Part shown: positions 1-64,000 of the stretch, piece after piece
Numbering within the stretch: position 1 is the first letter of the stretch
Layout of the letters: each line of letters starts with the position of its first letter
Source of the DNA: Planctomycetia bacterium
Lineage (GTDB): Bacteria; Planctomycetota; Planctomycetia; Gemmatales; HRBIN36
Assembly: GCA_016795155.1 (NCBI GenBank)
Contig: JAEUIE010000044.1
Location: forward strand, 124,001 to 188,000
Length of the DNA: 64,000 nt
Direction: 5' to 3'
Position numbers and translations under genes: made by a program
The notes under the pieces: generated by a model
What the model was told of the DNA's origin: nothing
The model's database searches: none
What the model saw: only the letters and a program-made list of their open reading frames with translations

Positions 1-2
1 AA

Positions 3-827
3 TTACTCCCATCGTTTTAATTTCTTCTGCATACCCATAATCTGCAGCAAATTTTCTTCGCCATACTCCAGTTCAACCCAACCTGTTTGGATCAACAGAA
101 TACCCAGAAGAATACCAGCCAGGCATCCTGAAAGGTGTGCCATGTAGCCTATCCCGTCATGCAGATAGAAAATGTTGCCAAGCAGGTCGCAGACCAGATA
201 AAAGAGCACCAGCCAGCCTGAAGAGATGGTTAGCACACCGATACCGAAAGGGATTTGAACGTAAAAAATGCGAGCATCATTACGAGGGTAAAACACCAGA
301 CACAAACCGGCAATGCCCATGATGGCACCCGATGCACCGAGTGATGGAGTGAGATCACCTGCCGCATATTGCAATCCAACTCGCACAAAATCACTCACTA
401 TTCCAAGCGCGAGATAACACATCAGAAAGAGGAAGTGATTCAGCTTGGCATTGATGGCATTGCCGAAGAGAAACAGAAAGAACATGTTGCCAAGCAAATG
501 TCCCAAGTCGCCATGAACAAACATGGAGGTCACAGGCTGCCAGGGCCGCCAGGCTTCCGGATGCGTTGCCAGCGGCGTAACTTCTTTAGACCGCTCGAAC
601 TTCAACTCATTGATCAGCTTAGATAAACGCTCAACATCCTGCGGCGTTTTGCTCGCCTTAGTGCCAAGCTGATGTATCTCGATGATTCTCCTCGCATTAT
701 CCAGATCTGCCTTTTCAGGAAACCAGACCCAGTCTCCCAAAGTAATCAGGCAGGTAAACACGATCAGCAACCAGTTGGCGATGGGCAACTTCTGCATCGG
801 CACGTCGAGATGGTATGGCAGAATCAT
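3..827 (-). CDS. rhomboid family intramembrane serine protease
   Basis: Probable membrane-embedded serine protease (274 aa) that would cleave transmembrane substrates within the cytoplasmic membrane. The motif HGDLGHLLGN lies at 105-114, the nucleophile motif GASG places the serine at 166, and the partner histidine is H231 in AHLSG, so the catalytic dyad is complete. Several hydrophobic segments are visible from residue 17 to 248. A hydrophilic stretch of about 60 residues (35-95) separates the first segment from the HGDLGH region. The stop codon lies just inside the window edge, so the gene is complete. Its substrate and any partner on the far side cannot be read here. Confidence 0.92.
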   Translation of the reverse strand: MILPYHLDVPMQKLPIANWLLIVFTCLITLGDWVWFPEKADLDNARRIIEIHQLGTKASKTPQDVERLSKLINELKFERSKEVTPLATHPEAWRPWQPVTSMFVHGDLGHLLGNMFFLFLFGNAINAKLNHFLFLMCYLALGIVSDFVRVGLQYAAGDLTPSLGASGAIMGIAGLCLVFYPRNDARIFYVQIPFGIGVLTISSGWLVLFYLVCDLLGNIFYLHDGIGYMAHLSGCLAGILLGILLIQTGWVELEYGEENLLQIMGMQKKLKRWE

Positions 828-894
828 GGAACTACCATAGATTGTTTATTTCTGCAGCTTATTCGCCTCGCTGGAGCATTGATTTGAAATAAAC

Positions 895-2400
895 CTATCG
901 CGTCTCCTCGGCCCGCTTGGCCATCGCATCCAGAATCTGTTGGCTAGTCCAGCCCACGGTGTGATTTCTTCTCGGTGCGATGATGATTTCGCCATTGAAC
1001 TTAGGATTATCAAGATGATCCGCCGTTGATTTGAACCGATGCACTGCGTTGTTGAGGAAATAATCGTCTGCATCACCCACCCAGACATGTATCTTGCCGT
1101 TGAGCCGGGAGCCAATCGATTCCCACTTGCTTTCAAGATACAGTCGCAAATCGTGTTTCTTCCACGTTTCCACCACCGATTTGTCGATCTCACCAGTCCT
1201 GGCATTCCATAATGGCTTCGGCAATCCATCGGCACCACGTGGCCCATAAACTGCGTTCCACGAGCACCAGTCTTTTCCACCCGTGGCAAAGCTGCCACCA
1301 CGGCCAATCACATTTTCCACCTGCGTTTCATGACGTACGGTCATCACCGTGTCGCCATTGACCGTTCGCTGGGAAGGCCGCTCGAACCCGAACTTGTTGA
1401 CGTAGGCGTTGGTGTCCTCATAGATGTTGATCAATTCATAATCCCGAAAATCCACCGAGTCAGGACAGCTTGACCAGCAGCCATTAAAGTAATCGGGGTA
1501 GTAAAGCTGCAATGCCAGCGAAACCCAGCCACCCGTTGACGCTCCGGTAGTAAACCGTTTACCCGTGCCTCCGCATCGGAATGTCTTTTCGATATGTGGA
1601 ATCACTTCCTGAGTCAGCGCATCGCCATAAGGCCCATTATTTTCCGAGTTCACCTGGTAAGGATCGCCAAACGGCCCTGCACCATCAAGCATGATCTGAA
1701 CAAATCTAGGATCAGGACGAATACGGGAACCGCCCGTGTAGCGTGAGCCAAAACCACCAATGTGAACACAGAGCAGATACTGCTTTTCAGGTTCCTTATC
1801 GAAGTTTGCAGGCAAAATCACCGACAGACGATAGTACATGGGCCGCTTGTGAAAATCACTCAATAGCTTCGATGGAAACTTCAGGTATTTCACAGTTGCA
1901 GTATCACTGGGCATCCTCTCATCAGGCAAACGGTCACTCAGCATCAGTTGATGAGCCTGCTTAGCTTTCGGATTCCATTGAATGGTTGTCGGTTTGCTTA
2001 TCAGGTTGCCAAAGGCTGTGGGCAAAGCAATATCCCGATTGGTGTGGAACACAGCCTGGGCGGAATAAGTACCTGCAGGAACTTCGCTGAGCTTGTTCAC
2101 GGGGAATGCGGTGGAGGAATCATCGATCACTGCAATTTTATCTGCGATAAATTGATCCACATCCACGCCGAAGTAAGGTGAGCTGAATTTGCTGGTGGCG
2201 CCGATACCAAAGCGTGGTTCACCACCCCGCTGTCGTCCGCTCGGCGCTTGTCCCTCTTTCTGCAGGATGACCAACACTCTGCCTGATTCTGGAATTGCTT
2301 TCACCAGCGATGGATCAATCTTCACTTCAATGGTGGACTGGGCTTGAACCTGTGCAACTAAACCTGCCAACAACAGACAGATGAGCGATAAACGATTCAT
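895..2400 (-). CDS. secreted alpha/beta-hydrolase, putative esterase
   Basis: A 501-residue exported hydrolase. Residues 1-20 form a typical signal peptide ending VQAQ. An N-terminal beta-rich region (about 20-170) precedes an esterase-D-like alpha/beta-hydrolase domain. The nucleophile elbow GASTGG has its serine at 288, and an acidic residue in VGDADD (about 440) and H480 in NHTVGW fit the remaining triad. This is the layout of secreted esterases often called putative esterase in planctomycetes. The substrate is unknown; carbohydrate esters are one possibility. No clear Shine-Dalgarno sequence precedes the ATG, but the start fits the signal peptide. It is probably a single-gene unit. Confidence 0.82.
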   Translation of the reverse strand: MNRLSLICLLLAGLVAQVQAQSTIEVKIDPSLVKAIPESGRVLVILQKEGQAPSGRQRGGEPRFGIGATSKFSSPYFGVDVDQFIADKIAVIDDSSTAFPVNKLSEVPAGTYSAQAVFHTNRDIALPTAFGNLISKPTTIQWNPKAKQAHQLMLSDRLPDERMPSDTATVKYLKFPSKLLSDFHKRPMYYRLSVILPANFDKEPEKQYLLCVHIGGFGSRYTGGSRIRPDPRFVQIMLDGAGPFGDPYQVNSENNGPYGDALTQEVIPHIEKTFRCGGTGKRFTTGASTGGWVSLALQLYYPDYFNGCWSSCPDSVDFRDYELINIYEDTNAYVNKFGFERPSQRTVNGDTVMTVRHETQVENVIGRGGSFATGGKDWCSWNAVYGPRGADGLPKPLWNARTGEIDKSVVETWKKHDLRLYLESKWESIGSRLNGKIHVWVGDADDYFLNNAVHRFKSTADHLDNPKFNGEIIIAPRRNHTVGWTSQQILDAMAKRAEETR

Positions 2401-2474
2401 GGAGTTTTTCCCGTAAGACCGCTATCATGATACTGGCAAACCGAACGAATGCGAGTGAGTGAATAAACTGGTTT

Positions 2475-2984
2475 ATGACACGTCTTCAATCAGCAATGGT
2501 CCAACTGAACCTGGCACGCCATTACACGCTGGGGCTGCTCAGTGACATTCCGGATGAGAAGTGGTTCTGGATGCCACAAGGTGGCGTTACCCATGTAGCC
2601 TGGCAGGTGGGACACATTGCCATGGCCGAATACAACCTGACTCTTGCGCGCATTCGAGGAATCTTGCCTCAAGATCGTGAATTATTTACCATTGATAACT
2701 TTGCAGAACTGTTCGGCAGAACTTCAATTCCACAAGCAGATGCAGCCAACTACCCTACCCCGTCAGCATTGCGAGAAACATTGACCAGGATACATGCACA
2801 ATCGCAACAGGAGTTGCCTGCACTTGCAGATGAAAAACTGGATCAACCTTCTGCCCTGGCCAAACCACATCCAATCGTCACGACGAAACTGAGTTCACTT
2901 CTGTGGTGCGCTCAGCATGAAATGATTCATGCCGGCCAGATTGGTCTGCAGCGTCGCATGATGGGCACTGAACCGAAATGGTAG
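2475..2984 (+). CDS. DinB family protein
   Basis: A 169-residue DinB/YfiT-like four-helix protein. The three histidines that bind metal in this family can be placed at H47 (QVGHIAM), H148 and H152 (QHEMIHAGQIG). Such proteins are cytosolic, and some act as thiol-dependent S-transferases, but most members have no known substrate. The full family length is present without truncation. It is divergent from the esterase gene upstream, with about 75 bp between the starts, so the two probably share a promoter region. Confidence 0.85.
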   Translation: MTRLQSAMVQLNLARHYTLGLLSDIPDEKWFWMPQGGVTHVAWQVGHIAMAEYNLTLARIRGILPQDRELFTIDNFAELFGRTSIPQADAANYPTPSALRETLTRIHAQSQQELPALADEKLDQPSALAKPHPIVTTKLSSLLWCAQHEMIHAGQIGLQRRMMGTEPKW

Positions 2985-3021
2985 CCGGACTGTAACTTAG
3001 AGCGACTATCACAAAGAACCA

Positions 3022-3060
3022 CCTCACCCCCAACCCCTCTCCCTCCAGGGGAGAGAGGAG
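3022..3060. repeat. pyrimidine-rich palindromic element
   Basis: A run of C-rich sequence is followed by the hairpin CTCTCCC-loop-GGGAGAG (arms 3037-3043 and 3049-3055). The wording (CCTCACCCCCAACCCC then a CTCTCCC hairpin) is of the kind found dispersed in many bacterial genomes. It lies between the DinB gene and the next secreted protein, where it may also act as a transcriptional end. Confidence 0.55.
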
Positions 3061-3205
3061 AAAACTCTGTTTCACGCTGAATTTTTTGCGTTCCTGTCCA
3101 TAGAGTATCTGCTCGTTCGTTAACATCCTGTCGCCCATCGTGGCTGACCTTCAGCAACTCGTTCTGATGCTTGCTGATGGTGTTCAACATCTCTGGAGTA
3201 GTACC

Positions 3206-3721
3206 ATGAAGAAGATCGCACTCTGTCTGAGTCTGGCATTGCTGGCATGTACAGCGTGGGCAGACGACAAACCTGCTGGCAAACACTCAACCACCTCACC
3301 TGCTTTTGATGCTCTGAAAAAACTGGCAGGCACCTGGACTGCAGCAGGTCCTGACGGTAAGGAAATGCAAACCCAGTTCAAGCTGACAGCGGGCGGGTCG
3401 GTTCTGGTCGAAACACTTTTTCCCGGTACTCCACAGGAAATGGTCACTGTCTACCACATGGATGGTGGCGACCTGATCCTGACTCACTACTGCATGCTGG
3501 GAAACCAACCTCGACTGAAAGCTGCCTCCACCAAGGATACCAAAAAGCTGATGTTCAAATCGGTAGGCGGCACCAACATGAAGCCTGAAGATGCACACAT
3601 GGGCCAGGCAATTCTAACCATCGTCGATGACAACCATTTCGAAGCTGACTGGTGTTCCTGCTCCAATGGCAAAGCGGATGAAAGTCATCACATTACGATG
3701 AAATTCACCAGGAAGAAGTAA
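3206..3721 (+). CDS. secreted protein of unknown function (DUF1579-like)
   Basis: A 171-residue exported protein. The ATG at 3206 is chosen because GGAG lies just upstream (3195-3198) and it begins a clean signal peptide (MKKIALCLSLALLACTAWA). After the signal, the pattern LAGTWTA, then beta-strand-rich sequence ending HHITMKFTRKK, resembles lipocalin-like DUF1579 proteins that start with an L-x-G-x-W motif. There are two adjacent cysteines near the end (WCSCS). No catalytic site is evident. The family assignment is tentative. Confidence 0.7.
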   Translation: MKKIALCLSLALLACTAWADDKPAGKHSTTSPAFDALKKLAGTWTAAGPDGKEMQTQFKLTAGGSVLVETLFPGTPQEMVTVYHMDGGDLILTHYCMLGNQPRLKAASTKDTKKLMFKSVGGTNMKPEDAHMGQAILTIVDDNHFEADWCSCSNGKADESHHITMKFTRKK

Positions 3722-3736
3722 ACTATTTTGACTGAG

Positions 3737-3765
3737 CAGAGTCACTCGTTAATGGAGTGACTCTG
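3737..3765. terminator. hairpin between convergent genes
   Basis: A perfect 11-bp stem (CAGAGTCACTC with GAGTGACTCTG) around a 7-base loop, between a plus-strand gene ending at 3721 and a minus-strand gene ending at 3784. There is no strong T-tract on either side, but position and symmetry suggest a shared terminator. Confidence 0.6.
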
Positions 3766-3783
3766 ACACCTTAATCGGCATCC

Positions 3784-4194
3784 TCACGATTTCAGCCACA
3801 TCCCTGCAAAGTAACTGATGACGCTGACAATTGTTGAGAGCAAAGCACCCCAGATCAGGTCAATGATGGTAACCAGCATCGGCCAGTTCTTTACGGTTGC
3901 CTGATTAGTCAGATCATAGGTGGCATAGGTGACGAGTCCAAAGAGTGCAGCCTTCCAGATAACGGCAAACAACGATTTCTCTTCCAGTCCAGGCGATACC
4001 ACAAACACCAGCAAGCCTACGATAAAGAGGCTGTAAAAGGCAAACGCTGCCCACCAGTTTATCTCAGGTGCCATCAGGTAGCCCAGGTGTTTCTGGTACA
4101 TTCCCTTGGCTATCACCCCCAACCAGACCATATCAATAGCAAGAAATACCAGAAGTGTGACGGCATAGAGTTTCAGATAGTAAATCATTTTCAT
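3784..4194 (-). CDS. DUF2177 family membrane protein
   Basis: A 136-residue integral membrane protein with about four hydrophobic segments. The patterns DMVWLGVIAKGMYQ, LVTYATYDLTNQATVKNW and DLIWGALLS match the DUF2177 family, whose function is unknown. Length is normal for the family. It stands alone, flanked by hairpins on both sides (3737-3765 and 4255-4288). Confidence 0.88.
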   Translation of the reverse strand: MKMIYYLKLYAVTLLVFLAIDMVWLGVIAKGMYQKHLGYLMAPEINWWAAFAFYSLFIVGLLVFVVSPGLEEKSLFAVIWKAALFGLVTYATYDLTNQATVKNWPMLVTIIDLIWGALLSTIVSVISYFAGMWLKS

Positions 4195-4254
4195 TCCCTG
4201 CTGGTTGCACTATCATTCGTCAGCATCCATGATAGCGGATTCGACAGTAATCGC

Positions 4255-4288
4255 TCACAGGCAAAGCGGTTTACCGCTCTGCCTGTGA
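4255..4288. terminator. strong palindrome downstream of the 172-aa gene
   Basis: Arms TCACAGGCA and TGCCTGTGA enclose a second stem (AAGCGG with CCGCT) around TTTA. It lies between the start of the DUF2177 gene and the end of the next minus-strand gene, so it probably ends transcription of the latter. No clear T-tract follows, so it may equally be a dispersed palindrome. Confidence 0.5.
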
Positions 4289-4320
4289 TTTATACTTTCG
4301 GAGATACCGCAGCAGGCTGA

Positions 4321-4839
4321 TTATTGAGCATTAATTTCCTGCTTGATCTTCACTGAATCCAGAAACTTTTTAACCATCTTTGAACGGATTGTATTCTCAT
4401 CCCTGGCACTCACCGTAACCATGTAGAGTTTGCCATTCTCAACTGTTATCCAGTGCAGTTGAAAGCCACCATCGTGCTGTACCAGGAACCAGTAACCAGC
4501 AGGTGATTGATCGTTCAGTTTGGTATCACCTTGTTTGATCACCTTCATGTTTTTCAGCTTTTCATCGACTCCTTCAAGATAAGGTATCACCATTTCCTTC
4601 AACTGTTCTGGCTGAGCCTTCTCAGCAGCGGCTGTCATACTGCCGGCGACAAATACCACGCCTTCGCTGGAACTGACATGCAGGGTCATCTGCACATGCG
4701 GTTGCTTGTCGCGAACCGTTTTGACGGTGCCGGGAAAGTTGGCAGAAAGATGGTTTTCTTTATCCTTGAATTCCCCAGCTACCATGAAACCGGAGAAAGT
4801 CAAAGCTGCAAGGCAGGTGAAAAGGATGCGACGAATCAT
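4321..4839 (-). CDS. secreted protein of unknown function
   Basis: A 172-residue exported protein. The ATG at 4839 is preferred over upstream codons because AGGAGC precedes it by a usual spacing and it starts a signal peptide (MIRRILFTCLAALTFSGFMVAG). The mature part has the layout of small periplasmic proteins that handle a short ligand: HLSANFPGTVK, a central amphipathic helix and a C-terminal strand-helix ending in FLDSVKI. No domain could be named with certainty. It has its own downstream hairpin and is probably monocistronic. Confidence 0.7.
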   Translation of the reverse strand: MIRRILFTCLAALTFSGFMVAGEFKDKENHLSANFPGTVKTVRDKQPHVQMTLHVSSSEGVVFVAGSMTAAAEKAQPEQLKEMVIPYLEGVDEKLKNMKVIKQGDTKLNDQSPAGYWFLVQHDGGFQLHWITVENGKLYMVTVSARDENTIRSKMVKKFLDSVKIKQEINAQ

Positions 4840-4926
4840 GTGAAAGCTCCTGTTTACGGTTGTGTTTGCTGAACACCACCCTGTACAGACAGCTATCACC
4901 TTTGTGACAGAAATTAGCAGAAAATT

Positions 4927-5121
4927 TCAGTTCACCAGATCCAGATGAAGAATAGATGTCCATGGAAGAAACATCTGCAGCGACGACTGCCCTTTGAGCA
5001 TTTCCAGAATCACTCCAGTTGCATCGGCATAAACCAGGGTGCCATCCATCGCCGAGGTTCCCTGTGTCCGCATCACGATATGCACACGCTTTTTGATCCA
5101 GTCAGCCAGGAGAGGAGTCAT
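4927..5121 (-). CDS. small hypothetical protein, possibly Sm-like fold
   Basis: A 64-residue protein whose start has AGGAT 8-9 bases upstream. The sequence alternates short strands (VHIVMRTQG, GTLVYADATGVILEML, MFLPWTSILHLDL) in a way that recalls small Sm/SH3-like beta-barrels. That is an impression from pattern only. It lies in the same direction as its neighbours, between the VOC gene and the secreted 172-residue protein. Confidence 0.45.
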   Translation of the reverse strand: MTPLLADWIKKRVHIVMRTQGTSAMDGTLVYADATGVILEMLKGQSSLQMFLPWTSILHLDLVN

Positions 5122-5210
5122 GGCAATGATCCTGTAGAAATGGTATGGGCTACCCCAGTATAGCGTATCGGTGTTGCCGATACATGTACGAAGTAGCCAC
5201 TTTCACCGTA

Positions 5211-5597
5211 CTATTTCGCCTGCGAATCGCGTTGCATAATGCCAAAGATATTGCCATCGGTGTCCTTCAGATAAGCCAGCCAACCGACCGTGGGTATAGG
5301 CATCTTGGGCAACGCAACTGTTCCACCTAACGATACACCCAGGCTGATCGTATCATCTACAGAATTTACTTCGATAGTGCAGACAAAACTGTTGATTGCC
5401 TGCCCTTCCACAGGAGATGGGCCTCGGCGAAGCACCAGACCGCCATTGATTCCAGGCTTGTCATCAGGTCCGGTGGTGATGAGCCAGTAATCCATCTGCC
5501 CCCATTGCTGAATATTCCACCCAAACAGCTTTCTGTAAAACTCGACTAGCCTCGCTGGATCCGCAGCATGAATTTCAAAATGCACCACTCGCGACAT
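5211..5597 (-). CDS. VOC family (glyoxalase/bleomycin-resistance fold) protein
   Basis: A 128-residue single VOC module. It begins VVHFEIHAADPARLVEFYRK and ends with the typical LKDTDGNIFGIMQ strand. The histidine of HFEIHA and the region near the end fit a metal-binding or substrate pocket, but the reaction is unknown. GGGAG lies six bases before the ATG. It directly follows the methyltransferase gene (13 bp gap, same strand), so the two are probably cotranscribed. Confidence 0.85.
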   Translation of the reverse strand: MSRVVHFEIHAADPARLVEFYRKLFGWNIQQWGQMDYWLITTGPDDKPGINGGLVLRRGPSPVEGQAINSFVCTIEVNSVDDTISLGVSLGGTVALPKMPIPTVGWLAYLKDTDGNIFGIMQRDSQAK

Positions 5598-5610
5598 GAC
5601 AGACTCCCAT

Positions 5611-6324
5611 TCATTTTTTGCGAAGAATAGAAATCAATTCTATTCCATGCTGGCACATCCATTCCAACTTAAAATGTGCTGTGCTCTGCATTTCAGCCAG
5701 AAAGTTTTGCCAGGCTGGCTGATCCCAGACATGAAAGTGAATACTGTATTTCTTCTGCATCAGTCGCTGGGCGTGATCTTCTGCATCATCCGTGCGATGA
5801 TCGACCAGTTGTGCCCATTCACGGTAATGGCCCAGCCTGGAATGATCCGTTCCCTGCGTATGATCCTCCCACAAATGATCCATTCCAGTTACTGGTCGCT
5901 CGCAATCAAACGTCTGCGATTTTTCAGGTATAGCCAGGTACAATATCCCGCCCGACTTCACGACGCGATAGAAATTCTTGAATGCACCGATCGGGTCTTC
6001 GCAGTGTTCAAGAAAATGATTCGCGATAATAAAGTCCTGCGAATGATCAGGAATCGTTTTCAGCGTTTCACCATCATCGATGATATCCAGAGGAATCAGA
6101 GGCAACGCGGCAAGTTCCGGATAGTGCTGCCTGAGTTCACTGACTGGCATGCGATCGATGTAGCGAACGAGAACCCCTGCAGGTACTGGCAACGGATTGT
6201 GCAGTGCACCAATTTCCAGACCGTTGCCACGAAGAAACCGATCTGCCAGAAAAGTGCGATCTTGTACGGGCCAAAGGTTCCGTGAAGGCCTCAGAAATCG
6301 TGTCATCCGTGACAATAGTTTCAT
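5611..6324 (-). CDS. class I SAM-dependent methyltransferase
   Basis: A 237-residue cytosolic methyltransferase. The SAM-binding motif I appears as GLEIGALHNPLP at about 35-46. FIIANHFLEHCEDP at about 97-110 is the methyltransferase-11-type motif, and GGILYLAIPEK follows. The WEDHTQGTDHSRLGHYREW segment is typical of SAM methyltransferases of cell-surface glycan regions, so a sugar or lipid acceptor is plausible but not shown. CGGAGA precedes the start. It is the first gene of a two-gene unit with the VOC protein. Confidence 0.8.
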   Translation of the reverse strand: MKLLSRMTRFLRPSRNLWPVQDRTFLADRFLRGNGLEIGALHNPLPVPAGVLVRYIDRMPVSELRQHYPELAALPLIPLDIIDDGETLKTIPDHSQDFIIANHFLEHCEDPIGAFKNFYRVVKSGGILYLAIPEKSQTFDCERPVTGMDHLWEDHTQGTDHSRLGHYREWAQLVDHRTDDAEDHAQRLMQKKYSIHFHVWDQPAWQNFLAEMQSTAHFKLEWMCQHGIELISILRKK

Positions 6325-6400
6325 GTGAACAGTCTCCGGTTGCTCACCAGATCATGATTGACGAATCAGATTTTCGCAAGACCGAGTTGAGTTGTACACA

Positions 6401-7771
6401 TTAAACAACAGGATTATGCCAGCCACCAATTGCCTCGGCAAGCTGTTCCGTTTGTGGCGGGCCCCAGGTCCCGGGTTCATATATCGTGACTGGTTCATCC
6501 ATGTGCAGAACCGGATCGACAATTTGCCAGGATTGTTCGATGGCATCCTGCCTGGCGAACAGCATTGAATCGCCTTGCATGGCATCTGTTAGAAGTCGTT
6601 CGTAATCCCCCATGCGATGGGCACTGTCACACTGAGTGGCAATCAGTTCTGTCGTAGTGCCAGCCATTTTTTCCGTATCACACAGCACCTGTGCAGACAG
6701 GGCAATGACTACATCAGGGCTGATGCGGAAACGGAAGATGTTCGTGGGTGGTTCCTGCTGACTGAACACTCTCGGCGGCTCACGAAAACGGACCAGCACT
6801 TCCGCACAAGTGACAGGCAGACACTTTCCAGCTCGCACCAGAAAAGGCACACCCTGCCATCGCCACGAATTGATCTCCAGCTTCATCGCAGCGAAGGTCT
6901 CCACCTTCGATTCAGGTGATACTCCTTTTTCCTGTCGATAGCCTCGATACTGTCCACGGATGACATCCGCAAGCGACAAAGGCTTAACCGCTTTGAGTGC
7001 CTTCATTTTCTCATCGCGAATCGATTCGCTGTCGTCACCTACAGGTGGCTCCATCGTCAGATGAGCAAGAATCTGCAAAAAGTGATTTTGAATGATATCG
7101 CGGATTGCACCGGTTTCTTCGTAGAAACCGCCTCGATCTTTGACGCCGAACGATTCAGCCATGGTGATTTGCACACATTCCACGTATCGCCGATTCCAGA
7201 TGGGCTCAAGGAACGCGTTAGCAAAGCGGAAAAAGAGAAGATTTTGAACCGGACTTTTTCCCAGGTAATGATCAATGCGAAAGATAGCTGACTCATCAAA
7301 ACTCTTCAGGAGAATCTGGTTCAGCTTGCGGGCAGACGCCAGGTCTCTGCCGAAAGGCTTCTCAAGAATCATTCGCGCCCCCGCCATGCAACCCGATTGG
7401 CTCAGTTGCTGAATAATCAGCTCAAAAGATGATGGAGGAATAGCCAGGTAGTATGCAGGCCTTTTGGCCTGGCCCAGTTCGTTGCGAATCTTGCGAAATG
7501 TTTCCAGGTCCTGATAATCGCCACCGGCATAGTGCAGTTGTTTAGCCAGAAGTGCGAAGGCTTCTTCGTTGAATGTACCTGACTTCTGAATACTCTCCCT
7601 AGCCCGCGTGACAAGTTCATCCTTGGTCATCAACCCCCTGCCGACCCCCACTACAGGCACATTAAGGTTGCCCCGTTTGGCCATGGCCTGCAGTGCCGGG
7701 AAGATTTTTTTGAATGCCAAATCGCCGGTGACACCAAAGAGCACCAAGGCATCCGAACGGGGTTGTTCCAT
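6401..7771 (-). CDS. zwf: glucose-6-phosphate 1-dehydrogenase
   Basis: Oxidises glucose 6-phosphate to 6-phosphogluconolactone with NAD(P)+, the first step of the oxidative pentose phosphate pathway. The Rossmann motif [10 protein letters not shown] lies at 13-22, EKPFG at 137-141, and the active-site signature RIDHYLGK at 165-172 with the catalytic-site histidine H168. At 456 residues it is somewhat shorter than the usual 480-510. It is not next to pgl, gnd or tal in this window. No strong Shine-Dalgarno sequence precedes the ATG. Confidence 0.95.
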
Positions 7772-7903
7772 GAGATAAATCCGTGATGAAAATCAACAAA
7801 TTACGCCAGCCATGTCACACCGCAATGAGGTGATTGTATGGGGGATTGCACGGCTGAAACTACATTCCCGTGCTGCTTATTCCCCACAACTACAGGCATC
7901 ATC

Positions 7904-8911
7904 ATGCGCAACTATCTTCTTGCTTTGCTGTTACCGCTGACTTTGTGTCAATGCATCTATGCACAAGAGCAACTCTCTGCATCAAAACTTCGACAGAAAC
8001 TCGAACAAGCCACTGTTTTGGTAAACACGAACCGCGGCCATGGCACTGGCTGGGTCATTGACCATCACGAAAAACTCATCGCCACCGCCAATCACGTGAT
8101 TGCAGGCACTCACAGAGTAGCTGTACAATTCTCCTGCTTTTCGCAAGGCAAGTGCATTCAGGATCGGGATATTCTGAGTGAGAGATCACCATTGATCGAA
8201 GCCAAAGTTGTTGCATCACATCCTGATCTCGACTTTGCCATCCTGCGGGTATCTTCCATTCCCAGCGGTGTGAAAAGTCTTCCCCTGGCTAAAACTACTC
8301 CCGCGACCGGCAGCATGATTTACTCAGTCAGCCACGCCTCCAAGATGGGCACCCTCTATAACTTCGACAAAGCCAACATTGAGTTTACAGGCTTCGCCGC
8401 AGTCTCGGTGGCTGGTGTTCATCAACCAGACACCAGCATCCGCGCAGAGGTGATGGTTTTCCAATCCAATGCAGTCGATACCGGATCCAGTGGCTGTGCG
8501 TTCATCAACAACCAGGGCGAAGTCGTAGGTTACTGCGTGTGTGGCTCCGGGCTCATTGACCAAAGCAAGGTCAATCGTGTGGCTGTGTCCGTTCGTGAAC
8601 TGCAGCGTCTGTTACATCCAGCACAAAAAAAGGCAGGCGAAGCAGGTTCAGTTATCGGCCGATGGGTCGGCAAAATGAAGACCGGCAATGGTGAAATAGG
8701 CATCGAACTCTGCGAGAATGGCAAAGGCGTCTTCATCGTACCTGGTGGCGGCAAGATCATGGGTTACTATCGTCTGGTCGATAACACCCTACGCTTCACC
8801 CGCAACGGCGAGACTGAAGTGATTCAATTCCATTGGCTCTCCGGCAACAGCTTCCGCCTCGCTGGCGAATGTCTCGAAGCTACTTGTCAACGCCACGATG
8901 GGGGTTGGTAG
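7904..8911 (+). CDS. secreted trypsin-like serine protease
   Basis: A 335-residue exported S1-type peptidase. The ATG at 7904 starts a signal peptide (cleavage near residue 20, after IYA). The catalytic triad is complete: H64 in TANHV, D110 in HPDLDFAIL and S196 in TGSSGCAF. There is no PDZ domain, unlike DegP/HtrA. Instead a beta-rich tail of about 100 residues (from about 245) follows the protease, with patterns such as IGRWVGKMKTGNGEIGIEL that suggest a small binding domain. Role is likely extracytoplasmic proteolysis. It is convergent with the following genes. Confidence 0.83.
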   Translation: MRNYLLALLLPLTLCQCIYAQEQLSASKLRQKLEQATVLVNTNRGHGTGWVIDHHEKLIATANHVIAGTHRVAVQFSCFSQGKCIQDRDILSERSPLIEAKVVASHPDLDFAILRVSSIPSGVKSLPLAKTTPATGSMIYSVSHASKMGTLYNFDKANIEFTGFAAVSVAGVHQPDTSIRAEVMVFQSNAVDTGSSGCAFINNQGEVVGYCVCGSGLIDQSKVNRVAVSVRELQRLLHPAQKKAGEAGSVIGRWVGKMKTGNGEIGIELCENGKGVFIVPGGGKIMGYYRLVDNTLRFTRNGETEVIQFHWLSGNSFRLAGECLEATCQRHDGGW

Positions 8912-8930
8912 ATCAATCTGAAAGTAACTG

Positions 8931-9188
8931 TTACTGAATAGCCAAGGAAGGCTGTTCACGCGGTGCCCAGGCTCGAACAAACTCATGCAATTCATTAGCC
9001 TGAAGTGTGTCATCCGGAATCCAGAGATCATCTTCATGCTCGGTAACAGGTGCACTGGTATCGTGCCACATCACCCAGCACCATTGGCCATGTCTTTCCA
9101 GGACATTACCCTGGCGTCGGCCATCGCGATCAGTGATGCAAATTCTCATAGGGTCATTTTCATGAAGCTGGCGCATCGACATGCTCAA
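8931..9188 (-). CDS. small hypothetical protein
   Basis: An 85-residue protein. A compact core (MRICITDRDGRRQGNVLER then WCWVMWHDTS) looks like a small beta-barrel, but no family was recognised. Its start overlaps the end of the 62-residue membrane gene by 29 bases, and a later ATG (M5 or M14) is possible. It forms the last member of a three-gene cassette on the minus strand. Confidence 0.5.
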   Translation of the reverse strand: MSMSMRQLHENDPMRICITDRDGRRQGNVLERHGQWCWVMWHDTSAPVTEHEDDLWIPDDTLQANELHEFVRAWAPREQPSLAIQ

Positions 9189-9348
9189 TCTCCTGCAAAC
9201 TGCTTCTCAAAAAGTCCTGGGATAGAAACTCTGCCACCCTCCACACACACAGCAGTGCTGCAAGCAACAACAGGCCTAATATGGTGAAGGTGATCATGTG
9301 GTTGAATAATGCAACCACTGTGCCAAAGTGAGCTGAATCAGTTGGCAC
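9160..9348 (-). CDS. small membrane protein
   Basis: A 62-residue protein with one strong transmembrane segment (ITFTILGLLLLAALLCVW). A GTG start shares one base with the stop of the preceding YcxB-like gene (TAGTG), which suggests translational coupling; an internal ATG (M18) is an alternative. No family was recognised. Confidence 0.45.
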   Translation of the reverse strand: MPTDSAHFGTVVALFNHMITFTILGLLLLAALLCVWRVAEFLSQDFLRSSLQEIEHVDAPAS

Positions 9349-9938
9349 TAATTCTCTTGAGAAATCGTATGCTGCTGCAAAAACGTCTGCGCATCCTTAC
9401 TGAGCACCGACCTCGGCATCACCAGTTCCTGCCGAGATTTGAGACTCAATACAATGGACTGCCCCACCTGAGCCGTGCCCATAATATCTGACCAGGGAAT
9501 ATTCCGCTGTATAGCAGCTGAATCTGTTTCCAGACGATCATCATAAAGTCGCCATTCGATCCTTCGATGCTCCTGGCTGCGCAGGTATCGATCTGATTGC
9601 CAACGCATCAACCATCGCCCCAGGAAAGGCATCGCATAAAAGGAGGCCTTGTAAAGCAGAACAACCAATGCAATACCACCCAATACCAGAAGTGTTGTCA
9701 TGATGATGTCCTTTCCATCACTGATCCAGATTAACAGACCCATTGCAACCACAAGCTGTACCGCAGCCAACCCCAGAAGCAACAAAGGCTTGGCCGTCCC
9801 CCATTCGGGATACTTCTGCTTGAGTCGAGACAGGCGGAACTCCATCAAGTCCACTCCCTCCTGCCTGACGATCTCTTCGGTCAGTTCATACTGAATGGAA
9901 AAACGAGGCGTGGTATTTTGCATGACAAAAGCATACAT
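9348..9938 (-). CDS. YcxB-like membrane protein
   Basis: A 196-residue protein with two hydrophobic segments (about 50-95) followed by a soluble domain. That domain carries the pattern WRLYDDRLETDS, NIPWSDI and VMPRSVLS, as in the YcxB-like family of unknown function, where a two-helix hairpin precedes a PH-like module. The ATG at 9938 or the one at 9923 may be the start; neither has a clear ribosome binding site. It leads a cassette with the two small proteins downstream. Confidence 0.65.
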   Translation of the reverse strand: MYAFVMQNTTPRFSIQYELTEEIVRQEGVDLMEFRLSRLKQKYPEWGTAKPLLLLGLAAVQLVVAMGLLIWISDGKDIIMTTLLVLGGIALVVLLYKASFYAMPFLGRWLMRWQSDRYLRSQEHRRIEWRLYDDRLETDSAAIQRNIPWSDIMGTAQVGQSIVLSLKSRQELVMPRSVLSKDAQTFLQQHTISQEN

Positions 9939-9985
9939 CAGTTTGAATGATTTGGCTGGGGGAACTGAGGGTCGGCGTGATAATG

Positions 9986-10342
9986 TTAGTCGTTTGTCTT
10001 ATCTGCTCTGGCAACCATCATCATCACCGTAAATCCTGTCCCCGCGATGCCGCCATAGGCACAAAGGCCCAGGATGGCGCCGGGTTGGATGACATCATGA
10101 GGCACGCCGTTGATGTATCGTGCTTGGTAAAGAAAAACAGCGAAGAGAAATCCGAAAAAAATCAGACCGATGCCGTGTGTCCACCAGAAAGGCATCCTGC
10201 GCTGCTCGGCACTCATCAAATAGCTGGGCAGCCAGATCGAGACGAGGAAGGCGCTGAAACCAATAGCCGAGAACGTCAGAGTGGATTCGGGGTGTTTGCG
10301 TTCGAGGAATGGAATGCGATTAGAACCACCGAAGAAGTTGAG
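9986..10342 (-). pseudogene. membrane protein fragment lacking its N-terminus
   Basis: The last ~119 codons of a membrane protein. Three hydrophobic segments are visible (FSAIGFSAFLVSIWLPSYLM, GIGLIFFGFLFAVFLY, GLCAYGGIAGTGFTVMMMV). Further upstream the same frame stays open only because it runs antisense through the PEP-CTERM remnant, and that stretch has no membrane-protein character. No good start codon exists near the point of change at about 10345. The N-terminus appears to have been lost by a rearrangement that also beheaded the neighbour on the other strand. Family unknown. Confidence 0.55.
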
Positions 10343-10346
10343 CTTC

Positions 10347-10880
10347 CGGCCTGGTATCCGTGCAGACCCGGAGCCTCTCAACGGACCCGATGGTGGTACT
10401 GCCGCTGGTGGCGTGACCAATCTCTTTCCACATCGAGATTTGTCGGGGATCATTCACTCGAACCGTACGATGTTTCTGGTCGGAGTATTCCGCGACAGTG
10501 CAGGAGGGAATCCTGCAGGCACGCCGCCTGCCAGCTTGGGCTTTAGCGACCCGGAGAATTTCGGTGTGCTTGCTCCACAACTCAATCAGCTCTTTTTCGT
10601 AGGCGATGGTCGTACAGATAATACCAATGATATTCAGAGTTTCCTGGTGCCAACCGGTGCAACGCGACTGTTCCTGGGTTTTGCTGACGGCAACAGTTTC
10701 ATAGGTTTCCCGGGGCACTACAGCGATAACTCAGGACAATTAGTCGCTGATTTTGCTTTCACTGCCGTACCTGAGCCTTCCACCTATGCCCTGATTGGCA
10801 TCGCCCTCGGCGGCACAGCGTCTTATTCTTGGCGTCGTCGCAGGCAGCAACTCGCACTACTGGCTCGTGAAAGTGAGTAG
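10347..10880 (+). pseudogene. PEP-CTERM protein remnant without signal peptide
   Basis: The C-terminal part of an exported PEP-CTERM protein. Recognisable sequence starts near ADPEPLNGPDGG (10362) and continues through LSGIIHSNRTMFLVGVF, FVGDGRTDN and ATRLFLGFADGN, a pattern shared by several PEP-CTERM proteins. It ends in the sorting tail AVPEPSTYALIGIALGG followed by RRRR. The signal peptide and the N-terminal portion are missing, and upstream sequence belongs to a different gene on the other strand. Without a signal peptide the protein could not reach the export pathway, so this is called a pseudogene. Confidence 0.65.
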
Positions 10881-11038
10881 TTGACTGAATATCGTCGCAT
10901 GGAACGTGAAATCGTTACAAGAACCTGCTTGGAGCAACATATCCACAACTATGGCTAGCGTTTGCAAATGGATGATCGGGACACTCGATAATTACATCTG
11001 AATACAATAGTAGCAGTAGTTGATAAATGGAGATCACT

Positions 11039-11485
11039 ATGTTGCATATCGGTACCATTCTTCACCCAACCGATTTCTCGGAACACTCCAAAAATGCTCT
11101 CCACGTTGCCTGTGCACTGGCTCGAGACTACGGTGCCCGGCTGGTCGTACTGCATGTCGCCAATGTGCCTGTCATTGATGAATATCAGACAGTAGATCCA
11201 GCAATAATCCGGAAAGAGGCCGAAGATCAACTCCACCAGCTTGAAATCCCCATGGACAATGTGCGTGCGGAGCGGAAATGCATTCTGGGTGAGGATGTCT
11301 CAGAGATTCTTCGATTTGCAAAGGAAATCAAAGCCGACGTCATTGTCATGGGAACGCACGGCCGAACGGGATTGAAGCGTTTATTGATGGGAAGCGTTGC
11401 TGAGCAGGTGTTGCGACAGGCTCCATGTCTTGTATTGACAGCGAACAGCCATATAACTGTTGCCCCGGTCAGTCATAAGGGGTGA
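11039..11485 (+). CDS. universal stress protein (UspA family)
   Basis: A 148-residue cytosolic Usp-fold protein, usually ATP-binding and induced by stress or starvation. It begins with ILHPTDFSEHSKNAL, and the ATP-binding pattern GTHGRTGLKRLLMGSVAEQV occurs near the end, which places it with the nucleotide-binding members. The ATG at 11039 is chosen over the one at 11027 because GGAG (11029-11032) sits at good spacing before it. The gene's last bases overlap the antisense remnant of a DUF433 gene. Confidence 0.9.
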   Translation: MLHIGTILHPTDFSEHSKNALHVACALARDYGARLVVLHVANVPVIDEYQTVDPAIIRKEAEDQLHQLEIPMDNVRAERKCILGEDVSEILRFAKEIKADVIVMGTHGRTGLKRLLMGSVAEQVLRQAPCLVLTANSHITVAPVSHKG

Positions 11486-11648
11486 TAACATCAGCCGCAT
11501 AGAGTAGCGCAGCTCGAATATGTTCTGCTTTGAGTGAAGGATACTGCTTGATTAGTTCCACGGTCAATCAAGTCTCCTTGAAGACCGGCTTGCCAAGCAT
11601 GAAATCCTTGCGTTCTTCGATGTAATCGTCCCAAAGAAATACAGGCAT
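11469..11648 (-). pseudogene. DUF433 (VapB-like antitoxin) pseudogene
   Basis: Reading the minus strand from an ATG at 11648 gives one frame of 60 codons. It starts MPVFLWDDYIEERKDF, passes the DUF433 motif LGKPVFKET, meets TGA where the family has arginine (the usual KGTR-x-TVE motif), then resumes in frame with LTVELIKQYPSLKAEHIR and ALLYAADVITPYD. A single CGA-to-TGA change explains the stop, and about a dozen residues are missing in the middle relative to the family. DUF433 proteins are usually antitoxins paired with a DUF5615 PIN-like toxin, which is absent here. Confidence 0.7.
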
Positions 11649-11737
11649 AGGGTTTTCCTTCGTCTGTTCCTGGTTGACGATGGGTGGGGAGGAGCCAATG
11701 GGGAAGTGGATTGGTAGTCAACCAAACGAATTTCGTG

Positions 11738-11769
11738 CCACAGGTTAGCGGTACACTGCTAACCTGTGG
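11738..11769. repeat. 12-bp perfect inverted repeat
   Basis: Arms CCACAGGTTAGC and GCTAACCTGTGG around an 8-base loop. It is a strong hairpin in a gene-free stretch. It could be a terminator or a dispersed palindrome. Confidence 0.65.
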
Positions 11770-11863
11770 AGACTTGCGAGGTGCTCGAAAGTTGCACAGA
11801 AAATCGGAGTACCGGGTACCTGTGGCATGAAGACGTTTCCTCGGGCACCTGGCAGAATCAATA

Positions 11864-11902
11864 CAAGACGCACCAGAGATCGCGCGACGTTGGTGCGTCT
11901 TG
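11864..11902. repeat. 12-bp perfect inverted repeat with GACGCACC arms
   Basis: Arms CAAGACGCACCA and TGGTGCGTCTTG around a 15-base centre. A related half motif, GCGACGCACCCTACG, follows near 11943. The wording is like dispersed TGGTGCGTC palindromes of other genomes. Confidence 0.65.
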
Positions 11903-11991
11903 CTGGTAAGTTGCGAGAGCGCATATGCCATGAAACTCTACGCGGCGACGCACCCTACGAACTTATCGTTTTCATGCTTGTTTGAATTTAC

Positions 11992-12648
11992 CTACTCCGC
12001 ACGGTTGAATTGGCTACTCAAAAATGAAAGTAAAGGTGTCTTCTCCGAATTGGTTGGCAAACATGACTTCAGTGATTCGACCATGTCGACTACAACATTG
12101 CGAGACCATTCGGCAACTGCTCTTGTACTAATTTGCCCGAGCCAAGATGATGAAACACCATGCTCAGCATTTTCGCAAAGATTCATAGCCCTAAACCTTT
12201 GTAGTATCTTTTGGGGCTCATCTGTGATCTTTTCTGGTTTCAAGTGGACAATGGCATCCCGCAGAGTAAAGAGAGTATCAAAGTCTTGATATGGCTTTGA
12301 ACCCTTGTCGAAGGTCTCACCACTAAGCACCACCTTTGCGAGTAGAAACTTAAGTCTGGTTGAACCCCGCGAATTCTCAGTCTCATTTAGAATAGATGCA
12401 ACTGATTGAAGTGGTTGATATCCAAATGATTTGTAATCGGCTTCAGCCATGATAGCGAGTTCCATGATGAAAGCTTCGAGTGTGGCTGCGGCAAAGAGGA
12501 CTGCAACCAATGCATCATTTTGTCCGCCAGTAGTTTTGTCCGACACAGAGCCCAATCGATCAGATGCCGAAACAGTTATGTTGAAGAGTATGCCAGAATT
12601 CATGAAGTAGCCGTTCTTCATTGAGCCCCCATAGTTGGAACGTAACAC
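11992..12648 (-). CDS. HEPN-like protein
   Basis: A 218-residue soluble protein. The stretch ALVAVLFAAATLEAFIMELA (46-65) followed by TLFTLRDAIVHLKPEK (about 126-140) matches HEPN-fold proteins, in which R-x4-H (here R130 and H135) is the RNase active-site motif. HEPN proteins often act in toxin-antitoxin, abortive infection or CRISPR-associated RNA cleavage, but many single ones are uncharacterised. No nucleotidyltransferase or other antitoxin partner lies next to it. The start is uncertain: GTG at 12648 or ATG at 12621. It has visibly lower GC than the acetyl-CoA synthetase gene 43 bp upstream on the same strand, which hints at separate acquisition. Confidence 0.6.
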   Translation of the reverse strand: MLRSNYGGSMKNGYFMNSGILFNITVSASDRLGSVSDKTTGGQNDALVAVLFAAATLEAFIMELAIMAEADYKSFGYQPLQSVASILNETENSRGSTRLKFLLAKVVLSGETFDKGSKPYQDFDTLFTLRDAIVHLKPEKITDEPQKILQRFRAMNLCENAEHGVSSSWLGQISTRAVAEWSRNVVVDMVESLKSCLPTNSEKTPLLSFLSSQFNRAE

Positions 12649-12690
12649 AGCATAACAATTTCTGAATGTCTTGATTTGCCGGTAAGATCC

Positions 12691-14640
12691 CTACTCCTCC
12701 TCCTCCCGCAGCTTGGCCAGCACACTGTAATCCTCCAGCGTGCTCGTATCCCCTGTGGATGTACGCCCTGCAGCAATATCCCGCAACAACCGGCGCATGA
12801 TCTTCCCCGATCTGGTCTTCGGCAACGAATCGGTAAACCGAATCTCATCCGGCCTTGCTAGCGCCCCAATCTCCTTGGCCACGTGGGCCATCAGTGTCTT
12901 CTTTAACTCATCGTTTGGCTGGTGGGCGCGATCCAGGGTGACGAAGCAAACGATTCCTTCGCCTTTGATTTCATCGGGTTTGCCAACCACTGCTGCTTCG
13001 GCCACGAAGGGATGGCTCACCAGGGCGCTTTCTACTTCCATCGTGGATAAGCGGTGCCCGGCGACATTCAGTACATCATCCACTCTACCCATCACCCAGT
13101 AGTATCCATCTTCGTCTTGTCGGGCACCGTCGGCGGTGAAGTAGACGTGGGGGACTTGGCCCCAGTAGCCATCGCGGTAGCGGTCGGGGTTGCCGTAGAT
13201 GGTGCGCATCATGGCGGGCCAGACTTGTTTCATAACGAGGAAGCCACCGGACCCTGGCGGGACGGACTTACCTTCCTTGTCAACGATGTCGGGCACGACG
13301 CCGGGTAGCGGCTTACAACACGAGCCGGGCTTAGTGGGCGTGGCACCGGGGAGGGGCGACATCAGGATCATGCCCGTTTCGGTTTGCCACCAGGTATCGA
13401 CGATAGGCAGCTTGCCTTTGCCGATGACGTTGTGGTACCACATCCAGGCTTCGGGGTTGATCGGTTCGCCGACCGAGCCGAGCACGCGCAGGCTGCTGAG
13501 GTCGTGGCTGTTCGGATGATGATCGCCCCAGCGGATGAAGGTGCGGATCGCGGTCGGTGCGGTGTAGAGGATGCTGACCTGGTACTTCTCGATGATCTCC
13601 CAGAAGCGGTCTTCCTTCGGTGCGTTCGGGGCACCTTCGTACAGGACGATGGTGGCGCCGTTAGCGAGCGGACCATACACGACGTAGCTGTGGCCGGTGA
13701 TCCAGCCGATGTCAGCGGTACACCAGAATGTGTCGTTCTCTTTGAGATCGAAGACCCAGCGGGTGGTGGCCATGGTGCCGAGGAGGTAGCCACCGGTGGA
13801 GTGCTGCACACCTTTGGGTCGGCCGGTGGAACCGGAGGTGTAGAGGATGAAGAGGGGATGCTCGGCATCGAGTTGTTCGGGTTCGCAGTGGGCCTCGGCT
13901 CCGTTCATCAGATCGTGCCACCAGATATCTCGGCCAGGGTGCATGTTGACACTGGAGTTAGCCCGATTGAAAACGATGCACTTTTGCACCGTGGGCGACT
14001 TGGTCAAGGCTTCGTCAGCGTTGGCTTTCAATGGGATGAGTTTGCCTCGGCGGTAGCCTGCGTCGGCGGTGATGAGGAGCTTGGCCTGGGCATCGTTATT
14101 GCGGTCGGCGAGGGCATCAGCGGAGAAGCCACCGAAGACAACGCTGTGCGTAGCACCGATGCGGGCACAGGCGAGCATGGCAATCACGGCTTCGGGCACC
14201 AGCGGCATATAGATAGTGACGCGGTCGCCCTTGGTGATGCCTTGCGACTTGAGGACGTTGGCGAATTTGTTCACTTCCCGGTAGAGGTCCTGGTAGCGGA
14301 GCACTCGGCTATCGCCCGGTTCGCCTTCCCAGATGATGGCGGCCTTGTTACGGCGATCGGTTTCCAGATGGCGATCGACACAGTTATAGCAGGCGTTGAC
14401 GGTGGCCCCGACGAACCACTTGCAGAAGGGTTCCTTCCATTCGAGGACCTTGGTCCAGGGCTTGTACCAGTGCATGGCCTTGGCACACTCGGCCCAGAAC
14501 TCTTCGGGCTTGTCTTTCGCCCAGTTCCAAAGTCGTTCGTACTCCGCCATGCTGGGGATGTGAGCCGCCTGGCTGAACTCCGCCGACGGTTGGAAGACCC
14601 GCGATTCTTTGAGGACGGAGGTGATGTTCTTGGTGGACAT
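12691..14640 (-). CDS. acsA: acetyl-CoA synthetase
   Basis: Activates acetate to acetyl-CoA through acetyl-AMP. The 649-residue length is normal. The adenylate-forming motif [11 protein letters not shown] lies at 267-277, TDxxW-like and gate regions follow ([11 protein letters not shown]), and the C-terminal [11 protein letters not shown] places the conserved, acetylation-regulated lysine at K613. The gene is richer in GC at third positions than its neighbours, which may reflect high expression or a separate history. It also carries a long antisense open frame, which is a composition effect. It is followed on the same strand by the HEPN-like gene. Confidence 0.96.
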
Positions 14641-14838
14641 GGGGGAGAGGCCTTAAACAGTGTGCTTTACATGTTAGGATATAAGTGATGTGCTAATTCG
14701 TCGTCGCAAACGCCAGTGAAGAGCAGTGTGTCACCTGCGAATAGGTGTCGATATAATTTTGGATATTTTCTCAACACAACATGAAGATCGCAAAGTCAAC
14801 CACCCATTGAAAAGAATGAAGTAGCAGTGAGAATTTAC

Positions 14839-14866
14839 TTGCAAGCTGAATTCTTTTCATTATTAT
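14839..14866 (+). promoter_or_regulatory. candidate sigma-70 promoter of the PEP-CTERM metallopeptidase
   Basis: TTGCAA, 16 bases, TATTAT, about 60 bases before the ATG at 14927. A 10-bp inverted repeat (TGAAAAGAAT at 14808-14817 and ATTCTTTTCA at 14850-14859) overlaps the spacer and may be an operator. Prediction from motif only. Confidence 0.4.
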
Positions 14867-14926
14867 CCTGTCTGACATGAAGTCACCTTGAGTTACGACG
14901 GAACGATTTATCAACTTCGGTGCTTC

Positions 14927-16288
14927 ATGTCTACGCTTCGGTTATTCGTCGGCCTGCTTGGTTTATTATTTCTCAATTCAACTCTCTGGTCGCAAGCTCA
15001 TCCACTTGCCCCTGCCCTCAGCAGTCGGCCTGGGGCTGCCTATACCATGTATCTGAACTTCAGCGGATTCGATTACCCTGGTACCTGGGGTGGTCAGACC
15101 CCCGGCGTTACGCCTGCCTACAATGGCCAGACGGGTACTACTTTTACTACCACGGAACAGGCCAATATCAAGAATATCTGGTCCCGCGTTGCCCAGGCTT
15201 ATGCCATCTTTGACATCAATGTGACAACGGTTGACCCTGCGGTAGCAGCAGGCCAGGCTGCCAACGATTTGGCAAGGTACAACTATTATCAGAATACACC
15301 CCGTCTGATGCACACTGTGATTGGCAATGGTGCATCTACCTTCTACGGCAGTGCCGGCGGCGTTTCATATGTGAATGTGATGCATGATGCTGCGACTTTT
15401 AGTGGTGCACATACCAATTGGGCATTTGTAAACCGTTTGGGCGGAGTGACCGCATTCCACAATATTTTCACAGCATCTGCTCATGAACTCGGCCATGCTG
15501 CCAGTCTTAGCCATCAGGGTGACTATATCGGAAGCTCGCGGGTAAATGAATATTCCACCAATAATGGATCATCCACCATTGCACCCACCATTGGTGTAGC
15601 CTACGGTGCTGCCCGCAGTGTCTGGCGAGTCGGCCGAGTCAATACCGATGTCAATTACGTCCAGAATGATGTTCTCAGTATTCTGGTTAACAACCCAGCT
15701 TTAAATGGCTACGTCAACGATGGCATCGGTAGAACACTGGCCACTGCCACTCCTTTACCGTTGATTGGTGGATCGATTGATTTCAGCTCCACCAATGGCA
15801 TCATTGTTCCGCAAAGCACCAGCAACCCGAACCCCATTGGTGAAAGCAATTATACTTCTGGCTATTTTTCCTTTTACACCACCGGTGGTAACAGCATCAT
15901 CAATCTGCGATCTGGTACACAGTACATTACTCCAGGTGTAAACGATCCTGATTCTTCTCTGGATGGTACGCTTCGCATACTTGATGCATTTGGAAATCCA
16001 ATTGCAGTAGCTGCGACCTCCAGTCTGCATGAAACACTCAACGTCAATCTGGCTGCAGGCAACTACTACATCCAGGTATCAAGCGCCGGTGGGCAGCAAG
16101 CCAGTCTGGGACCCAACGGTAATTGGGCGCCTGCACAGTTTTTTGATCTGGGTTCTTATTTCCTAACAGGTTCCATTGCGGTACCTGAGCCTGCAATATT
16201 GGCGGCATTGGGAGCAACGAGCATGGGTGTGGGTTTCTGGTGGATGCGTCGACGGAAACGGCTGGCACTTGAGAGAATTCTTCGATAG
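14927..16288 (+). CDS. PEP-CTERM zinc metallopeptidase-like protein
   Basis: A 453-residue exported protein. The ATG at 14927 starts a signal peptide (hydrophobic core 5-20). The zinc-binding motif HELGHAASLSH (186-196) is of the HExxHxxxxxH type used by metzincin-like peptidases, with H186, E187, H190 and H196 present. A C-terminal beta domain (about 290-415, with SGYFSFYTTGG and NYYIQVSSAGG) resembles pre-peptidase C-terminal domains. The tail AVPEPAILAALGATSMGVGF followed by RRRKR is a PEP-CTERM sorting signal, normally recognised by an exosortase at the membrane. Its activity has not been shown and its substrate is unknown. The codon for a TTG start further upstream (14888) would disrupt the signal peptide. 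Confidence 0.8.
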   Translation: MSTLRLFVGLLGLLFLNSTLWSQAHPLAPALSSRPGAAYTMYLNFSGFDYPGTWGGQTPGVTPAYNGQTGTTFTTTEQANIKNIWSRVAQAYAIFDINVTTVDPAVAAGQAANDLARYNYYQNTPRLMHTVIGNGASTFYGSAGGVSYVNVMHDAATFSGAHTNWAFVNRLGGVTAFHNIFTASAHELGHAASLSHQGDYIGSSRVNEYSTNNGSSTIAPTIGVAYGAARSVWRVGRVNTDVNYVQNDVLSILVNNPALNGYVNDGIGRTLATATPLPLIGGSIDFSSTNGIIVPQSTSNPNPIGESNYTSGYFSFYTTGGNSIINLRSGTQYITPGVNDPDSSLDGTLRILDAFGNPIAVAATSSLHETLNVNLAAGNYYIQVSSAGGQQASLGPNGNWAPAQFFDLGSYFLTGSIAVPEPAILAALGATSMGVGFWWMRRRKRLALERILR

Positions 16289-16310
16289 CCCGTTCTGACT
16301 GATGCAATCA

Positions 16311-16349
16311 AAAAATCCCCTGCTTACTTGTTGAGTAAGCAGGGGATTC
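16311..16349 (-). terminator. rho-independent terminator of the DUF1254 gene
   Basis: A perfect 14-bp stem (AATCCCCTGCTTAC with its complement) around a 7-base loop, with a run of A on the plus strand that becomes a T-tract on the minus strand. It follows the minus-strand gene ending at 16379, and serves as a boundary with the convergent PEP-CTERM gene. Confidence 0.85.
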
Positions 16350-16378
16350 AAGTTGGTCAACAGTTCTTATCACCAGAC

Positions 16379-17881
16379 TTATCGAACGATCTCTACCGGA
16401 GGAATTCTCCAGGAACCGTTAATAATGGATGGATCGCGTTCGCGGGGCCAGTAGAGGCGCATCATCAGAATGAACTTATCCTTGGGAGCTGGGAGCCAGT
16501 TGGCTTCCTTTTCCGGACCGGGGTTCTCATGCTGGATGTAAATATCCAGAGAACTATCGGAATTGTACTTCAGCTTGTTGCGAGCACTGACCGTGTACTT
16601 GTTCAGCGGATTATCCACAAAGAAATAATCGCCGTTATACATGGTGAGTGACCAGAAGCCTTCAGCTGGTGGCGCCATGCCTGGGTTAAAGTGCATGACA
16701 TATTTATTGGCACCGCTGTAAGGACGGCCTTGAGCATCTGTTTCTGAAGTGGGATAAACAGCATCCTGAGGACGGTTCGCACCCAATCCTATGGCAGTAA
16801 TTAACGCACGCTGGAGGTACTTCGTGCCATACAGACCTGTGTCTGTGGTAAAGGTCCATCCATTCTGTTCCACGCCGGCATTCTTGAAGTGGGCCATGAT
16901 CTTTTCGACCCCCAGCTTGGGTACATCCTTCAACCCCTTGGCAATGTTCGGATCCACCTTGCTGATGTCGAAATCCTGACCACGATAGATGCCGAGCCGT
17001 TCCATCTTGGCAACCATCAAGCCATCATTCACGCTCGGTGGATTATCTTTCAGGAGCTTGGCCAGCAGTTTGAAGTATTCACCGGCATCCATACGGTTGA
17101 CCTGTTCGCGCACCGCAGTCTTCATGTCGATGCTGGAATCGACTTTCCCTTCAGGCGGCGTGTAAGGCTTGCCATAAGCGCTGAGTGGAACCAGCGTGAT
17201 ATCCTTCTGCAGGGCGTGCACCGCAGCGTAATCTTCAGAAGTTCCGGTGCAATAAATCCGTCCGAGCAGCCAGACAAGTGCTGTAGGTGAACGGTATTCA
17301 ATCACTCCCTCTGGAATTGTGCCTTTCCAGTAGGGGCCAACGATGGCATATTTCTGTTCTCCTGTGCCGGTCGTCCGTTTGCCGGGCACCTGGAACACAT
17401 CGGTCCAGCCATCGAGCATCGGGAACAGGTAATACCGATCGTGTGCGTTCGGCAAGGTCAGAATGTAGGGTTCCTTGGCAACATCAACCCACGCTGTGGT
17501 ATAGAGCGTATCGGCATTGGGTGCTGTCACATCCTTGAATGAGGCGTTAGGATATTCTTTCATGCGAACGAAATGGCCCATCGGGGCGCGAGTTCCCTCA
17601 GGCTTCTCCACATTGGTCATCACTCGGCGGGTCATTTCCATGGTGATGAGTGGGTAGCCATAGATGTAGGCTTCCATGCCAAGCTGCTGTGCTTCACCTT
17701 CGGAAACCGGACCGCTGTTGATGCGCTCCTGCTGAGGCACCACCTGATAACGATCACGCTGGAACAAAGGCGGCAAAATACGCCTTCTCGCTCTTTCCTG
17801 TGCACTAGACTCCGGCACCAGACTGGTGACCAGTCCCAACACCAGCAGACTCATCAGAAACAGACGATGTCTTACCATCAT
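16379..17881 (-). CDS. secreted DUF1254/DUF1214 protein
   Basis: A 500-residue exported protein of unknown function. AGGAG precedes ATG codons at 17881 and 17878, either of which gives a good signal peptide (RHRLFLMSLLVLGLVTSLVP). The DUF1254 part shows GMEAYIYGYPLITMEMTRR and APNADTLYTTAWVDV; the DUF1214 part shows FWSLTMYNGDYFFVDN and the end NWLPAPKDKFILMMRLYWP. Both domains are full length. Proteins of this type are common in bacteria and their activity is unknown. It is monocistronic with a strong terminator. Confidence 0.88.
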   Translation of the reverse strand: MMVRHRLFLMSLLVLGLVTSLVPESSAQERARRRILPPLFQRDRYQVVPQQERINSGPVSEGEAQQLGMEAYIYGYPLITMEMTRRVMTNVEKPEGTRAPMGHFVRMKEYPNASFKDVTAPNADTLYTTAWVDVAKEPYILTLPNAHDRYYLFPMLDGWTDVFQVPGKRTTGTGEQKYAIVGPYWKGTIPEGVIEYRSPTALVWLLGRIYCTGTSEDYAAVHALQKDITLVPLSAYGKPYTPPEGKVDSSIDMKTAVREQVNRMDAGEYFKLLAKLLKDNPPSVNDGLMVAKMERLGIYRGQDFDISKVDPNIAKGLKDVPKLGVEKIMAHFKNAGVEQNGWTFTTDTGLYGTKYLQRALITAIGLGANRPQDAVYPTSETDAQGRPYSGANKYVMHFNPGMAPPAEGFWSLTMYNGDYFFVDNPLNKYTVSARNKLKYNSDSSLDIYIQHENPGPEKEANWLPAPKDKFILMMRLYWPRERDPSIINGSWRIPPVEIVR

Positions 17882-18027
17882 TCGACTCCTTGAACACAAC
17901 GGATTTTTTGAAATGCATGGACGACCAGCAACAGACAGTGTTTTGGTAGTCAGAAAATATGTTCAAAGCCAGAGAAAAATCAAAATTTTATCAATTCATC
18001 CAATAACCGAAATAAGTGCGGGCGCAT

Positions 18028-18046
18028 GCACACCACCGGGGTGTGC
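18028..18046. terminator. short hairpin downstream of rsfS
   Basis: Arms GCACACC and GGTGTGC with a 5-base loop, about 45 bases past the rsfS stop. It has no T-tract, so a terminator role is uncertain. Confidence 0.35.
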
Positions 18047-18088
18047 TAATAGAGGTTGATGGAGAAAGATCAGGATGTTTTATCCGTA

Positions 18089-18556
18089 TTAATAGCGCTG
18101 CCAGTCGATCTTTTTACCCTGGCCCCAGAGCTCTTCCAGGCGATAGAAATCCCGGCTGAAAGGATCGAACAGGTGAACGACAATGTCGCCGTAGTCTTGA
18201 ATGATCCACTTGCAGGTTTCGTAGCCTTCGATGCCCAGACGCGCTTCGTGTTCACTTTCCATGTGCGAATCGATTTCCTCAGCCATCGCATGAAGCTGGC
18301 GGCGGGAGTTGCCGGTGGCGATCACCAGGAAATCGAACTCGGTCGTAATGGCTCGCGTATCCAGAACGAGCACTTCCTTGCCCTTGTTATCATCGCAGAT
18401 ACGGGCACAGGTGGCAGCACGTTCGAGAGCAACACGTTGACGACGGGGAGAAGTTGAACCAGCAAAGACAGGGCTATCGGTGGCGGCAGGAGCCGCAGCG
18501 GCTAGAAGTGCACTCAAGCGATCATCCTCCTCTACTCCGAAAGACAGGAAACCCAT
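18089..18556 (-). CDS. rsfS: ribosome silencing factor RsfS
   Basis: RsfS (formerly YbeB/Iojap) binds ribosomal protein uL14 and blocks subunit joining under nutrient limitation. The core is complete: VLVLDTRAITTEFDFLVIATG, SRRQLHAMAEEI, WIIQDYGDIVVHLFDPFSRDFYRLEELWG. An alanine- and serine-rich extension of about 45 residues precedes the core, longer than in most homologues. The start is therefore uncertain: ATG at 18556 is used, GTG at 18577 is possible, and neither has a clear ribosome binding site. The usual neighbours (nadD, proA) are not present, so the gene stands alone. Confidence 0.9.
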   Translation of the reverse strand: MGFLSFGVEEDDRLSALLAAAAPAATDSPVFAGSTSPRRQRVALERAATCARICDDNKGKEVLVLDTRAITTEFDFLVIATGNSRRQLHAMAEEIDSHMESEHEARLGIEGYETCKWIIQDYGDIVVHLFDPFSRDFYRLEELWGQGKKIDWQRY

Positions 18557-18790
18557 CGAAGCAGGAGGCCGACACACCTTGGCGACAGAATTGATTCGTA
18601 GCCGACCTCCTCAATTATGGGGTGAGACTCTCCCACCCGCTGTTCCTTCCACTCGGAAAGCAACAGGCTTCCAGCATACCGGTTGTGACTATAACCACAA
18701 CCAGTATTCTCTACAAGATATCATCGGCTCTCCACGGGGGTTGTCAAGCAAAGCTTCTTGAGTTTTTCACAGTTATCTTGAAGACATTTC

Positions 18791-19603
18791 GTGAAAGTTG
18801 GAGGTTCGGGGAAGAAATCATGCTTATCCTCAGAAGCACTGTCGAGGTCTGTGCCATGGGCAAGGATGTTGGAGAACATCTGGGGCTACGGCAAGATTCA
18901 TGGTGAACTGAAAAAGTTGGGAATCAAGATCTGTGATACCACCGTGAAGAACATCCTGATTGCTGCAGGTATTGATCCCTGTCCCGAACGCGGCGACAAG
19001 CCCTGGGCGGAGTTTATCAAGCAGCATGCACAAACCTTGTGGGCAACGGATTTCTTCAGCAAGAAAGTCTGGACTCTCAGGGGATTCGTGGATGTTTTCG
19101 TGTTGTTCTTCATTCATATCGAATCGAGGCGTGTGATTCTCGGTGGTATCACGACGAATCCCGACAATACCTAGATGAAGCAGCAAGCCAGCAATGTTGG
19201 CATGCACTGGCACAAGGAAAAAGTGAAGCCAGAAACCTTGATCTGTGATTTCGATACCAAATACACCAGGGACTTTGAATCCATTCTGTAGGCTGAAGGC
19301 GTTGAACTGAAACGGGTTGGCCCCATGAAGCCGAACCTCAATGCTTATGCCGAACGATTTGTTCAGAGCATTAAGCAGGAAGCTCTGGATCATTTCATCT
19401 GCTTTGGTGAGGATCATCTGCGTCACATTGCCACCTGCTATGTTGATTATTACAACACGGAACGAGCACACCAAGGCATAGGCAACGTACCGCTGACAAA
19501 ACGGCGTATTCGGAAGTGGAAAGACACAGATAAAGCCAGTGCGATAGTTTCTACACTCCGTCTGGGTGGGCTTTTGAACAGCTACCACCGCCGAGCGGCG
19601 TGA
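18791..19603 (+). pseudogene. DDE integrase-type transposase with two amber codons
   Basis: One frame encodes an rve-type (IS3/IS481-like) transposase. WGYGKIHGELKKLG is followed by the core: WATDFFS (first Asp), LICDFDTKYT (second Asp) and NAYAERFVQSIKQEALD (Glu), then VDYYNTERAHQG. Two TAG codons interrupt it at 19172-19174 (where relatives have Trp, NT-W-M) and 19289-19291 (where Gln is expected), and the frame is otherwise intact between and after them. The N-terminal DNA-binding part is missing or frame-shifted before 18830. No terminal inverted repeats were found. It is best read as a dead insertion sequence. Confidence 0.72.
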
Positions 19604-19737
19604 GTTGGTAGCCACTCGCCAGTCTTCGCCAAGATTTAGGTTCCGTTTCGCTCTCATGATCATTCGTGATCGGACCTTCGTGTTTGTCTGTTCAGTTCTG
19701 GCTTTTCGGTCACTATTGTACCTGACGCAGTTAATAA

Positions 19738-20114
19738 TTAACTTCAGCAACAACAAGATATATTACAATAAACTCAAGAAACATGCCAAGAGTGAATACA
19801 TAAATATACTTACATTTTATCCTTTTAAATACGGAATATGTAAATATAAATGTACTAAATATTATTATCAATATTATCAATGAATTAATGGGTAGTACCT
19901 CCATATAATATCGATAATCAATTAAGTTTGGAGCTAATAATACATCAGATATTAAACCACACATGATTGGAAAAACCATGACAAAAACTAATGCGCTGAC
20001 TGCTGAATAGATGGCAAGTAACGGACGAAGCGCCTGTGCATCACGCAAAGTCCGTATGCCCATATATAGAATAAATGGCACTAGACCCCCTGCAATCATA
20101 AGTATGATAATCAT
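19738..20114 (-). CDS. AT-rich membrane protein of unknown function
   Basis: About 125 residues with four hydrophobic segments (MIIILMIAGGLVPFILYMG, LLAIYSAVSALVFVMVF, SLIILIIIFSTFIFTY, VFTLGMFLEFIVIYLVV). GGGGAA lies seven bases before the ATG at 20114. The frame ends at about 19731-19740. GC content is far below the surroundings and codons are AT-rich, so it was probably acquired. It sits between the dead transposase and the RAYT gene. No family was recognised. Confidence 0.5.
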
Positions 20115-20130
20115 CAGTGATTCCCCGCAC

Positions 20131-20153
20131 GGGTGCCATTGTCTGCCGAGATT
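20131..20153. repeat. partial copy of the RAYT-associated palindrome
   Basis: GGGTGCCATTGTCTGCC repeats the leading GGGTGCCAT of the complete palindrome that starts 23 bases later, but lacks the second arm. It looks like a truncated or degenerate copy. Confidence 0.5.
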
Positions 20154-20192
20154 GGGTGCCATAGTCTGGTCGTACTCGACCTGACTATGGTG
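20154..20192. repeat. REP-like palindrome downstream of the RAYT gene
   Basis: GGGTG followed by a stem: CCATAGTC pairs with GACTATGG, then one T-T mismatch, then GGTCG pairs with CGACC around the loop TACT. The same plan (7-8 bp, one mismatch, 5 bp, 4-base loop, GGGTGCCATAG lead) recurs on the other side of the RAYT gene at 20815-20851 with a different stem sequence. Confidence 0.75.
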
Positions 20193-20210
20193 TGACCACG
20201 CGAAAGCGGT

Positions 20211-20798
20211 TTAGTTGTACTCCCTGAGTGGATCATCGGGTAACGTCTTCCAATCAATCGGAACTCGTCCCACGGTGCGTGTCGCTCGATAGTCCCGGTA
20301 GCTGGACCATTCCCATTCCTCTGGCAGCACCACCAACTTTCGCCGTAGCGGGTTCTCATGGCAGTAATTGATCTTCTCCCATATCCTGGCATCTGTCCAG
20401 AGGTTCAGATCAAATCCTCCACCCGGTTGCCAGAATCGATAACACTGTCGGCCGGAGGGTTGCACATCCAGAAGCTTTTTCAGAAACGCCGGGTGATGCA
20501 GTTTCAAATACTTCACCGCTGCACGGGTGACACCCAGTTTCAGTGATGACAGAAAGTCGCTGGTGCTGTAGGCGTGGCGATGGGGGATCACCACCAGATG
20601 CACGTGCTCAGGCATGATGATATAGGCCCAGCAGCCGAAGTCGTGTTGTTTCAAGGTTTTGTAGAGTGATCTGATGAACCAGAGTCGGGATCGATCTTTA
20701 GAAAGTAGCTGCAACCTTTTCCAGCACGAGAAGGTGAATAAGTGAGCGTGGCCTGCATCGTTGTAGTGCTTGAGTCGGCGACGATGCGGATTTGACAT
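20211..20798 (-). CDS. REP-associated tyrosine transposase (RAYT, IS200-like)
   Basis: A 195-residue single-strand DNA nuclease of the Y1/HUH family, of the group thought to spread or process REP palindromes. The HUH motif is MPEHVHLVV with H65 and H67. The C-terminal part has YCHENPLRRKLVVLPEEWEWSSY, typical for RAYTs. Where many relatives carry the catalytic tyrosine (FYDH or GGGYD) this protein reads GGGFDLN, so the nucleophile is not obvious. GGAG precedes the ATG. The gene is flanked closely by palindromes of the same plan (20154-20192 and 20815-20851), the second only 16 bp upstream of the start. Confidence 0.85.
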   Translation of the reverse strand: MSNPHRRRLKHYNDAGHAHLFTFSCWKRLQLLSKDRSRLWFIRSLYKTLKQHDFGCWAYIIMPEHVHLVVIPHRHAYSTSDFLSSLKLGVTRAAVKYLKLHHPAFLKKLLDVQPSGRQCYRFWQPGGGFDLNLWTDARIWEKINYCHENPLRRKLVVLPEEWEWSSYRDYRATRTVGRVPIDWKTLPDDPLREYN

Positions 20799-20814
20799 TG
20801 AGACTCCGTTATCG

Positions 20815-20851
20815 GCATAGCTAGCGTGAGTACACGCAAGCTATGGCACCC
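20815..20851. repeat. REP-like palindrome upstream of the RAYT gene
   Basis: On the minus strand it reads GGGTGCCATAGCTTGCG and continues into its second arm: CATAGCT pairs with AGCTATG, one A-A mismatch, GCGTG pairs with CACGC, 4-base loop. It keeps the lead and loop of the downstream element while both stems differ in a compensated way. Confidence 0.75.
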
Positions 20852-20856
20852 TTGCT

Positions 20857-20882
20857 GGGGCGAGGTCTCCTGATCTCGCCCC
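20857..20882. repeat. GGGGCGAG hairpin next to the REP-like element
   Basis: Arms GGGGCGAG and CTCGCCCC around a 10-base loop, six bases from the REP-like palindrome. It may be part of the same composite repeat. Confidence 0.5.
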
Positions 20883-20981
20883 TCGGCTTGACCAAAGGTT
20901 TCCGGTCTGCCAAGGAAACTGACAGTCATACAAATACAGCTTGCCTCTTGATTCTCAACACATTTCTTCCATCAACGCGAT

Positions 20982-21770
20982 CTACCTGGCCGGACCTTGA
21001 CAGAACAACTCTGTCCGGTTCCTGTGATCTTCGCTGACAATGGTGAACCCCGCCTTCTTCAAAGTCGCAACAGCTTCTTCGTATTTGATGTTGTGATGCA
21101 ATTCCATGAGCATCCATCGCACTGCAGCAGCCCAGGTTTCAATTGTTTGCAATAGGAACGATTCAGCCCCCTCTATATCCACTTTCAGGATGTCCACCTG
21201 TTGAAGTGAGAGTTTTTTCAACAAGCTGGCCAGGGAATATGTCTGCACAGATACCAACCTGGAGGCCACCGCCGGTATATCGTCAAAAACCTGCAAATGG
21301 TTGCAGGTATGGGAATCGTTGGCCTGATACTGCATGACGCCATCACTTGCCGCCACCGCTGCGTGAGTTACCCGAGCATTGACCTGATTTTTCTCGAACA
21401 GTTTCTGACATCGCTCGGCATTGGCTGCAACCATCTCCACAGCTTCAATCCGTGCATCCGGGTACTGCATGCTCCAGAACAGGCTGCTCATACCGATATT
21501 GGCACCGAGATCGACGATGGTCTTTGCCTCGCTGGGCAGGGGATATTTCAACCAGGAATTATCATTGGAAAAGAAGTTCAGTGAAATCCGTGCATCTTCG
21601 GGAGTTTGCCAGTCTAGAAAATACTCTCGCGAATTCCCCGGCGGTTTCAGACTGACCACAACCGATTGAGTGCTGGAACGGAGATGAAATCGTCCCGTGT
21701 AGTACCACCACAATGCCTTCGATCGAGAAGTTATCCATGAGTTATTCAGCGTTTTTACAAAAGCAAACAT
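20982..21770 (-). CDS. FkbM family methyltransferase
   Basis: A SAM-dependent methyltransferase of about 262 residues from the ATG at 21770 (an earlier GTG/ATG extends it to 273). The SAM motif VDLGANIGMSS and the FkbM hallmark VDILKVDIEGAE are both clear, and the protein ends with strands like GFTIVSEDHRNRTELF. FkbM proteins methylate hydroxyl groups of sugars or polyketides, so a surface glycan is a reasonable but unproven acceptor. It is next to, but divergent from, the PLP enzyme. Confidence 0.85.
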   Translation of the reverse strand: MFAFVKTLNNSWITSRSKALWWYYTGRFHLRSSTQSVVVSLKPPGNSREYFLDWQTPEDARISLNFFSNDNSWLKYPLPSEAKTIVDLGANIGMSSLFWSMQYPDARIEAVEMVAANAERCQKLFEKNQVNARVTHAAVAASDGVMQYQANDSHTCNHLQVFDDIPAVASRLVSVQTYSLASLLKKLSLQQVDILKVDIEGAESFLLQTIETWAAAVRWMLMELHHNIKYEEAVATLKKAGFTIVSEDHRNRTELFCQGPAR

Positions 21771-21937
21771 GCAGTATTCCCTGCAGAGAAGCTGGTCTCT
21801 CAACCGCTTCTTAAATCAACAAGTAAATGAGGAAAGCTATTATGCACAACCTGTCTATCGGTTCTCAATAATAATCTTCCAGCTACTACGCATCTCCATA
21901 AGTATGAAGTGTAGCTTGTCTATTCGAGTATATTCCG

Positions 21938-22894
21938 ATGCCTCCCACCCTTGCTGACATCCAGACTGCACATCAGCGCATCAAGACTCACATTCACCTC
22001 ACACCAGTCATGTCGAGCAACATGCTCAACGAGATGGTGCGGGCGAAGCTCTATTTCAAATGCGAGAACTTCCAGAAGGTCGGTGCGTTCAAGGCACGCG
22101 GGGCCTGCAACGCGGTGTTTTCGCTCACTGAAGAACAGGCCCGGCGTGGCGTTGTCACCCATTCATCAGGCAACCATGGTGCAGCACTCGCCTGGGCCGC
22201 CAGATTGCGAGGCATACCTGCCACCGTGGTCGTTCCCACGAATGCCCCGATACCCAAGAAGCAGGCCATAGCCGGGTATGGCGCCACTATTGTTGAATGT
22301 GAACCCAACGTCAAATCGCGAGAACAAACCACGCAGCAACTCATTCAGAAGCATGCCTACGAGCTCATTCATCCCTTTGATGATGACCGGGTGATTGCTG
22401 GTCAAGGCACTGCAGCCCTCGAACTGATGCAGCAAGTGGAAGGTCTCGATGCCATCATTGCACCCACCGGCGGAGGCGGTTTGCTCTCCGGTATCGCGCT
22501 GGCAGTGAAAGGCACATCGCCGAGCATGCGAGTTTATGGTGCAGAACCCGCAGGTGCTGATGATGCCTACCGTTCGCATACTTCGGGTGTTCTGGTTACC
22601 GAGCAGACGCCGCAAACTGTCTGTGATGGTCTGCGAACTACTCTCGCTCCGCGAACGTTCAACATCATCAAAGAAAACGTGGATGGCATCGGCGTAGCGC
22701 AGGAAGAAACCGTGGTACGTGCCATGCGGTTGATGTGGAGTTTCTTGAAGATCATTGTGGAGCCTTCGTGCAGTCCGCCACTCGGTGCCCTGCTCGATGG
22801 AACGCTTAAACTGCAAGGGCAAAAGGTAGGCATCATTCTGACCGGTGGCAACGTCGATCTCGATCAGTTGCCGTGGTGCACGAAAGCAACCTAA
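21938..22894 (+). CDS. threonine/serine dehydratase (PLP fold type II)
   Basis: A 318-residue PLP enzyme of the threonine ammonia-lyase/serine racemase group. The lysine that binds PLP is K52 in FQKVGAFKARGA; SSGNHG (76-81) binds the substrate and TGGGGLLSG (177-185) the cofactor phosphate. The short length without a C-terminal ACT domain fits a catabolic (TdcB-like) enzyme or serine racemase rather than the allosteric biosynthetic IlvA. Products are enamines, and the next gene 24 bp downstream is ridA, which clears these. The pair is probably an operon. Confidence 0.9.
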   Translation: MPPTLADIQTAHQRIKTHIHLTPVMSSNMLNEMVRAKLYFKCENFQKVGAFKARGACNAVFSLTEEQARRGVVTHSSGNHGAALAWAARLRGIPATVVVPTNAPIPKKQAIAGYGATIVECEPNVKSREQTTQQLIQKHAYELIHPFDDDRVIAGQGTAALELMQQVEGLDAIIAPTGGGGLLSGIALAVKGTSPSMRVYGAEPAGADDAYRSHTSGVLVTEQTPQTVCDGLRTTLAPRTFNIIKENVDGIGVAQEETVVRAMRLMWSFLKIIVEPSCSPPLGALLDGTLKLQGQKVGIILTGGNVDLDQLPWCTKAT

Positions 22895-22918
22895 ATACTG
22901 AGAGTAATAGGAGCATCC

Positions 22919-23314
22919 ATGAAAACAGTTCTCACCCAGGAAGCGCCAGTACCCGCAGGGCATTACTCGCAGGCGATTATCCATCAGGGAGTTGTCTACA
23001 TCGCTGGCCAACTTCCCATCAAGCCTGGACAAAAGGAACATGTCATAGGCAGCATCGAAGAACAAACCAGGCAAACCCTGGCGAATCTCGATGCCATCCT
23101 GCGAGCCGCTGGCAGCAGTCGCGATAAGGTGTTGCGTGTCACCGTTTATGTTTCTGATGTCAAACACTGGGGGCAGGTGAATGCCATCTATGCCGAGTTC
23201 TTTGGCGATCATCGCCCGGCACGAACGGTGGTGCCAGTCGGCACATTGCATTATGGCTACGACCTGGAACTCGATGCTATAGCAGCGGCAGATTCCACTA
23301 GCGGAAAACCGTGA
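22919..23314 (+). CDS. ridA: RidA family enamine/imine deaminase
   Basis: A 131-residue protein of the Rid (YjgF/YER057c) family that hydrolyses 2-aminoacrylate and 2-aminocrotonate made by PLP dehydratases. The conserved AGHYSQA start (Y16, S17) and the key arginine R102 in RPARTVVPV are present. The position often filled by Glu near the end is Asp (LELDAIA, D119). TAGGAG lies six bases before the ATG. Its position directly behind a PLP dehydratase supports the enamine role. Confidence 0.93.
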   Translation: MKTVLTQEAPVPAGHYSQAIIHQGVVYIAGQLPIKPGQKEHVIGSIEEQTRQTLANLDAILRAAGSSRDKVLRVTVYVSDVKHWGQVNAIYAEFFGDHRPARTVVPVGTLHYGYDLELDAIAAADSTSGKP

Positions 23315-23372
23315 AAAATGCGATAAATAAGCAACTCGATGATCAACACAAGGAAGTGGCGAAGGAGCCGGG

Positions 23373-24485
23373 ATGGCGCTTACGGTTCATCATTATTTTC
23401 CACGCAACAGCAGCAACGTCGGCGATACGCTGGTGGCCCATGCCATTCAAAAAGCGCTGGGCAAACACCTGGGAATGATTCAGTGGGTGAACCTGCCTGT
23501 CAACGAACGTTTTGAAGCAGGTGTGCCGACCGGATTGCGAGACAGCAACCTCAAGCGCACCAACGAAGAAGCTGACATGGTGGTTGTGGGTGGTTCCAAC
23601 CTGCTCGAACCCCGCAAGCCTTCTAAAATGGTGCAACCCGATAAGCCTGGCTGGGGAGTTGCCACTTCGGTGGAATCCCTGCAGCAACTGCAGGTTCCCA
23701 TGCTGCTCATCGGCATGGGTACTGGCAGCGACTGGGGACAGCCCATTCGCCAGTACACTCCGCAAGCCAAACTCGAAGTACAGTGGCTGCACGAAAAAGC
23801 CTTTGCCTGCGCTGTCCGCGATATGCCTACCCAGCAGCAATTGGCTCAGATCGGCATCGAAGCTGAATGCACCGGCTGCCCGGTAACTTTCCTGACTGAT
23901 CGCCCGGTGACGGCACACAAAGACGCTGGACCTCTGCTTGTTTCGCTACCTCCAGCAAGATTGCTGAAATCATGGTCAGGCAAACGGTTCATGGCCAGTG
24001 CCATGCAGTACCTGCACTGGCTGATGAAAGAGAATGTCGATTTCATTGTCACACTGCACGAACGGGCAGACCTCGATTTTGCCTCACAATGGGTGCCTGC
24101 AGGCATCGAACGTTTTTACACCGAAGATGTCGATACACTTATCGCACGATATGAGCAATCGCGAGGTACCATTGGCTTCCGCCTGCACGCAGCACTGTTA
24201 TCGCTGGGGTTAGGCAAACCCATTGTGCCGGTGAATGTCGATTGGCGAGGCCGGGCTTTTACCCATACGTTCGGCTTGCAGGACTTGGCACTTGAACCCA
24301 ACAAATGGGGGCAGTTTCAACAACTGAAAGAACACACGCAACAGCTCTTGCAGAACGACTCCAGGCTGATTGATCGCCTGGCGCAACAGAAGCAAAAGTT
24401 CATGCAGCAGTTCAACTCATTCTTAAATCATGCCACGATGACATACCTGCAGATACAGAGAAAACCTACCCGATTAGCTGGCTAA
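23373..24485 (+). CDS. polysaccharide pyruvyl transferase-like protein
   Basis: A 370-residue protein with the polysaccharide pyruvyl transferase (CsaB-like) layout. It begins HHYFPRNSSNVGDTLVAHAI, has ADMVVVGGSNLLEP (63-76), and near the end FRLHAALLSLGLGKPIVPV, the family's His-containing motif. These enzymes add pyruvyl ketals to surface sugars, although this subgroup is uncharacterised. AAGGAG sits six bases before the ATG. It follows ridA by 58 bp, and its last 12 bases overlap the convergent glycosyltransferase gene. Confidence 0.8.
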   Translation: MALTVHHYFPRNSSNVGDTLVAHAIQKALGKHLGMIQWVNLPVNERFEAGVPTGLRDSNLKRTNEEADMVVVGGSNLLEPRKPSKMVQPDKPGWGVATSVESLQQLQVPMLLIGMGTGSDWGQPIRQYTPQAKLEVQWLHEKAFACAVRDMPTQQQLAQIGIEAECTGCPVTFLTDRPVTAHKDAGPLLVSLPPARLLKSWSGKRFMASAMQYLHWLMKENVDFIVTLHERADLDFASQWVPAGIERFYTEDVDTLIARYEQSRGTIGFRLHAALLSLGLGKPIVPVNVDWRGRAFTHTFGLQDLALEPNKWGQFQQLKEHTQQLLQNDSRLIDRLAQQKQKFMQQFNSFLNHATMTYLQIQRKPTRLAG

Positions 24486-25640
24486 TCGAAGTGATTGCGA
24501 ACTTTTCACTACCGATTCGAACAATTCCAGATGCCGACATGCGATGACAGGCCAATCGCATTGTTGGGCAAACGCCTGCACCGTACTCGATATGCCACGA
24601 GTCAACGCGGGTTGTTGCCAGAGTTGATGTAACTTTTCAGCGAGGGCTTCGGGATTCTCGCGAGGCACAACCCAGCCGGTCTTCCCCGGTGTTATCAATT
24701 CTTTTAAGCCCGGTGCATCACTGGCTACCACTGGGCAGCCTGCTGCAAAGCCTTCCAGCAAGACCATAGGGAAGGCTTCCCATTCGCGTGTAGGCATCAT
24801 CAGCAGCCGGGCATTCTGGAGCAACCAGAGTTTCCGGGCATCTTTCACGGTGCCCAGGAAAATCACGTTCTGCTGCAACTTCAATTCCGCAGTCAGTTTT
24901 TCAAGTGCAGGCCTTTCCAGCCCATCGCCACCCACAGCCAGCATGGGTATGGTTGAACCAGAAAACCGATCTCGCCAGAGTGCCAGTGCCCTCAGCAGCA
25001 CATCCACCCCTTTGCGAGGCATCAGACGACCGAGGAACAGTAGATATTGCTGACTCTGAAGCTGCACAGGCAACTCAGCAGGCCGATCCACAGGCTGGCT
25101 GTAAGGGCCTGCATGTACACCATTGGGTATCGAATGCAGTTGTTCAGGCCGGGCACCCAGTGAGCGGAACCCCTGATCGGTAAATGGGCCGATGGACACC
25201 AATGCATCAGCATGCTGTACCGCGAATTGATGTCGTTCTCTCAATCCACGATTGCGGTAGCGCGGATTGTCTTCGCGGACATCGCCGCCATGACTGGTAA
25301 TAACCACAGGCGGCCCGCCTCGCAACCGCTCCAGCACGGCCAGGTAGCCATTGGGATAGACATTGTGGCAGTGCACGACATCACTACGGTACTTGCGAAC
25401 CGTCCAGTACAGAGACAGGCGATACCACTCAACCAGCCACTTGGTGGAAACATATTTGGGATGTCTGACGACGGGATACGGATATTGTGAATCGCTGGCT
25501 CGATAACCCGTAGGCGGCACCGGGCAAAGCATCACAGGCTCATGCCCTGCCTGCATGAATTGACGTGCCAATTCATCCACCACCATTTCCTGACCACCCA
25601 TGCAGGGGAATGCAGTATTGGTGAAGAGGCAGATGCGCAT
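24474..25640 (-). CDS. glycosyltransferase family 4 protein
   Basis: A 388-residue GT-B glycosyltransferase. The ATG at 25640 is chosen because MRICLFTNTAFPCMGGQE is the classic GT4 beginning; earlier starts give no fold extension. The C-terminal nucleotide-sugar motif is FLGRLMPRKGVDVLL and the donor-binding E-x7-E appears in TREWEAFPMVLLEGFAAG. Probably makes cell-surface glycans. It converges with the pyruvyl transferase-like gene, and FkbM and this group together suggest surface-sugar modification, though they are not one operon. Confidence 0.92.
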   Translation of the reverse strand: MRICLFTNTAFPCMGGQEMVVDELARQFMQAGHEPVMLCPVPPTGYRASDSQYPYPVVRHPKYVSTKWLVEWYRLSLYWTVRKYRSDVVHCHNVYPNGYLAVLERLRGGPPVVITSHGGDVREDNPRYRNRGLRERHQFAVQHADALVSIGPFTDQGFRSLGARPEQLHSIPNGVHAGPYSQPVDRPAELPVQLQSQQYLLFLGRLMPRKGVDVLLRALALWRDRFSGSTIPMLAVGGDGLERPALEKLTAELKLQQNVIFLGTVKDARKLWLLQNARLLMMPTREWEAFPMVLLEGFAAGCPVVASDAPGLKELITPGKTGWVVPRENPEALAEKLHQLWQQPALTRGISSTVQAFAQQCDWPVIACRHLELFESVVKSSQSLRLAS

Positions 25641-26001
25641 GGGAAAAAATCTCGTACCGACTGCGTAAGAATATCGTGATACAGCACAAACCATCTTGAC
25701 CCATATCACAAGTTTCACCAACAGACCAGATCAATCTCAATATGGGATGAAGCGAAACCATCTGTCCATGTCAAGCATAAAGCGGAACATGAATGAAAAT
25801 GCTGTCAAATCGGCAGTTTAATTCGGTCATATCCTATCCATCCCACAAGTTGGGCAAGATACTATGCGTCAAACCGGCAGCAGGCACGATTGGTGCCGAA
25901 ATCATCAAGCCGAGCACGCTGGAACGACGTATGATAGCAATACAAGGTAACCCGCGGACCGCTAGAACACGCGGCGGGCTGTTAAACAGAGGGCCCGTAT
26001 C
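25641..26001. other. 361-bp gap before the DUF2203 gene
   Basis: No convincing gene. A short open frame from 25793 runs into the DUF2203 start but has no recognisable protein character. A GC-rich inverted motif (CCGCG at 25952 with CGCGG at 25970) lies about 30 bases before the DUF2203 start and may be a regulatory hairpin. Confidence 0.4.
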
Positions 26002-26493
26002 ATGAGCATGCCAAAAGGTAAGAAACCAGCTCGTGCTGCCAAGAACAAGAAGGCTGCTGCCAACTTGTTCCTTCTCAGCCAGGCTGATACGATGCTTCCA
26101 CTCGTCTCCCATATCACCGAAGAAATCCAGGCTCGCTGGCAAAGGCTGGTGGAACTGGAAAAAGAACAGATTGACCTGGAACGACGCAAACGGGATTTGA
26201 ACTGGCCTGAACGTTCACGTCGTTACTCTGTCAACGATGAAATTACCGCTGAGCAAAACAAGCTCCGCGATTCAGTGCTCGAACTGGAAGACCTGAACGT
26301 GATCCTGGTTGACCCGGTGGTAGGCGAAGCAGCTTTCCCCACCCAGGTGCAAGGCCGCAAAGCCTACTTCGTATGGCGCGTCGGTGCCGATTCGGTCAAG
26401 TGGTGGTGCTTCGCCAACGAACCGCAACGCCGAGTCATCCCCGAAAGCTGGCGCAAAACGACTCCGGTACCAGGCGTTGAACAGGCCGTGTAA
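26002..26493 (+). CDS. DUF2203 family protein
   Basis: A 163-residue soluble protein. After a basic N-terminus (KGKKPARAAKNKKAA) comes the DUF2203 layout: VSHITEEIQARWQRLVELEKEQ, then ELEDLNVILVDPVVGEAAFPTQVQGRKAYFVWRVG. The final W-rich strand is typical of the family. Function is unknown. AGAGGG precedes the ATG at normal spacing. The gene ends at a clear terminator hairpin. Confidence 0.82.
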   Translation: MSMPKGKKPARAAKNKKAAANLFLLSQADTMLPLVSHITEEIQARWQRLVELEKEQIDLERRKRDLNWPERSRRYSVNDEITAEQNKLRDSVLELEDLNVILVDPVVGEAAFPTQVQGRKAYFVWRVGADSVKWWCFANEPQRRVIPESWRKTTPVPGVEQAV

Positions 26494-26527
26494 GTTATTT
26501 TTCTGACTACAACCTGACCCCCACGGG

Positions 26528-26547
26528 ATAAAACCGTGAGGTTTTAT
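26528..26547 (+). terminator. terminator of the DUF2203 gene
   Basis: Stem ATAAAACC with GGTTTTAT around GTGA, 35 bases past the stop, with T-rich sequence in the second arm. Confidence 0.6.
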
Positions 26548-26553
26548 TGTGTA

Positions 26554-26574
26554 GACGCGGCTTCCAGCCGCGTC
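26554..26574. repeat. GACGCGGCT palindrome
   Basis: A perfect 9-bp stem (GACGCGGCT with AGCCGCGTC) around TCC, six bases past the terminator. Its wording is like a widespread dispersed palindrome. Confidence 0.6.
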
Positions 26575-26642
26575 AGCGGGGATATGGAATTATCTGGATC
26601 GACACTTAGTAATCGGCTTACTACTAGCATCATTTCAGTTGC

Positions 26643-26987
26643 TTACTTCGATAACAGATGACCGTAATGTCGTTCACAGGCAGAGACAGATAATTGCATT
26701 CCAAATTGCAACCGATTTGTGGCTGATATGCTTGGATCATTAATGTACTTCGAGATTACATACATTGATGCTGCAAGTGTTTCTTTGAAGTTTACGTCCG
26801 TCTGCCGTTTTCCCAAAAGGTACTTTGCAAACCCAAAAATAGAAATCGGAGCATAGTAACCAACACCTGTAGCTAACCAGCCGAACCCAATTGCATCAAG
26901 GGTAAATTTGCAAGTAGTTCCGTCAATAACGTAGTTACAGTTGAATTGCTTTCTGCCTTTATGACCGGGATACTGTATCAAGTTCAC
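26643..26987 (-). CDS. hypothetical protein, possibly N-terminally truncated
   Basis: A 114-residue low-GC gene of unknown function. The GTG at 26987 is the only usable start, but the frame stays open upstream to a stop near 27097 and that part (SIRSLLLAAHQEIFANGD) looks protein-like, while lacking any start codon. So the gene has either a non-standard start or lost its first exon-like portion by truncation. No domain was named; LLGKRQTDVNF and CERHYGHLLSK are possible anchor motifs. Confidence 0.45.
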   Translation of the reverse strand: MNLIQYPGHKGRKQFNCNYVIDGTTCKFTLDAIGFGWLATGVGYYAPISIFGFAKYLLGKRQTDVNFKETLAASMYVISKYINDPSISATNRLQFGMQLSVSACERHYGHLLSK

Positions 26988-27342
26988 ACTCTTTTCCGTG
27001 CCCAGCAGATCGCCATTAGCAAATATCTCTTGATGTGCAGCTAGTAATAACGAGCGTATTGACTCTGTTACTTGGTTATTACCTAAGTTACCGCACTATC
27101 TTAACACATACTGTACGAATGTACCGATTTCGACGACTTCATCAGGAATTCCTGAACTGCCATTTTCAAAAAAAATTGACATCACGGTTTGTTCGTGAAA
27201 GTGCATCTCTGTTTTGGTATTAATTGTCATCGTTCTCTATCCTGCACAATTACGTTCTAACATTTGCCTCGCGCGTGGCCATATCGAGAATAGGATGTCG
27301 CTTACGAGTACCTGCTCGGAAACGACACAATTAGAAAGCAGT
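26988..27342. other. low-GC gap
   Basis: No gene is supported. The part next to 26987 is an open extension of the minus-strand gene without a start codon. The rest is AT-rich with no clear ribosome binding site or domain. Confidence 0.4.
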
Positions 27343-27705
27343 TTAATCATCAGGAACAAAAGCATGCACAGTTTCAAAGCTTGGAGACCAGTATGCCAAA
27401 TAACCTGGTACAGTTTTCCATTCATCCAGGAATAGGCGTCCGTCATTCGCTTGTACAATTTCAATGTTCTCGATATTCATGAGCCGAAATGCGAGACGTA
27501 CATCGTTTGGGTCGATTGTCTCTTTAGTAGAACTTTCACCACTCAAATGATAACCCAAAACTTGCATAGTACCATTCTGCTTTGTCCCTAGAATATGGGG
27601 ACATATAGTTCTGCGAGTTGTTTGTTTCTTTCCATGATTGATGATCTCAACGCTTTTTCTGTTCTGAACAGCTTGCTCAAGTATTTCAAAAGGATCTTTT
27701 CGCAT
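27343..27705 (-). CDS. small WYL-like hypothetical protein
   Basis: A 120-residue protein; ATG at 27705 preferred over TTG at 27714. The stretch CPHILGTKQNGTMQVLGYHLSGES resembles the small WYL/SH3-like families in which a phrase like PHxLGxxxxG precedes a strand ending in LSG. The C-terminus (EWKTVPGYLAYW then VHAFV) also fits. Such proteins lack a helix-turn-helix and their role is unknown. Low-GC codon use and no close neighbours suggest an accessory gene. Confidence 0.5.
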   Translation of the reverse strand: MRKDPFEILEQAVQNRKSVEIINHGKKQTTRRTICPHILGTKQNGTMQVLGYHLSGESSTKETIDPNDVRLAFRLMNIENIEIVQANDGRLFLDEWKTVPGYLAYWSPSFETVHAFVPDD

Positions 27706-27887
27706 TTGTATCAATCAACTTGAAGAAAAGATGAATAGCAATGCAACTGTAGTTTACAGTATGTTTACACGCAATTCAGTGAGCAGCTTTTTAGAAATTT
27801 GCCTTACCGGACTCCGAATAGTTGAAAAACACTAGATGATGATTGGCCGCTTCCCGCATACCCCGCCCTCCATAAAATCATCTCCCT

Positions 27888-29672
27888 ATGGCATCGCGTA
27901 TTCGACAACTTGATCCCACGCTCGTCAACCAGATTGCTGCAGGCGAAGTGATTGAAAGGCCGGGCAGCGCGCTCAAGGAAATGCTCGAAAACGCCATCGA
28001 TGCCGGGGCTACCCAGATTGATGTCGAAGTCGCCCAGGGGGGCATCGAACTGATCCGCGTAGTCGATGACGGCATCGGCATGGTGCCGGAAGATTTGCCT
28101 TTAGCCTTATCGAGTCATGCCACCAGCAAAGTCAGCACCGCGAGCGATCTGGAACAGATTTGCACGCTCGGCTTCCGGGGCGAAGCGCTCGCTTCCATAG
28201 GCAGCGTTGCCCAGGTCATCGTGCAAAGCCGCACCCGCGAACTGGAACAAGGCGCTCAACTCAAAGTCGATGGCGGAAATTTCTCGCCCATTGATGCCTG
28301 GAATGGCAGGCCGGGCACTCGCATTGAAGTCAGGCATCTTTTTTACAACCTGCCTGCCCGCCGGAAGTTTCTGAAAACCATCCCCACCGAAATGGGGCAT
28401 ATCAGCGAAGCAGTCATCCGGCTTGCACTCGGCTTTCCACACGTAGGCATCTCGCTCAAACACAACGACCGCGATGTGTACGACATACCAGCCAACAGCC
28501 CGCTCAAGGAACGTATCACAAGATTCTTTGGCGAGGAAATTGGTGACAAGCTCATTGAAGTGAGTGCAGATCAGGGGCCGCTAAAGTTGTCAGGCTATAT
28601 AGCGGAACCGAGCGTCAACCGGGGCAACAATCGGCTGCAGTATTTCTTTGTCAATGGCCGGTGTATTCGCGACCGTACCTTGGGCCATGCTCTGCAGGAA
28701 GGCATGCATGGCCTGTTGATGGTAGGCCGGTATGGCATCGGCTTCCTGTATCTGGAAATGCCACCTGACCAGGTCGATGTCAATGTGCATCCATCGAAGG
28801 CTGAGGTGCGCTTTCGCGATAACCAGGTGCTGCATCATCTGGTACGAACGGCGGTCCGCAAAGCCCTGCACGGCTTACCCTTGCATGGCAGCATGAGCCT
28901 GCCCACCGCAACACCATCCACGGCAGGTAACTGGCAACTGAAGCCGCCTCCAGCACCTGCACCAACATTGTTTCAGGAAACGCCTCGAGTTGCCCGGCCA
29001 ACTCTGCCTGAATTGTCTCCACCGCCTCGCACCAGCGAAACAGCAGCACCCATTATTTCAACTACGCCTGCACCCATTGAAGCTGCGGAGCCGGCATACG
29101 ATGGGCCTCGTGCTTTGCAGTTTCATAACAGCTACCTGGTGGTGCTGGAAGGCGATGGCATGCTGGTGATTGATCAGCACGCACTGCACGAACGCATTCT
29201 GTATGAACAACTGAAAACGCGCCTTCAGAACAACCAGTTGGAAATTCAGAAACTGCTGGTACCTGAACCGGTTGAGTTGATTCCCGAAAACTATTCGCTG
29301 GCATTGGCACATCAGCAGGCCTTACAACAACTAGGCCTCGAGATTCAGCCCTTTGGCGGAACCACGGTACTGGTCAGCAGTTATCCAGCGATGCTCAAGC
29401 GTTCACAGCCAGCAGCGATGTTGCGTATGGTCCTGGAGCATCTGACTGCTACGGGTGATATACCATCAGTAGAGCTCTTGATGGACAAACTCCTCTGCCT
29501 GATGGCTTGCCACGCTGCCATCAAAGCTGGGGACCGGTTGACCCCTGCTGAGATGGATGCCCTACTCGCTCAAAGGCATCTCTGCGCCGATTCCCATCAC
29601 TGCCCGCACGGCAGACCGACTTCGCTGTTCTTCAGCAAGGCTGAGTTAGACAAACAGTTTGAACGGATTTGA
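27888..29672 (+). CDS. mutL: DNA mismatch repair protein MutL (endonuclease type)
   Basis: A 594-residue GHKL ATPase of methyl-independent mismatch repair. The N-terminal ATPase shows GEVIERPGSALKEMLENAIDAG with catalytic E31 and N35, DDGIGM and GFRGEAL. A proline/alanine-rich linker (about 325-400) connects to a C-terminal domain. That domain has the nuclease motif DQHALHERILYE (429-440, pattern DQHAx2Ex4E) and CPHGRP (from 572), so it is the nicking type that works without MutH. No mutS lies in the window. A strong palindrome separates it from the convergent comEC gene. Confidence 0.97.
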   Translation: MASRIRQLDPTLVNQIAAGEVIERPGSALKEMLENAIDAGATQIDVEVAQGGIELIRVVDDGIGMVPEDLPLALSSHATSKVSTASDLEQICTLGFRGEALASIGSVAQVIVQSRTRELEQGAQLKVDGGNFSPIDAWNGRPGTRIEVRHLFYNLPARRKFLKTIPTEMGHISEAVIRLALGFPHVGISLKHNDRDVYDIPANSPLKERITRFFGEEIGDKLIEVSADQGPLKLSGYIAEPSVNRGNNRLQYFFVNGRCIRDRTLGHALQEGMHGLLMVGRYGIGFLYLEMPPDQVDVNVHPSKAEVRFRDNQVLHHLVRTAVRKALHGLPLHGSMSLPTATPSTAGNWQLKPPPAPAPTLFQETPRVARPTLPELSPPPRTSETAAPIISTTPAPIEAAEPAYDGPRALQFHNSYLVVLEGDGMLVIDQHALHERILYEQLKTRLQNNQLEIQKLLVPEPVELIPENYSLALAHQQALQQLGLEIQPFGGTTVLVSSYPAMLKRSQPAAMLRMVLEHLTATGDIPSVELLMDKLLCLMACHAAIKAGDRLTPAEMDALLAQRHLCADSHHCPHGRPTSLFFSKAELDKQFERI

Positions 29673-29689
29673 TTAATCAAACTGAACCG

Positions 29690-29756
29690 CTTGGCGCTTC
29701 TTGGCGTCTTGGCGGTAAAAAAGAAAAAAACCTCCAAGTCGCCAAGGAACGCCAAG
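29690..29756. terminator. bidirectional CTTGGCG repeat hairpin between mutL and comEC
   Basis: Two 26-base arms, each made of three CTTGGCG-like units, form an inverted repeat with about five mismatches around an A-rich centre. It lies between convergent genes and could terminate both. The units are also a type seen dispersed in bacterial genomes. Confidence 0.65.
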
Positions 29757-29785
29757 AAAAATGCACATCTAATGAACTGAATATT

Positions 29786-32254
29786 TTAAGGCCAAACTTG
29801 CTTCGTCAGATGCGTTCTTGCTGCGATCTTTTCATCCGCCATTTGGACAGTCACTCCGCCGTGTATCCAGGTTCTCCACATCGTGCCTCCCAGTGGTGCA
29901 TAGGGATCAGGCTTCGGACCTCGTGGAAATGTCTCCGAACTGATGACGAGTTTTGGCCTACACCAAGCTGCAAATCGGCTCGTGTTCGAAACACGCGAAC
30001 CATGATGCGGCGCAACGAGCACATCGACCCTTTCAATAGACGATTGCATCACCTGTTCCAGCCCTTCCTGCTCCAGGTCGCCCGTCAATAACAACCGTGT
30101 GCCTTGATAGGTGACCAGTAATACCATGCTGCGAACATTTTCAATCCCTTCTGGTCCTTTCGAAGGTGGATGCAGCACCTCTATTTCCAGTTCTCCATCT
30201 TCGAGGATATCGCCCCGTCGAAGGGTACTCAACGATACGTGTTTCCGTTGAATCTGTTCCAAGGTGGCTCGTGTGCCTCGGTCTGGCTTTTCTCCGAAAG
30301 TGGGTGTCATCCGGATTTGACCTATCCGAAAACGCTCCAGCAAATCAGGCAAAGCATTGAAATGATCCAGATCAGCGTGAGAAAGAAACAGCTCATCGAT
30401 CTTAGTCCGGCCTCGATACCAGAGATAATTCGAAAGATGACGCAAGGCAATTTCAGGCCCAGCCAGCGAGCCTACATCATAGACCAGGCATTTGCCGGTC
30501 GGCGTTTCCATCACGACACAGGTGCCATGCCCCACCGAGAGTACAGTCACCCGCAAATCCTGTGTTATGTCAGGCTGGGTGAGCATTACCAACATCAGCA
30601 ACCAAACTGTTGCCGCCGTTGCAAACCACTTCCACCATCGTTCGCGACCTGGCCAGAGTAAGGCAGGAATCAGAATCAGATAGAAACCTGCCACCCACCA
30701 GTTCGGAACATCAGGCCAGTAGCCAAAGCTGTAAGGCAGTTCGCGCGCCAACGCCACACACCAGTCACTGAACCGGAGCGAGGTCTCGGCCAGCCAGGCA
30801 AATACATCGGAAACAAGAGGAATGCTCTGCAACAGCACCAACAGAAAACCGCTGATCAACGCAACCGTGATGGGAATGATCAGTATAGGTCCAAGTATGA
30901 CTGCAACAGGCGATATGAGATGGAACTGGGCCAGCACCAACGGCAGCGCGCACAACCAGACGATAAACGAGGCCCACAGTGACCAGCGAATTACTTCCCA
31001 GCATGCATGAAGGAGCCTCCACCAGAATGGTTTCAATTCCACCGCCAACTGATCCAGTGGCGAACGATTCTCCCTGACCCAGCGATAAAGCGGAGAAACC
31101 ATCTGCATCAACACGAACACTGCCAGAAACGATAGCTGACAACCCACATTGAGAATATCAGCGGGCTGAATGACAGCGACTGCAATCCAGGCAAAAGCCA
31201 GGCTGTTGATCGGGTTAGCCTTTCGACGTAACCAGAGTGCCATGCACCAGGTGAGTACCATAATGGCGGCACGCACCACAGGCGGCCGGGCACCCGTCAG
31301 GAACACATAGAACAGCACCATCACTGCCAGCCAGACGGATCGATGCCGCATGTCCAGACCTGTCAACCGGAGCAACAAACCGACAAAGGCGCCGAGAATC
31401 ACTAGATGCTGACCTGAGACTGCCAGTACATGATACACACCAGTATGCAGGAAGCTTTCAAACTGGTCGGGACTGAGCGCTGCCTGCTCGCCACACAGGA
31501 GTGCTTGAGCGATGCCAGCCTGTTGTGCAGGCAGAGATGTTTTCAAAGACTGCCTGACCCAGCTTCGTGCCTTGGCCATTATGGATGCGATCGACCAGCG
31601 GGATGATGCAGGGTGAGGATGGATGCCATCAACGGTTTTGACCAGCAATGCAGCCTGGATTTTCTGATCAAACCAGCGTTGCCTGAAATCCGATCCACCC
31701 GGATTCACTGGTGGAGAAAATGCCAGTAGGCTGCCCAGCACTTCTACTCCATCACCCACCGAAAATTTCTTGAGTTCGCCCTCAACCGTCACTCGAACTA
31801 TGCCGGTAACAGGTAGCCAGCGATCCGTTAATTGCAGTTCATGCACTCGCAGCAGGAACAGGCTGTAACCCATCGTGCCCTGTCCCGAAAGCAACTCCGG
31901 TCGGCGGGGCAAATGGAATTCCACATCTTCTGCAACCACTCCACGCAATTTCACCGGAACACGATCCATCAGTGCATGGTGACCGATGGCTTCGGCAGGC
32001 CATTGATATTGAACGCGATACCAGCACGCAGTCAGAGCGACTGCCACGCACCAGAGGAGTAATGTCATGATGGGCGAATGTCGCAGCCTGGCCCATAGTG
32101 CACTTGCCAGCAAACCTACCAACAGCGCAATCAGCGTGATAGAAGGAAGTGGGAAATAGCGTTCCAGCAGAATACCCAGAGTGACTGCACCAGCAACGGG
32201 CAACAACGGCGCTGCTATCGGGGCATATGTCGAAGACACCATTCGGCCTTTCAT
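29786..32254 (-). CDS. comEC: ComEC/Rec2-like DNA uptake channel
   Basis: An 822-residue membrane protein of natural transformation that moves single-stranded DNA across the cytoplasmic membrane. It has an N-terminal soluble DUF4131-like part, the Competence domain (LCGEQAALSPDQFESFLHTG and VYHVLAVSGQHL) with many membrane segments, and a C-terminal metallo-beta-lactamase-like domain with LSHADLDHFN. The ATG at 32254 starts just after the stop of the SMP-30 gene; an ATG at 32242 with AAAGG before it is equally good. No other com genes are in the window, and use of the channel for transformation is inferred. Confidence 0.9.
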   Translation of the reverse strand: MKGRMVSSTYAPIAAPLLPVAGAVTLGILLERYFPLPSITLIALLVGLLASALWARLRHSPIMTLLLWCVAVALTACWYRVQYQWPAEAIGHHALMDRVPVKLRGVVAEDVEFHLPRRPELLSGQGTMGYSLFLLRVHELQLTDRWLPVTGIVRVTVEGELKKFSVGDGVEVLGSLLAFSPPVNPGGSDFRQRWFDQKIQAALLVKTVDGIHPHPASSRWSIASIMAKARSWVRQSLKTSLPAQQAGIAQALLCGEQAALSPDQFESFLHTGVYHVLAVSGQHLVILGAFVGLLLRLTGLDMRHRSVWLAVMVLFYVFLTGARPPVVRAAIMVLTWCMALWLRRKANPINSLAFAWIAVAVIQPADILNVGCQLSFLAVFVLMQMVSPLYRWVRENRSPLDQLAVELKPFWWRLLHACWEVIRWSLWASFIVWLCALPLVLAQFHLISPVAVILGPILIIPITVALISGFLLVLLQSIPLVSDVFAWLAETSLRFSDWCVALARELPYSFGYWPDVPNWWVAGFYLILIPALLWPGRERWWKWFATAATVWLLMLVMLTQPDITQDLRVTVLSVGHGTCVVMETPTGKCLVYDVGSLAGPEIALRHLSNYLWYRGRTKIDELFLSHADLDHFNALPDLLERFRIGQIRMTPTFGEKPDRGTRATLEQIQRKHVSLSTLRRGDILEDGELEIEVLHPPSKGPEGIENVRSMVLLVTYQGTRLLLTGDLEQEGLEQVMQSSIERVDVLVAPHHGSRVSNTSRFAAWCRPKLVISSETFPRGPKPDPYAPLGGTMWRTWIHGGVTVQMADEKIAARTHLTKQVWP

Positions 32255-32259
32255 CAGTT

Positions 32260-33264
32260 TCAGAACAGGCCCTTGGTGCTGGTCGCAATTCGATAGAGCG
32301 ATTTGTCCGCAGTGAGAAACAGCGTGCTTCCATCCTCGCCAAACCCGCAATTGGCAGTAGCACAACCCGGATCGATTCTTCCCAGTAGTTCCGCTTGGGC
32401 GGTAAAGACCCAGACACCCCCAGGCCCGGTGGCAAACAGGTTGCCTTGCTTATCTACTTTTAGTCCATCGGGCAACCCTTTCATGCGGGGAACCTGCCTG
32501 GTGACATCGTAAAAGATCTTGCCTTCTCCCAGCGTGCCATCTTCTTTAACAGGAAAGCTCATCCAATAGGCTTTCAGCGGATCGGAATTGGCAACATACA
32601 GCGTTTTGTAATCAGGCGCGAAGCCAATGCCGTTGGGCCGGGTTAATTCTTTGGTCAACAAGGTAACCTTACCCTTCGCATCCAGGCGATACACGCCGCA
32701 GAAATTCAACTCACGGGCAGGATCGTTCGGCCCCTTCTCCAACCCATAAGGCGGATCGGTGAAATAGATGTCGCCATTCTGATGAAGCACCAGATCGTTG
32801 GGGCTGTTGAACCGTTTACCTTCATAGCGATCAGCCAGCGTAGTAAATGTCTTGCCATCGTCATTCAGCCGGGCAACGCGACGGTCACCATGCTGACAGA
32901 GGAGCAGTTTGCCTGCTCCGTTGAAAGCAAGTCCGTTGCATCCTCGCTCACCACCGCGAGGCGTTGTGCCGGTGTAGCCACTATGATCGAGAAACGAAGC
33001 AAGGCCGTCTTTTTTTGACCATTGCCAGACTTTGTTCTTGGGGATGTCGGAAAAGAGAAGCCGATTCTCACTGGCCTGCCAGACTGGTCCTTCTGCCCAG
33101 TCAAAACCATCTGCCAGCTTTTCCAGACTCGCATCAGCAGGCACCAATTGATCGAAACGTGCATCGTGCCTGACGACGGTGCCATCTTTTGTTACTGTCA
33201 TGGAATACGCAACACTTCCTGTTACTGCCAGGACGGAGAGACTGAGAAAACTTCGACGGTTCAT
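32260..33264 (-). CDS. SMP-30/gluconolactonase family protein
   Basis: A 334-residue beta-propeller enzyme. The N-terminus RRSFLSLSVLAVTGS looks like a Tat-type or Sec signal (two arginines), so it is probably exported. Propeller motifs include EGPVWQ, NSPNDLVLHQNG, PNGIGFAPD and DGLKVD, the usual metal-binding landmarks of gluconolactonases. Hydrolyses sugar lactones or similar esters; substrate not shown. GAGG precedes the ATG. It overlaps no gene, and comEC follows six bases after its stop, so the two may be cotranscribed. Confidence 0.88.
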   Translation of the reverse strand: MNRRSFLSLSVLAVTGSVAYSMTVTKDGTVVRHDARFDQLVPADASLEKLADGFDWAEGPVWQASENRLLFSDIPKNKVWQWSKKDGLASFLDHSGYTGTTPRGGERGCNGLAFNGAGKLLLCQHGDRRVARLNDDGKTFTTLADRYEGKRFNSPNDLVLHQNGDIYFTDPPYGLEKGPNDPARELNFCGVYRLDAKGKVTLLTKELTRPNGIGFAPDYKTLYVANSDPLKAYWMSFPVKEDGTLGEGKIFYDVTRQVPRMKGLPDGLKVDKQGNLFATGPGGVWVFTAQAELLGRIDPGCATANCGFGEDGSTLFLTADKSLYRIATSTKGLF

Positions 33265-33420
33265 GGTTCGTGCCTCGAGGTATTATGTAGTTGAACCAGA
33301 TAACTGTCTGTCAAGCAACAAAAATCTGAACATAGAGGCTGCCTGAATTTCCCATCTTTTCCTGTCACAACAAGAGATGATCGAACTGTGAGAAATTGAA
33401 GAAAGTGCATGTCCCCAAAG

Positions 33421-33448
33421 TTGCTAATGATGATGGGCTGCGTATGAT
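33421..33448 (+). promoter_or_regulatory. candidate sigma-70 promoter
   Basis: TTGCTA, 16 bases, TATGAT. It would drive the secreted thioredoxin-like gene at 33540 with a leader of about 85 bases. Prediction from motif only. Confidence 0.4.
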
Positions 33449-33539
33449 CTACCGGTAGTGAGTCACCGTAGCGGAGTCGCTGTTGGTGAGCGTCAGCTAG
33501 TTGACCATTCAATTTTCAAGTCTCAAGGAGAAGCACATC

Positions 33540-34094
33540 ATGATGATTCGCAAGATCGTTGCCAGCGTAGCAGTACTGGCCTGTATGGGTCTGGTGATGG
33601 CAAGTGATATCAAGTCTGGTCCCCAGGTTGGTCAAGGCATCGGCGCCTTCCATCCATTCAACGTATTCAATGCAGAATCTACCGATCTGTGTATGAAGGA
33701 AAACTGCATTGTTTGTCAGTACGGCAGCAAGCCAGTTGCATTGGTGTTTGCCCGCAATACAGACAAGCCAGTTGCTGAACTGATCAAGAAACTCGATGGC
33801 GCTGTAGCCAAGGCTGGTCAGGAAAAGATGGGTGCAGCTGTAGTATTCCTTTCCTCTGAAGACAATATCAAGGATGTTGTCTCCAAGATGCAGACCGAAA
33901 ATGGCATTAAGAATGTCAGCCTGGCTGTTGATGGCCCCCAAGGTCCTGCTGCTTACAAGATTGCCAAGGAAGCTGATGTAACGGTTATCATCTACAACAA
34001 GAAGAAAGTTCTTGCTAACCATGCTTTCGACAAGTTCGACGACACTTGCGTTGAAAAGGTCAAAGCTTCCATCAACAAAGTTCTCTCGAACTAG
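33540..34094 (+). CDS. secreted thioredoxin-like protein
   Basis: A 184-residue exported protein. AAGGAG precedes ATG codons at 33540 and 33543, and a signal peptide follows (IRKIVASVAVLACMGLVMA). The motif CIVCQYGSKPVALVF has a CxxC pair next to a strand, as in thioredoxin-fold redox proteins, with another Cys eight residues before it and one near the end (DDTCVEK). The spacing and residues differ from classic CGPC or CPxC sites, so a redox or metal-handling role is a guess. A terminator hairpin follows. Confidence 0.7.
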   Translation: MMIRKIVASVAVLACMGLVMASDIKSGPQVGQGIGAFHPFNVFNAESTDLCMKENCIVCQYGSKPVALVFARNTDKPVAELIKKLDGAVAKAGQEKMGAAVVFLSSEDNIKDVVSKMQTENGIKNVSLAVDGPQGPAAYKIAKEADVTVIIYNKKKVLANHAFDKFDDTCVEKVKASINKVLSN

Positions 34095-34142
34095 ACTACC
34101 TGTCACATCTCGTTAGTACCCAGAGCTGACGCAGAAAACCGA

Positions 34143-34169
34143 AAAGCCACCAGGATAGCTGGTGGCTTT
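34143..34169. terminator. bidirectional terminator
   Basis: Stem AAAGCCACCA with TGGTGGCTTT around seven bases, with A-rich and T-rich outer sequences. It lies between convergent genes ending at 34094 and 34189. Confidence 0.75.
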
Positions 34170-34188
34170 CTTCGTCTGCTGTTCACGC

Positions 34189-34722
34189 TTATGCCCGAGC
34201 CACTGCCAATTCCATCTTGCGAAGCCTGGCGAGTCGCTGCCTGCTGCGAATGCTGCCAAACCCGTTGGCAAGCCCCAGCAACGCTCCACCACCTGCTCCC
34301 ACAAAAACCAGGTATCTATCGGTCTGTGTCGGCATGCCGATCATCACACCCAAAGCTGCACCCAGGATCGTTCCGACGATTACCTCGGATGCTAAAGTCC
34401 AGCCGCCACCAATCACTGTTCCAACCAGCCAGCCTGCACCTTTGAAGATACTGCCAACAAAACCGAGCAGGCCACCTGTCACTTTCCTACTACCCTGGTA
34501 TGCCACATTAACGATCTTCTTCGCAGGCTCAACAATCTGCTGCTGCACCTGAGGTTTCTCGCCTGATCGGTAATACCGATAAGCACTGTATACGCCGTAG
34601 CCAATGATAAATGGAACAAACAGTCCTATAAGAACACCACTGAAACTCAGGCAGACAACGCCAAGTAAACTAAGCCCCAGAAATCGTCCAATCAGTGCAG
34701 GAACAGAAGCGGCAGGTTGCAT
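34189..34722 (-). CDS. glycine-zipper membrane protein of unknown function
   Basis: A 177-residue protein. The ATG at 34722 has AAGGAG eight bases upstream; the longer frame has no such site. There is a hydrophobic pair near the N-terminus (FLGLSLLGVVCLSFSGVLIG, LFVPFIIGYGVY). A glycine-rich C-terminal half follows, with repeated GxxxG patterns (GAALGVMIGM, GAGGGALLGLANGFG) like glycine-zipper proteins. A basic tail (RSRQRLARLRK) follows. Function unknown. Confidence 0.72.
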   Translation of the reverse strand: MQPAASVPALIGRFLGLSLLGVVCLSFSGVLIGLFVPFIIGYGVYSAYRYYRSGEKPQVQQQIVEPAKKIVNVAYQGSRKVTGGLLGFVGSIFKGAGWLVGTVIGGGWTLASEVIVGTILGAALGVMIGMPTQTDRYLVFVGAGGGALLGLANGFGSIRSRQRLARLRKMELAVARA

Positions 34723-34815
34723 TTTTATTCTCCTTCGGGGCTGGCTGTGAGAGTTATTCGCCAACCATCTCACGATATTTGCTGAATCTGTCGATTTTAT
34801 CCCGTCGAATTTCAT

Positions 34816-34842
34816 TTGTCTGGACAATTATTGTTTGAACAT
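34816..34842 (+). promoter_or_regulatory. double palindromic operator of the MarR gene
   Basis: Two near-identical palindromes, TTGTCTGGACAA (34816-34827) and TTGTTTGAACAT (34831-34842), with starts 15 bases apart. They overlap the -35 box and spacer of the marR promoter. MarR proteins usually bind such inverted repeats to repress their own operon, so this is a likely autoregulatory operator. Confidence 0.65.
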
Positions 34843-34849
34843 GTATACT
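34821..34849 (+). promoter_or_regulatory. sigma-70 promoter of the marR-halogenase unit
   Basis: TGGACA, 17 bases, TATACT. The expected start of transcription falls at about 34855-34857, on the ATG at 34856, so the message may be leaderless. Overlap with the double palindrome suggests repression by the encoded MarR protein. Confidence 0.6.
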
Positions 34850-34855
34850 ACCTGT

Positions 34856-35365
34856 ATGACAGCTACCCGAAATGCCTCCATGCATCGGATTCGGTTCGAT
34901 TCACTCGAACAGGAAGCCTATTTAACGCTCTGGCGTACCTACGACCGTTTGAAAGTTTTTGAAGAAGAACTCTTTGCCCAATGGGATTTAACAGCTCAGC
35001 AATACAACGTCCTGAGGCTGTTGCGGGCAGAACATCCAACGCCTGTTCCCACGCTCAGCCTGGTCAGCAAACTGATATCCCGCGCACCCGATGTCACCCG
35101 TATGCTTGATAAACTCGAACACAGGCAACTGATCACGCGCAGCAAAAGCCAGAATGATCGCCGTTCTGTCATGATCAACATTACTACAGCAGGCCTGCAG
35201 CTTCTCGAATCGATTCACGAACCACTTTCCGCCTGTCATGAGAAACAGTTAGGGCACTTGTCGGATGCAGAACTCAAAACCCTGGTGCAACTGCTGCACC
35301 TGGTCAGGCAGCCACATGAAACAAACCAGGGGCCCTGGAATACCAACCGCAGGAGTTCAACATGA
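34856..35365 (+). CDS. MarR family transcriptional regulator
   Basis: A 169-residue winged-helix repressor. LTLWRTYDRLKVFEEELFAQWDLTAQQYNVLRLL is followed by the recognition part (VSKLISRAPDVTRMLDKLEHRQLITR) and the wing (NDRRSVMINITTAG), all in the usual order. The ATG at 34856 is chosen because the promoter's start point coincides with it. An ATG at 34880 is possible, and no Shine-Dalgarno sequence is seen for either. It overlaps the halogenase-like gene by four bases (ATGA), so the two are translated together. MarR proteins typically bind a small phenolic or oxidant ligand. Confidence 0.88.
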   Translation: MTATRNASMHRIRFDSLEQEAYLTLWRTYDRLKVFEEELFAQWDLTAQQYNVLRLLRAEHPTPVPTLSLVSKLISRAPDVTRMLDKLEHRQLITRSKSQNDRRSVMINITTAGLQLLESIHEPLSACHEKQLGHLSDAELKTLVQLLHLVRQPHETNQGPWNTNRRSST

Positions 35366-36615
35366 AACAGTATGATGTTATCGTTATTGGGGGTGGACCT
35401 TCCGGCAGCGCCTCAGCAACCCTACTGGCCCAGAAAGGGTACACAGTAGCATTGTTCGAACGAGAACACTTTCCCCGCTTTCACATCGGTGAATCACTGA
35501 TCCCCTTCACGTTTCATGTCATCAAGGAACTGGGGCTGCTTCCCAAGATGAAGTCGAGCCACTTCACTAAGAAGCACAGCGTGCAGTTTGTTTCTGAAAA
35601 CGGCAGACTCTCGGAACCATTCTACTTTGCTGACTATGATCCACACGAACGGTCGCAGACCTGGCAGGTCAGACGCAGCGAGTTTGACCATCTGCTGCTG
35701 AACAATGCACGTGAAAAAGGCGTGGCTGTGCATGAAGGAGCACGGGTTATCGAAGTGGTGTTTGAAGGTAGTCGCGCCACCGGAATTCGCGTTAAGATCA
35801 ATGACGAGCCTGAACAGTTTGTCGCTGCTAAAGTGGTCATTGATGCCAGTGGCCAATCAACCTTGATCATGGACCGAATGAATCTCCGTAAGTGGGACCC
35901 GGTGCTCAAGAAGGCTGCGCTCTGGACCTACTGGAAGAATGCTTACCGCGATACAGGACGCGATGAAGGTCCTACCATGGTCATGCAGACCAAAGGCAAA
36001 AAAGGATGGTTCTGGTACATACCCCTGCACGATGACATTGTCAGCGTCGGGGTGGTAGCTGGTTACGATTACCTGTTTCAGAATCGTACGAAAGACATGG
36101 AAGCACTCTACTTTGAAGAAGTGGAGCGTTGCCCAGGCTTGCAACCTCGTCTGAAAGACGCCACCCGCTGCGACATCTTCCGTGCCCAGAAGGAGTATTC
36201 CTATGTAGCATCCCAAGCCGCAGGTGATGGCTGGGTCCTGGTGGGCGATGCCCTGGGATTCCTCGATCCACTTTACTCTTCCGGAGTGCTGCTGGCACTC
36301 ACTTCCGCCAAGATGGCCACTGACACGATTCACCAGGCAATTCAGAAGAATGATCTCAGCGAAACCATGCTGCGTAGCTGGGAGAAGGAGTACTTCAAAG
36401 GCATGGAACGAATGCGCAACCTGGTCTGTGCCTTTTACGACGGACTCAACTTCGGCAAACTGGTCCGCAAAAATCCCGATAAAAAAGGCCTGATTACTGA
36501 TGTGCTGATCGGCAACCTGTTCAAGGATGAACTCGATGAACTCTGGCCTCTGGTCGATGAACAACTGCAGGAGCAGCGCATCGCGGAAGCCCAGGCACAT
36601 GTGATTGCATCATAA
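35362..36615 (+). CDS. FAD-dependent oxidoreductase with halogenase signatures
   Basis: A 417-residue flavoenzyme. The FAD motif GGGPSG is at 10-15. WFWYIP (216-221) matches the WxWxIP signature of flavin-dependent halogenases, and FLDPLYSSG (300-308) matches their second motif FxxPxxSxG. The protein also resembles geranylgeranyl-reductase-like enzymes, which share the FAD fold. AGGAG precedes the ATG, which overlaps the marR stop. Such enzymes need reduced flavin from a partner reductase, which is not encoded nearby. A halogenase or a related monooxygenase acting on a phenol or indole is likely; substrate unknown. Confidence 0.78.
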   Translation: MKQYDVIVIGGGPSGSASATLLAQKGYTVALFEREHFPRFHIGESLIPFTFHVIKELGLLPKMKSSHFTKKHSVQFVSENGRLSEPFYFADYDPHERSQTWQVRRSEFDHLLLNNAREKGVAVHEGARVIEVVFEGSRATGIRVKINDEPEQFVAAKVVIDASGQSTLIMDRMNLRKWDPVLKKAALWTYWKNAYRDTGRDEGPTMVMQTKGKKGWFWYIPLHDDIVSVGVVAGYDYLFQNRTKDMEALYFEEVERCPGLQPRLKDATRCDIFRAQKEYSYVASQAAGDGWVLVGDALGFLDPLYSSGVLLALTSAKMATDTIHQAIQKNDLSETMLRSWEKEYFKGMERMRNLVCAFYDGLNFGKLVRKNPDKKGLITDVLIGNLFKDELDELWPLVDEQLQEQRIAEAQAHVIAS

Positions 36616-38523
36616 ACCCACACGTGCCAGGGCGAGCGTCACAAACGCTCTACCCAAGGCTTCGCCAGACGTAGCAGTGTCGGCACAGAGCTTATTCCAC
36701 TCTGCTGGTGCAGTCCCAGGTAAACAAGGTTCGGTGCAGGCCTCGATATAGGCCTTGGCTTTAGGTTCTGTACCGCTGGGACGTAAAGCCACTTTCGCGT
36801 TGCCTTCTACATGAAATTCCAGCAAATTGCGACTGGAACGATCCGTTTCTCCCTTGATCGTCCCCAGGCGATTCTCTTCGCTCCAGTAATCGACCACCTT
36901 GAGTACCTTTCGGCCATCTATTTCCACTGGTGGATTCTCACGCAACGATGACAACATACTCAGCATCTGTTGTTTGCCAAGAATTCCTGTCATTACAATG
37001 TTCTGCAGCCCGTTCCAGAAGAAGCCGTAGGTACGGTTCAGGTATTCCAGATATTGAAGGACGGTTCTGCCCCGTCGCTTCTGGAACAGTGCCAGGTCAG
37101 CCAGCAGCAGGCTTGGACCTGCTGAATCCTTGTCGCGAATTTCCGGGGTGACCATGGCGCCGTGGCTTTCTTCCGTAGCCATCACCAGATCATCAGGCTT
37201 TCCGGTGATATCGTAGTATTTGCCATGCACTTCCAATTGATTCAGAACATCTGCGTGGTACTTGAAGCCTACCAGCAGATCGTCGACCAGTTGCACGCCG
37301 AACTTGCGGGCAATCCGGCCAATCTGTCCGGTCGTCACTGTTGTCGTGATAACCAGTGGTGAGGCAGTAAGCCTGCCCTGCACCTGGAGTTGTTCTAACC
37401 GAAAATGCGTGAGCAGCGAGGCAATCTCGTTGCCCGTAAGAAATCGCCAGCCTCCATCGTGTGGAATCATGGCGCCGATGCGATCCGCATCCGGGTCGGA
37501 GGAAAGCACCAGATCAGCATGCTGTTCTGCAGCGAGCCTGGTGCCTTCTTCCATTGATGCAGGCACTTCCGGGTTAGGCGATTTCACATTCGGAAACTGA
37601 CCATCCGGAGTCGATTGGCTCGGCACCGGAATGACAGTATATCCCTGCTTGACCAGTGCCTCCTGCACCGTCATTCCGCCCACGCCGTGCAGCGGTGTAT
37701 ACACCACCTTGCATTCATCTTTCACCGGCGGGTTCACCATGCTCTGTTTGCAGATCAGATCGATGTAACCCCTATGCAGGCTGTCATCAATCCATTTGAT
37801 CAAGCCCTGCCTGACTGCATCGTTCCATGGCATCACTTTGATTTCTTCTACCTGATCCACCAGGTCTGCCATGATTTGATCGTCAGGCGGCACGGGTTGG
37901 GAACCAAAGTCGTCATAGAACTTGCCTCCGTTATCATCAGGTGGGTTGTGCGAAGCGGAAAGATTCAAACCACCGTGTGCCTTGAGTTGCCTGATGACGA
38001 AAGAAAGTTCCGGTGTAGCCAGACATCGTGTCGATTCTGGCGTCAGCACCCAGCAACGGATGCCATTGGCGGCATACACGCGTGCTGCCAGGTGACATAA
38101 GTCTTTGGAAGAGAGATTCAAAACCGGATTAGGCAACTCCGGGTTATATTGCTTGCGGGCATCCTTAAAGCAACGCACATCATAAGCGACCGCCACTTGT
38201 AGTTCTGGAGTACCTGGGAATTTTTCCTTGAGATAGGCCGCATGCCCCTGCACCGATGCGGTCAAAGTCCACGGGTTCATGCGGTTCGGGCCAATGCCCA
38301 CAGCACCACGCCTGCCTCCTGTGCCAAATGGCAAAATCTGGTAAAAGCGATCCAGCAAGCCGGTCCACTGCTGCTGTTCCACCAGCCACTGTATCTGCGG
38401 GCGATACGGCAAAAACGCCTCACCGCTGAGCCACTGCCTCAGATAGGAAATGGCCCGTTCCTTTACCACATTGTCCACTTGAATTCCCGCAAACCCGGCA
38501 CGACACGCCGACAACAAATCCAT
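36610..38523 (-). CDS. phosphohexomutase (PGM/PMM family)
   Basis: A 637-residue alpha-D-phosphohexomutase. The phosphoserine motif is SASHNPPDDNGG (about 188), the metal loop DPDADRIG (about 339), and the sugar-binding ATEESHG and RPSGTEPKAKAY follow. The protein is longer than classic PMM (about 450) and near the PGM2-type length, so it may convert glucose-1-phosphate or mannose-1-phosphate; specificity is not clear. The ATG at 38523 has CAGGGTG upstream. Its end overlaps the halogenase-like gene by six bases (convergent). Confidence 0.9.
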   Translation of the reverse strand: MDLLSACRAGFAGIQVDNVVKERAISYLRQWLSGEAFLPYRPQIQWLVEQQQWTGLLDRFYQILPFGTGGRRGAVGIGPNRMNPWTLTASVQGHAAYLKEKFPGTPELQVAVAYDVRCFKDARKQYNPELPNPVLNLSSKDLCHLAARVYAANGIRCWVLTPESTRCLATPELSFVIRQLKAHGGLNLSASHNPPDDNGGKFYDDFGSQPVPPDDQIMADLVDQVEEIKVMPWNDAVRQGLIKWIDDSLHRGYIDLICKQSMVNPPVKDECKVVYTPLHGVGGMTVQEALVKQGYTVIPVPSQSTPDGQFPNVKSPNPEVPASMEEGTRLAAEQHADLVLSSDPDADRIGAMIPHDGGWRFLTGNEIASLLTHFRLEQLQVQGRLTASPLVITTTVTTGQIGRIARKFGVQLVDDLLVGFKYHADVLNQLEVHGKYYDITGKPDDLVMATEESHGAMVTPEIRDKDSAGPSLLLADLALFQKRRGRTVLQYLEYLNRTYGFFWNGLQNIVMTGILGKQQMLSMLSSLRENPPVEIDGRKVLKVVDYWSEENRLGTIKGETDRSSRNLLEFHVEGNAKVALRPSGTEPKAKAYIEACTEPCLPGTAPAEWNKLCADTATSGEALGRAFVTLALARVGL

Positions 38524-38658
38524 GATTTCACCCTGCTGGATCAATTCAACTCATGATGGCAGTGTAACGGCTAACGACGTTGGTTGCCAACGAATATCGA
38601 CAGGTTCTTGCGTCGTTATTCACTCCACCTTGTTCCTGCAACACGTATCATACCATGC

Positions 38659-40947
38659 ATGCGAACTACATGGGTTGAACAACTACTGGAACACGTCACC
38701 CAGCCAGGCTACAAGCCACAGACTCCCAAAGCACTGGGCAAGCGATTGCAGGTGCCTGCTTCTCAGAAGAATGCCTTCCGCGATGCCATCCGTCAACTGA
38801 TTCGCGAAGGATCAATTACGTATGGCAAAAACCATGAGATACGCTCGACCCAGAAACCTGAACTGATCAAAGGCACTCTCCGAGTCGCATCAGGCGGAAT
38901 CGGGTTTGTTCGACCCGAAGGCGCAAGCCGCGATGGTGACATTTTTATCCCCGCCTTTGCTTTGGGCGATGCTATGACGGGAGACACGGTAGCAGTCGAA
39001 CTGGCTAAAGGACGTTCACGACTTGGCCCTCGAGGCATTATCTCCCAGGTATTGGAACGTTCTACCACACAATTCGTCGGCACCTACACGGAAAAAGCAC
39101 AGCAAGGCTATGTCATTGTCGATGCAGGTGTCATCGCTGAGCCTGTTCATGTGGGCGACCCGGGGGCCAAGGGGGCCAAGCCGGGCGATAAAGTAGTGCT
39201 GGAACTCATTCGCTACCCGACGATGGATCGTGGTGGCGAAGGCGTCATCACCGAAGTGCTCGGGCCAGCCAACAGTGCAACCGTTGAAACGCTGAGCGTC
39301 ATCCGGGCTTTCAATATTCCAGAACACTTTTCCCCGGAGGCTCTCGAAGAAGCCAGGCAGGTTGCTGCTCGATTTGATGAGACCAACCTGGCAGGTCGGC
39401 GGGATTTTACAAAGGATTTAATCCTTACCATCGATCCCATTGATGCCAAGGATTTTGACGATGCCATCAGCATCCGGTTTGATACTTCACGCAAGCACTG
39501 GTACGTCAATGTTCACATTGCTGATGTTTCCCATTTCGTGCAGCCTGGGACTGCACTGGATAAGGAAGCACGCGAACGAGCTACCAGCGTCTATCTGCCG
39601 CAAAAAGTCATTCCCATGCTACCTGAGATTATCTCGAATCACCTGGCAAGTCTGCAGGAAGGGCAAGTACGCTTCGTACAGAGTGTCTTGATGGAATTCG
39701 ATGCCTCCGGCGAGCCTATCCATTCCGACTTTGTTCGCGGCGCCATCAAGGTCAGCAAGCGGTTTCATTACGAACAGGTTTCCGAGTTTTACCAGAAGCA
39801 AGATAACAAGGAACCTGTCGAAGACATCCATCCCGATTTGCAGCAGATGTTGTTACTGATGAGGCAATTCACCCTGATGCGCCGGAAACGGCGCTACCAG
39901 CAGGGTGTGCTCGAACTCAGCATGCCTGAAGTGGAACTCGATTACACCGACGATGGGAAAGTCGATGGTGCTCATCTTTCTGTCAATGACATCTCCCATC
40001 AAGTGATTGAAGAATGCATGCTCAGTGCCAATGAAGCCGTGGCTACCAAGCTGGATCAACTCGATGTACCTTTTTTACGCCGCATTCACCCGGCACCCGA
40101 CCCAGTCAAACTCGAAGACTTGCTGACGTTCGTCTCTGCCCTCGGCTATGAAGTCAATCGCAAAACTCCCACTGACCGTTTTCAATTACAGCGGCTTTTG
40201 AAAGCTTCCAGCAAACGGCCTGATCAGTTTGCTGTTCATTATGCCCTATTGCGAAGCCTGAAGCAGGCTGTTTACTCTCCCAAGGATGAAGGGCACTATG
40301 CCCTGGCCAGCAAAGATTACTGTCATTACACCTCGCCCATCAGACGTTACCCTGATCTCACAGTGCATCGCCTGATCACCCGCTGGCAACTGACAGGCCG
40401 TGTTAAAAATGATGAACGAGAACTCGTCAACCTGGGAGAACATTGTTCCGAAATGGAACGCCGGGCTGACAAGGCTGAGCAGGAACTGATCAAGATTCGA
40501 TTACTCGACTACCTCAGCGACAAGCTTGGCAGCGTATGGAAAGCAATTATCACTGGCGTGGAGAGCTTCGGCTTCTTCTGTACTCCGACACAGTTGCCGG
40601 TCGATGGCCTGGTGCGCATCGCAGCCCTCGCGGACGATTATTATCATTACGATGAAACTACCCACACGCTCATCGGCACACGCAGCAAGAATCGCTATCG
40701 GCTCGGCGACACGGTCTGGGTGGAAGTGGCACGCGTCGATGTCTATCGCCGCCGACTCGATTTCCGTGTAGTGGATGATCCGAGCAAGGGCATCAAGCCA
40801 GCAGGAGCTGTCACATCGGCTTGCGAAGAAGAGGCTGTTGAAGAAGCATTACGCCGACCACGACGAACCAAAGAGCGAAAGCCTAAGAAGAAAACATTCC
40901 GCCCGGCAACCAAGCCGAAAGGCAAGGGAAAGAAGAGAGGTAAGTAG
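38659..40947 (+). CDS. rnr: ribonuclease R
   Basis: A 762-residue 3'-5' exoribonuclease. An N-terminal winged-helix-like region is followed by two cold-shock domains, the RNB domain with LTIDPIDAKDFDDAISI (about 258-275; catalytic acidic residues), HYTSPIRRYPDL, and a C-terminal S1 domain (about 665-725). It ends in a lysine-rich basic tail, as in Escherichia coli RNase R. The ATG at 38659 (MRTTWVEQLLEH) is chosen as a normal N-terminus; a longer frame from 38584 is unlikely. RNase R degrades structured RNA. The next gene follows two bases later. Confidence 0.95.
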   Translation: MRTTWVEQLLEHVTQPGYKPQTPKALGKRLQVPASQKNAFRDAIRQLIREGSITYGKNHEIRSTQKPELIKGTLRVASGGIGFVRPEGASRDGDIFIPAFALGDAMTGDTVAVELAKGRSRLGPRGIISQVLERSTTQFVGTYTEKAQQGYVIVDAGVIAEPVHVGDPGAKGAKPGDKVVLELIRYPTMDRGGEGVITEVLGPANSATVETLSVIRAFNIPEHFSPEALEEARQVAARFDETNLAGRRDFTKDLILTIDPIDAKDFDDAISIRFDTSRKHWYVNVHIADVSHFVQPGTALDKEARERATSVYLPQKVIPMLPEIISNHLASLQEGQVRFVQSVLMEFDASGEPIHSDFVRGAIKVSKRFHYEQVSEFYQKQDNKEPVEDIHPDLQQMLLLMRQFTLMRRKRRYQQGVLELSMPEVELDYTDDGKVDGAHLSVNDISHQVIEECMLSANEAVATKLDQLDVPFLRRIHPAPDPVKLEDLLTFVSALGYEVNRKTPTDRFQLQRLLKASSKRPDQFAVHYALLRSLKQAVYSPKDEGHYALASKDYCHYTSPIRRYPDLTVHRLITRWQLTGRVKNDERELVNLGEHCSEMERRADKAEQELIKIRLLDYLSDKLGSVWKAIITGVESFGFFCTPTQLPVDGLVRIAALADDYYHYDETTHTLIGTRSKNRYRLGDTVWVEVARVDVYRRRLDFRVVDDPSKGIKPAGAVTSACEEEAVEEALRRPRRTKERKPKKKTFRPATKPKGKGKKRGK

Positions 40948-40949
40948 AC

Positions 40950-41369
40950 ATGCAGGCCCGACGCATCTTTGAAACCTGCCTGTGCGGTCGTGATTTGCTA
41001 GCCATTCGCCGGTTTTATTCGGAGGTTATGGGGCTGCCTGTCGTGGGTAACATGAATACCCGGGGGATTGTCTTTCGCTGTGGCGATGGTGTGCTCATCG
41101 TTTTCAACCCGGATGAAACACGCGTTGATGGCCCCAGCCCGGCACATCCCCTCGCAAAGATTCCACCACATGGCACCGAAGGCCAGGGGCATATTGCTTT
41201 CCTGGCTGCTGCTGAGGAATTACCCGCCTGGAGAGAACACCTCGCCAGACTCCAGGTACCCATCATCTCCGAAGTGAACTGGGAAGCGGGTGGCACCTCC
41301 ATCTACTTTCACGACCCGGCAGGGAACGTGGTAGAGGTGGCGCCACCTACGTTGTGGGGAGGATTTTGA
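40950..41369 (+). CDS. VOC family protein
   Basis: A 139-residue single-module VOC protein. It opens RRIFETCLCGRDLLAIRRFYSEVMGL and ends SIYFHDPAGNVVEVAPP, so it has the usual paired beta-alpha-beta-beta-beta units; GHIAFLAA and a Glu near the end (VVEVA) could bind metal. Probably a lyase, dioxygenase or resistance-fold protein; substrate unknown. It starts two bases after the rnr stop, so the two are likely cotranscribed. Confidence 0.83.
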   Translation: MQARRIFETCLCGRDLLAIRRFYSEVMGLPVVGNMNTRGIVFRCGDGVLIVFNPDETRVDGPSPAHPLAKIPPHGTEGQGHIAFLAAAEELPAWREHLARLQVPIISEVNWEAGGTSIYFHDPAGNVVEVAPPTLWGGF

Positions 41370-41406
41370 GAATGGCATCCATTGACGAACGTAATTGAGG
41401 AATACC

Positions 41407-41715
41407 ATGTGCCTGGCTTTTGCTGCAGTGGGTGCGGGGGTTGCATACCTCATACTTTTATTCTTCTCCACGCTTGGATTTGTTATTCTTTGTCTTTATT
41501 CGGCATCTAATCTGACACTCTGGCTAACTCTCAGGTTTTGGCTGCTGGCGATTGGTTTTCTTCAGTCGTGGGTCTTATTCATCATGGTAAGAAATGACAT
41601 CATTACTGATTCACAAGGATGGCTCGCATTAAGTTCATTGTGCTGCGTTATATTTTGTTTTGGTATCTTTCTGCGAATGGGGCTTAAACAGGAAAGAAAG
41701 AGTATAAGTAGATAG
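41407..41715 (+). CDS. small membrane protein
   Basis: A 102-residue protein with three to four hydrophobic segments (CLAFAAVGAGVAYLILLFF, LTLRFWLLAIGFLQSWVLF, LALSSLCCVIFCFGIFL). The ATG at 41407 has GAGGAA upstream. No family was recognised. It lies between the VOC gene and galU. Confidence 0.55.
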   Translation: MCLAFAAVGAGVAYLILLFFSTLGFVILCLYSASNLTLWLTLRFWLLAIGFLQSWVLFIMVRNDIITDSQGWLALSSLCCVIFCFGIFLRMGLKQERKSISR

Positions 41716-41774
41716 CGAAGTTACTTACGGGTCATTGTTTGTATCATTTCCTCAAAGCCTGCCGAGAGAAATAA

Positions 41775-42650
41775 ATGATCGACCTCGCCGTTATCCCTGT
41801 TGCCGGTGCTGGTACTCGTCTGCTGCCTTCCACGAAAAGCCAGCCTAAGGAAATGTTGCCGGTGGGCCGCAAGCCGGTCGTGCAATATGTCGTCGAAGAA
41901 CTGGCAGGGTCAGGCATCAAGCGGATGCTCTTTGTCACCGGGCCGGGGAAAAACTCCATCGAGAATCATTTCGATCTCAACAGTGAGTTGATCAACTTCC
42001 TCCGTGAAACGGGAAAAGAAGAATTGCTTAGCGAACTGGCGTTTGAACGGGCAGCGCTCGAATTCTGTTATACGCGGCAGCGCAGGCAACTGGGCCTCGG
42101 ACACGCAGTGCTCTGTGCCCGGCCATTTGTCGGTCAGCAATCGTTCGTCGTCGCGCTGGGCGATTCCATCATCGGCATCAATGCCCAGTCGCGTATTGTG
42201 CAGCGCATGCTCGATGCATTTGAACAGCAGTCGGCAGACGCAGTGATCTGTTTTGAAGAAGTGCCAAAGCATGAAGTGAAACAGTATGGCATTGCCAAAC
42301 CAAAGGGTGAAGCAGCTGACGTATTCACCCTGGCTGATATCATCGAAAAACCATCCGAAGCTGAAGCGCCAAGCAACCTGGCTGTTGCTGCCCGCTATGT
42401 CTTCAGCCCGGCTATCTTCGATCTGCTGGCGAAAACACAGCCCGGCAAAGGTGGCGAGATTCAACTCACCGATGCCATCCGCACCCTGATTCATCAGGGT
42501 GGGAAAGTGATGGGCATACGCCTGGGCAAACACGAGCAACGCTACGATATAGGCAACTTTGAGAGTTATTACAGTGCCTTCGTCGATTTTGCACTGGCTG
42601 ATCAGAAGTATGGCCCCTCACTGCGTGAACATCTGCGTCGAGTTTTATGA
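41775..42650 (+). CDS. galU: UTP-glucose-1-phosphate uridylyltransferase
   Basis: Makes UDP-glucose from UTP and glucose-1-phosphate, the precursor of many surface glycans. The nucleotide-binding N-terminus VIPVAGAGTRLLPSTK is complete, as are KEMLPVGRKPVVQYVVEE, GLGHAVLCARPF and GIAKPKGE, with the C-terminal KHEQRYDIGNFESYY. The 291-residue length is normal. GAGAGA precedes the ATG. It stands on the same strand as the phosphoesterase that follows, with a 72-bp gap. Confidence 0.96.
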   Translation: MIDLAVIPVAGAGTRLLPSTKSQPKEMLPVGRKPVVQYVVEELAGSGIKRMLFVTGPGKNSIENHFDLNSELINFLRETGKEELLSELAFERAALEFCYTRQRRQLGLGHAVLCARPFVGQQSFVVALGDSIIGINAQSRIVQRMLDAFEQQSADAVICFEEVPKHEVKQYGIAKPKGEAADVFTLADIIEKPSEAEAPSNLAVAARYVFSPAIFDLLAKTQPGKGGEIQLTDAIRTLIHQGGKVMGIRLGKHEQRYDIGNFESYYSAFVDFALADQKYGPSLREHLRRVL

Positions 42651-42721
42651 CGCACTACCCATTCCATCGTGGCACATTGCTCCTGACTTTGCTACAGTGA
42701 GAAATCCTTCGGAGATTGTGC

Positions 42722-43777
42722 ATGCACCTCTTTGATCGTCGCCAAGCCCTGGCTGCTGCCTTTGCCACCTGGCCACTGACCAACTTGCTCGGACAGAATC
42801 AGACCAAAGACCCATACGCTGACGGCAAGTTGATCGACGGCGAACCGCCGCTGCCAGTTTCCGGCTCATTCACCCTGGCCGTGCTGCCTGACACTCAGAA
42901 CTACAGTGAGCGCTTCCCGGCTACATTCCTGGCTCAAACACAATGGATTGTAGACAGCCACGAGAAACGCAACATCGCTGGCGTGCTGCATCTGGGTGAC
43001 ATCACCAATAACAACAGACCCGTGGAATGGGAAAACGCCCAGCGTGCCATGCGACAACTCGATGGCAAAGTTCCCTACTTCATGTGTCCAGGCAACCACG
43101 ACTATAGCGAAGGTGGTGGATGCAAGGATCGAACCACGCTACTCAACAATTATTTCCCTATGTCCGAATATCGCACCCGCCCTCAGTTTGGCGGAGCTTA
43201 CGATAAAGAACCTGATCGAATGGAAAACACTTTCCACACACTTCAAGTGGCTGACCGGAACCTGTTAGTATTGGCACTGGAATTCGGCCCAAGAAGGGAT
43301 GTCGTTCGATGGGCCAACGAAGTTGCTACCAAATATCCCAAACATGAAATCATCCTGATCACCCATGCCTTCATTTATTCTGACGACACTAGATATGACT
43401 GGAGGAAATACGGAGCAAACCAGAAATGGAATCCACATGCCTATCCGGTTGCCAAGGCAACTCAGGATGATGTATGCGATGGTGAAGATTTATGGAACCT
43501 GCTCATCAGCAAACATGAGAACTTTATCCTGACACTCAATGGACATGTACTGAACGATGGGTTGGGCAAGTTCATTTCAAAAACACCAGGCGGCCGGTCT
43601 GTTCCACAAATCCTGGTCAATTTCCAGATGCGGCCCAAAGGTGGTGATGGCTGGCTGCGATTACTCGAATTCAATAAGGATCGCCAAACGATGGAAGTGT
43701 ACGACTACTCCCCCACACGCAAACAGCTGAACGTATCGGAGCAGAATCGCATGACTCTAACTCTGGCAGGCATTTAA
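42722..43777 (+). CDS. secreted calcineurin-like phosphoesterase
   Basis: A 351-residue metallophosphoesterase. The ATG at 42722 has GGAG seven bases upstream. The N-terminus RRQALAAAFATWPL looks like a twin-arginine signal. The metal-binding motifs are in order: LPDTQ, LGDITNN, PGNHDY, a later ILITHAF and LNGHV. The substrate is unknown. It lies eight bases before the MoxR gene on the same strand, so they may be cotranscribed. Confidence 0.87.
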   Translation: MHLFDRRQALAAAFATWPLTNLLGQNQTKDPYADGKLIDGEPPLPVSGSFTLAVLPDTQNYSERFPATFLAQTQWIVDSHEKRNIAGVLHLGDITNNNRPVEWENAQRAMRQLDGKVPYFMCPGNHDYSEGGGCKDRTTLLNNYFPMSEYRTRPQFGGAYDKEPDRMENTFHTLQVADRNLLVLALEFGPRRDVVRWANEVATKYPKHEIILITHAFIYSDDTRYDWRKYGANQKWNPHAYPVAKATQDDVCDGEDLWNLLISKHENFILTLNGHVLNDGLGKFISKTPGGRSVPQILVNFQMRPKGGDGWLRLLEFNKDRQTMEVYDYSPTRKQLNVSEQNRMTLTLAGI

Positions 43778-43784
43778 TATCATC

Positions 43785-44801
43785 ATGACCATGCAACCAC
43801 CTTCTCACGCAGACAACTCCATCTCCTATCTGCACGCAGAAGATGTCGTACGTTTGCGAAGTCAACTCGATCCCCTCTTTGCTGAGCTAGGCAAAGCCAT
43901 GGTCGGGCAGCAACATGTGCTGAACAGGCTGGTCATTGGTCTGTTGGTCGGTGGACACGTTCTGCTCGAAGGTGTTCCAGGCTTGGCCAAAACCCTGGCT
44001 GCCCGCTCGCTTGCATCATGCCTGCAACTCGACTTTCATCGCATCCAGTTCACGCCCGATCTGCTTCCCGCAGATATCGTCGGCACACAGATTTACAACC
44101 CGCGCTCCGGTGAATTCACCGTAAAAAAGGGACCCATCTTCGCCGACATCGTCCTGGCTGATGAAATCAACCGCGCTCCAGCCAAGGTGCAAAGTGCTCT
44201 CCTTGAAGCCATGCAGGAGGGACAGGTTACTATTGGGGAAACAACTCATGTGCTGCCAAAACCCTTTCTGGTGCTGGCGACACAGAACCCGCTCGAGCAT
44301 GAAGGTACTTATCCACTGGCAGAAGCTCAGACCGACCGCTTCCTCATGAAAGTGAAACTCGATTACCCGAATGCCGAGGAAGAAAAGGCAATCCTGCAAC
44401 GTCAGGCGAAAGTTGCCTCCCATACATCCATTCATGCCGTGATTGGTAAAGAAGTCCTCAGCCAGTTGTCGTCTGCCATCGACCGCATTTACCTCGACAG
44501 TAAAATCGAAACCTATGTGATCCAGATCGTACATGCGACGCGAAGGCCGACAGAATTCGGCATTCCCATTGCACAGTACATTCAGAACGGTGCCAGCCCG
44601 CGAGGCACCATTGCCCTGGCCCTGGCTGCCAAGGCCTTTGCCTTACTGGAAGGAAAGCACTTTGTCACACCCCATCATGTTAAATCCATCGCTTTGGATG
44701 TGCTGAGGCACCGCTTGATGCTCAGTTACGAGGCGGAAGCAGAAGAGATAACGGCTGACCGTTTGCTGCAGGACATCTTGAGCCATGTGCCGGTTCCATG
44801 A
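43785..44801 (+). CDS. MoxR-type AAA+ ATPase
   Basis: A 338-residue AAA+ chaperone-like ATPase. Walker A is GVPGLAKT (63-70), Walker B and sensor are LADEINRAPAKVQSALLEAMQE (from about 125), and ATQNPLEHEGTYPLAEAQTDRF follows, all typical of MoxR. MoxR proteins normally act with a von Willebrand factor A protein and a DUF58 protein encoded next to them. Here no such genes follow, and the next gene is a sialidase-like protein. Its partner is therefore unknown or distant. Confidence 0.93.
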   Translation: MTMQPPSHADNSISYLHAEDVVRLRSQLDPLFAELGKAMVGQQHVLNRLVIGLLVGGHVLLEGVPGLAKTLAARSLASCLQLDFHRIQFTPDLLPADIVGTQIYNPRSGEFTVKKGPIFADIVLADEINRAPAKVQSALLEAMQEGQVTIGETTHVLPKPFLVLATQNPLEHEGTYPLAEAQTDRFLMKVKLDYPNAEEEKAILQRQAKVASHTSIHAVIGKEVLSQLSSAIDRIYLDSKIETYVIQIVHATRRPTEFGIPIAQYIQNGASPRGTIALALAAKAFALLEGKHFVTPHHVKSIALDVLRHRLMLSYEAEAEEITADRLLQDILSHVPVP

Positions 44802-44890
44802 TATAGAGTACTGCCCAACTGGGGTTCTCCAGCCAGGCAGGAGCTTTTATCATCGAACCACGGTCATCCACCAAACTCTTCGTCATTCTC

Positions 44891-45994
44891 ATGATAATGG
44901 CCCTCGCTGCCAGCTGGCGGCCTGCGCCAGCTGATCCCCGTTTCCAAATAGCATCGTTCCCAGCGGCAACTCCTCCTTCAGCTAGCTCATTTACTTCACA
45001 TGTCGTCGAACGTCCGCCCGGCGTGGGGGAAGTACACGGTTCATCGCTGGTAGTATTGCCTAACAATGAACGGCTCATGGTCTTTTTCGGCGGCACGCAT
45101 GAAACCGCACTCGATGTTCGGCTTTATCAGTCGCGCTTTCAGAGAGGACAATGGCAACCTGCCACGCCACTGATTTCACCTGCCGAGGCAGGCCAGGCGG
45201 CCTGTCGTTACACCCGGCGGGTGGGCAATTCCTCCATGATCCGCGATGATGCAGGCAGGCTGCATCTTTTTTTTGTCAGCGTGGGCTACTTCGGCTGGTC
45301 GTGCAGCAGTTTGAACCAGATGACTTCAACCGATGATGGTAAATCCTGGTCGCCGCCACTTCGGTTGCTCACCACTCCTTTTTTCAATGTCAGCACACTG
45401 GTGCGCAGCCCGGCTGTGCCACTGCAGGATGGTGGCTTTCTTCTTCCAGCCTATATCGAAATCACCAACAAGTTTCCCGAGGTGCTCCAGTTTGATGCAC
45501 ATGGAAAGTTTGTCCGCAAAGTTCGCATGAGTGATCAGCATGGCTCATTGCAGGCCTGCCTGCTTCCTATCAATGGTCAGCAGGCTTACGCCTATGAACG
45601 TAATCGCTTTTATCGTTCAACTCCCCGCTTGAAAGTCCAGGAAACACATGATGGTGGCCGTACCTGGTCTGCCGTCTCCACGATTGAAGTACATAATGAA
45701 GATTCGCCGGTAGCTGTCGTTCAAGTGGAACCTGACCTGTATCTGATGGCATACAACCCCACACACGACCGTGAAAAACTGGAACTGGCTTACTCCCGCA
45801 ACGGTATCGACTGGAAGACATTCAAAACGCTTGAATACATGCCACTGACCACCAGACAGAAAGTGATTGAATTCTCCTATCCCACCATGCTCAGGCAAGG
45901 AGACTCGATTGATCTGGTATACACATGGCATCGACAAGGTATCAAACATTGCCGTTTTAATGTCACCTGGCTCAAGGAACAGATACATGACTGA
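44891..45994 (+). CDS. secreted sialidase-like BNR-repeat protein
   Basis: A 367-residue beta-propeller protein of the exo-alpha-sialidase superfamily. Asp-box-like phrases occur (STDDGKSW, ETHDGGRTW). Arginines such as in CRYTRRVGNSSM and the later SYPTMLRQGD fit the active-site region, though no sialidase activity is shown. The ATG at 44891 leaves a short signal peptide without a basic N-region. The frame stays open upstream, and an AGGAG at 44839-44843 lies eight bases before an ATC codon at 44852, which would give the normal signal EPRSSTKLFVILMIMALAAS. The gene overlaps the next one by eight bases. Confidence 0.72.
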   Translation: MIMALAASWRPAPADPRFQIASFPAATPPSASSFTSHVVERPPGVGEVHGSSLVVLPNNERLMVFFGGTHETALDVRLYQSRFQRGQWQPATPLISPAEAGQAACRYTRRVGNSSMIRDDAGRLHLFFVSVGYFGWSCSSLNQMTSTDDGKSWSPPLRLLTTPFFNVSTLVRSPAVPLQDGGFLLPAYIEITNKFPEVLQFDAHGKFVRKVRMSDQHGSLQACLLPINGQQAYAYERNRFYRSTPRLKVQETHDGGRTWSAVSTIEVHNEDSPVAVVQVEPDLYLMAYNPTHDREKLELAYSRNGIDWKTFKTLEYMPLTTRQKVIEFSYPTMLRQGDSIDLVYTWHRQGIKHCRFNVTWLKEQIHD

Positions 45995-46640
45995 TAGTAT
46001 GGGCTTCCTGGGCCTGGCTTGCATACTGGTCAGTATTGCACTGCGGACACTTGCTCAGTTCCGAATCAGCCCACGCTTTTTACTGGGTACTGGGCTGTTA
46101 CTGACTACGGCACTCTTCATTCCCTGGAGGGAGCACTCGATTCTGTTCTATCTTCGTGGAGTAACTGGCGATCTTTCGATTGCCACCTTTTGTATCATTT
46201 GTTTCCAATTGATCCATCTCTGCACGAAAGGCAGACACGGCCTAGCAATTTTTTCCTGGCAACTGGCTCTGGGCATCGCTTGTTTGCTCAGCGTGCTCTA
46301 CCTCTCCACGTTTGGCTACATCGGGTATGATCTTTATGCCTGGGGTTACCATCCCACCTGGATGCTGCCTGCAATCGCAGGCCTGATGCTCTGGGCCTGG
46401 CGAACCTATTCCGACTTGGCCTGGGCCTGGCTCATTGCAGTAATCTGCTTTGCCGGTGGCATCACTCCCAGCAACAACCTGTGGGATGCACTGTTCGATC
46501 CCTTCATGCTTTTTGGGTGTGTGGGAGTATTGTTGGGCCAGTTGATTCGAATTGCAACTGGCCCATTTTTGAAGCGACAACCTGCCATCTTACTCGTGCC
46601 GCAGAGCCTCAATCGGGTCAAGCCGGGCAGCGCGACGTGA
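45987..46640 (+). CDS. multi-pass membrane protein of unknown function
   Basis: A 217-residue integral membrane protein with about six hydrophobic segments (ILVSIALRTLAQF, LLGTGLLLTTALFI and so on). The ATG at 45987 overlaps the end of the sialidase-like gene (HD-stop), so the two are probably translated together. No family was recognised. The final residues are basic (RIATGPFLKRQ). It is convergent with the ABC permease gene, overlapping it by about 50 bases. Confidence 0.6.
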   Translation: MTDSMGFLGLACILVSIALRTLAQFRISPRFLLGTGLLLTTALFIPWREHSILFYLRGVTGDLSIATFCIICFQLIHLCTKGRHGLAIFSWQLALGIACLLSVLYLSTFGYIGYDLYAWGYHPTWMLPAIAGLMLWAWRTYSDLAWAWLIAVICFAGGITPSNNLWDALFDPFMLFGCVGVLLGQLIRIATGPFLKRQPAILLVPQSLNRVKPGSAT

Positions 46641-48008
46641 AGGATACCATCCGAACAACACGCCTACGATGACTGCAACAAAGAATGCCATGAACACACT
46701 GGGGATGTGAGGCAACGCTGGCACTCGCAGACTGAAGAATTTAGCCGCAACAATGGGCGCCAGCCAGATCACGAGAAATCCCAGACCCACGCCCATGAGT
46801 CCACCGACCGTAGTCTGTACCACCGCTTCGACCAGGAACTGGAACGTCACATCGCCTCGCTTGGCACCCAACGCACGGCGAATGCCGATTTCCCGTGTGC
46901 GTTCTGTCACGGTCGCCAGCATGATGTTCATGATGCCGATGCCACCGACCAGTAGTGATATGCCTGCAATCATCGCCATCTGAATGCGATAACGGTCTCG
47001 GGTGATTTCGGCCTGCTCCAGTTTGTCCAAGGGCACTTTGACGTTCCAGTCTCGCTTGTTGCGATCGTGGTACATTTCCAGCTGAGCTGTTACCATCTCT
47101 GCAGTAGCCCGCACCTGATCCATCCGCTCGACTGTCAAAATGATCTGGCTCAACTGCACTTGTTCAGCACCACGCATACCACTGCTGCGTATGAACGTAG
47201 TTTCTCCCAGAAGTGCTTTGCTGGCTGCTAGCGGAATGTAGATATCTTTGTCGTAACTTTCAATTTCTGCACCGCTGGTGGCTGGTGGCCGATCGCGCAT
47301 CACGCCGACAATCGTAAATGCTGCATTCTTGCCCGAAAAGCGAATGACCTTGTTGATCGGGTCCTCACCGGGATACAGTTCGCGTGCCGCTTCGGAACCA
47401 AGCACACAGATGTTGCGGGGATAGGGTGTTTCATCTGTTTCCACAATAAACCGGCCAGCAGCAATTTTATCACCAATTCCATAAGTCGTTGCATAGTGCG
47501 GCGTGGTGGCAACGATGCGGGAATTGAGCATCCGCTGATCAGTTACCGGTCTTACCTCCGCCTTGAAGGTTCGCAACGGCAATGGACTATGAATCAGATT
47601 AGGAATCGTAGTGCGGAACCGTTCAAAATCCATCTCGGTGAGACCATATTTCGCCACGAAGGATCGTCTGGTGGAGGCAGCATCGTCCGGGGGCTTCTCG
47701 CTAAGCACGATGATATTGGTTGCACCCTGTCGCATGATGTCATCGAGTGCATCCTGCATCGAGCCTTCGCCAAATGCCATCAGGGCAATCACCGCTGCAG
47801 TACCAATGATGATACCCAGTACGGAGAGAAATGAACGCAGCTTGTGCAACCAGAGATTGCGAACCGCAGTGACAAAACTGCGACGAAGTTTCGGGCCTCC
47901 AATCGGAGTGTATGCCAGAATAGCTGGAACCACAAACAGGCCAACGCCCAGCGCATACGGCCAGTACGCCATAAGAGTCGACAAGATGGATTCCACCGAA
48001 TCAAACAT
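46590..48008 (-). CDS. MacB-like ABC transporter permease
   Basis: A 472-residue permease of the MacB/LolC type. An extra N-terminal hydrophobic segment (about 17-35) precedes the usual first segment (RSFLSVLGIIIGTAAVIALMA). A large periplasmic domain (about 85-330) follows, then three C-terminal segments ending KFFSLRVPALPHIP and VFMAFFVAVIVGVLFGWYPS. The pattern ERTREIGIRRALGA is the classic cytoplasmic coupling motif. It is the last of four genes (outer membrane factor, adaptor, ATPase, permease), so it completes a tripartite exporter. Confidence 0.92.
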   Translation of the reverse strand: MFDSVESILSTLMAYWPYALGVGLFVVPAILAYTPIGGPKLRRSFVTAVRNLWLHKLRSFLSVLGIIIGTAAVIALMAFGEGSMQDALDDIMRQGATNIIVLSEKPPDDAASTRRSFVAKYGLTEMDFERFRTTIPNLIHSPLPLRTFKAEVRPVTDQRMLNSRIVATTPHYATTYGIGDKIAAGRFIVETDETPYPRNICVLGSEAARELYPGEDPINKVIRFSGKNAAFTIVGVMRDRPPATSGAEIESYDKDIYIPLAASKALLGETTFIRSSGMRGAEQVQLSQIILTVERMDQVRATAEMVTAQLEMYHDRNKRDWNVKVPLDKLEQAEITRDRYRIQMAMIAGISLLVGGIGIMNIMLATVTERTREIGIRRALGAKRGDVTFQFLVEAVVQTTVGGLMGVGLGFLVIWLAPIVAAKFFSLRVPALPHIPSVFMAFFVAVIVGVLFGWYPSRRAARLDPIEALRHE

Positions 48009-48010
48009 GG

Positions 48011-48733
48011 TCAGGCAACTGCTCCGTGAGGTCGACGATGCGGAATGGGTTTGTTGCGTACATCACTTTCAATGTGGCCATCTTTCAGTCGGATTACCCG
48101 TCTGGCCCACTCAGCAATGTCGTTTTCGTGCGTCACCATGATGATGGTTTTACCCATTTCATTGAGCCCCAGCAGCATGGTCATGATTTCATGGGATGTC
48201 TTGCTGTCAAGGTTACCCGTTGCTTCATCAGCCAGGATGATATGCGGATCATTAATGAGTGAACGGGCAATCGCCACACGCTGCTGCTGACCACCGGAGA
48301 GCTGGGGCGGACGATGGTCAAGACGTTTGCCCAGTCCGACCATTTCAGCCAGCCGAATGCAACGGGCTCTGGTCTGAGCGTTTACCTTGCCCTGATACAG
48401 CAAAGGCACCTCAATATTTTCGATTACTGTGTACTGAGCAATCAAGTTATATGCTTGAAAAATGAAGCCTAGATATTTGCTGCGGACTTCGGAAAGCTGA
48501 TCATCTCCCATCTGGGAAACATCCTGCCCAGCGAGAAAATACTGTCCCGAAGAAGGTCGATCCAGACAACCCAGCAGATTGAGCAGTGTTGACTTACCCG
48601 AACCGGACGGCCCCATCAGGGCAACGAAATCACCTTCTTCAAAGTTGATGGAGACCCCGCGCAATGCGTGCACCAGTTCGGAGCCCATCTGATAGGTTTT
48701 CTGCAGCTTGACCACGCGAGCGATGGAAGCCAT
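48011..48733 (-). CDS. MacB/LolD-type ABC transporter ATP-binding protein
   Basis: A 240-residue ATPase. Walker A is GPSGSGKST (41-49), the signature LSGGQQQR is at about 144, and the D-loop region ADEATGNLDS and the H-loop VTHEND follow. It is of the LolD/MacB subgroup that couples to permeases with one large periplasmic domain. The start shares one base with the adaptor stop, and the permease follows two bases after its own stop, so the operon is tight. Confidence 0.95.
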   Translation of the reverse strand: MASIARVVKLQKTYQMGSELVHALRGVSINFEEGDFVALMGPSGSGKSTLLNLLGCLDRPSSGQYFLAGQDVSQMGDDQLSEVRSKYLGFIFQAYNLIAQYTVIENIEVPLLYQGKVNAQTRARCIRLAEMVGLGKRLDHRPPQLSGGQQQRVAIARSLINDPHIILADEATGNLDSKTSHEIMTMLLGLNEMGKTIIMVTHENDIAEWARRVIRLKDGHIESDVRNKPIPHRRPHGAVA

Positions 48734-50772
48734 CAGTTAGCGGCTCCCTGGGTTCGTGGTGATTTGGAAGATGGCTTGCTGTTACCCTGCCCCACTTGCT
48801 CGCTGTTCTTGCGAACGGGAGACGTAGCTGTCTTTCCGGATTTCTGTGCAGTCTTCTCGCCACCTTTGCCCGGCATACCCTGTCCGCCGCCTGGCCCACC
48901 CTTGCGGTTTCCTCGATCACGCATCATACTGCCGGGATCGATGTTGACATTGCCCTGCAGGTCACCCACTTTTTCAGCGTACGATCGGGCATTCAGTACG
49001 ATCAGTTCGTTTTCCTTGATCTCAGATTCTGGAAGGATTTCAATAAACTTATAATTGTTCAGCCCTGTAACCACCGTTTTCTTTTCGATGGTGTTATCAT
49101 TCTTGATGTAGCAGAATTTCTTGCCACCCGATTCAATCACGGCTTGGATGGGTAACTTCAGCACGTTCTTGCGTTCATCAATCTTTACCGTGACTTCCGC
49201 GCTCATGTTGGGTTTGAGATTCTGTGCAGGTTCATCGATGGAGACCACCGTCTGGTAGACCTTGACATCCGACGACATCCAGTCGGTAGAAGAAGCCACC
49301 GCAGCTACTGCCTTGACATGTCCCCAGAGAGGCTTGTCGCCGGAACCGAGTTTAATGCTTGCTGCCATGCCGTCTTCAATTATTTCTTCATCTAGATGCG
49401 CCAGATCATCTTTGATCTCCCGCTGTGCGACGATGGCTGTCAGATAACTAGGCAGTGCAGCATGATAGCCGGGAATGGCCTGGTGACTGATGATATGCGT
49501 CCACTGATTGATCGCGGTGGCAACATCATAAGCGGTCGAAAAACCAGTAGGGGCTGTCACATCGCCTCGTATTCGGGTGACGATGGATTCGTGCACCTTC
49601 ACACGGGCAATCATCCGGCTAAGATTGGGAATGCGCATAAGTTTCTGGCCTTCCTTCACGGGCGCTCCCACTTCTATCGTTGATGATTGAGACTGTCCGC
49701 CGAATCTCGATGACTCGGGTACAAAGTAAATCACCATGCCCTCGTGCGGAGCAATGATCCTGCAATTCCGAAGATCCTGTTCCAGATCATCCCGCTTCTG
49801 AGCTTCCTGCTTGAGAATCAGATCAGCTGAGGTAAGCTTGGCTTGAGCTTGTGCACGCTTAGAAGCAGAATTTTCCTTGGCAATTTCCAACTGCAGTTTG
49901 GCCTGTTCAAGCTTGTTCAGCAGATCAAGTTCCATGCGTCGATTATCGAAATTCAGGGTTTCGTGTTCTTTTTTCAGCTTGTCGAGATTGACGCTGGCCG
50001 TATCTAGTCGTGTCTCATCATTGAGCTTCTGATTGGCGCTGAGATAGCCGCGGATGAACATTCGATTCGACCAGCCTAATTTGTCTCGCCATTGAATCAG
50101 GTCTGCAGTGGCAAGCTTGATACGGGAATCAATGTCGAACTCCTTCTGCTGCTTTTCTGCCATTCTGAACTTTTCCAGATCAATCTTGGCGATTTCATAA
50201 TTGTTGTCGGCTGTCAGTTCCGCTGCGCGGTTTTCGTTTTCAACAATTTTCAAATTCGCCTTGGCTTGTTCATAAAGATCATTTTTCTCTTCCACGACAA
50301 TGTGCTGGTTGTTCAACTGCTCACGAAGACTGGCATCTTCCAGTTGCATGAGCAGGTCACCTTTTTTGACCCTGCTTCCATCTTCGATAACCCATTTAAT
50401 GCTGGATGCAGCCTGGCTACCTCGACCGCTGGCACGAACCTGGCAGATGATTTCCGTATTGCGTGCCGCTTCGAGTTCACCTTTCTCCACGAACGTCAGG
50501 ACGATGTCGCCCCGAGTCAGAGGCTGCGTTTCCAGATTCTTGGGAGGCCCTTCAGGAGCGGTAAAATGGTGATATCCCCAATAACTCCCAGCTCCGATTA
50601 TACCCAGAACCAGAATACCCAAGATAACGGGTGTCCAGCTCCGTTTTGGTCTACTCGGTACAGAAACGGGTTCATCCAGTGTGCTGAGACGTGCTTTCAG
50701 TTCATCGGGTACGTGATGCTCGACGACCTCATGGTGAAGGGGGGCTGACAGGGGGGGCACTGCGGTTGTCAT
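48733..50772 (-). CDS. periplasmic adaptor (HlyD/MacA-like) of the export operon
   Basis: A 679-residue adaptor that would link the inner membrane permease to the outer membrane channel. It has a cytoplasmic N-region, one transmembrane segment (VILGILVLGIIGAGSYWGYH, about 50-69), a barrel-sandwich part (DIVLTFVEKGELEAARN) and a long alpha-helical hairpin (about 150-330). After this come CRIIAPHEGMVIYF and a beta-barrel domain, and the C-terminal tail is Gly/Pro/Lys-rich. It is longer than MacA (about 370). The ATG at 50772 has GAGGAG upstream; it overlaps the outer membrane gene by 44 bases. Confidence 0.9.
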   Translation of the reverse strand: MTTAVPPLSAPLHHEVVEHHVPDELKARLSTLDEPVSVPSRPKRSWTPVILGILVLGIIGAGSYWGYHHFTAPEGPPKNLETQPLTRGDIVLTFVEKGELEAARNTEIICQVRASGRGSQAASSIKWVIEDGSRVKKGDLLMQLEDASLREQLNNQHIVVEEKNDLYEQAKANLKIVENENRAAELTADNNYEIAKIDLEKFRMAEKQQKEFDIDSRIKLATADLIQWRDKLGWSNRMFIRGYLSANQKLNDETRLDTASVNLDKLKKEHETLNFDNRRMELDLLNKLEQAKLQLEIAKENSASKRAQAQAKLTSADLILKQEAQKRDDLEQDLRNCRIIAPHEGMVIYFVPESSRFGGQSQSSTIEVGAPVKEGQKLMRIPNLSRMIARVKVHESIVTRIRGDVTAPTGFSTAYDVATAINQWTHIISHQAIPGYHAALPSYLTAIVAQREIKDDLAHLDEEIIEDGMAASIKLGSGDKPLWGHVKAVAAVASSTDWMSSDVKVYQTVVSIDEPAQNLKPNMSAEVTVKIDERKNVLKLPIQAVIESGGKKFCYIKNDNTIEKKTVVTGLNNYKFIEILPESEIKENELIVLNARSYAEKVGDLQGNVNIDPGSMMRDRGNRKGGPGGGQGMPGKGGEKTAQKSGKTATSPVRKNSEQVGQGNSKPSSKSPRTQGAAN

Positions 50773-53395
50773 CAATCCATACTCCTCGGCTGTCTATCTG
50801 CATCAATTCAAGATCGCGGTACAGTTCCATACGGGCGATCAGGTAGTTGATCCATGTACTGTAGAGGTTGCTCTGCGTGGTGGGAACTCGCGTCTGAGCT
50901 TGCAGCAACTGTAGCGTCGCCGTACCTGCTGCTGCAGCTGTATCGCGATTCACACCCGGTTCCGGTGGCGCCTGCAACTGCTCGCGCGACTGATTCACCT
51001 GCGAGTAAATCAGAAGCAACTCTCGTTGCTGGATGCGGTAAGTTTCCTCCAGCTGTTGCAAGCGCCTGACCCTGGCTCGCACCTGCAGCATGATCAGATC
51101 CTGAACACCCTGCAGATTACGACGATGCCTTTGATACGCGATCAGTGATGCCCGATACAAGTTTCGTTCAATGCGACGAACGAGAGGCAGTTCTGTATTG
51201 AAAATAAGCTGATGGCGAGTATTGTTGCCATCAAAGTTCAGGCCCTGACCGATCACTCCCGAAGGCGGGGCAAGCATAGTAGCATTATATCGTACATCAA
51301 AAGTACCCAAGAGTGAATTGGCAAAGACAGCGACTTTTCGCCATGAATCTACCAGTTGCGCCTGCTGATTCATCAAATCCAGCCTGTTTTCAAGGGCTGT
51401 TTGCCCCACGAAATCTTGTGCCTCATCAAGATTTAATTTCAACAGATCTTTCCCATGTAAGCTGACAGGAGGTAATTGAGGCCACAGCTTGCCAAATTTT
51501 TCCTGTAGCTCTGATCTCGCCTCATCAAACACTAATGAAAAGCGTGCTTCGATTTGTCGGAAAATCGCTTCTTGAGCTGCTTTGCGAAGGCGCACGTTCT
51601 GTTCTGCCATCCACGGTTTGCTTTTGTAAATCGTCAACAATTCATCGATGGCGCCAATCTCAAAATCCTGTCGCGCTTTTTTGATCCTCGCTTCCAATTC
51701 AGCAGGCACTGGTTTCTCAGCATCGATCAGGTCTTCACTCTCGTCGATCAGGTAATCGCGAAGGAGTTGCTGTTGTTGTAAAGGTGGAACCGTTGACTGA
51801 CAGATGACGACTGCTGCTGAAAATCCATTGGTGCCTGATAACTGACCTGCGAGCGCCATTGAGGTTGCCATGAGCGACTGATGTTCAACTACCGTGCTGT
51901 TCAAGGCCTGCCAGCGTTCCAGGCGGGCTGGAAAAGTTGCTGCAAATCTGGTTCCTTTTGTCAGAGGTGCAATCTGGATTAATTCCAGCATACTGCGACG
52001 TAAGCCCGTGCCATCCTCACGCATCTGCAGCTTGGTGAAGGCTTCCCCCATCTTGCGGGCATCCAGTTCCAGCTTCTGGAACCGGAAAAGCTGTTCACGC
52101 AGTTCTTTCAGCACATCATCGTTCAATTCCAGAGGCAAATCGGTAGGCAGCCCAAGTTGAATCTTGAACTGTTCCATAGCATCGAGATAATTTACTTCCT
52201 GCGACAGCAGTTGTGTTCGGGCATTGAGCATCTGCTGTTCCACCTGATCTACCTGCAAAGGCGACAATCCGCCACCCTTGGCAAATTCTCGGTAGAATGT
52301 GAGCAGTTCCACAAATTCATCCACATTGCGTCGCTGTAGCTCGATAGTCAGTTTACGCAAGACAGTTGGCAGATACCCCAGAACTGGAGCATTGGCCCTC
52401 ACAACACCACCATTCTGAATCGTTGTTGCACCGGTAACGAGATTTGCAAGGCCGCCTGGAGCACCGATGCCCGAGCCACCCGCAATCTGAACAAAAAATT
52501 CTTTGTTGAACCGGGCAAACCTCCTAACTTCATAAAGCAGATCACGCTCAGCCTGGGTCAGAGGTTCCAATGCAACAGCACGGCCACCACCTCGGAGCAG
52601 TGGCTGACCGATATCAAACACCAGGTTCGAAGTGCTGATTGTAGGACCATTTTTGCCGGAGACATCGATGATCGTTTGATTGGCCAGCCTCAGTAACAGT
52701 GCTGCCCCGGTAGCAAATTGCTGCGAAACCCCGGTTGCTGAATTCAGTTGCCAGTTGTTCGTCGGACCAACGGAGGATTCCTCGGCCGACCATTGCCTGA
52801 CCGCTTCCTGAGTGGCCAAAAACTGAGGCAGGAAATTGAACTGTTCCGTGGTAACCGGCAATGCCGCAAGATAAAGATTCTCACGTTGCGCCTGAAACTC
52901 GCGACTGTTGATGACCGCCAGTTCCAGCGCCTGTTCAAGGTTGATACGGTACGGTCTGCGTTGTGGATTCTCAGCGCCTGCAGGCATTTCACTGTTCGGA
53001 TCAGCCAGCGGTTCAGTGGCACGATTTTGAGCATCATACTCAGCCAGCATGTTCAGATAACCGGTGCCCTCATAATAGCCAATCTTGCTTGGCCGCTGAG
53101 CACGCGGTGCCGTAAACCATGCTGCGGGATCATCCGGTGGCATTGAAGGCGTGTCGGGGTTATCAAGATCAGCAAACCGTGACAACGCATGCGGATAGAC
53201 CCAGTAATTAATCAAGGGCCAACGTTCATCACTCGACTTGGCCGCCAGCAGATATTCAACATCTGAATCTGCTCGCTCGCGGAAGAAACGGCGTGTACAT
53301 CCTGTCATTAAAATGACAGCTATGAACAAACCTGCCACGTGCCAGATTTCAAACTTCGGGCGACGCTTTGTGCTTCTGATCCTACTGACCAGCAT
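50729..53395 (-). CDS. TolC-family outer membrane lipoprotein
   Basis: An 888-residue outer membrane channel component. The ATG at 53395 has AAGGG upstream. The N-terminus FIAVILMTGC looks like a lipoprotein signal with the modified cysteine in MTGC. Long heptad-rich helices occur in two repeats (for example about 450-560 and 700-860), ending in EETYRIQQRELLLIYSQVN. It is about twice the length of typical TolC (about 450-500), with extra helical sequence and a loop of unknown role between the repeats. It is the first gene of the export operon, and the adaptor start overlaps its end. Confidence 0.82.
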   Translation of the reverse strand: MLVSRIRSTKRRPKFEIWHVAGLFIAVILMTGCTRRFFRERADSDVEYLLAAKSSDERWPLINYWVYPHALSRFADLDNPDTPSMPPDDPAAWFTAPRAQRPSKIGYYEGTGYLNMLAEYDAQNRATEPLADPNSEMPAGAENPQRRPYRINLEQALELAVINSREFQAQRENLYLAALPVTTEQFNFLPQFLATQEAVRQWSAEESSVGPTNNWQLNSATGVSQQFATGAALLLRLANQTIIDVSGKNGPTISTSNLVFDIGQPLLRGGGRAVALEPLTQAERDLLYEVRRFARFNKEFFVQIAGGSGIGAPGGLANLVTGATTIQNGGVVRANAPVLGYLPTVLRKLTIELQRRNVDEFVELLTFYREFAKGGGLSPLQVDQVEQQMLNARTQLLSQEVNYLDAMEQFKIQLGLPTDLPLELNDDVLKELREQLFRFQKLELDARKMGEAFTKLQMREDGTGLRRSMLELIQIAPLTKGTRFAATFPARLERWQALNSTVVEHQSLMATSMALAGQLSGTNGFSAAVVICQSTVPPLQQQQLLRDYLIDESEDLIDAEKPVPAELEARIKKARQDFEIGAIDELLTIYKSKPWMAEQNVRLRKAAQEAIFRQIEARFSLVFDEARSELQEKFGKLWPQLPPVSLHGKDLLKLNLDEAQDFVGQTALENRLDLMNQQAQLVDSWRKVAVFANSLLGTFDVRYNATMLAPPSGVIGQGLNFDGNNTRHQLIFNTELPLVRRIERNLYRASLIAYQRHRRNLQGVQDLIMLQVRARVRRLQQLEETYRIQQRELLLIYSQVNQSREQLQAPPEPGVNRDTAAAAGTATLQLLQAQTRVPTTQSNLYSTWINYLIARMELYRDLELMQIDSRGVWIDDNRSAPPVSPPSP

Positions 53396-53525
53396 GCATG
53401 AACCCTTCAAAGGTCGATAAACTTTCACTAATCGGAATAACCCGCATTGCAGGTATCGTCCGCAAACCTTACCCTGCTTAATGGAACAGTTGAAAATGAG
53501 AAGAAATGCAAAGGGAATAGGGGTT

Positions 53526-54818
53526 ATGCACAGTTCAGGTAAATTAGCGCTCGCATTGTTCTTCTTGTTTGCGACTACCAGTTTTGCTCAAACTGATTCA
53601 GATGTACTTCTCAAGATGACAGCGACGAGGTTAGAAGACTTCTTCACTCAATTCCAGAAGAGTGATGAGAAATGGTTTACTGAGGAATTCCTAAGCCAGG
53701 TTTCTTTCGACAAATTGACAGGAGTCATTCAGGAGAACAGCAAACTTCTTGGTGAAATTGAAAGAATTCGAATCTGTCGCATACACTCACCAGGAATCGC
53801 TGAATACGAATTAATCAGTAAATCAGGAAGAAGGCTGCGGGCCTTTGTTCAAGTGGAACTGACCCAGCCACATCGCCTGAATATACTGCGTTTCGACAAG
53901 ATTGACCTGGGTGAAGACTCATGGGACAAACTGCAGGTGGATATCCAGCGATTGCCGGGCGACCACGCTGCTTCCGTCTGGAAGATCGCACCCACCCGCA
54001 CACGACTGTTCTCTCGCAATTCTAATGAACCATTAGCTGTCGGTTCATCCTTCAAACTGCTGGTACTCAGTCTTCTCTGTGATGAAATCACATCTGGCAA
54101 AAGGAAATGGTCAGATACATTTCCATTGAAAGAAAATCTGCGTTCGCTGCCTTCAGGGATTCTGCAGGATTGGCCAGTTGGAAGTCCCGTTACTTTGCAC
54201 ACGCTTGCAACCCTGATGGTCTCTCGAAGCGATAACACTGCTGCGGATCACATCATGCATATTCTGGGACGAGAAAAACTCGAAAAGCACCAGCAGGAAG
54301 TTCAAGTACATTTTCCTGAGCGTAATCGTCCTTTCCTGCGAACAGGTGAACTCTTCAAGATCAAGCTTGTACTTCCTGCCTTCCAAACAAGTGCATATGC
54401 CCATCGTTCAGAAGAAGAAAAGAGAAAGTTTCTGTCTGAAGCGGAAAGAGTGGAATTGAAAAATCCCCGCGTGTACTCAGCGCCAGTTTCGAACGATATC
54501 ATCGAGTGGTTTTTCACGACCGATGATCTCTGCAGGATCATGGAAAGACTACAGAAGCCAACTCTTCAGAACGAAGCACTGCCCCTGCTCTCCATCACCA
54601 AGCCGTTTGACATCGATGATCATTCCTGGGAACAACTCGCTTTCAAAGGTGGGGCCGAACTGGGAGTTCTCAATCTCACACTACTCGGCAAACTGCGTCG
54701 CAAGGACGAATGGTACACTCTGTCGTTCACCTGGAATCGATATGATCAACCACTGAATGAACAGGTCTGGATCAACCTGGTCGGTCGCGCCTTACGTCTG
54801 TTAGAAAAAAACAGATAA
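53526..54818 (+). CDS. class A beta-lactamase-fold serine hydrolase
   Basis: A 430-residue exported serine hydrolase. The ATG at 53526 starts a signal peptide (ALALFFLFATTSFAQ). An N-terminal region of about 110 residues without a known match is followed by the hydrolase domain. The nucleophile motif is SSFK (S174-K177), the second is SDN (235-237), and the third is KGG (374-376) where lactamases have KTG. So a complete set is present in usual order, with one conservative change. It may act on peptidoglycan or a beta-lactam-like substrate; resistance is not implied. Confidence 0.75.
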   Translation: MHSSGKLALALFFLFATTSFAQTDSDVLLKMTATRLEDFFTQFQKSDEKWFTEEFLSQVSFDKLTGVIQENSKLLGEIERIRICRIHSPGIAEYELISKSGRRLRAFVQVELTQPHRLNILRFDKIDLGEDSWDKLQVDIQRLPGDHAASVWKIAPTRTRLFSRNSNEPLAVGSSFKLLVLSLLCDEITSGKRKWSDTFPLKENLRSLPSGILQDWPVGSPVTLHTLATLMVSRSDNTAADHIMHILGREKLEKHQQEVQVHFPERNRPFLRTGELFKIKLVLPAFQTSAYAHRSEEEKRKFLSEAERVELKNPRVYSAPVSNDIIEWFFTTDDLCRIMERLQKPTLQNEALPLLSITKPFDIDDHSWEQLAFKGGAELGVLNLTLLGKLRRKDEWYTLSFTWNRYDQPLNEQVWINLVGRALRLLEKNR

Positions 54819-54874
54819 CTGGTAAAACCACTGATTCTGAGTGATTCTCAAAATGGAATCTCAGGACAATTAAC

Positions 54875-55858
54875 ATGAAAGCCGACGAACAGAATCCAGA
54901 ACCTGTTGCGGAACAAACCCCTGCATTACCCCGACACTTGCAGTTTGATGCAGTACCCTTTCGGCCAGATGGAGGATTCTCAGGACCTGGCTTGATCATG
55001 CTGATGCTTGGCCTGATGGGCGCTGGGATTGCATTGGGAGCACTTGTCCACTTTATTGGACAATGGATTTACCTGGTCATTCTTTTTCCCATCATCATCG
55101 GGTGCATCCTTGGCGGTCTGGGAGCACAACTGATCAAAACAGGCAAGGTTCGATCGCCTTTCATGGCAGGCCTGGCTGGACTATTCGCTGGCATCCTCTG
55201 TTTTCTCACACAACAGTATCTCGATTATCGCCAGTTTCTGGAGCAACGCGATGTAAACCGCCTCGAGTTTCAGGCTATGTTACAGGATAACCCAGTTCTC
55301 AAGCAACTGAAGAACTTGAAACTGAACAATGATCTGAACCTGGCAGTCCTTGCCATGAAAGTGGAAAGCTTTCCAGAATACATCAACTTTCGAGCGACTC
55401 AGGGTATCAAGGTGAAAAAACTGAATCTGGGATACTATGGCACCTATGCCTATTGGATGGTTGAACTACTGATCATCACCGGAATCGTCTTCAGCATGGT
55501 CAGAGCAACGGCTCGCCAGCCATTCTGTCCGTTGACTTACAGTTGGAAAACAGAACGGTGTGGTACGAATTTCCAGATTCCAACCGAATTGGGGACGGAT
55601 GCCATCATTGCTGCATTGCGGGAAGGTGCACTCGGAAAAATATCTGAAGTGAAGTGCCGTGCTGATCTATTGTCAACTGAGAATATGATACCCGTACGCT
55701 TGTACGTGTATGCCAGTCCACAGCATGCGGAACCTTGCACGCTCGATGTGCGTCTGGTCAGTGTGCATGCCAAGCAGGACCAAACGGAAGAAAAAGAACT
55801 GGCCATGGTCACTTACCCTGCCGTGGCATTAGCATCCCTGGAAGCACTGTGCCATTGA
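54875..55858 (+). CDS. membrane protein of unknown function
   Basis: A 327-residue protein. A proline-rich N-terminus (EPVAEQTPALPRHLQ) precedes four or five hydrophobic segments (LIMLMLGLMGAGIALGALV, WIYLVILFPIIIGCILGGL, FMAGLAGLFAGILCFLTQ, a later one at about 190-205). A C-terminal soluble region of about 120 residues contains CRADLLSTENMIPVRLYV. No domain was recognised. It lies between the serine hydrolase and the lipase on the same strand, with short gaps, which may be an operon. Confidence 0.6.
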   Translation: MKADEQNPEPVAEQTPALPRHLQFDAVPFRPDGGFSGPGLIMLMLGLMGAGIALGALVHFIGQWIYLVILFPIIIGCILGGLGAQLIKTGKVRSPFMAGLAGLFAGILCFLTQQYLDYRQFLEQRDVNRLEFQAMLQDNPVLKQLKNLKLNNDLNLAVLAMKVESFPEYINFRATQGIKVKKLNLGYYGTYAYWMVELLIITGIVFSMVRATARQPFCPLTYSWKTERCGTNFQIPTELGTDAIIAALREGALGKISEVKCRADLLSTENMIPVRLYVYASPQHAEPCTLDVRLVSVHAKQDQTEEKELAMVTYPAVALASLEALCH

Positions 55859-55897
55859 GTTGCAAGAGATCAGCGATCTTCACCCTGAGGAACCAGT

Positions 55898-56731
55898 ATG
55901 AGCAGTCGCTTACCTTTCGGCCCGGATCAAAGTGAATTACAAAACGCCCTTTTTCTGGCACATTGTGCCAATGCCGCGTATGAGCGAGGTAAATTCAGCG
56001 ATTATTTACATTATCCGCAAATCGCATTTGATCAGGTAGAGTCATTCGAAGGACCGAACGATACGCAGGGCTTTGTAGGAGCCACCGACCAAGCCATCGT
56101 ATTGGCTTTTCGAGGCACCGAGGCAGACCGCTGGACTGATTGGTGTACCGACCTGAACTCACTGCAAAGATTATGGAACAATTGCCAGGTGCACTCTGGT
56201 TTTTCCCAGGCACATGACGGTGTAGCAAAGCAATATCTGGAAATCATCCGTCGTTTGCGAATGAATCAACAGGCCATATATGTTACCGGTCATAGTCTGG
56301 GTGGCGCACTTTCCATCCTGGCTGGAAAAGTCCTGGCCACCTGCGCTGAAGAAGGGGAAGATTTCAAACCGAATCTGGTCGTGAGTTTTGGTGCTCCCAA
56401 GGTAGGAGATACCCGGTTTGTTTCCACTTATGGAGTAACCCTGCTCCGATTCGTGCACAATGAAGATATCATCCCCCATGTGCCACCCATGGGACAATAC
56501 AGCGATGGAGGCTCTTTACTCTACTTCAAGGCAGATGGATCCCTTTCTTACAACGTCAATGAAATTGCCACGACGTTGAATCGCCTGAAGAATGCAGTAA
56601 CTGCGATCCTGACTGCCAAAGGACGCATCTCCGACCTGGTTCCCAACTGGATTCAGGATCACGTGATGGAACGGTACATCGAAAGATTGACTGCGATGAT
56701 CCAGAAAGAGTCTCTTCAACCCGCCAGTTGA
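55898..56731 (+). CDS. class 3 lipase-like protein
   Basis: A 277-residue alpha/beta-hydrolase. The nucleophile motif GHSLGG (131-136) places the serine at S133. NEDIIPHVPP gives the acidic residue, and WIQDHVMERYIE near the end gives the histidine. This is the lipase_3 pattern of fungal-type lipases found in bacteria. No signal peptide is evident, so it may be cytosolic. The stop of the gene overlaps the minus-strand neighbour by 16 bases. Substrate specificity is unknown. Confidence 0.88.
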   Translation: MSSRLPFGPDQSELQNALFLAHCANAAYERGKFSDYLHYPQIAFDQVESFEGPNDTQGFVGATDQAIVLAFRGTEADRWTDWCTDLNSLQRLWNNCQVHSGFSQAHDGVAKQYLEIIRRLRMNQQAIYVTGHSLGGALSILAGKVLATCAEEGEDFKPNLVVSFGAPKVGDTRFVSTYGVTLLRFVHNEDIIPHVPPMGQYSDGGSLLYFKADGSLSYNVNEIATTLNRLKNAVTAILTAKGRISDLVPNWIQDHVMERYIERLTAMIQKESLQPAS

Positions 56732-58179
56732 GTCGGCGACTCATGATCTTGCCTTGTAGCTGTGGAACTTGATTGTTTCCAGGGAGACAGCCAGTTCAGG
56801 ATTTTCGTAAACCGATCCTGTGACGGCACGATTCTGACTGCACGCACCTCCGATAATGTGGGACGAACGGCCTGCAGAACCAGGAGTGGCAGATACCACA
56901 GAATATAGGTACCACCAGCGTCGGCATACCAGAACTGTACACCAATTATCAGCGTGGCTGACCACGAGATCAACTGCCCGAGTTGCTTGGGATGTGGCCA
57001 GAAAGCTGAAGTGATCATCAGGGCGATAAAAGCAATAAAAAGCGGAATGCGATATGCCGCGTGAAGGGAAACGGTGTTCCACAATCCATCTGCTGTCGGC
57101 TTGATCGCAAACTTCCAAGCCTGCCATTCGGCTAACATCCACGCTGTATCCCAGGCTTGCCCTAATCCTGCGAAGATCGATAGAAAAACTGCAAACAATA
57201 GGATGATTGAGAAATATGCCAGAAGAAACCGGCCATGCCCGCGTCGAAAGTAAAAACCAATCCAGGCAGGTAACAGGATGAAGGGATAAAAACCAAACCC
57301 TGTTCCCAATCCGAGAAACAGCCCTGCCAGGATCGGCGAGCGGTACCAGGTGATAGCCAGCACAATAAACATTGATGCCACCACCTGGGATGGGTTATGC
57401 ATCAGGATGGCGGTGTAAGGCATGAGAAGATACAGCAATGCAGCGGCTACGCCGATTGTCAGATTCCTGAAATGCAACCAGCCGATCAGCATCAAGTGTA
57501 CTACCAAAATAGCATGACAGGTTAATGCTACTGAGTTGAGAAAATGATCTGAATTAATCATCTGTATCAGCATGTGCACGATGAGTGTCTCGTTCTGCTG
57601 GCCAGGTACTCCCCGCCAGGCAGGCAATACTGATTTAACTCCCATCACCAGCAGCATCACCAGACACAGCCATATCATGCCGCCTGTTGTGACATTGCAG
57701 CGGAATTCACTCCGCTGTTCCAAACCTAGATCCAGCAGACATCGAAGCAGGAGCAAAGCGCTGACGATCAGCAACCAGAAATACGCTTGCCAGATTTCCT
57801 GATGCTGAAAACCGAAATGTCGTAACCATTTGGCATTGGTCCGAGTAGCCTGCTCGCCACCGGCAGTCAGCGGAAGTGTATAATTCACTGGCTGAACCTG
57901 TGCGGTAGCCAGTCGCATCATGCAATCGGCGTGCAACAATACCAACTGGTTTTCGTTCCCCCAGAGACGCTGCTGATCATCTCGCCTTTCCTGGCTTCCC
58001 CGAAGAAAAAGCATCGGAATGGTCAGTAGCAGCAAAAGCAGTAGATCCCAGTGTCGCCAGTGCCAGGGTCTGGTAAATCGCACGAAGAGCATCACAATCA
58101 GTACCAGCACCATGCAGGACCAGGTGACAGCGTTTGGCAGACTGATATGTTGCGCCAGTGCAACAAATTCCGAAATCAT
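56716..58179 (-). CDS. large multi-pass membrane protein, possible GT-C glycosyltransferase
   Basis: A 487-residue protein with about ten to twelve hydrophobic segments. Its layout (short cytoplasmic start, a large loop at about 70-130, later clusters such as LLAYFSIILLFAVFLSIFAGLG) is like GT-C type mannosyl- or arabinosyltransferases and O-antigen polymerase-like proteins, but no decisive motif was identified. It is divergent from the 905-residue gene. The basic tail contains no clear domain. Confidence 0.5.
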   Translation of the reverse strand: MISEFVALAQHISLPNAVTWSCMVLVLIVMLFVRFTRPWHWRHWDLLLLLLLTIPMLFLRGSQERRDDQQRLWGNENQLVLLHADCMMRLATAQVQPVNYTLPLTAGGEQATRTNAKWLRHFGFQHQEIWQAYFWLLIVSALLLLRCLLDLGLEQRSEFRCNVTTGGMIWLCLVMLLVMGVKSVLPAWRGVPGQQNETLIVHMLIQMINSDHFLNSVALTCHAILVVHLMLIGWLHFRNLTIGVAAALLYLLMPYTAILMHNPSQVVASMFIVLAITWYRSPILAGLFLGLGTGFGFYPFILLPAWIGFYFRRGHGRFLLAYFSIILLFAVFLSIFAGLGQAWDTAWMLAEWQAWKFAIKPTADGLWNTVSLHAAYRIPLFIAFIALMITSAFWPHPKQLGQLISWSATLIIGVQFWYADAGGTYILWYLPLLVLQAVRPTLSEVRAVRIVPSQDRFTKILNWLSPWKQSSSTATRQDHESPTQLAG

Positions 58180-58296
58180 GCGACACTCTGTTGAGTGGAA
58201 TTAACCTGAGTGCAGACGCATATGAAGTGTTTCGGGTCGGATTCCACGGTAAGCGTTTTTTGGCGCTGACCGTACCGAATCACCGCTCGGATTCTT

Positions 58297-58325
58297 TTGC
58301 GAGCTCTCATAGCTCAGATTATACT
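58297..58325 (+). promoter_or_regulatory. candidate sigma-70 promoter of the 905-residue gene
   Basis: TTGCGA, 17 bases, TATACT, about 90 bases before the ATG at 58416. Prediction from motif only; it lies in the gap between divergent genes. Confidence 0.45.
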
Positions 58326-58415
58326 CAGGATTTATGCGAGTTTCGCCTGCAGAATGGCTACAATAGCGTGAATCCTGTTGAACACTACCGATCTTGACGG
58401 CAAGGAGCGATCCCG

Positions 58416-61133
58416 ATGCAATCGACATGGGGCCCACGTATCTTCTGGCTGGTGGTTTTCGTCATAGCCGGGCTTGGTGTCTATGCTTTCTTTTATGACC
58501 CGGCAGACGATCTGGGACGTATCGGATATGTCGCCCCTTTGACTAATATGGTCAGCATTCGACCTGATACCTATGGTGCAGAACTCCATCTCGGATTAAA
58601 AGACCGGAAATCATCCTCCTGGAAAGGCGACATCAAGCTGGCGAAAGGCAAGTTGTTGCAACTCTATTTGTTGCAGGCTGGTCCATCTTCCACTATTTCT
58701 GCTGCCAGTTTCGATTGTGTCTCTGAATTTTCCGAAGATGACCAACGACCGGTTGTTTTGCGAATCGTTTATCAAGCACCCGCTGACGATACTCTGATAC
58801 TCACTATCAATCAGCAGACCCAGAAGATTCCCCAGGCTGATCTCACACAAGGCAAACAACTCGATCTGCAGGATGGTACGGTGCGTCTGAATATACAACC
58901 TCCTCAACAACTTTTCGAAAATGACACCTCGACAGACGACTGGTATCCGCAAACCATCCGCGATAGCCAGGGAAACGATTACCTTCTCTACCTGAACAGT
59001 GAACGCAGCAAAGGCATCGATGTGAATGGCGCTATAAATGGCAGCTTTGAGACTCTCGAATCTCCTATCACTGGGGTCACCCTGCGAATCAGTCGCTTTC
59101 AGGATGGTGCCTGGCAGTATTCGGAAGCGGTGACTTCCCGCCTGGAAACGTGCCTGGATCCGGTCATTGCCATTGATCCATCAGGACGTATTTACGTTGC
59201 CTGGGCACAACGAGAACTGGATGGCTGGGATATTTATTACCAGTTTCGCGACGTCGGATTAAGCTGGTCCAAACCGGTAAAGCTTACCTCCAAAGCTGGT
59301 TCCTGTCAGCAGCTGGTCGCCCAGACTGATTCACTAGGCAAAGTCTGGCTCGCCTGGCAAACCTGGATGGATAATCATTATGACATCATGGCAGCAGTGA
59401 TCAATGATGAGAAGCATGCCTGGAAATCACCCGGTCCACTCGCAGATCATCCGCAGGACTGTGAAGGGCGATGGTTCCCGGCACTGGCAGCAGATCGCCA
59501 GGGGAATCTGTTTGCGGCATGGTCTGTGTTCCGCAATGGTAACTTCGTGATCGAAGCGGTGAAAGTGCATGAAAACAAACCAAAAAGCCACCCTGTTTAT
59601 CTCTCTGAGGCGGGTAGAAATGCCTTACGCCCAGCACTGGCCTGTGATGCGAATAACCTTCTTTGGGTGGCCTACGAAGAGAGCGAAACCGTTAGTGGCT
59701 TTGGCAACGCTCAGTTGCCAACTTCTTCGATAAGGATTCGGACTCTACGTCAAGACGGTTCACTCGACGAAAGACCACTGATCAAGACTCCATCCGTACT
59801 AAAAGGCATCATCCAGAAAAACCGCTGTTACCGCCCACATCTTTCCTTCTCCAGCAGCAATATGCCCGTTGTTGGATTTCAAACACCCGGCGGATTGTAT
59901 GCATCGTACTGGACCTCTTCGGGTTGGGCTGAACCCATCGCACTGAGCACAGGGAACAAGAATCCCTTCTCTCACTCCCTTGTCTTGCATCAGGCAAATC
60001 ATCTCGTTGGCCTGGAGGAAGTGGTTGATAGCAAAGGTCGAGTGCGATTATCCTTCGCCTCGCAACCTGTCGTGTTAAATGCTCTGGAGATTCCCCCTGC
60101 GCCTGGTACCAAAGCTGTGGAATCCAAATCAGAGAATCCCTGGAAAGCTTTTTCAGAACTGGCCCGATTGTTCCGTAAGCGATCTGATGACTTGATTCTC
60201 AGCAAACGCTACCTGCTACGAGGTTTGACACTTCTTCCTGAAGGCGTTGCTGCACTTGGATATGATCCCTGGTTGATGGCAGCCTTAGCCACAGAACAGG
60301 CCTTATATGACTGGGTCATCATCCCCAATCTGGAACAGGTACCACTGGTCCGACAATGGGAAAATGCATTGAGGGCCCATGCCATTAACCAAACTTCTGA
60401 TCGCAATTTTCTGGTTGGCTATTATCGCCCGCTCGCAGGTCAGCGTGAACCGCTGCTGCACATCGACACTAAAAAAGATGAGTGGCCGCTGCCTCCCATT
60501 ACCCGCCTCGATGATTTCCGAAAACCCAATGACAAGCCGGTGCGTATCAGCCAGTTGCAGACTACGGATCGCAATATGATTCGACAGTATGTTAATCAGC
60601 GACAAAGGCTCGGGTTCTCTCTGACCGAAGAATGGCAACAACTCGCCACCCAAACGCAGCCCACTTCCGGCGACTCCCTGAGCGAATCTCTGGAAAGTGT
60701 TTTATTGCCCTTGTGGCGTCCAAGTGAACGCGCAGGCAGCGCAAAACCACTTGCCATGCGCGTCGTCGCCATGGCTAATGGAAAATCGTACGATCATCTG
60801 CTGGAAGCATTGCGGGAACGACATTTCTACATGGCTACCGATGACATCTATTTACAGGTTCGCTGCGGTAAAAACCTGCCTGGCGATATCTTTCAGTCAT
60901 CGTTCAGACCAACAATCAGCCTTATCGCACAGGGTACCAGCAAACTGCAATCTGTCGAAATCTGGCAGGACAACAAAATGGTCAAGAATGAAACCCCACC
61001 CGGGCAGGCTTCCATTCTCGAGTACACCAGCAACGTTGCTGACAGACAATGGCACAGTTATTCCGCTCGCATAGTGCAGGAATCAGGCGCAGAAGCCATC
61101 GTGCAACCATTCTGGATCAGGTATATACCTTAA
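58416..61133 (+). CDS. membrane-anchored BNR protein with CehA/McbA-like C-terminal domain
   Basis: A 905-residue protein. AAGGAG lies eight bases before the ATG. One N-terminal membrane segment (about 8-28) anchors an otherwise exported protein. A region of repeated beta strands (about 245-430, with IDPSGRIYVAWAQRELDGWD, GKVWLAWQTWMDNHYD, LFAAWSVFRNGNF) looks like BNR/propeller repeats. The last 120 residues (from about 785: LLEALRERHFYMATDDIYL, PTISLIAQGTSKLQSVEIW) match the C-terminal beta domain of CehA/McbA-type PHP hydrolases. No PHP metal motif is seen before it. Function unknown. Confidence 0.7.
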   Translation: MQSTWGPRIFWLVVFVIAGLGVYAFFYDPADDLGRIGYVAPLTNMVSIRPDTYGAELHLGLKDRKSSSWKGDIKLAKGKLLQLYLLQAGPSSTISAASFDCVSEFSEDDQRPVVLRIVYQAPADDTLILTINQQTQKIPQADLTQGKQLDLQDGTVRLNIQPPQQLFENDTSTDDWYPQTIRDSQGNDYLLYLNSERSKGIDVNGAINGSFETLESPITGVTLRISRFQDGAWQYSEAVTSRLETCLDPVIAIDPSGRIYVAWAQRELDGWDIYYQFRDVGLSWSKPVKLTSKAGSCQQLVAQTDSLGKVWLAWQTWMDNHYDIMAAVINDEKHAWKSPGPLADHPQDCEGRWFPALAADRQGNLFAAWSVFRNGNFVIEAVKVHENKPKSHPVYLSEAGRNALRPALACDANNLLWVAYEESETVSGFGNAQLPTSSIRIRTLRQDGSLDERPLIKTPSVLKGIIQKNRCYRPHLSFSSSNMPVVGFQTPGGLYASYWTSSGWAEPIALSTGNKNPFSHSLVLHQANHLVGLEEVVDSKGRVRLSFASQPVVLNALEIPPAPGTKAVESKSENPWKAFSELARLFRKRSDDLILSKRYLLRGLTLLPEGVAALGYDPWLMAALATEQALYDWVIIPNLEQVPLVRQWENALRAHAINQTSDRNFLVGYYRPLAGQREPLLHIDTKKDEWPLPPITRLDDFRKPNDKPVRISQLQTTDRNMIRQYVNQRQRLGFSLTEEWQQLATQTQPTSGDSLSESLESVLLPLWRPSERAGSAKPLAMRVVAMANGKSYDHLLEALRERHFYMATDDIYLQVRCGKNLPGDIFQSSFRPTISLIAQGTSKLQSVEIWQDNKMVKNETPPGQASILEYTSNVADRQWHSYSARIVQESGAEAIVQPFWIRYIP

Positions 61134-61256
61134 AAGGTTCTTTTTGGGTTAAGATTCCAATCATCCTTGTCTTTTCGCATCATTACAAAACACAGGCATG
61201 GAAAGCTGTTCCACAACTACCATCCAAAAATCATGACAAAAATGTAAATGATATGC

Positions 61257-61284
61257 TTGACCGTCGTTTTTGAAGGACTATCTT
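61257..61284 (+). promoter_or_regulatory. candidate promoter of the feo operon
   Basis: TTGACC, 16 bases, TATCTT, with the Fur-like box beginning 15 bases past the -10 box. The match is moderate. Confidence 0.4.
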
Positions 61285-61298
61285 ATAGATATGCGTAA

Positions 61299-61313
61299 TG
61301 AGATTCAGTCTCA
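61299..61313 (+). promoter_or_regulatory. Fur-like box
   Basis: TGAGATTCAGTCTCA, an inverted repeat of the 7-1-7 layout with arms TGAGA and TCTCA. It lies 19 bases before the first feoA start and past the candidate -10 box, where a Fur repressor would block transcription. Confidence 0.6.
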
Positions 61314-61331
61314 ATAACAAAAGACTTGCAC

Positions 61332-61577
61332 ATGTTGCCTCTTGAATGTCTGCAATGCAACGAGAAGGCTGAAGTAGCCGATGTGGTTGGCGATCCATCA
61401 TGGGTTGCGCGTATGGCTGACCTCGGCTTGCATCATGGTGCCCGGGTTCGCATGGTGGCACCAGGTTCACCGTGCATGTTTGAACTGGGCCAGTGCCGAT
61501 TATGTCTGCGAACTGATCAATCCAACTGCATCTATGTGCGCCCACTAAATGAGTTGGAACGTGCTGCCACTTCCTGA
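61332..61577 (+). CDS. feoA: FeoA domain protein, cysteine-rich
   Basis: An 81-residue FeoA (SH3-like) protein that would assist the FeoB transporter. The FeoA pattern MADLGLHHGARVRMVAPG is clear. Unusually it has six cysteines: C6 and C9 in LECLQCNE, C48, C55 and C58 in GQCRLCLR, and C66. Two CxxC pairs could bind a metal or form a redox switch. The ATG at 61332 is preferred over TTG at 61326. It is the first gene of a feoA-feoA-feoB operon. Confidence 0.85.
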   Translation: MLPLECLQCNEKAEVADVVGDPSWVARMADLGLHHGARVRMVAPGSPCMFELGQCRLCLRTDQSNCIYVRPLNELERAATS

Positions 61578-61800
61578 ACTAGCCCTGAACACCCCTGCTA
61601 CCATTACGAGCATGACGGGGTCAGATTACATCACCCAGCGATTGCTTGAACTGGGGCTGCTGGAAGGCGATACCGTTGAGATCATTGGCGTTGCGCCGTT
61701 GGGCGATCCGCTGGAAATCCAAAGTCGACACGGGATCATCAGCCTCCGCCGCAATGAGGCTGCCCGTATCCATGTTGAACCTGCCACTCGTTCTGCTTGA
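61549..61800 (+). CDS. feoA: second FeoA domain protein
   Basis: An 83-residue FeoA protein without cysteines. The pattern ITQRLLELGLLEGDTVEIIGVAPLGDPLEIQ is typical of the family, as is SLRRNEAARIHVE at the end. The ATG at 61549 overlaps the first feoA by 29 bases; GTG at 61561 is a possible later start. FeoB begins 12 bases after the stop, so all three genes are cotranscribed. Confidence 0.88.
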   Translation: MSWNVLPLPELALNTPATITSMTGSDYITQRLLELGLLEGDTVEIIGVAPLGDPLEIQSRHGIISLRRNEAARIHVEPATRSA

Positions 61801-61812
61801 CCCACACCACAC

Positions 61813-64000
61813 ATGGTTGAAAAGAAACAACGTACCCTGACAATTGCACTGGTGGGTAACCCCAATACCGGCAAGACGACGTTGTTCAATGCGTTGTCCG
61901 GTCTACATCAGAAAACGGGCAATTACCCCGGCGTGACAGTTGAGAAGAAAACCGGCACGCTGCAGGAAGGTGTTGTCACCATTCACCTGATTGATCTTCC
62001 AGGCACCTACAGCCTGGCGGCTCGAAGCCCGGATGAACTGGTGACGGTTGATCTTCTACTCGGTCAGCAGCCCGGCGAGTCAAAGCCTGATCTGATCTTG
62101 AACATTGTTGATGCCACTAATCTTGAACGCCATTTATTCCTGACTACGCAACTGATGGATTTGGGAATACCCATTATCGTTGCGGTCAACATGATGGATA
62201 TGGCCAGAAATCAGGGTATCAAACTCGACCTGGAGATCATTGGACAGCGACTTGGCTTACCAATGTATCCGCTGGAAGCCCATCGCAAAACGGGGCTCAA
62301 AGAACTCCGTTCTGCATTAATATCTCCGAATTGCCACACACCAAAACCCCCAGCATTTCCTGATGCATTCTGTCAGGAACGGGAACAATTACAAAAACAC
62401 CTGGCTTCAGTCCTGAATCAAACTGTTATTCATCCAGCAATTGTGAACCGACTTTTGATTGACAAACAAGGCGCCATCGAGGATCGGTACCGTCAATCTT
62501 TGGGATCAAGTCTGCAGGAAGCTCGTCAGCGATTAGATCAGGCAGGTTGCAGTGTACCTCAAATAGAGGCGCGCACACGATACGGATACCTGAGGCAAGT
62601 TGTTCAGAATGCGATTGAGCGCCAAGTCGCTTCGAATCGTGATGTCATCTCACGCATTGATCGCATCGTTACTCATCGTGTGTGGGGTCTTCTGATCTTT
62701 CTGTTGCTGCTCTTTGTTATCTTTCAAGCCATCTACCTGGGCGCTGCACCGTTACAGGATGCAATTGGAAATGGAATTAAAACCGTCGGCTCCTGGGCCA
62801 GTGGCTGGCTCGATCCCGGACCACTCAAAAGTCTGATCGAAGAAGGCATCTTTGCCGGCGTTGGCGGCGTACTCGTGTTCCTGCCTCAGATTCTCATCCT
62901 GTTTCTGTTTCTGGCCATTCTGGAAGATGGTGGCTACATGGCACGCGCTGCCTACCTGATGGACAAGATCATGTCTAGATGCGGCTTAAGTGGAAAGTCG
63001 TTCATTCCCCTGCTCTCTTCTTTTGCCTGTGCCATTCCAGGCGTCATGGCTACGCGGGTTATCGAAGATAGACGAGACCGTTTGGCAACCATGCTGGTCG
63101 CACCTCTGATGAGCTGCTCCGCCCGGCTGCCAGTCTATACGCTCCTTATTGGTGCGTTTATTCCTCTGAACACGATGCTGGGTAACAGGCTGCCCGGTTT
63201 GGTATTGTTCTGCATGTACCTGATCGGACTGATTGTAGCGCCACTCGTTGCTCTGATTCTGAAACGTACCGTCCTGAAAGGCGAAACACCTGTCTTCATC
63301 CTGGAGTTGCCACCCTATCGCTGGCCTTCGCTTTTTTCGGTTTTGCACCGCATGCTGGAACGAGGCTGGGCATTTATCCGCAGGGCGGGGACCTTCATTT
63401 TAGCCAGTATGATCATCGTATGGGCTTTACTCTATTTCCCTCACACTGATGACCAGGGAGTGCAATTCGATGTGCAACTTGCAGAATTGCAGGAGAAGCA
63501 TGAATTGCTGGTTAAGGCGATGAAAACTGAGGAAGCACAGCAACTGGAAATGCGCATCAAACAGTTACAGGGGCAATGGAAACGCCAATCGTATCTGGGG
63601 CGGGTTGGACATGCTCTGGAACCGATGGTAACTCCACTGGGCTGGGACTGGCGTATCGGCACAGCGGCCCTGGCGAGTTTTCCTGCTCGTGAAGTAATGG
63701 TAGGGGTACTTGGCATTCTTTTCGATGTGGGAGAAACCGACGATGAAACTCAGGAAACTCTGGGAAAACAACTGCAGGAAACAGTTCGCGATGATGGAAG
63801 CGGACGACGACTGTTCAGTCTGGCGACGGCACTGTCGATTATGGTATTCTTTGCCTTGTGCTGCCAATGTGCTTCCACCCTGGCAGTGATTGCGCGTGAA
63901 AGCAACTCCTGGTACTGGCCTGCATTGACCTTTATCTACATGACTTTGTTAGCCTATGTTGCAGCATGGGCAACTTATCAGACTGCATCCTGGCTGGGGG
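61813..64000 (+). CDS. feoB: ferrous iron transporter FeoB (3' end outside the window)
   Basis: The Fe(II) uptake GTPase/permease of the cytoplasmic membrane; 729 codons are present without a stop. The N-terminal G domain has GNPNTGKTT (from G15), YPGVTVEKK, DLPGTYSL (from D61) and NMMD (from N126). The membrane part shows FAGVGGVLVFLPQILILFL, the core motif FIPLLSSFACAIPGVMATR, MLVAPLMSCSARLPVYTLLI, then ASFPAREVMVG and CCQCASTLAVIARES. A charged coil of about 40 residues (VQLAELQEKHELLVKAMK) lies between membrane segments. The remaining sequence is truncated by the window edge only. Confidence 0.97.
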   Translation, partial: MVEKKQRTLTIALVGNPNTGKTTLFNALSGLHQKTGNYPGVTVEKKTGTLQEGVVTIHLIDLPGTYSLAARSPDELVTVDLLLGQQPGESKPDLILNIVDATNLERHLFLTTQLMDLGIPIIVAVNMMDMARNQGIKLDLEIIGQRLGLPMYPLEAHRKTGLKELRSALISPNCHTPKPPAFPDAFCQEREQLQKHLASVLNQTVIHPAIVNRLLIDKQGAIEDRYRQSLGSSLQEARQRLDQAGCSVPQIEARTRYGYLRQVVQNAIERQVASNRDVISRIDRIVTHRVWGLLIFLLLLFVIFQAIYLGAAPLQDAIGNGIKTVGSWASGWLDPGPLKSLIEEGIFAGVGGVLVFLPQILILFLFLAILEDGGYMARAAYLMDKIMSRCGLSGKSFIPLLSSFACAIPGVMATRVIEDRRDRLATMLVAPLMSCSARLPVYTLLIGAFIPLNTMLGNRLPGLVLFCMYLIGLIVAPLVALILKRTVLKGETPVFILELPPYRWPSLFSVLHRMLERGWAFIRRAGTFILASMIIVWALLYFPHTDDQGVQFDVQLAELQEKHELLVKAMKTEEAQQLEMRIKQLQGQWKRQSYLGRVGHALEPMVTPLGWDWRIGTAALASFPAREVMVGVLGILFDVGETDDETQETLGKQLQETVRDDGSGRRLFSLATALSIMVFFALCCQCASTLAVIARESNSWYWPALTFIYMTLLAYVAAWATYQTASWLG

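Follow-up and report, generated by a model that had tools for sequence, protein, structure and literature searches.

A probable REPtron in a Planctomycetia bacterium: a RAYT gene amid dispersed REP hairpins with a GTGC foot

The window analysed here is a stretch of 64,000 nucleotides from a Planctomycetia bacterium (assembly GCA_016795155.1, contig JAEUIE010000044.1), in which an intact RAYT gene lies between two palindromes (Table 1). The initial annotation had described a palindrome with a shared plan on each side of the gene, and this description was borne out at both positions. The two palindromes are convergent, and each consists of the lead GGGTGC followed by 7 bp, a T.T mismatch, 5 bp and a TACT loop. 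The left one reads GGGTGC CATAGTC T GGTCG TACT CGACC T GACTATG on the forward strand, while the right one, 17 nt ahead of the RAYT start codon, reads GGGTGC CATAGCT T GCGTG TACT CACGC T AGCTATG on the reverse strand. Folded as single-stranded DNA, they reach -14.3 kcal/mol (z = -7.9) and -12.6 kcal/mol (z = -5.2), respectively, well beyond their shuffled versions, and the left palindrome has two extra outer pairs, which give it 9 bp compared with 7 bp in the right one.

Two smaller features had been noticed beside the palindromes. The partial third copy is present (from 20131), but it belongs to a 27-nt stretch, GCACGGGTGCCATTGTCTGCCGAGATT, ahead of the left REP; this stretch is found identically at C10:57327 and nearly identically at C10:58-59 kb, both at the 3' ends of RAYT remnants, and it also occurs as the 5' half of a complete hairpin at C10:6123. 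Because it recurs at other RAYT 3' ends, we dropped its interpretation as a decay product. The GGGGCGAG hairpin next to the right REP is also real (-11.9 kcal/mol), but it stands outside the REP family: its exact pattern occurs once in the genome, and it is not considered here as part of the REP system. The window gave no match to Rfam.

Table 1. Position of the features at the RAYT locus and of related features elsewhere in the genome (G000; C, contig).
Feature	Position	Strand	Description
Broken IS3/IS481-type transposase	18791-19603		roughly 500 bp away from the RAYT unit
C-terminal integrase-core fragment	19325-19603	+	matches rve_3 and an IS3 model
Membrane-protein-like ORF	19731-20162	-	called 5' end runs into the left REP
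Extension GCACGGGTGCCATTGTCTGCCGAGATT	20127-20153	+	holds half a REP; recurs at two other RAYT remnants
REP, 3' side of RAYT gene	20154-20189	+	stem CATAGTC-GGTCG, T.T mismatch, loop TACT, foot GGGTGC
Short RAYT 3' flank (GTGTGACC... on the + strand)	20190-20210	-	common to RAYT 3' ends at C10, C14, C22
RAYT (TnpA_REP-like Y1 HUH transposase)	20211-20798	-	195 aa, intact; motifs EHVH, FWQ, YCHENP
REP, 5' side of RAYT gene	20816-20851	-	stem CATAGCT-GCGTG, T.T mismatch, loop TACT, foot GGGTGC
GGGGCGAG hairpin	20857-20882		loop TCTCCTGA
RAYT paralogue	G000:C22:103248-103799		45% identity; in-frame stop; own bracketing hairpins
RAYT paralogue	G000:C32:35461-35988		40% identity; own bracketing hairpins
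Doublet type A			CCTGGTT-GGTCG with CATCGTT-GCCGG
Doublet type B			CACGGTT-CGTCG with CATTGTT-CGCTG
Doublet type C			CATGGTT-GTGTG with CATAGTC-GCCGG, plus variants
Type S examples	G000 C3:227897, C12:59796, C57:12986		stem CACGGTT-GCGTG
TCTCCTGA-loop hairpins	L140 (G000:C55) 44-72 and 661-683		inverted

The protein combines the HUH motif, the catalytic tyrosine of Yx3NP and the W-Q motif that define RAYTs, and its EHVH, FWQ and YCHENP motifs are kept across 27 relatives. Its score against the NCBIfam model REP_Tyr_transpos is 70 bits, under the cutoff of 80. When the protein was searched against the PDB as a single sequence, only chance matches were obtained, and a clade profile was required; the profile of the 27 relatives placed the E. 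coli TnpA_REP (4er8) at the top (1.2e-13), with the IS200/IS605 transposases behind it. As is typical of RAYTs, the gene has inverted REPs on both sides, and its copy number is low, unlike that of an IS, with one intact copy, two paralogues (40-45% identity) and fragments.

These characteristics bear on the possibility that the locus is an ordinary IS200/IS605-type IS, whose ends would be the hairpins and whose debris would be the other copies. Such an element would belong to the same enzyme superfamily and have a hairpin at each end, and RAYT fragments do occur elsewhere in the genome. IS200/IS605 ends, however, are recognised on one strand, and these elements have same-strand hairpins and multiple near-identical copies, whereas the hairpins here are inverted, a single intact copy coexists with solo hairpins and compact pairs that number about 100, and the nearest solved relative is TnpA_REP rather than an IS200/IS605 transposase. 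We consider this origin highly improbable.

To look for copies, we used a search with GGGTGCCATAG, which relies on sequence alone and is thus free of structural selection; it found nine places, compared with two for the reversed pattern used as a control, and eight of the nine form a hairpin, with varied stems. The genome-wide covariance search proposed in the initial annotation, with a model built from 20 copies whose seeds were picked by pairing, returned 108 copies at E<=1, about 90 of them at E<=0.01. On 0.86 Mb of the same genome, the model found nothing at E<=1 except the window pair; as these stretches were hand-picked, lie outside the other listed matches and, in the case of 40 of them, form a non-random sample, this is a test for missed copies and not for density. 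Only 12% of the REPs fall within ORFs of at least 150 aa, in comparison with 68% of random stretches. The family therefore has the many, mainly intergenic, hairpin-forming copies expected of REPs.

Covariation in the stems is strong. Over 90 distinct copies, 96.4% of the pairing cells are paired, and there are 217 double changes, where shuffles give 66 and slid controls 7-20, in an alignment that was fitted to the structure and so favours pairing. Of 89 copies, 84 retain the T.T mismatch, and the loop is TACT in 70 of 108. The claim that the stems differ through compensating changes holds with a qualification: among 35 distinct stems, there is free variation at the pairs 10:33, 16:27, 17:26 and 18:25 and partial freedom at 9:34, which leaves about four free base pairs, and hardly any change in the lead, the mismatch, the loop or the remaining pairs. 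With covariation far above that of shuffles and the mismatch retained, the proposal that compensation reflects selection on structure gains support. Stems could in principle become compensated without any selection if replication repaired imperfect palindromes from a template, a mutational process that is known to make palindromes perfect. Nevertheless, such repair should erase the T.T mismatch first, and this is precisely what nearly all copies keep; selection on a mismatched hairpin is thus the better reading, and repair a quite unlikely one. The retained mismatch agrees with the requirement of the E. coli TnpA_REP for a bulge that must be unpaired and is essential (PMC8266576). The roughly 100 natural copies amount to a mutational scan that separates fixed elements (foot, mismatch and tip) from free pairs.

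The initial annotation had also proposed to check whether copies are paired as REPINs. Nineteen of the 20 neighbouring pairs within 400 bp are convergent, one is tandem and none is divergent, which is the geometry of REPINs, and many of the other copies are single. In the compact pairs (up to 167 bp), the two stems are unlike in 17 of 17. Three doublet types, A, B and C, occur repeatedly (Table 1). The REPIN at C38:6426/6481 combines both stem types that bracket the window RAYT: set against the right hairpin of the window, its right one has changes at 2 of 36 bases, and a more decayed CATAGTC-GGTCG forms its left hairpin. The RAYT unit and this REPIN therefore share two ends, from which it follows that the unlike stems in the window represent the two ends, left and right, of a single type of element. 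We do not claim selection against like pairs in this genome; one of 19 convergent pairs is identical, compared with an expectation of 0.8-2.2, and members of a subfamily share descent. Heterodimers with unlike stems have been reported among Pseudomonas REPINs (PMC3116915) and GTAG/CGTC REP dimers (PMC3733652), one of them being GTAG-24 of P. aeruginosa, which has long, mismatched stems. The regular left/right heterodimers of this genome and of a second one (G228, below) bear on an observation for which PMC3733652 sees no obvious explanation.

The largest subfamily is type S, with at least 37 single copies. Its flanks are conserved for about 14 nt upstream and about 34 nt downstream, about 87 bp altogether, with an additional outer complementarity, ATGCGG / CCGCAT. 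This conservation beyond the hairpin, together with the intergenic placement of the copies, would suit hairpins that act mainly as RNA signals (terminators or mRNA stabilisers), roles that are known for REPs, in which case selection on RNA structure would explain the compensation. Against this stand the absence of a T tract and of a terminator-like site, the conservation of an unpaired foot and of the T.T mismatch, the convergence of the pairs and the association with RAYT genes throughout the phylum, and we regard a mainly RNA-based role as unlikely.

Another question is which enzyme has spread the scattered REPs. The RAYT paralogues on C22 and C32 have bracketing hairpins of their own, and in the C32 paralogue each end carries a convergent pair with a GTGG foot and unlike stems. 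RAYT 3' fragments on C10, C9, C50 and C14 adjoin hairpins of the window REP family, and they look like internally deleted elements. It may be, then, that paralogous or lost RAYTs each spread a subfamily and that the window RAYT serves its own ends and perhaps a few REPINs. The existence of several subfamilies, each distinct in its stems, spacers and flanks, the hairpins of the window family next to the 3' remnants of other RAYTs, and the paralogues' own hairpins all speak for this possibility, to which we give appreciable weight without considering it the probable one. On the other side, the foot, the mismatch and the tip are identical in all subfamilies, so that one enzyme could serve all of them, and the hairpins of both paralogues follow plans other than that of the window family.

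Copies were expected only in genomes with the RAYT, and this expectation stood for all but one of the 60 relatives. In the 61 genomes searched, there are 88 copies in the genome of the window, two in G003 and none in the rest. A RAYT at E<=1e-10 occurs in 6 of the 61 genomes and, within its own family, only in the genome of the window; elsewhere in the family, the matches to NF047646 come from distant Y1 proteins, and we rejected them as cognate RAYTs. G003 likewise encodes distant Y1 proteins only, the best of them 25% identical and lacking bracketing hairpins. Its two copies, which no detected cognate RAYT accompanies, argue mildly against a restriction to RAYT genomes; they could be relics, strays or companions of a RAYT gene that falls in a gap of the assembly, which consists of 470 contigs.

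Of 294 genomes sampled from the phylum, 29 contain RAYT relatives. At 37 of their genes, the outward GGTGNC hairpins no more than 300 bp away have C in 24 cases, G in 28, A in one and T in one, in comparison with 2 C, 5 G, 2 A and 2 T in a far zone of larger size. The total for outward GGTG[C/G]C is thus 52 near these genes versus 7 far from them. The pattern GGTGGCANKGACAAAC has 15 to 145 copies per genome in five genomes, where the control pattern has zero, and smaller REP sets exist in further genomes. Family f46 (G228, G318 and G182) has large REP populations with a GGTGGC foot and 47 to 145 exact matches per genome. In G228, 17 of 18 close convergent pairs have unlike stems, compared with an expectation of 53% (p = 2e-4, with shared descent ignored). 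In G181 and G058, the same outer-stem pattern is matched by both ends of the close pairs, which indicates that unlike ends are common and not universal. These results extend the known REPs by families whose foot is GTG[C/G] and whose associated RAYT clade is spread across the whole phylum.

The foot is GTGC in nearly all copies of the window family, outside the GT[A/G]G of the canonical definition, and the system is accordingly filed as a REP variant; GTGG feet are found in relatives and in the C32 family. For one enzyme, a change in the foot shifted the cutting site predictably (PMC8266576), and the corresponding guide rule predicts GC or GA for GTGC and CC or CA for GTGG. GC is found at a fixed flank position in 20 of 43 copies of the A/C families, compared with 2.6 expected; GA in 5 of 10 of subfamily B; GC, the top dinucleotide, in 6 of 18 of G181; and CA in 13 of 29 of the GTGG-footed f46 family, as the rule predicts. 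The GTGG family of G058 has TT, contrary to the rule. These figures are exploratory, since the search ranged over several positions and dinucleotides and the copies are related by descent. On the RAYT tree, the foot base C/G changes 7 times versus 10 in shuffles, a weak clustering (row L152 is a bad extraction), and no single RAYT residue accounts for the choice of C or G; we draw no conclusion from this comparison. We offer only tentatively, as a rather doubtful proposal, that the foot is an IS200-like guide in this RAYT clade and that GTGG/GTGC switches in evolution have retargeted cutting and insertion. Natural variants now make it possible to test the guide rule, which had been demonstrated with a single enzyme (PMC8266576).

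Among the closest known systems is the REPtron of E. coli (TnpA_REP 4er8; y, z1 and z2 REPs; group 2 / subclass 2.2). Both have a HUH Y1 enzyme, imperfect palindromes with an unpaired bulge, inverted REP pairs and several REP subtypes (PMC8266576, PMC6006769), but the foot and bulge are GTAG and AA-GC in E. coli, and GTGC and a single T.T mismatch here. According to a profile alignment, the guide contacts W94 and Q95 of the E. coli enzyme would be kept, E100 would be D, and H101 and R104 would not be kept. Convergent REP pairs are shared with the Pseudomonas REPINs (PMC3116915) and the GTAG/CGTC dimers (PMC3733652), from which our family differs in that it has a GTGC foot and in that its left and right stem types are found at the ends of a RAYT-carrying unit as well. 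REP-like structures lacking GT[AG]G are known from TnpA_Y1 subclass 2.6 and class 3, and class 3 has been reported mainly from Planctomycetes (PMC6006769). The class 3 motifs W[TA] and YV[VI][AENY]EQ do not match the WQ and YCHENP found here, whereas those of 2.6 (NH[LIV]H, WQ, YIH[QN]NP) match partially. The TIRYT/TIRtron (PMC3733652) has a related tyrosine transposase and inverted flanking sequences as well; unlike its ends, those described here are self-complementary palindromes. Terminal inverted repeats with GGGGWSAS, which characterise TIRYTs, were not found at the locus, and GGGGCGAG misfits this motif and occurs on one side only.

Taken together, anatomy, copy number, pair geometry, covariation and phylogenetic restriction support the RAYT/REP-system reading. 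The locus is very probably a REPtron, a RAYT (TnpA_REP) gene amid its own REP hairpins, in a genome across which about 100 REPs and REPINs that share this plan are dispersed, and its description as a RAYT/REPIN system with a GTGC foot in place of the canonical GT[A/G]G is well supported. In the mechanism that we propose, a single-stranded copy would fold into the foot GGGTGC, a 7-bp lower stem, the T.T mismatch, a 5-bp upper stem and the TACT loop. Recognition by the Y1 HUH enzyme would rest on the foot, the mismatch and the tip (GTAC.C) and would not extend to four base pairs, which would drift, constrained only by pairing. Cutting beside the hairpin on a single strand, the window RAYT would allow the interval between two convergent hairpins to be moved or copied. 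The RAYT unit would be a gene between hairpins, and REPINs would be miniature units whose left and right ends are of the same kinds; the flanking stems would be unlike because each end of the element has its own hairpin and the two are maintained in a fixed order. Binding, cleavage, mobilisation, present activity and the assignment of subfamilies to one RAYT or another are what we infer from these patterns; neither an empty site nor movement was seen. The GTGC foot, the copies in G003, the type S copies, which are not tied to the window RAYT, the two paralogues and the choice of the covariance seeds by pairing count against this reading.

Some neighbouring features deserve mention in their own right. 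The broken IS3/IS481-type transposase lies on the left side of the RAYT unit. In the membrane-protein-like ORF, which found no match in Pfam, the RAYT unit is located at the start of the gene. The hairpin next to the right REP has a counterpart on C55, where two inverted hairpins with the same fixed loop, TCTCCTGA, and quite different stems flank a hicAB-like gene pair and adjoin a REP. No further instance was found in the 0.86 Mb scanned, and these TCTCCTGA-loop hairpins may constitute a small separate repeat family.
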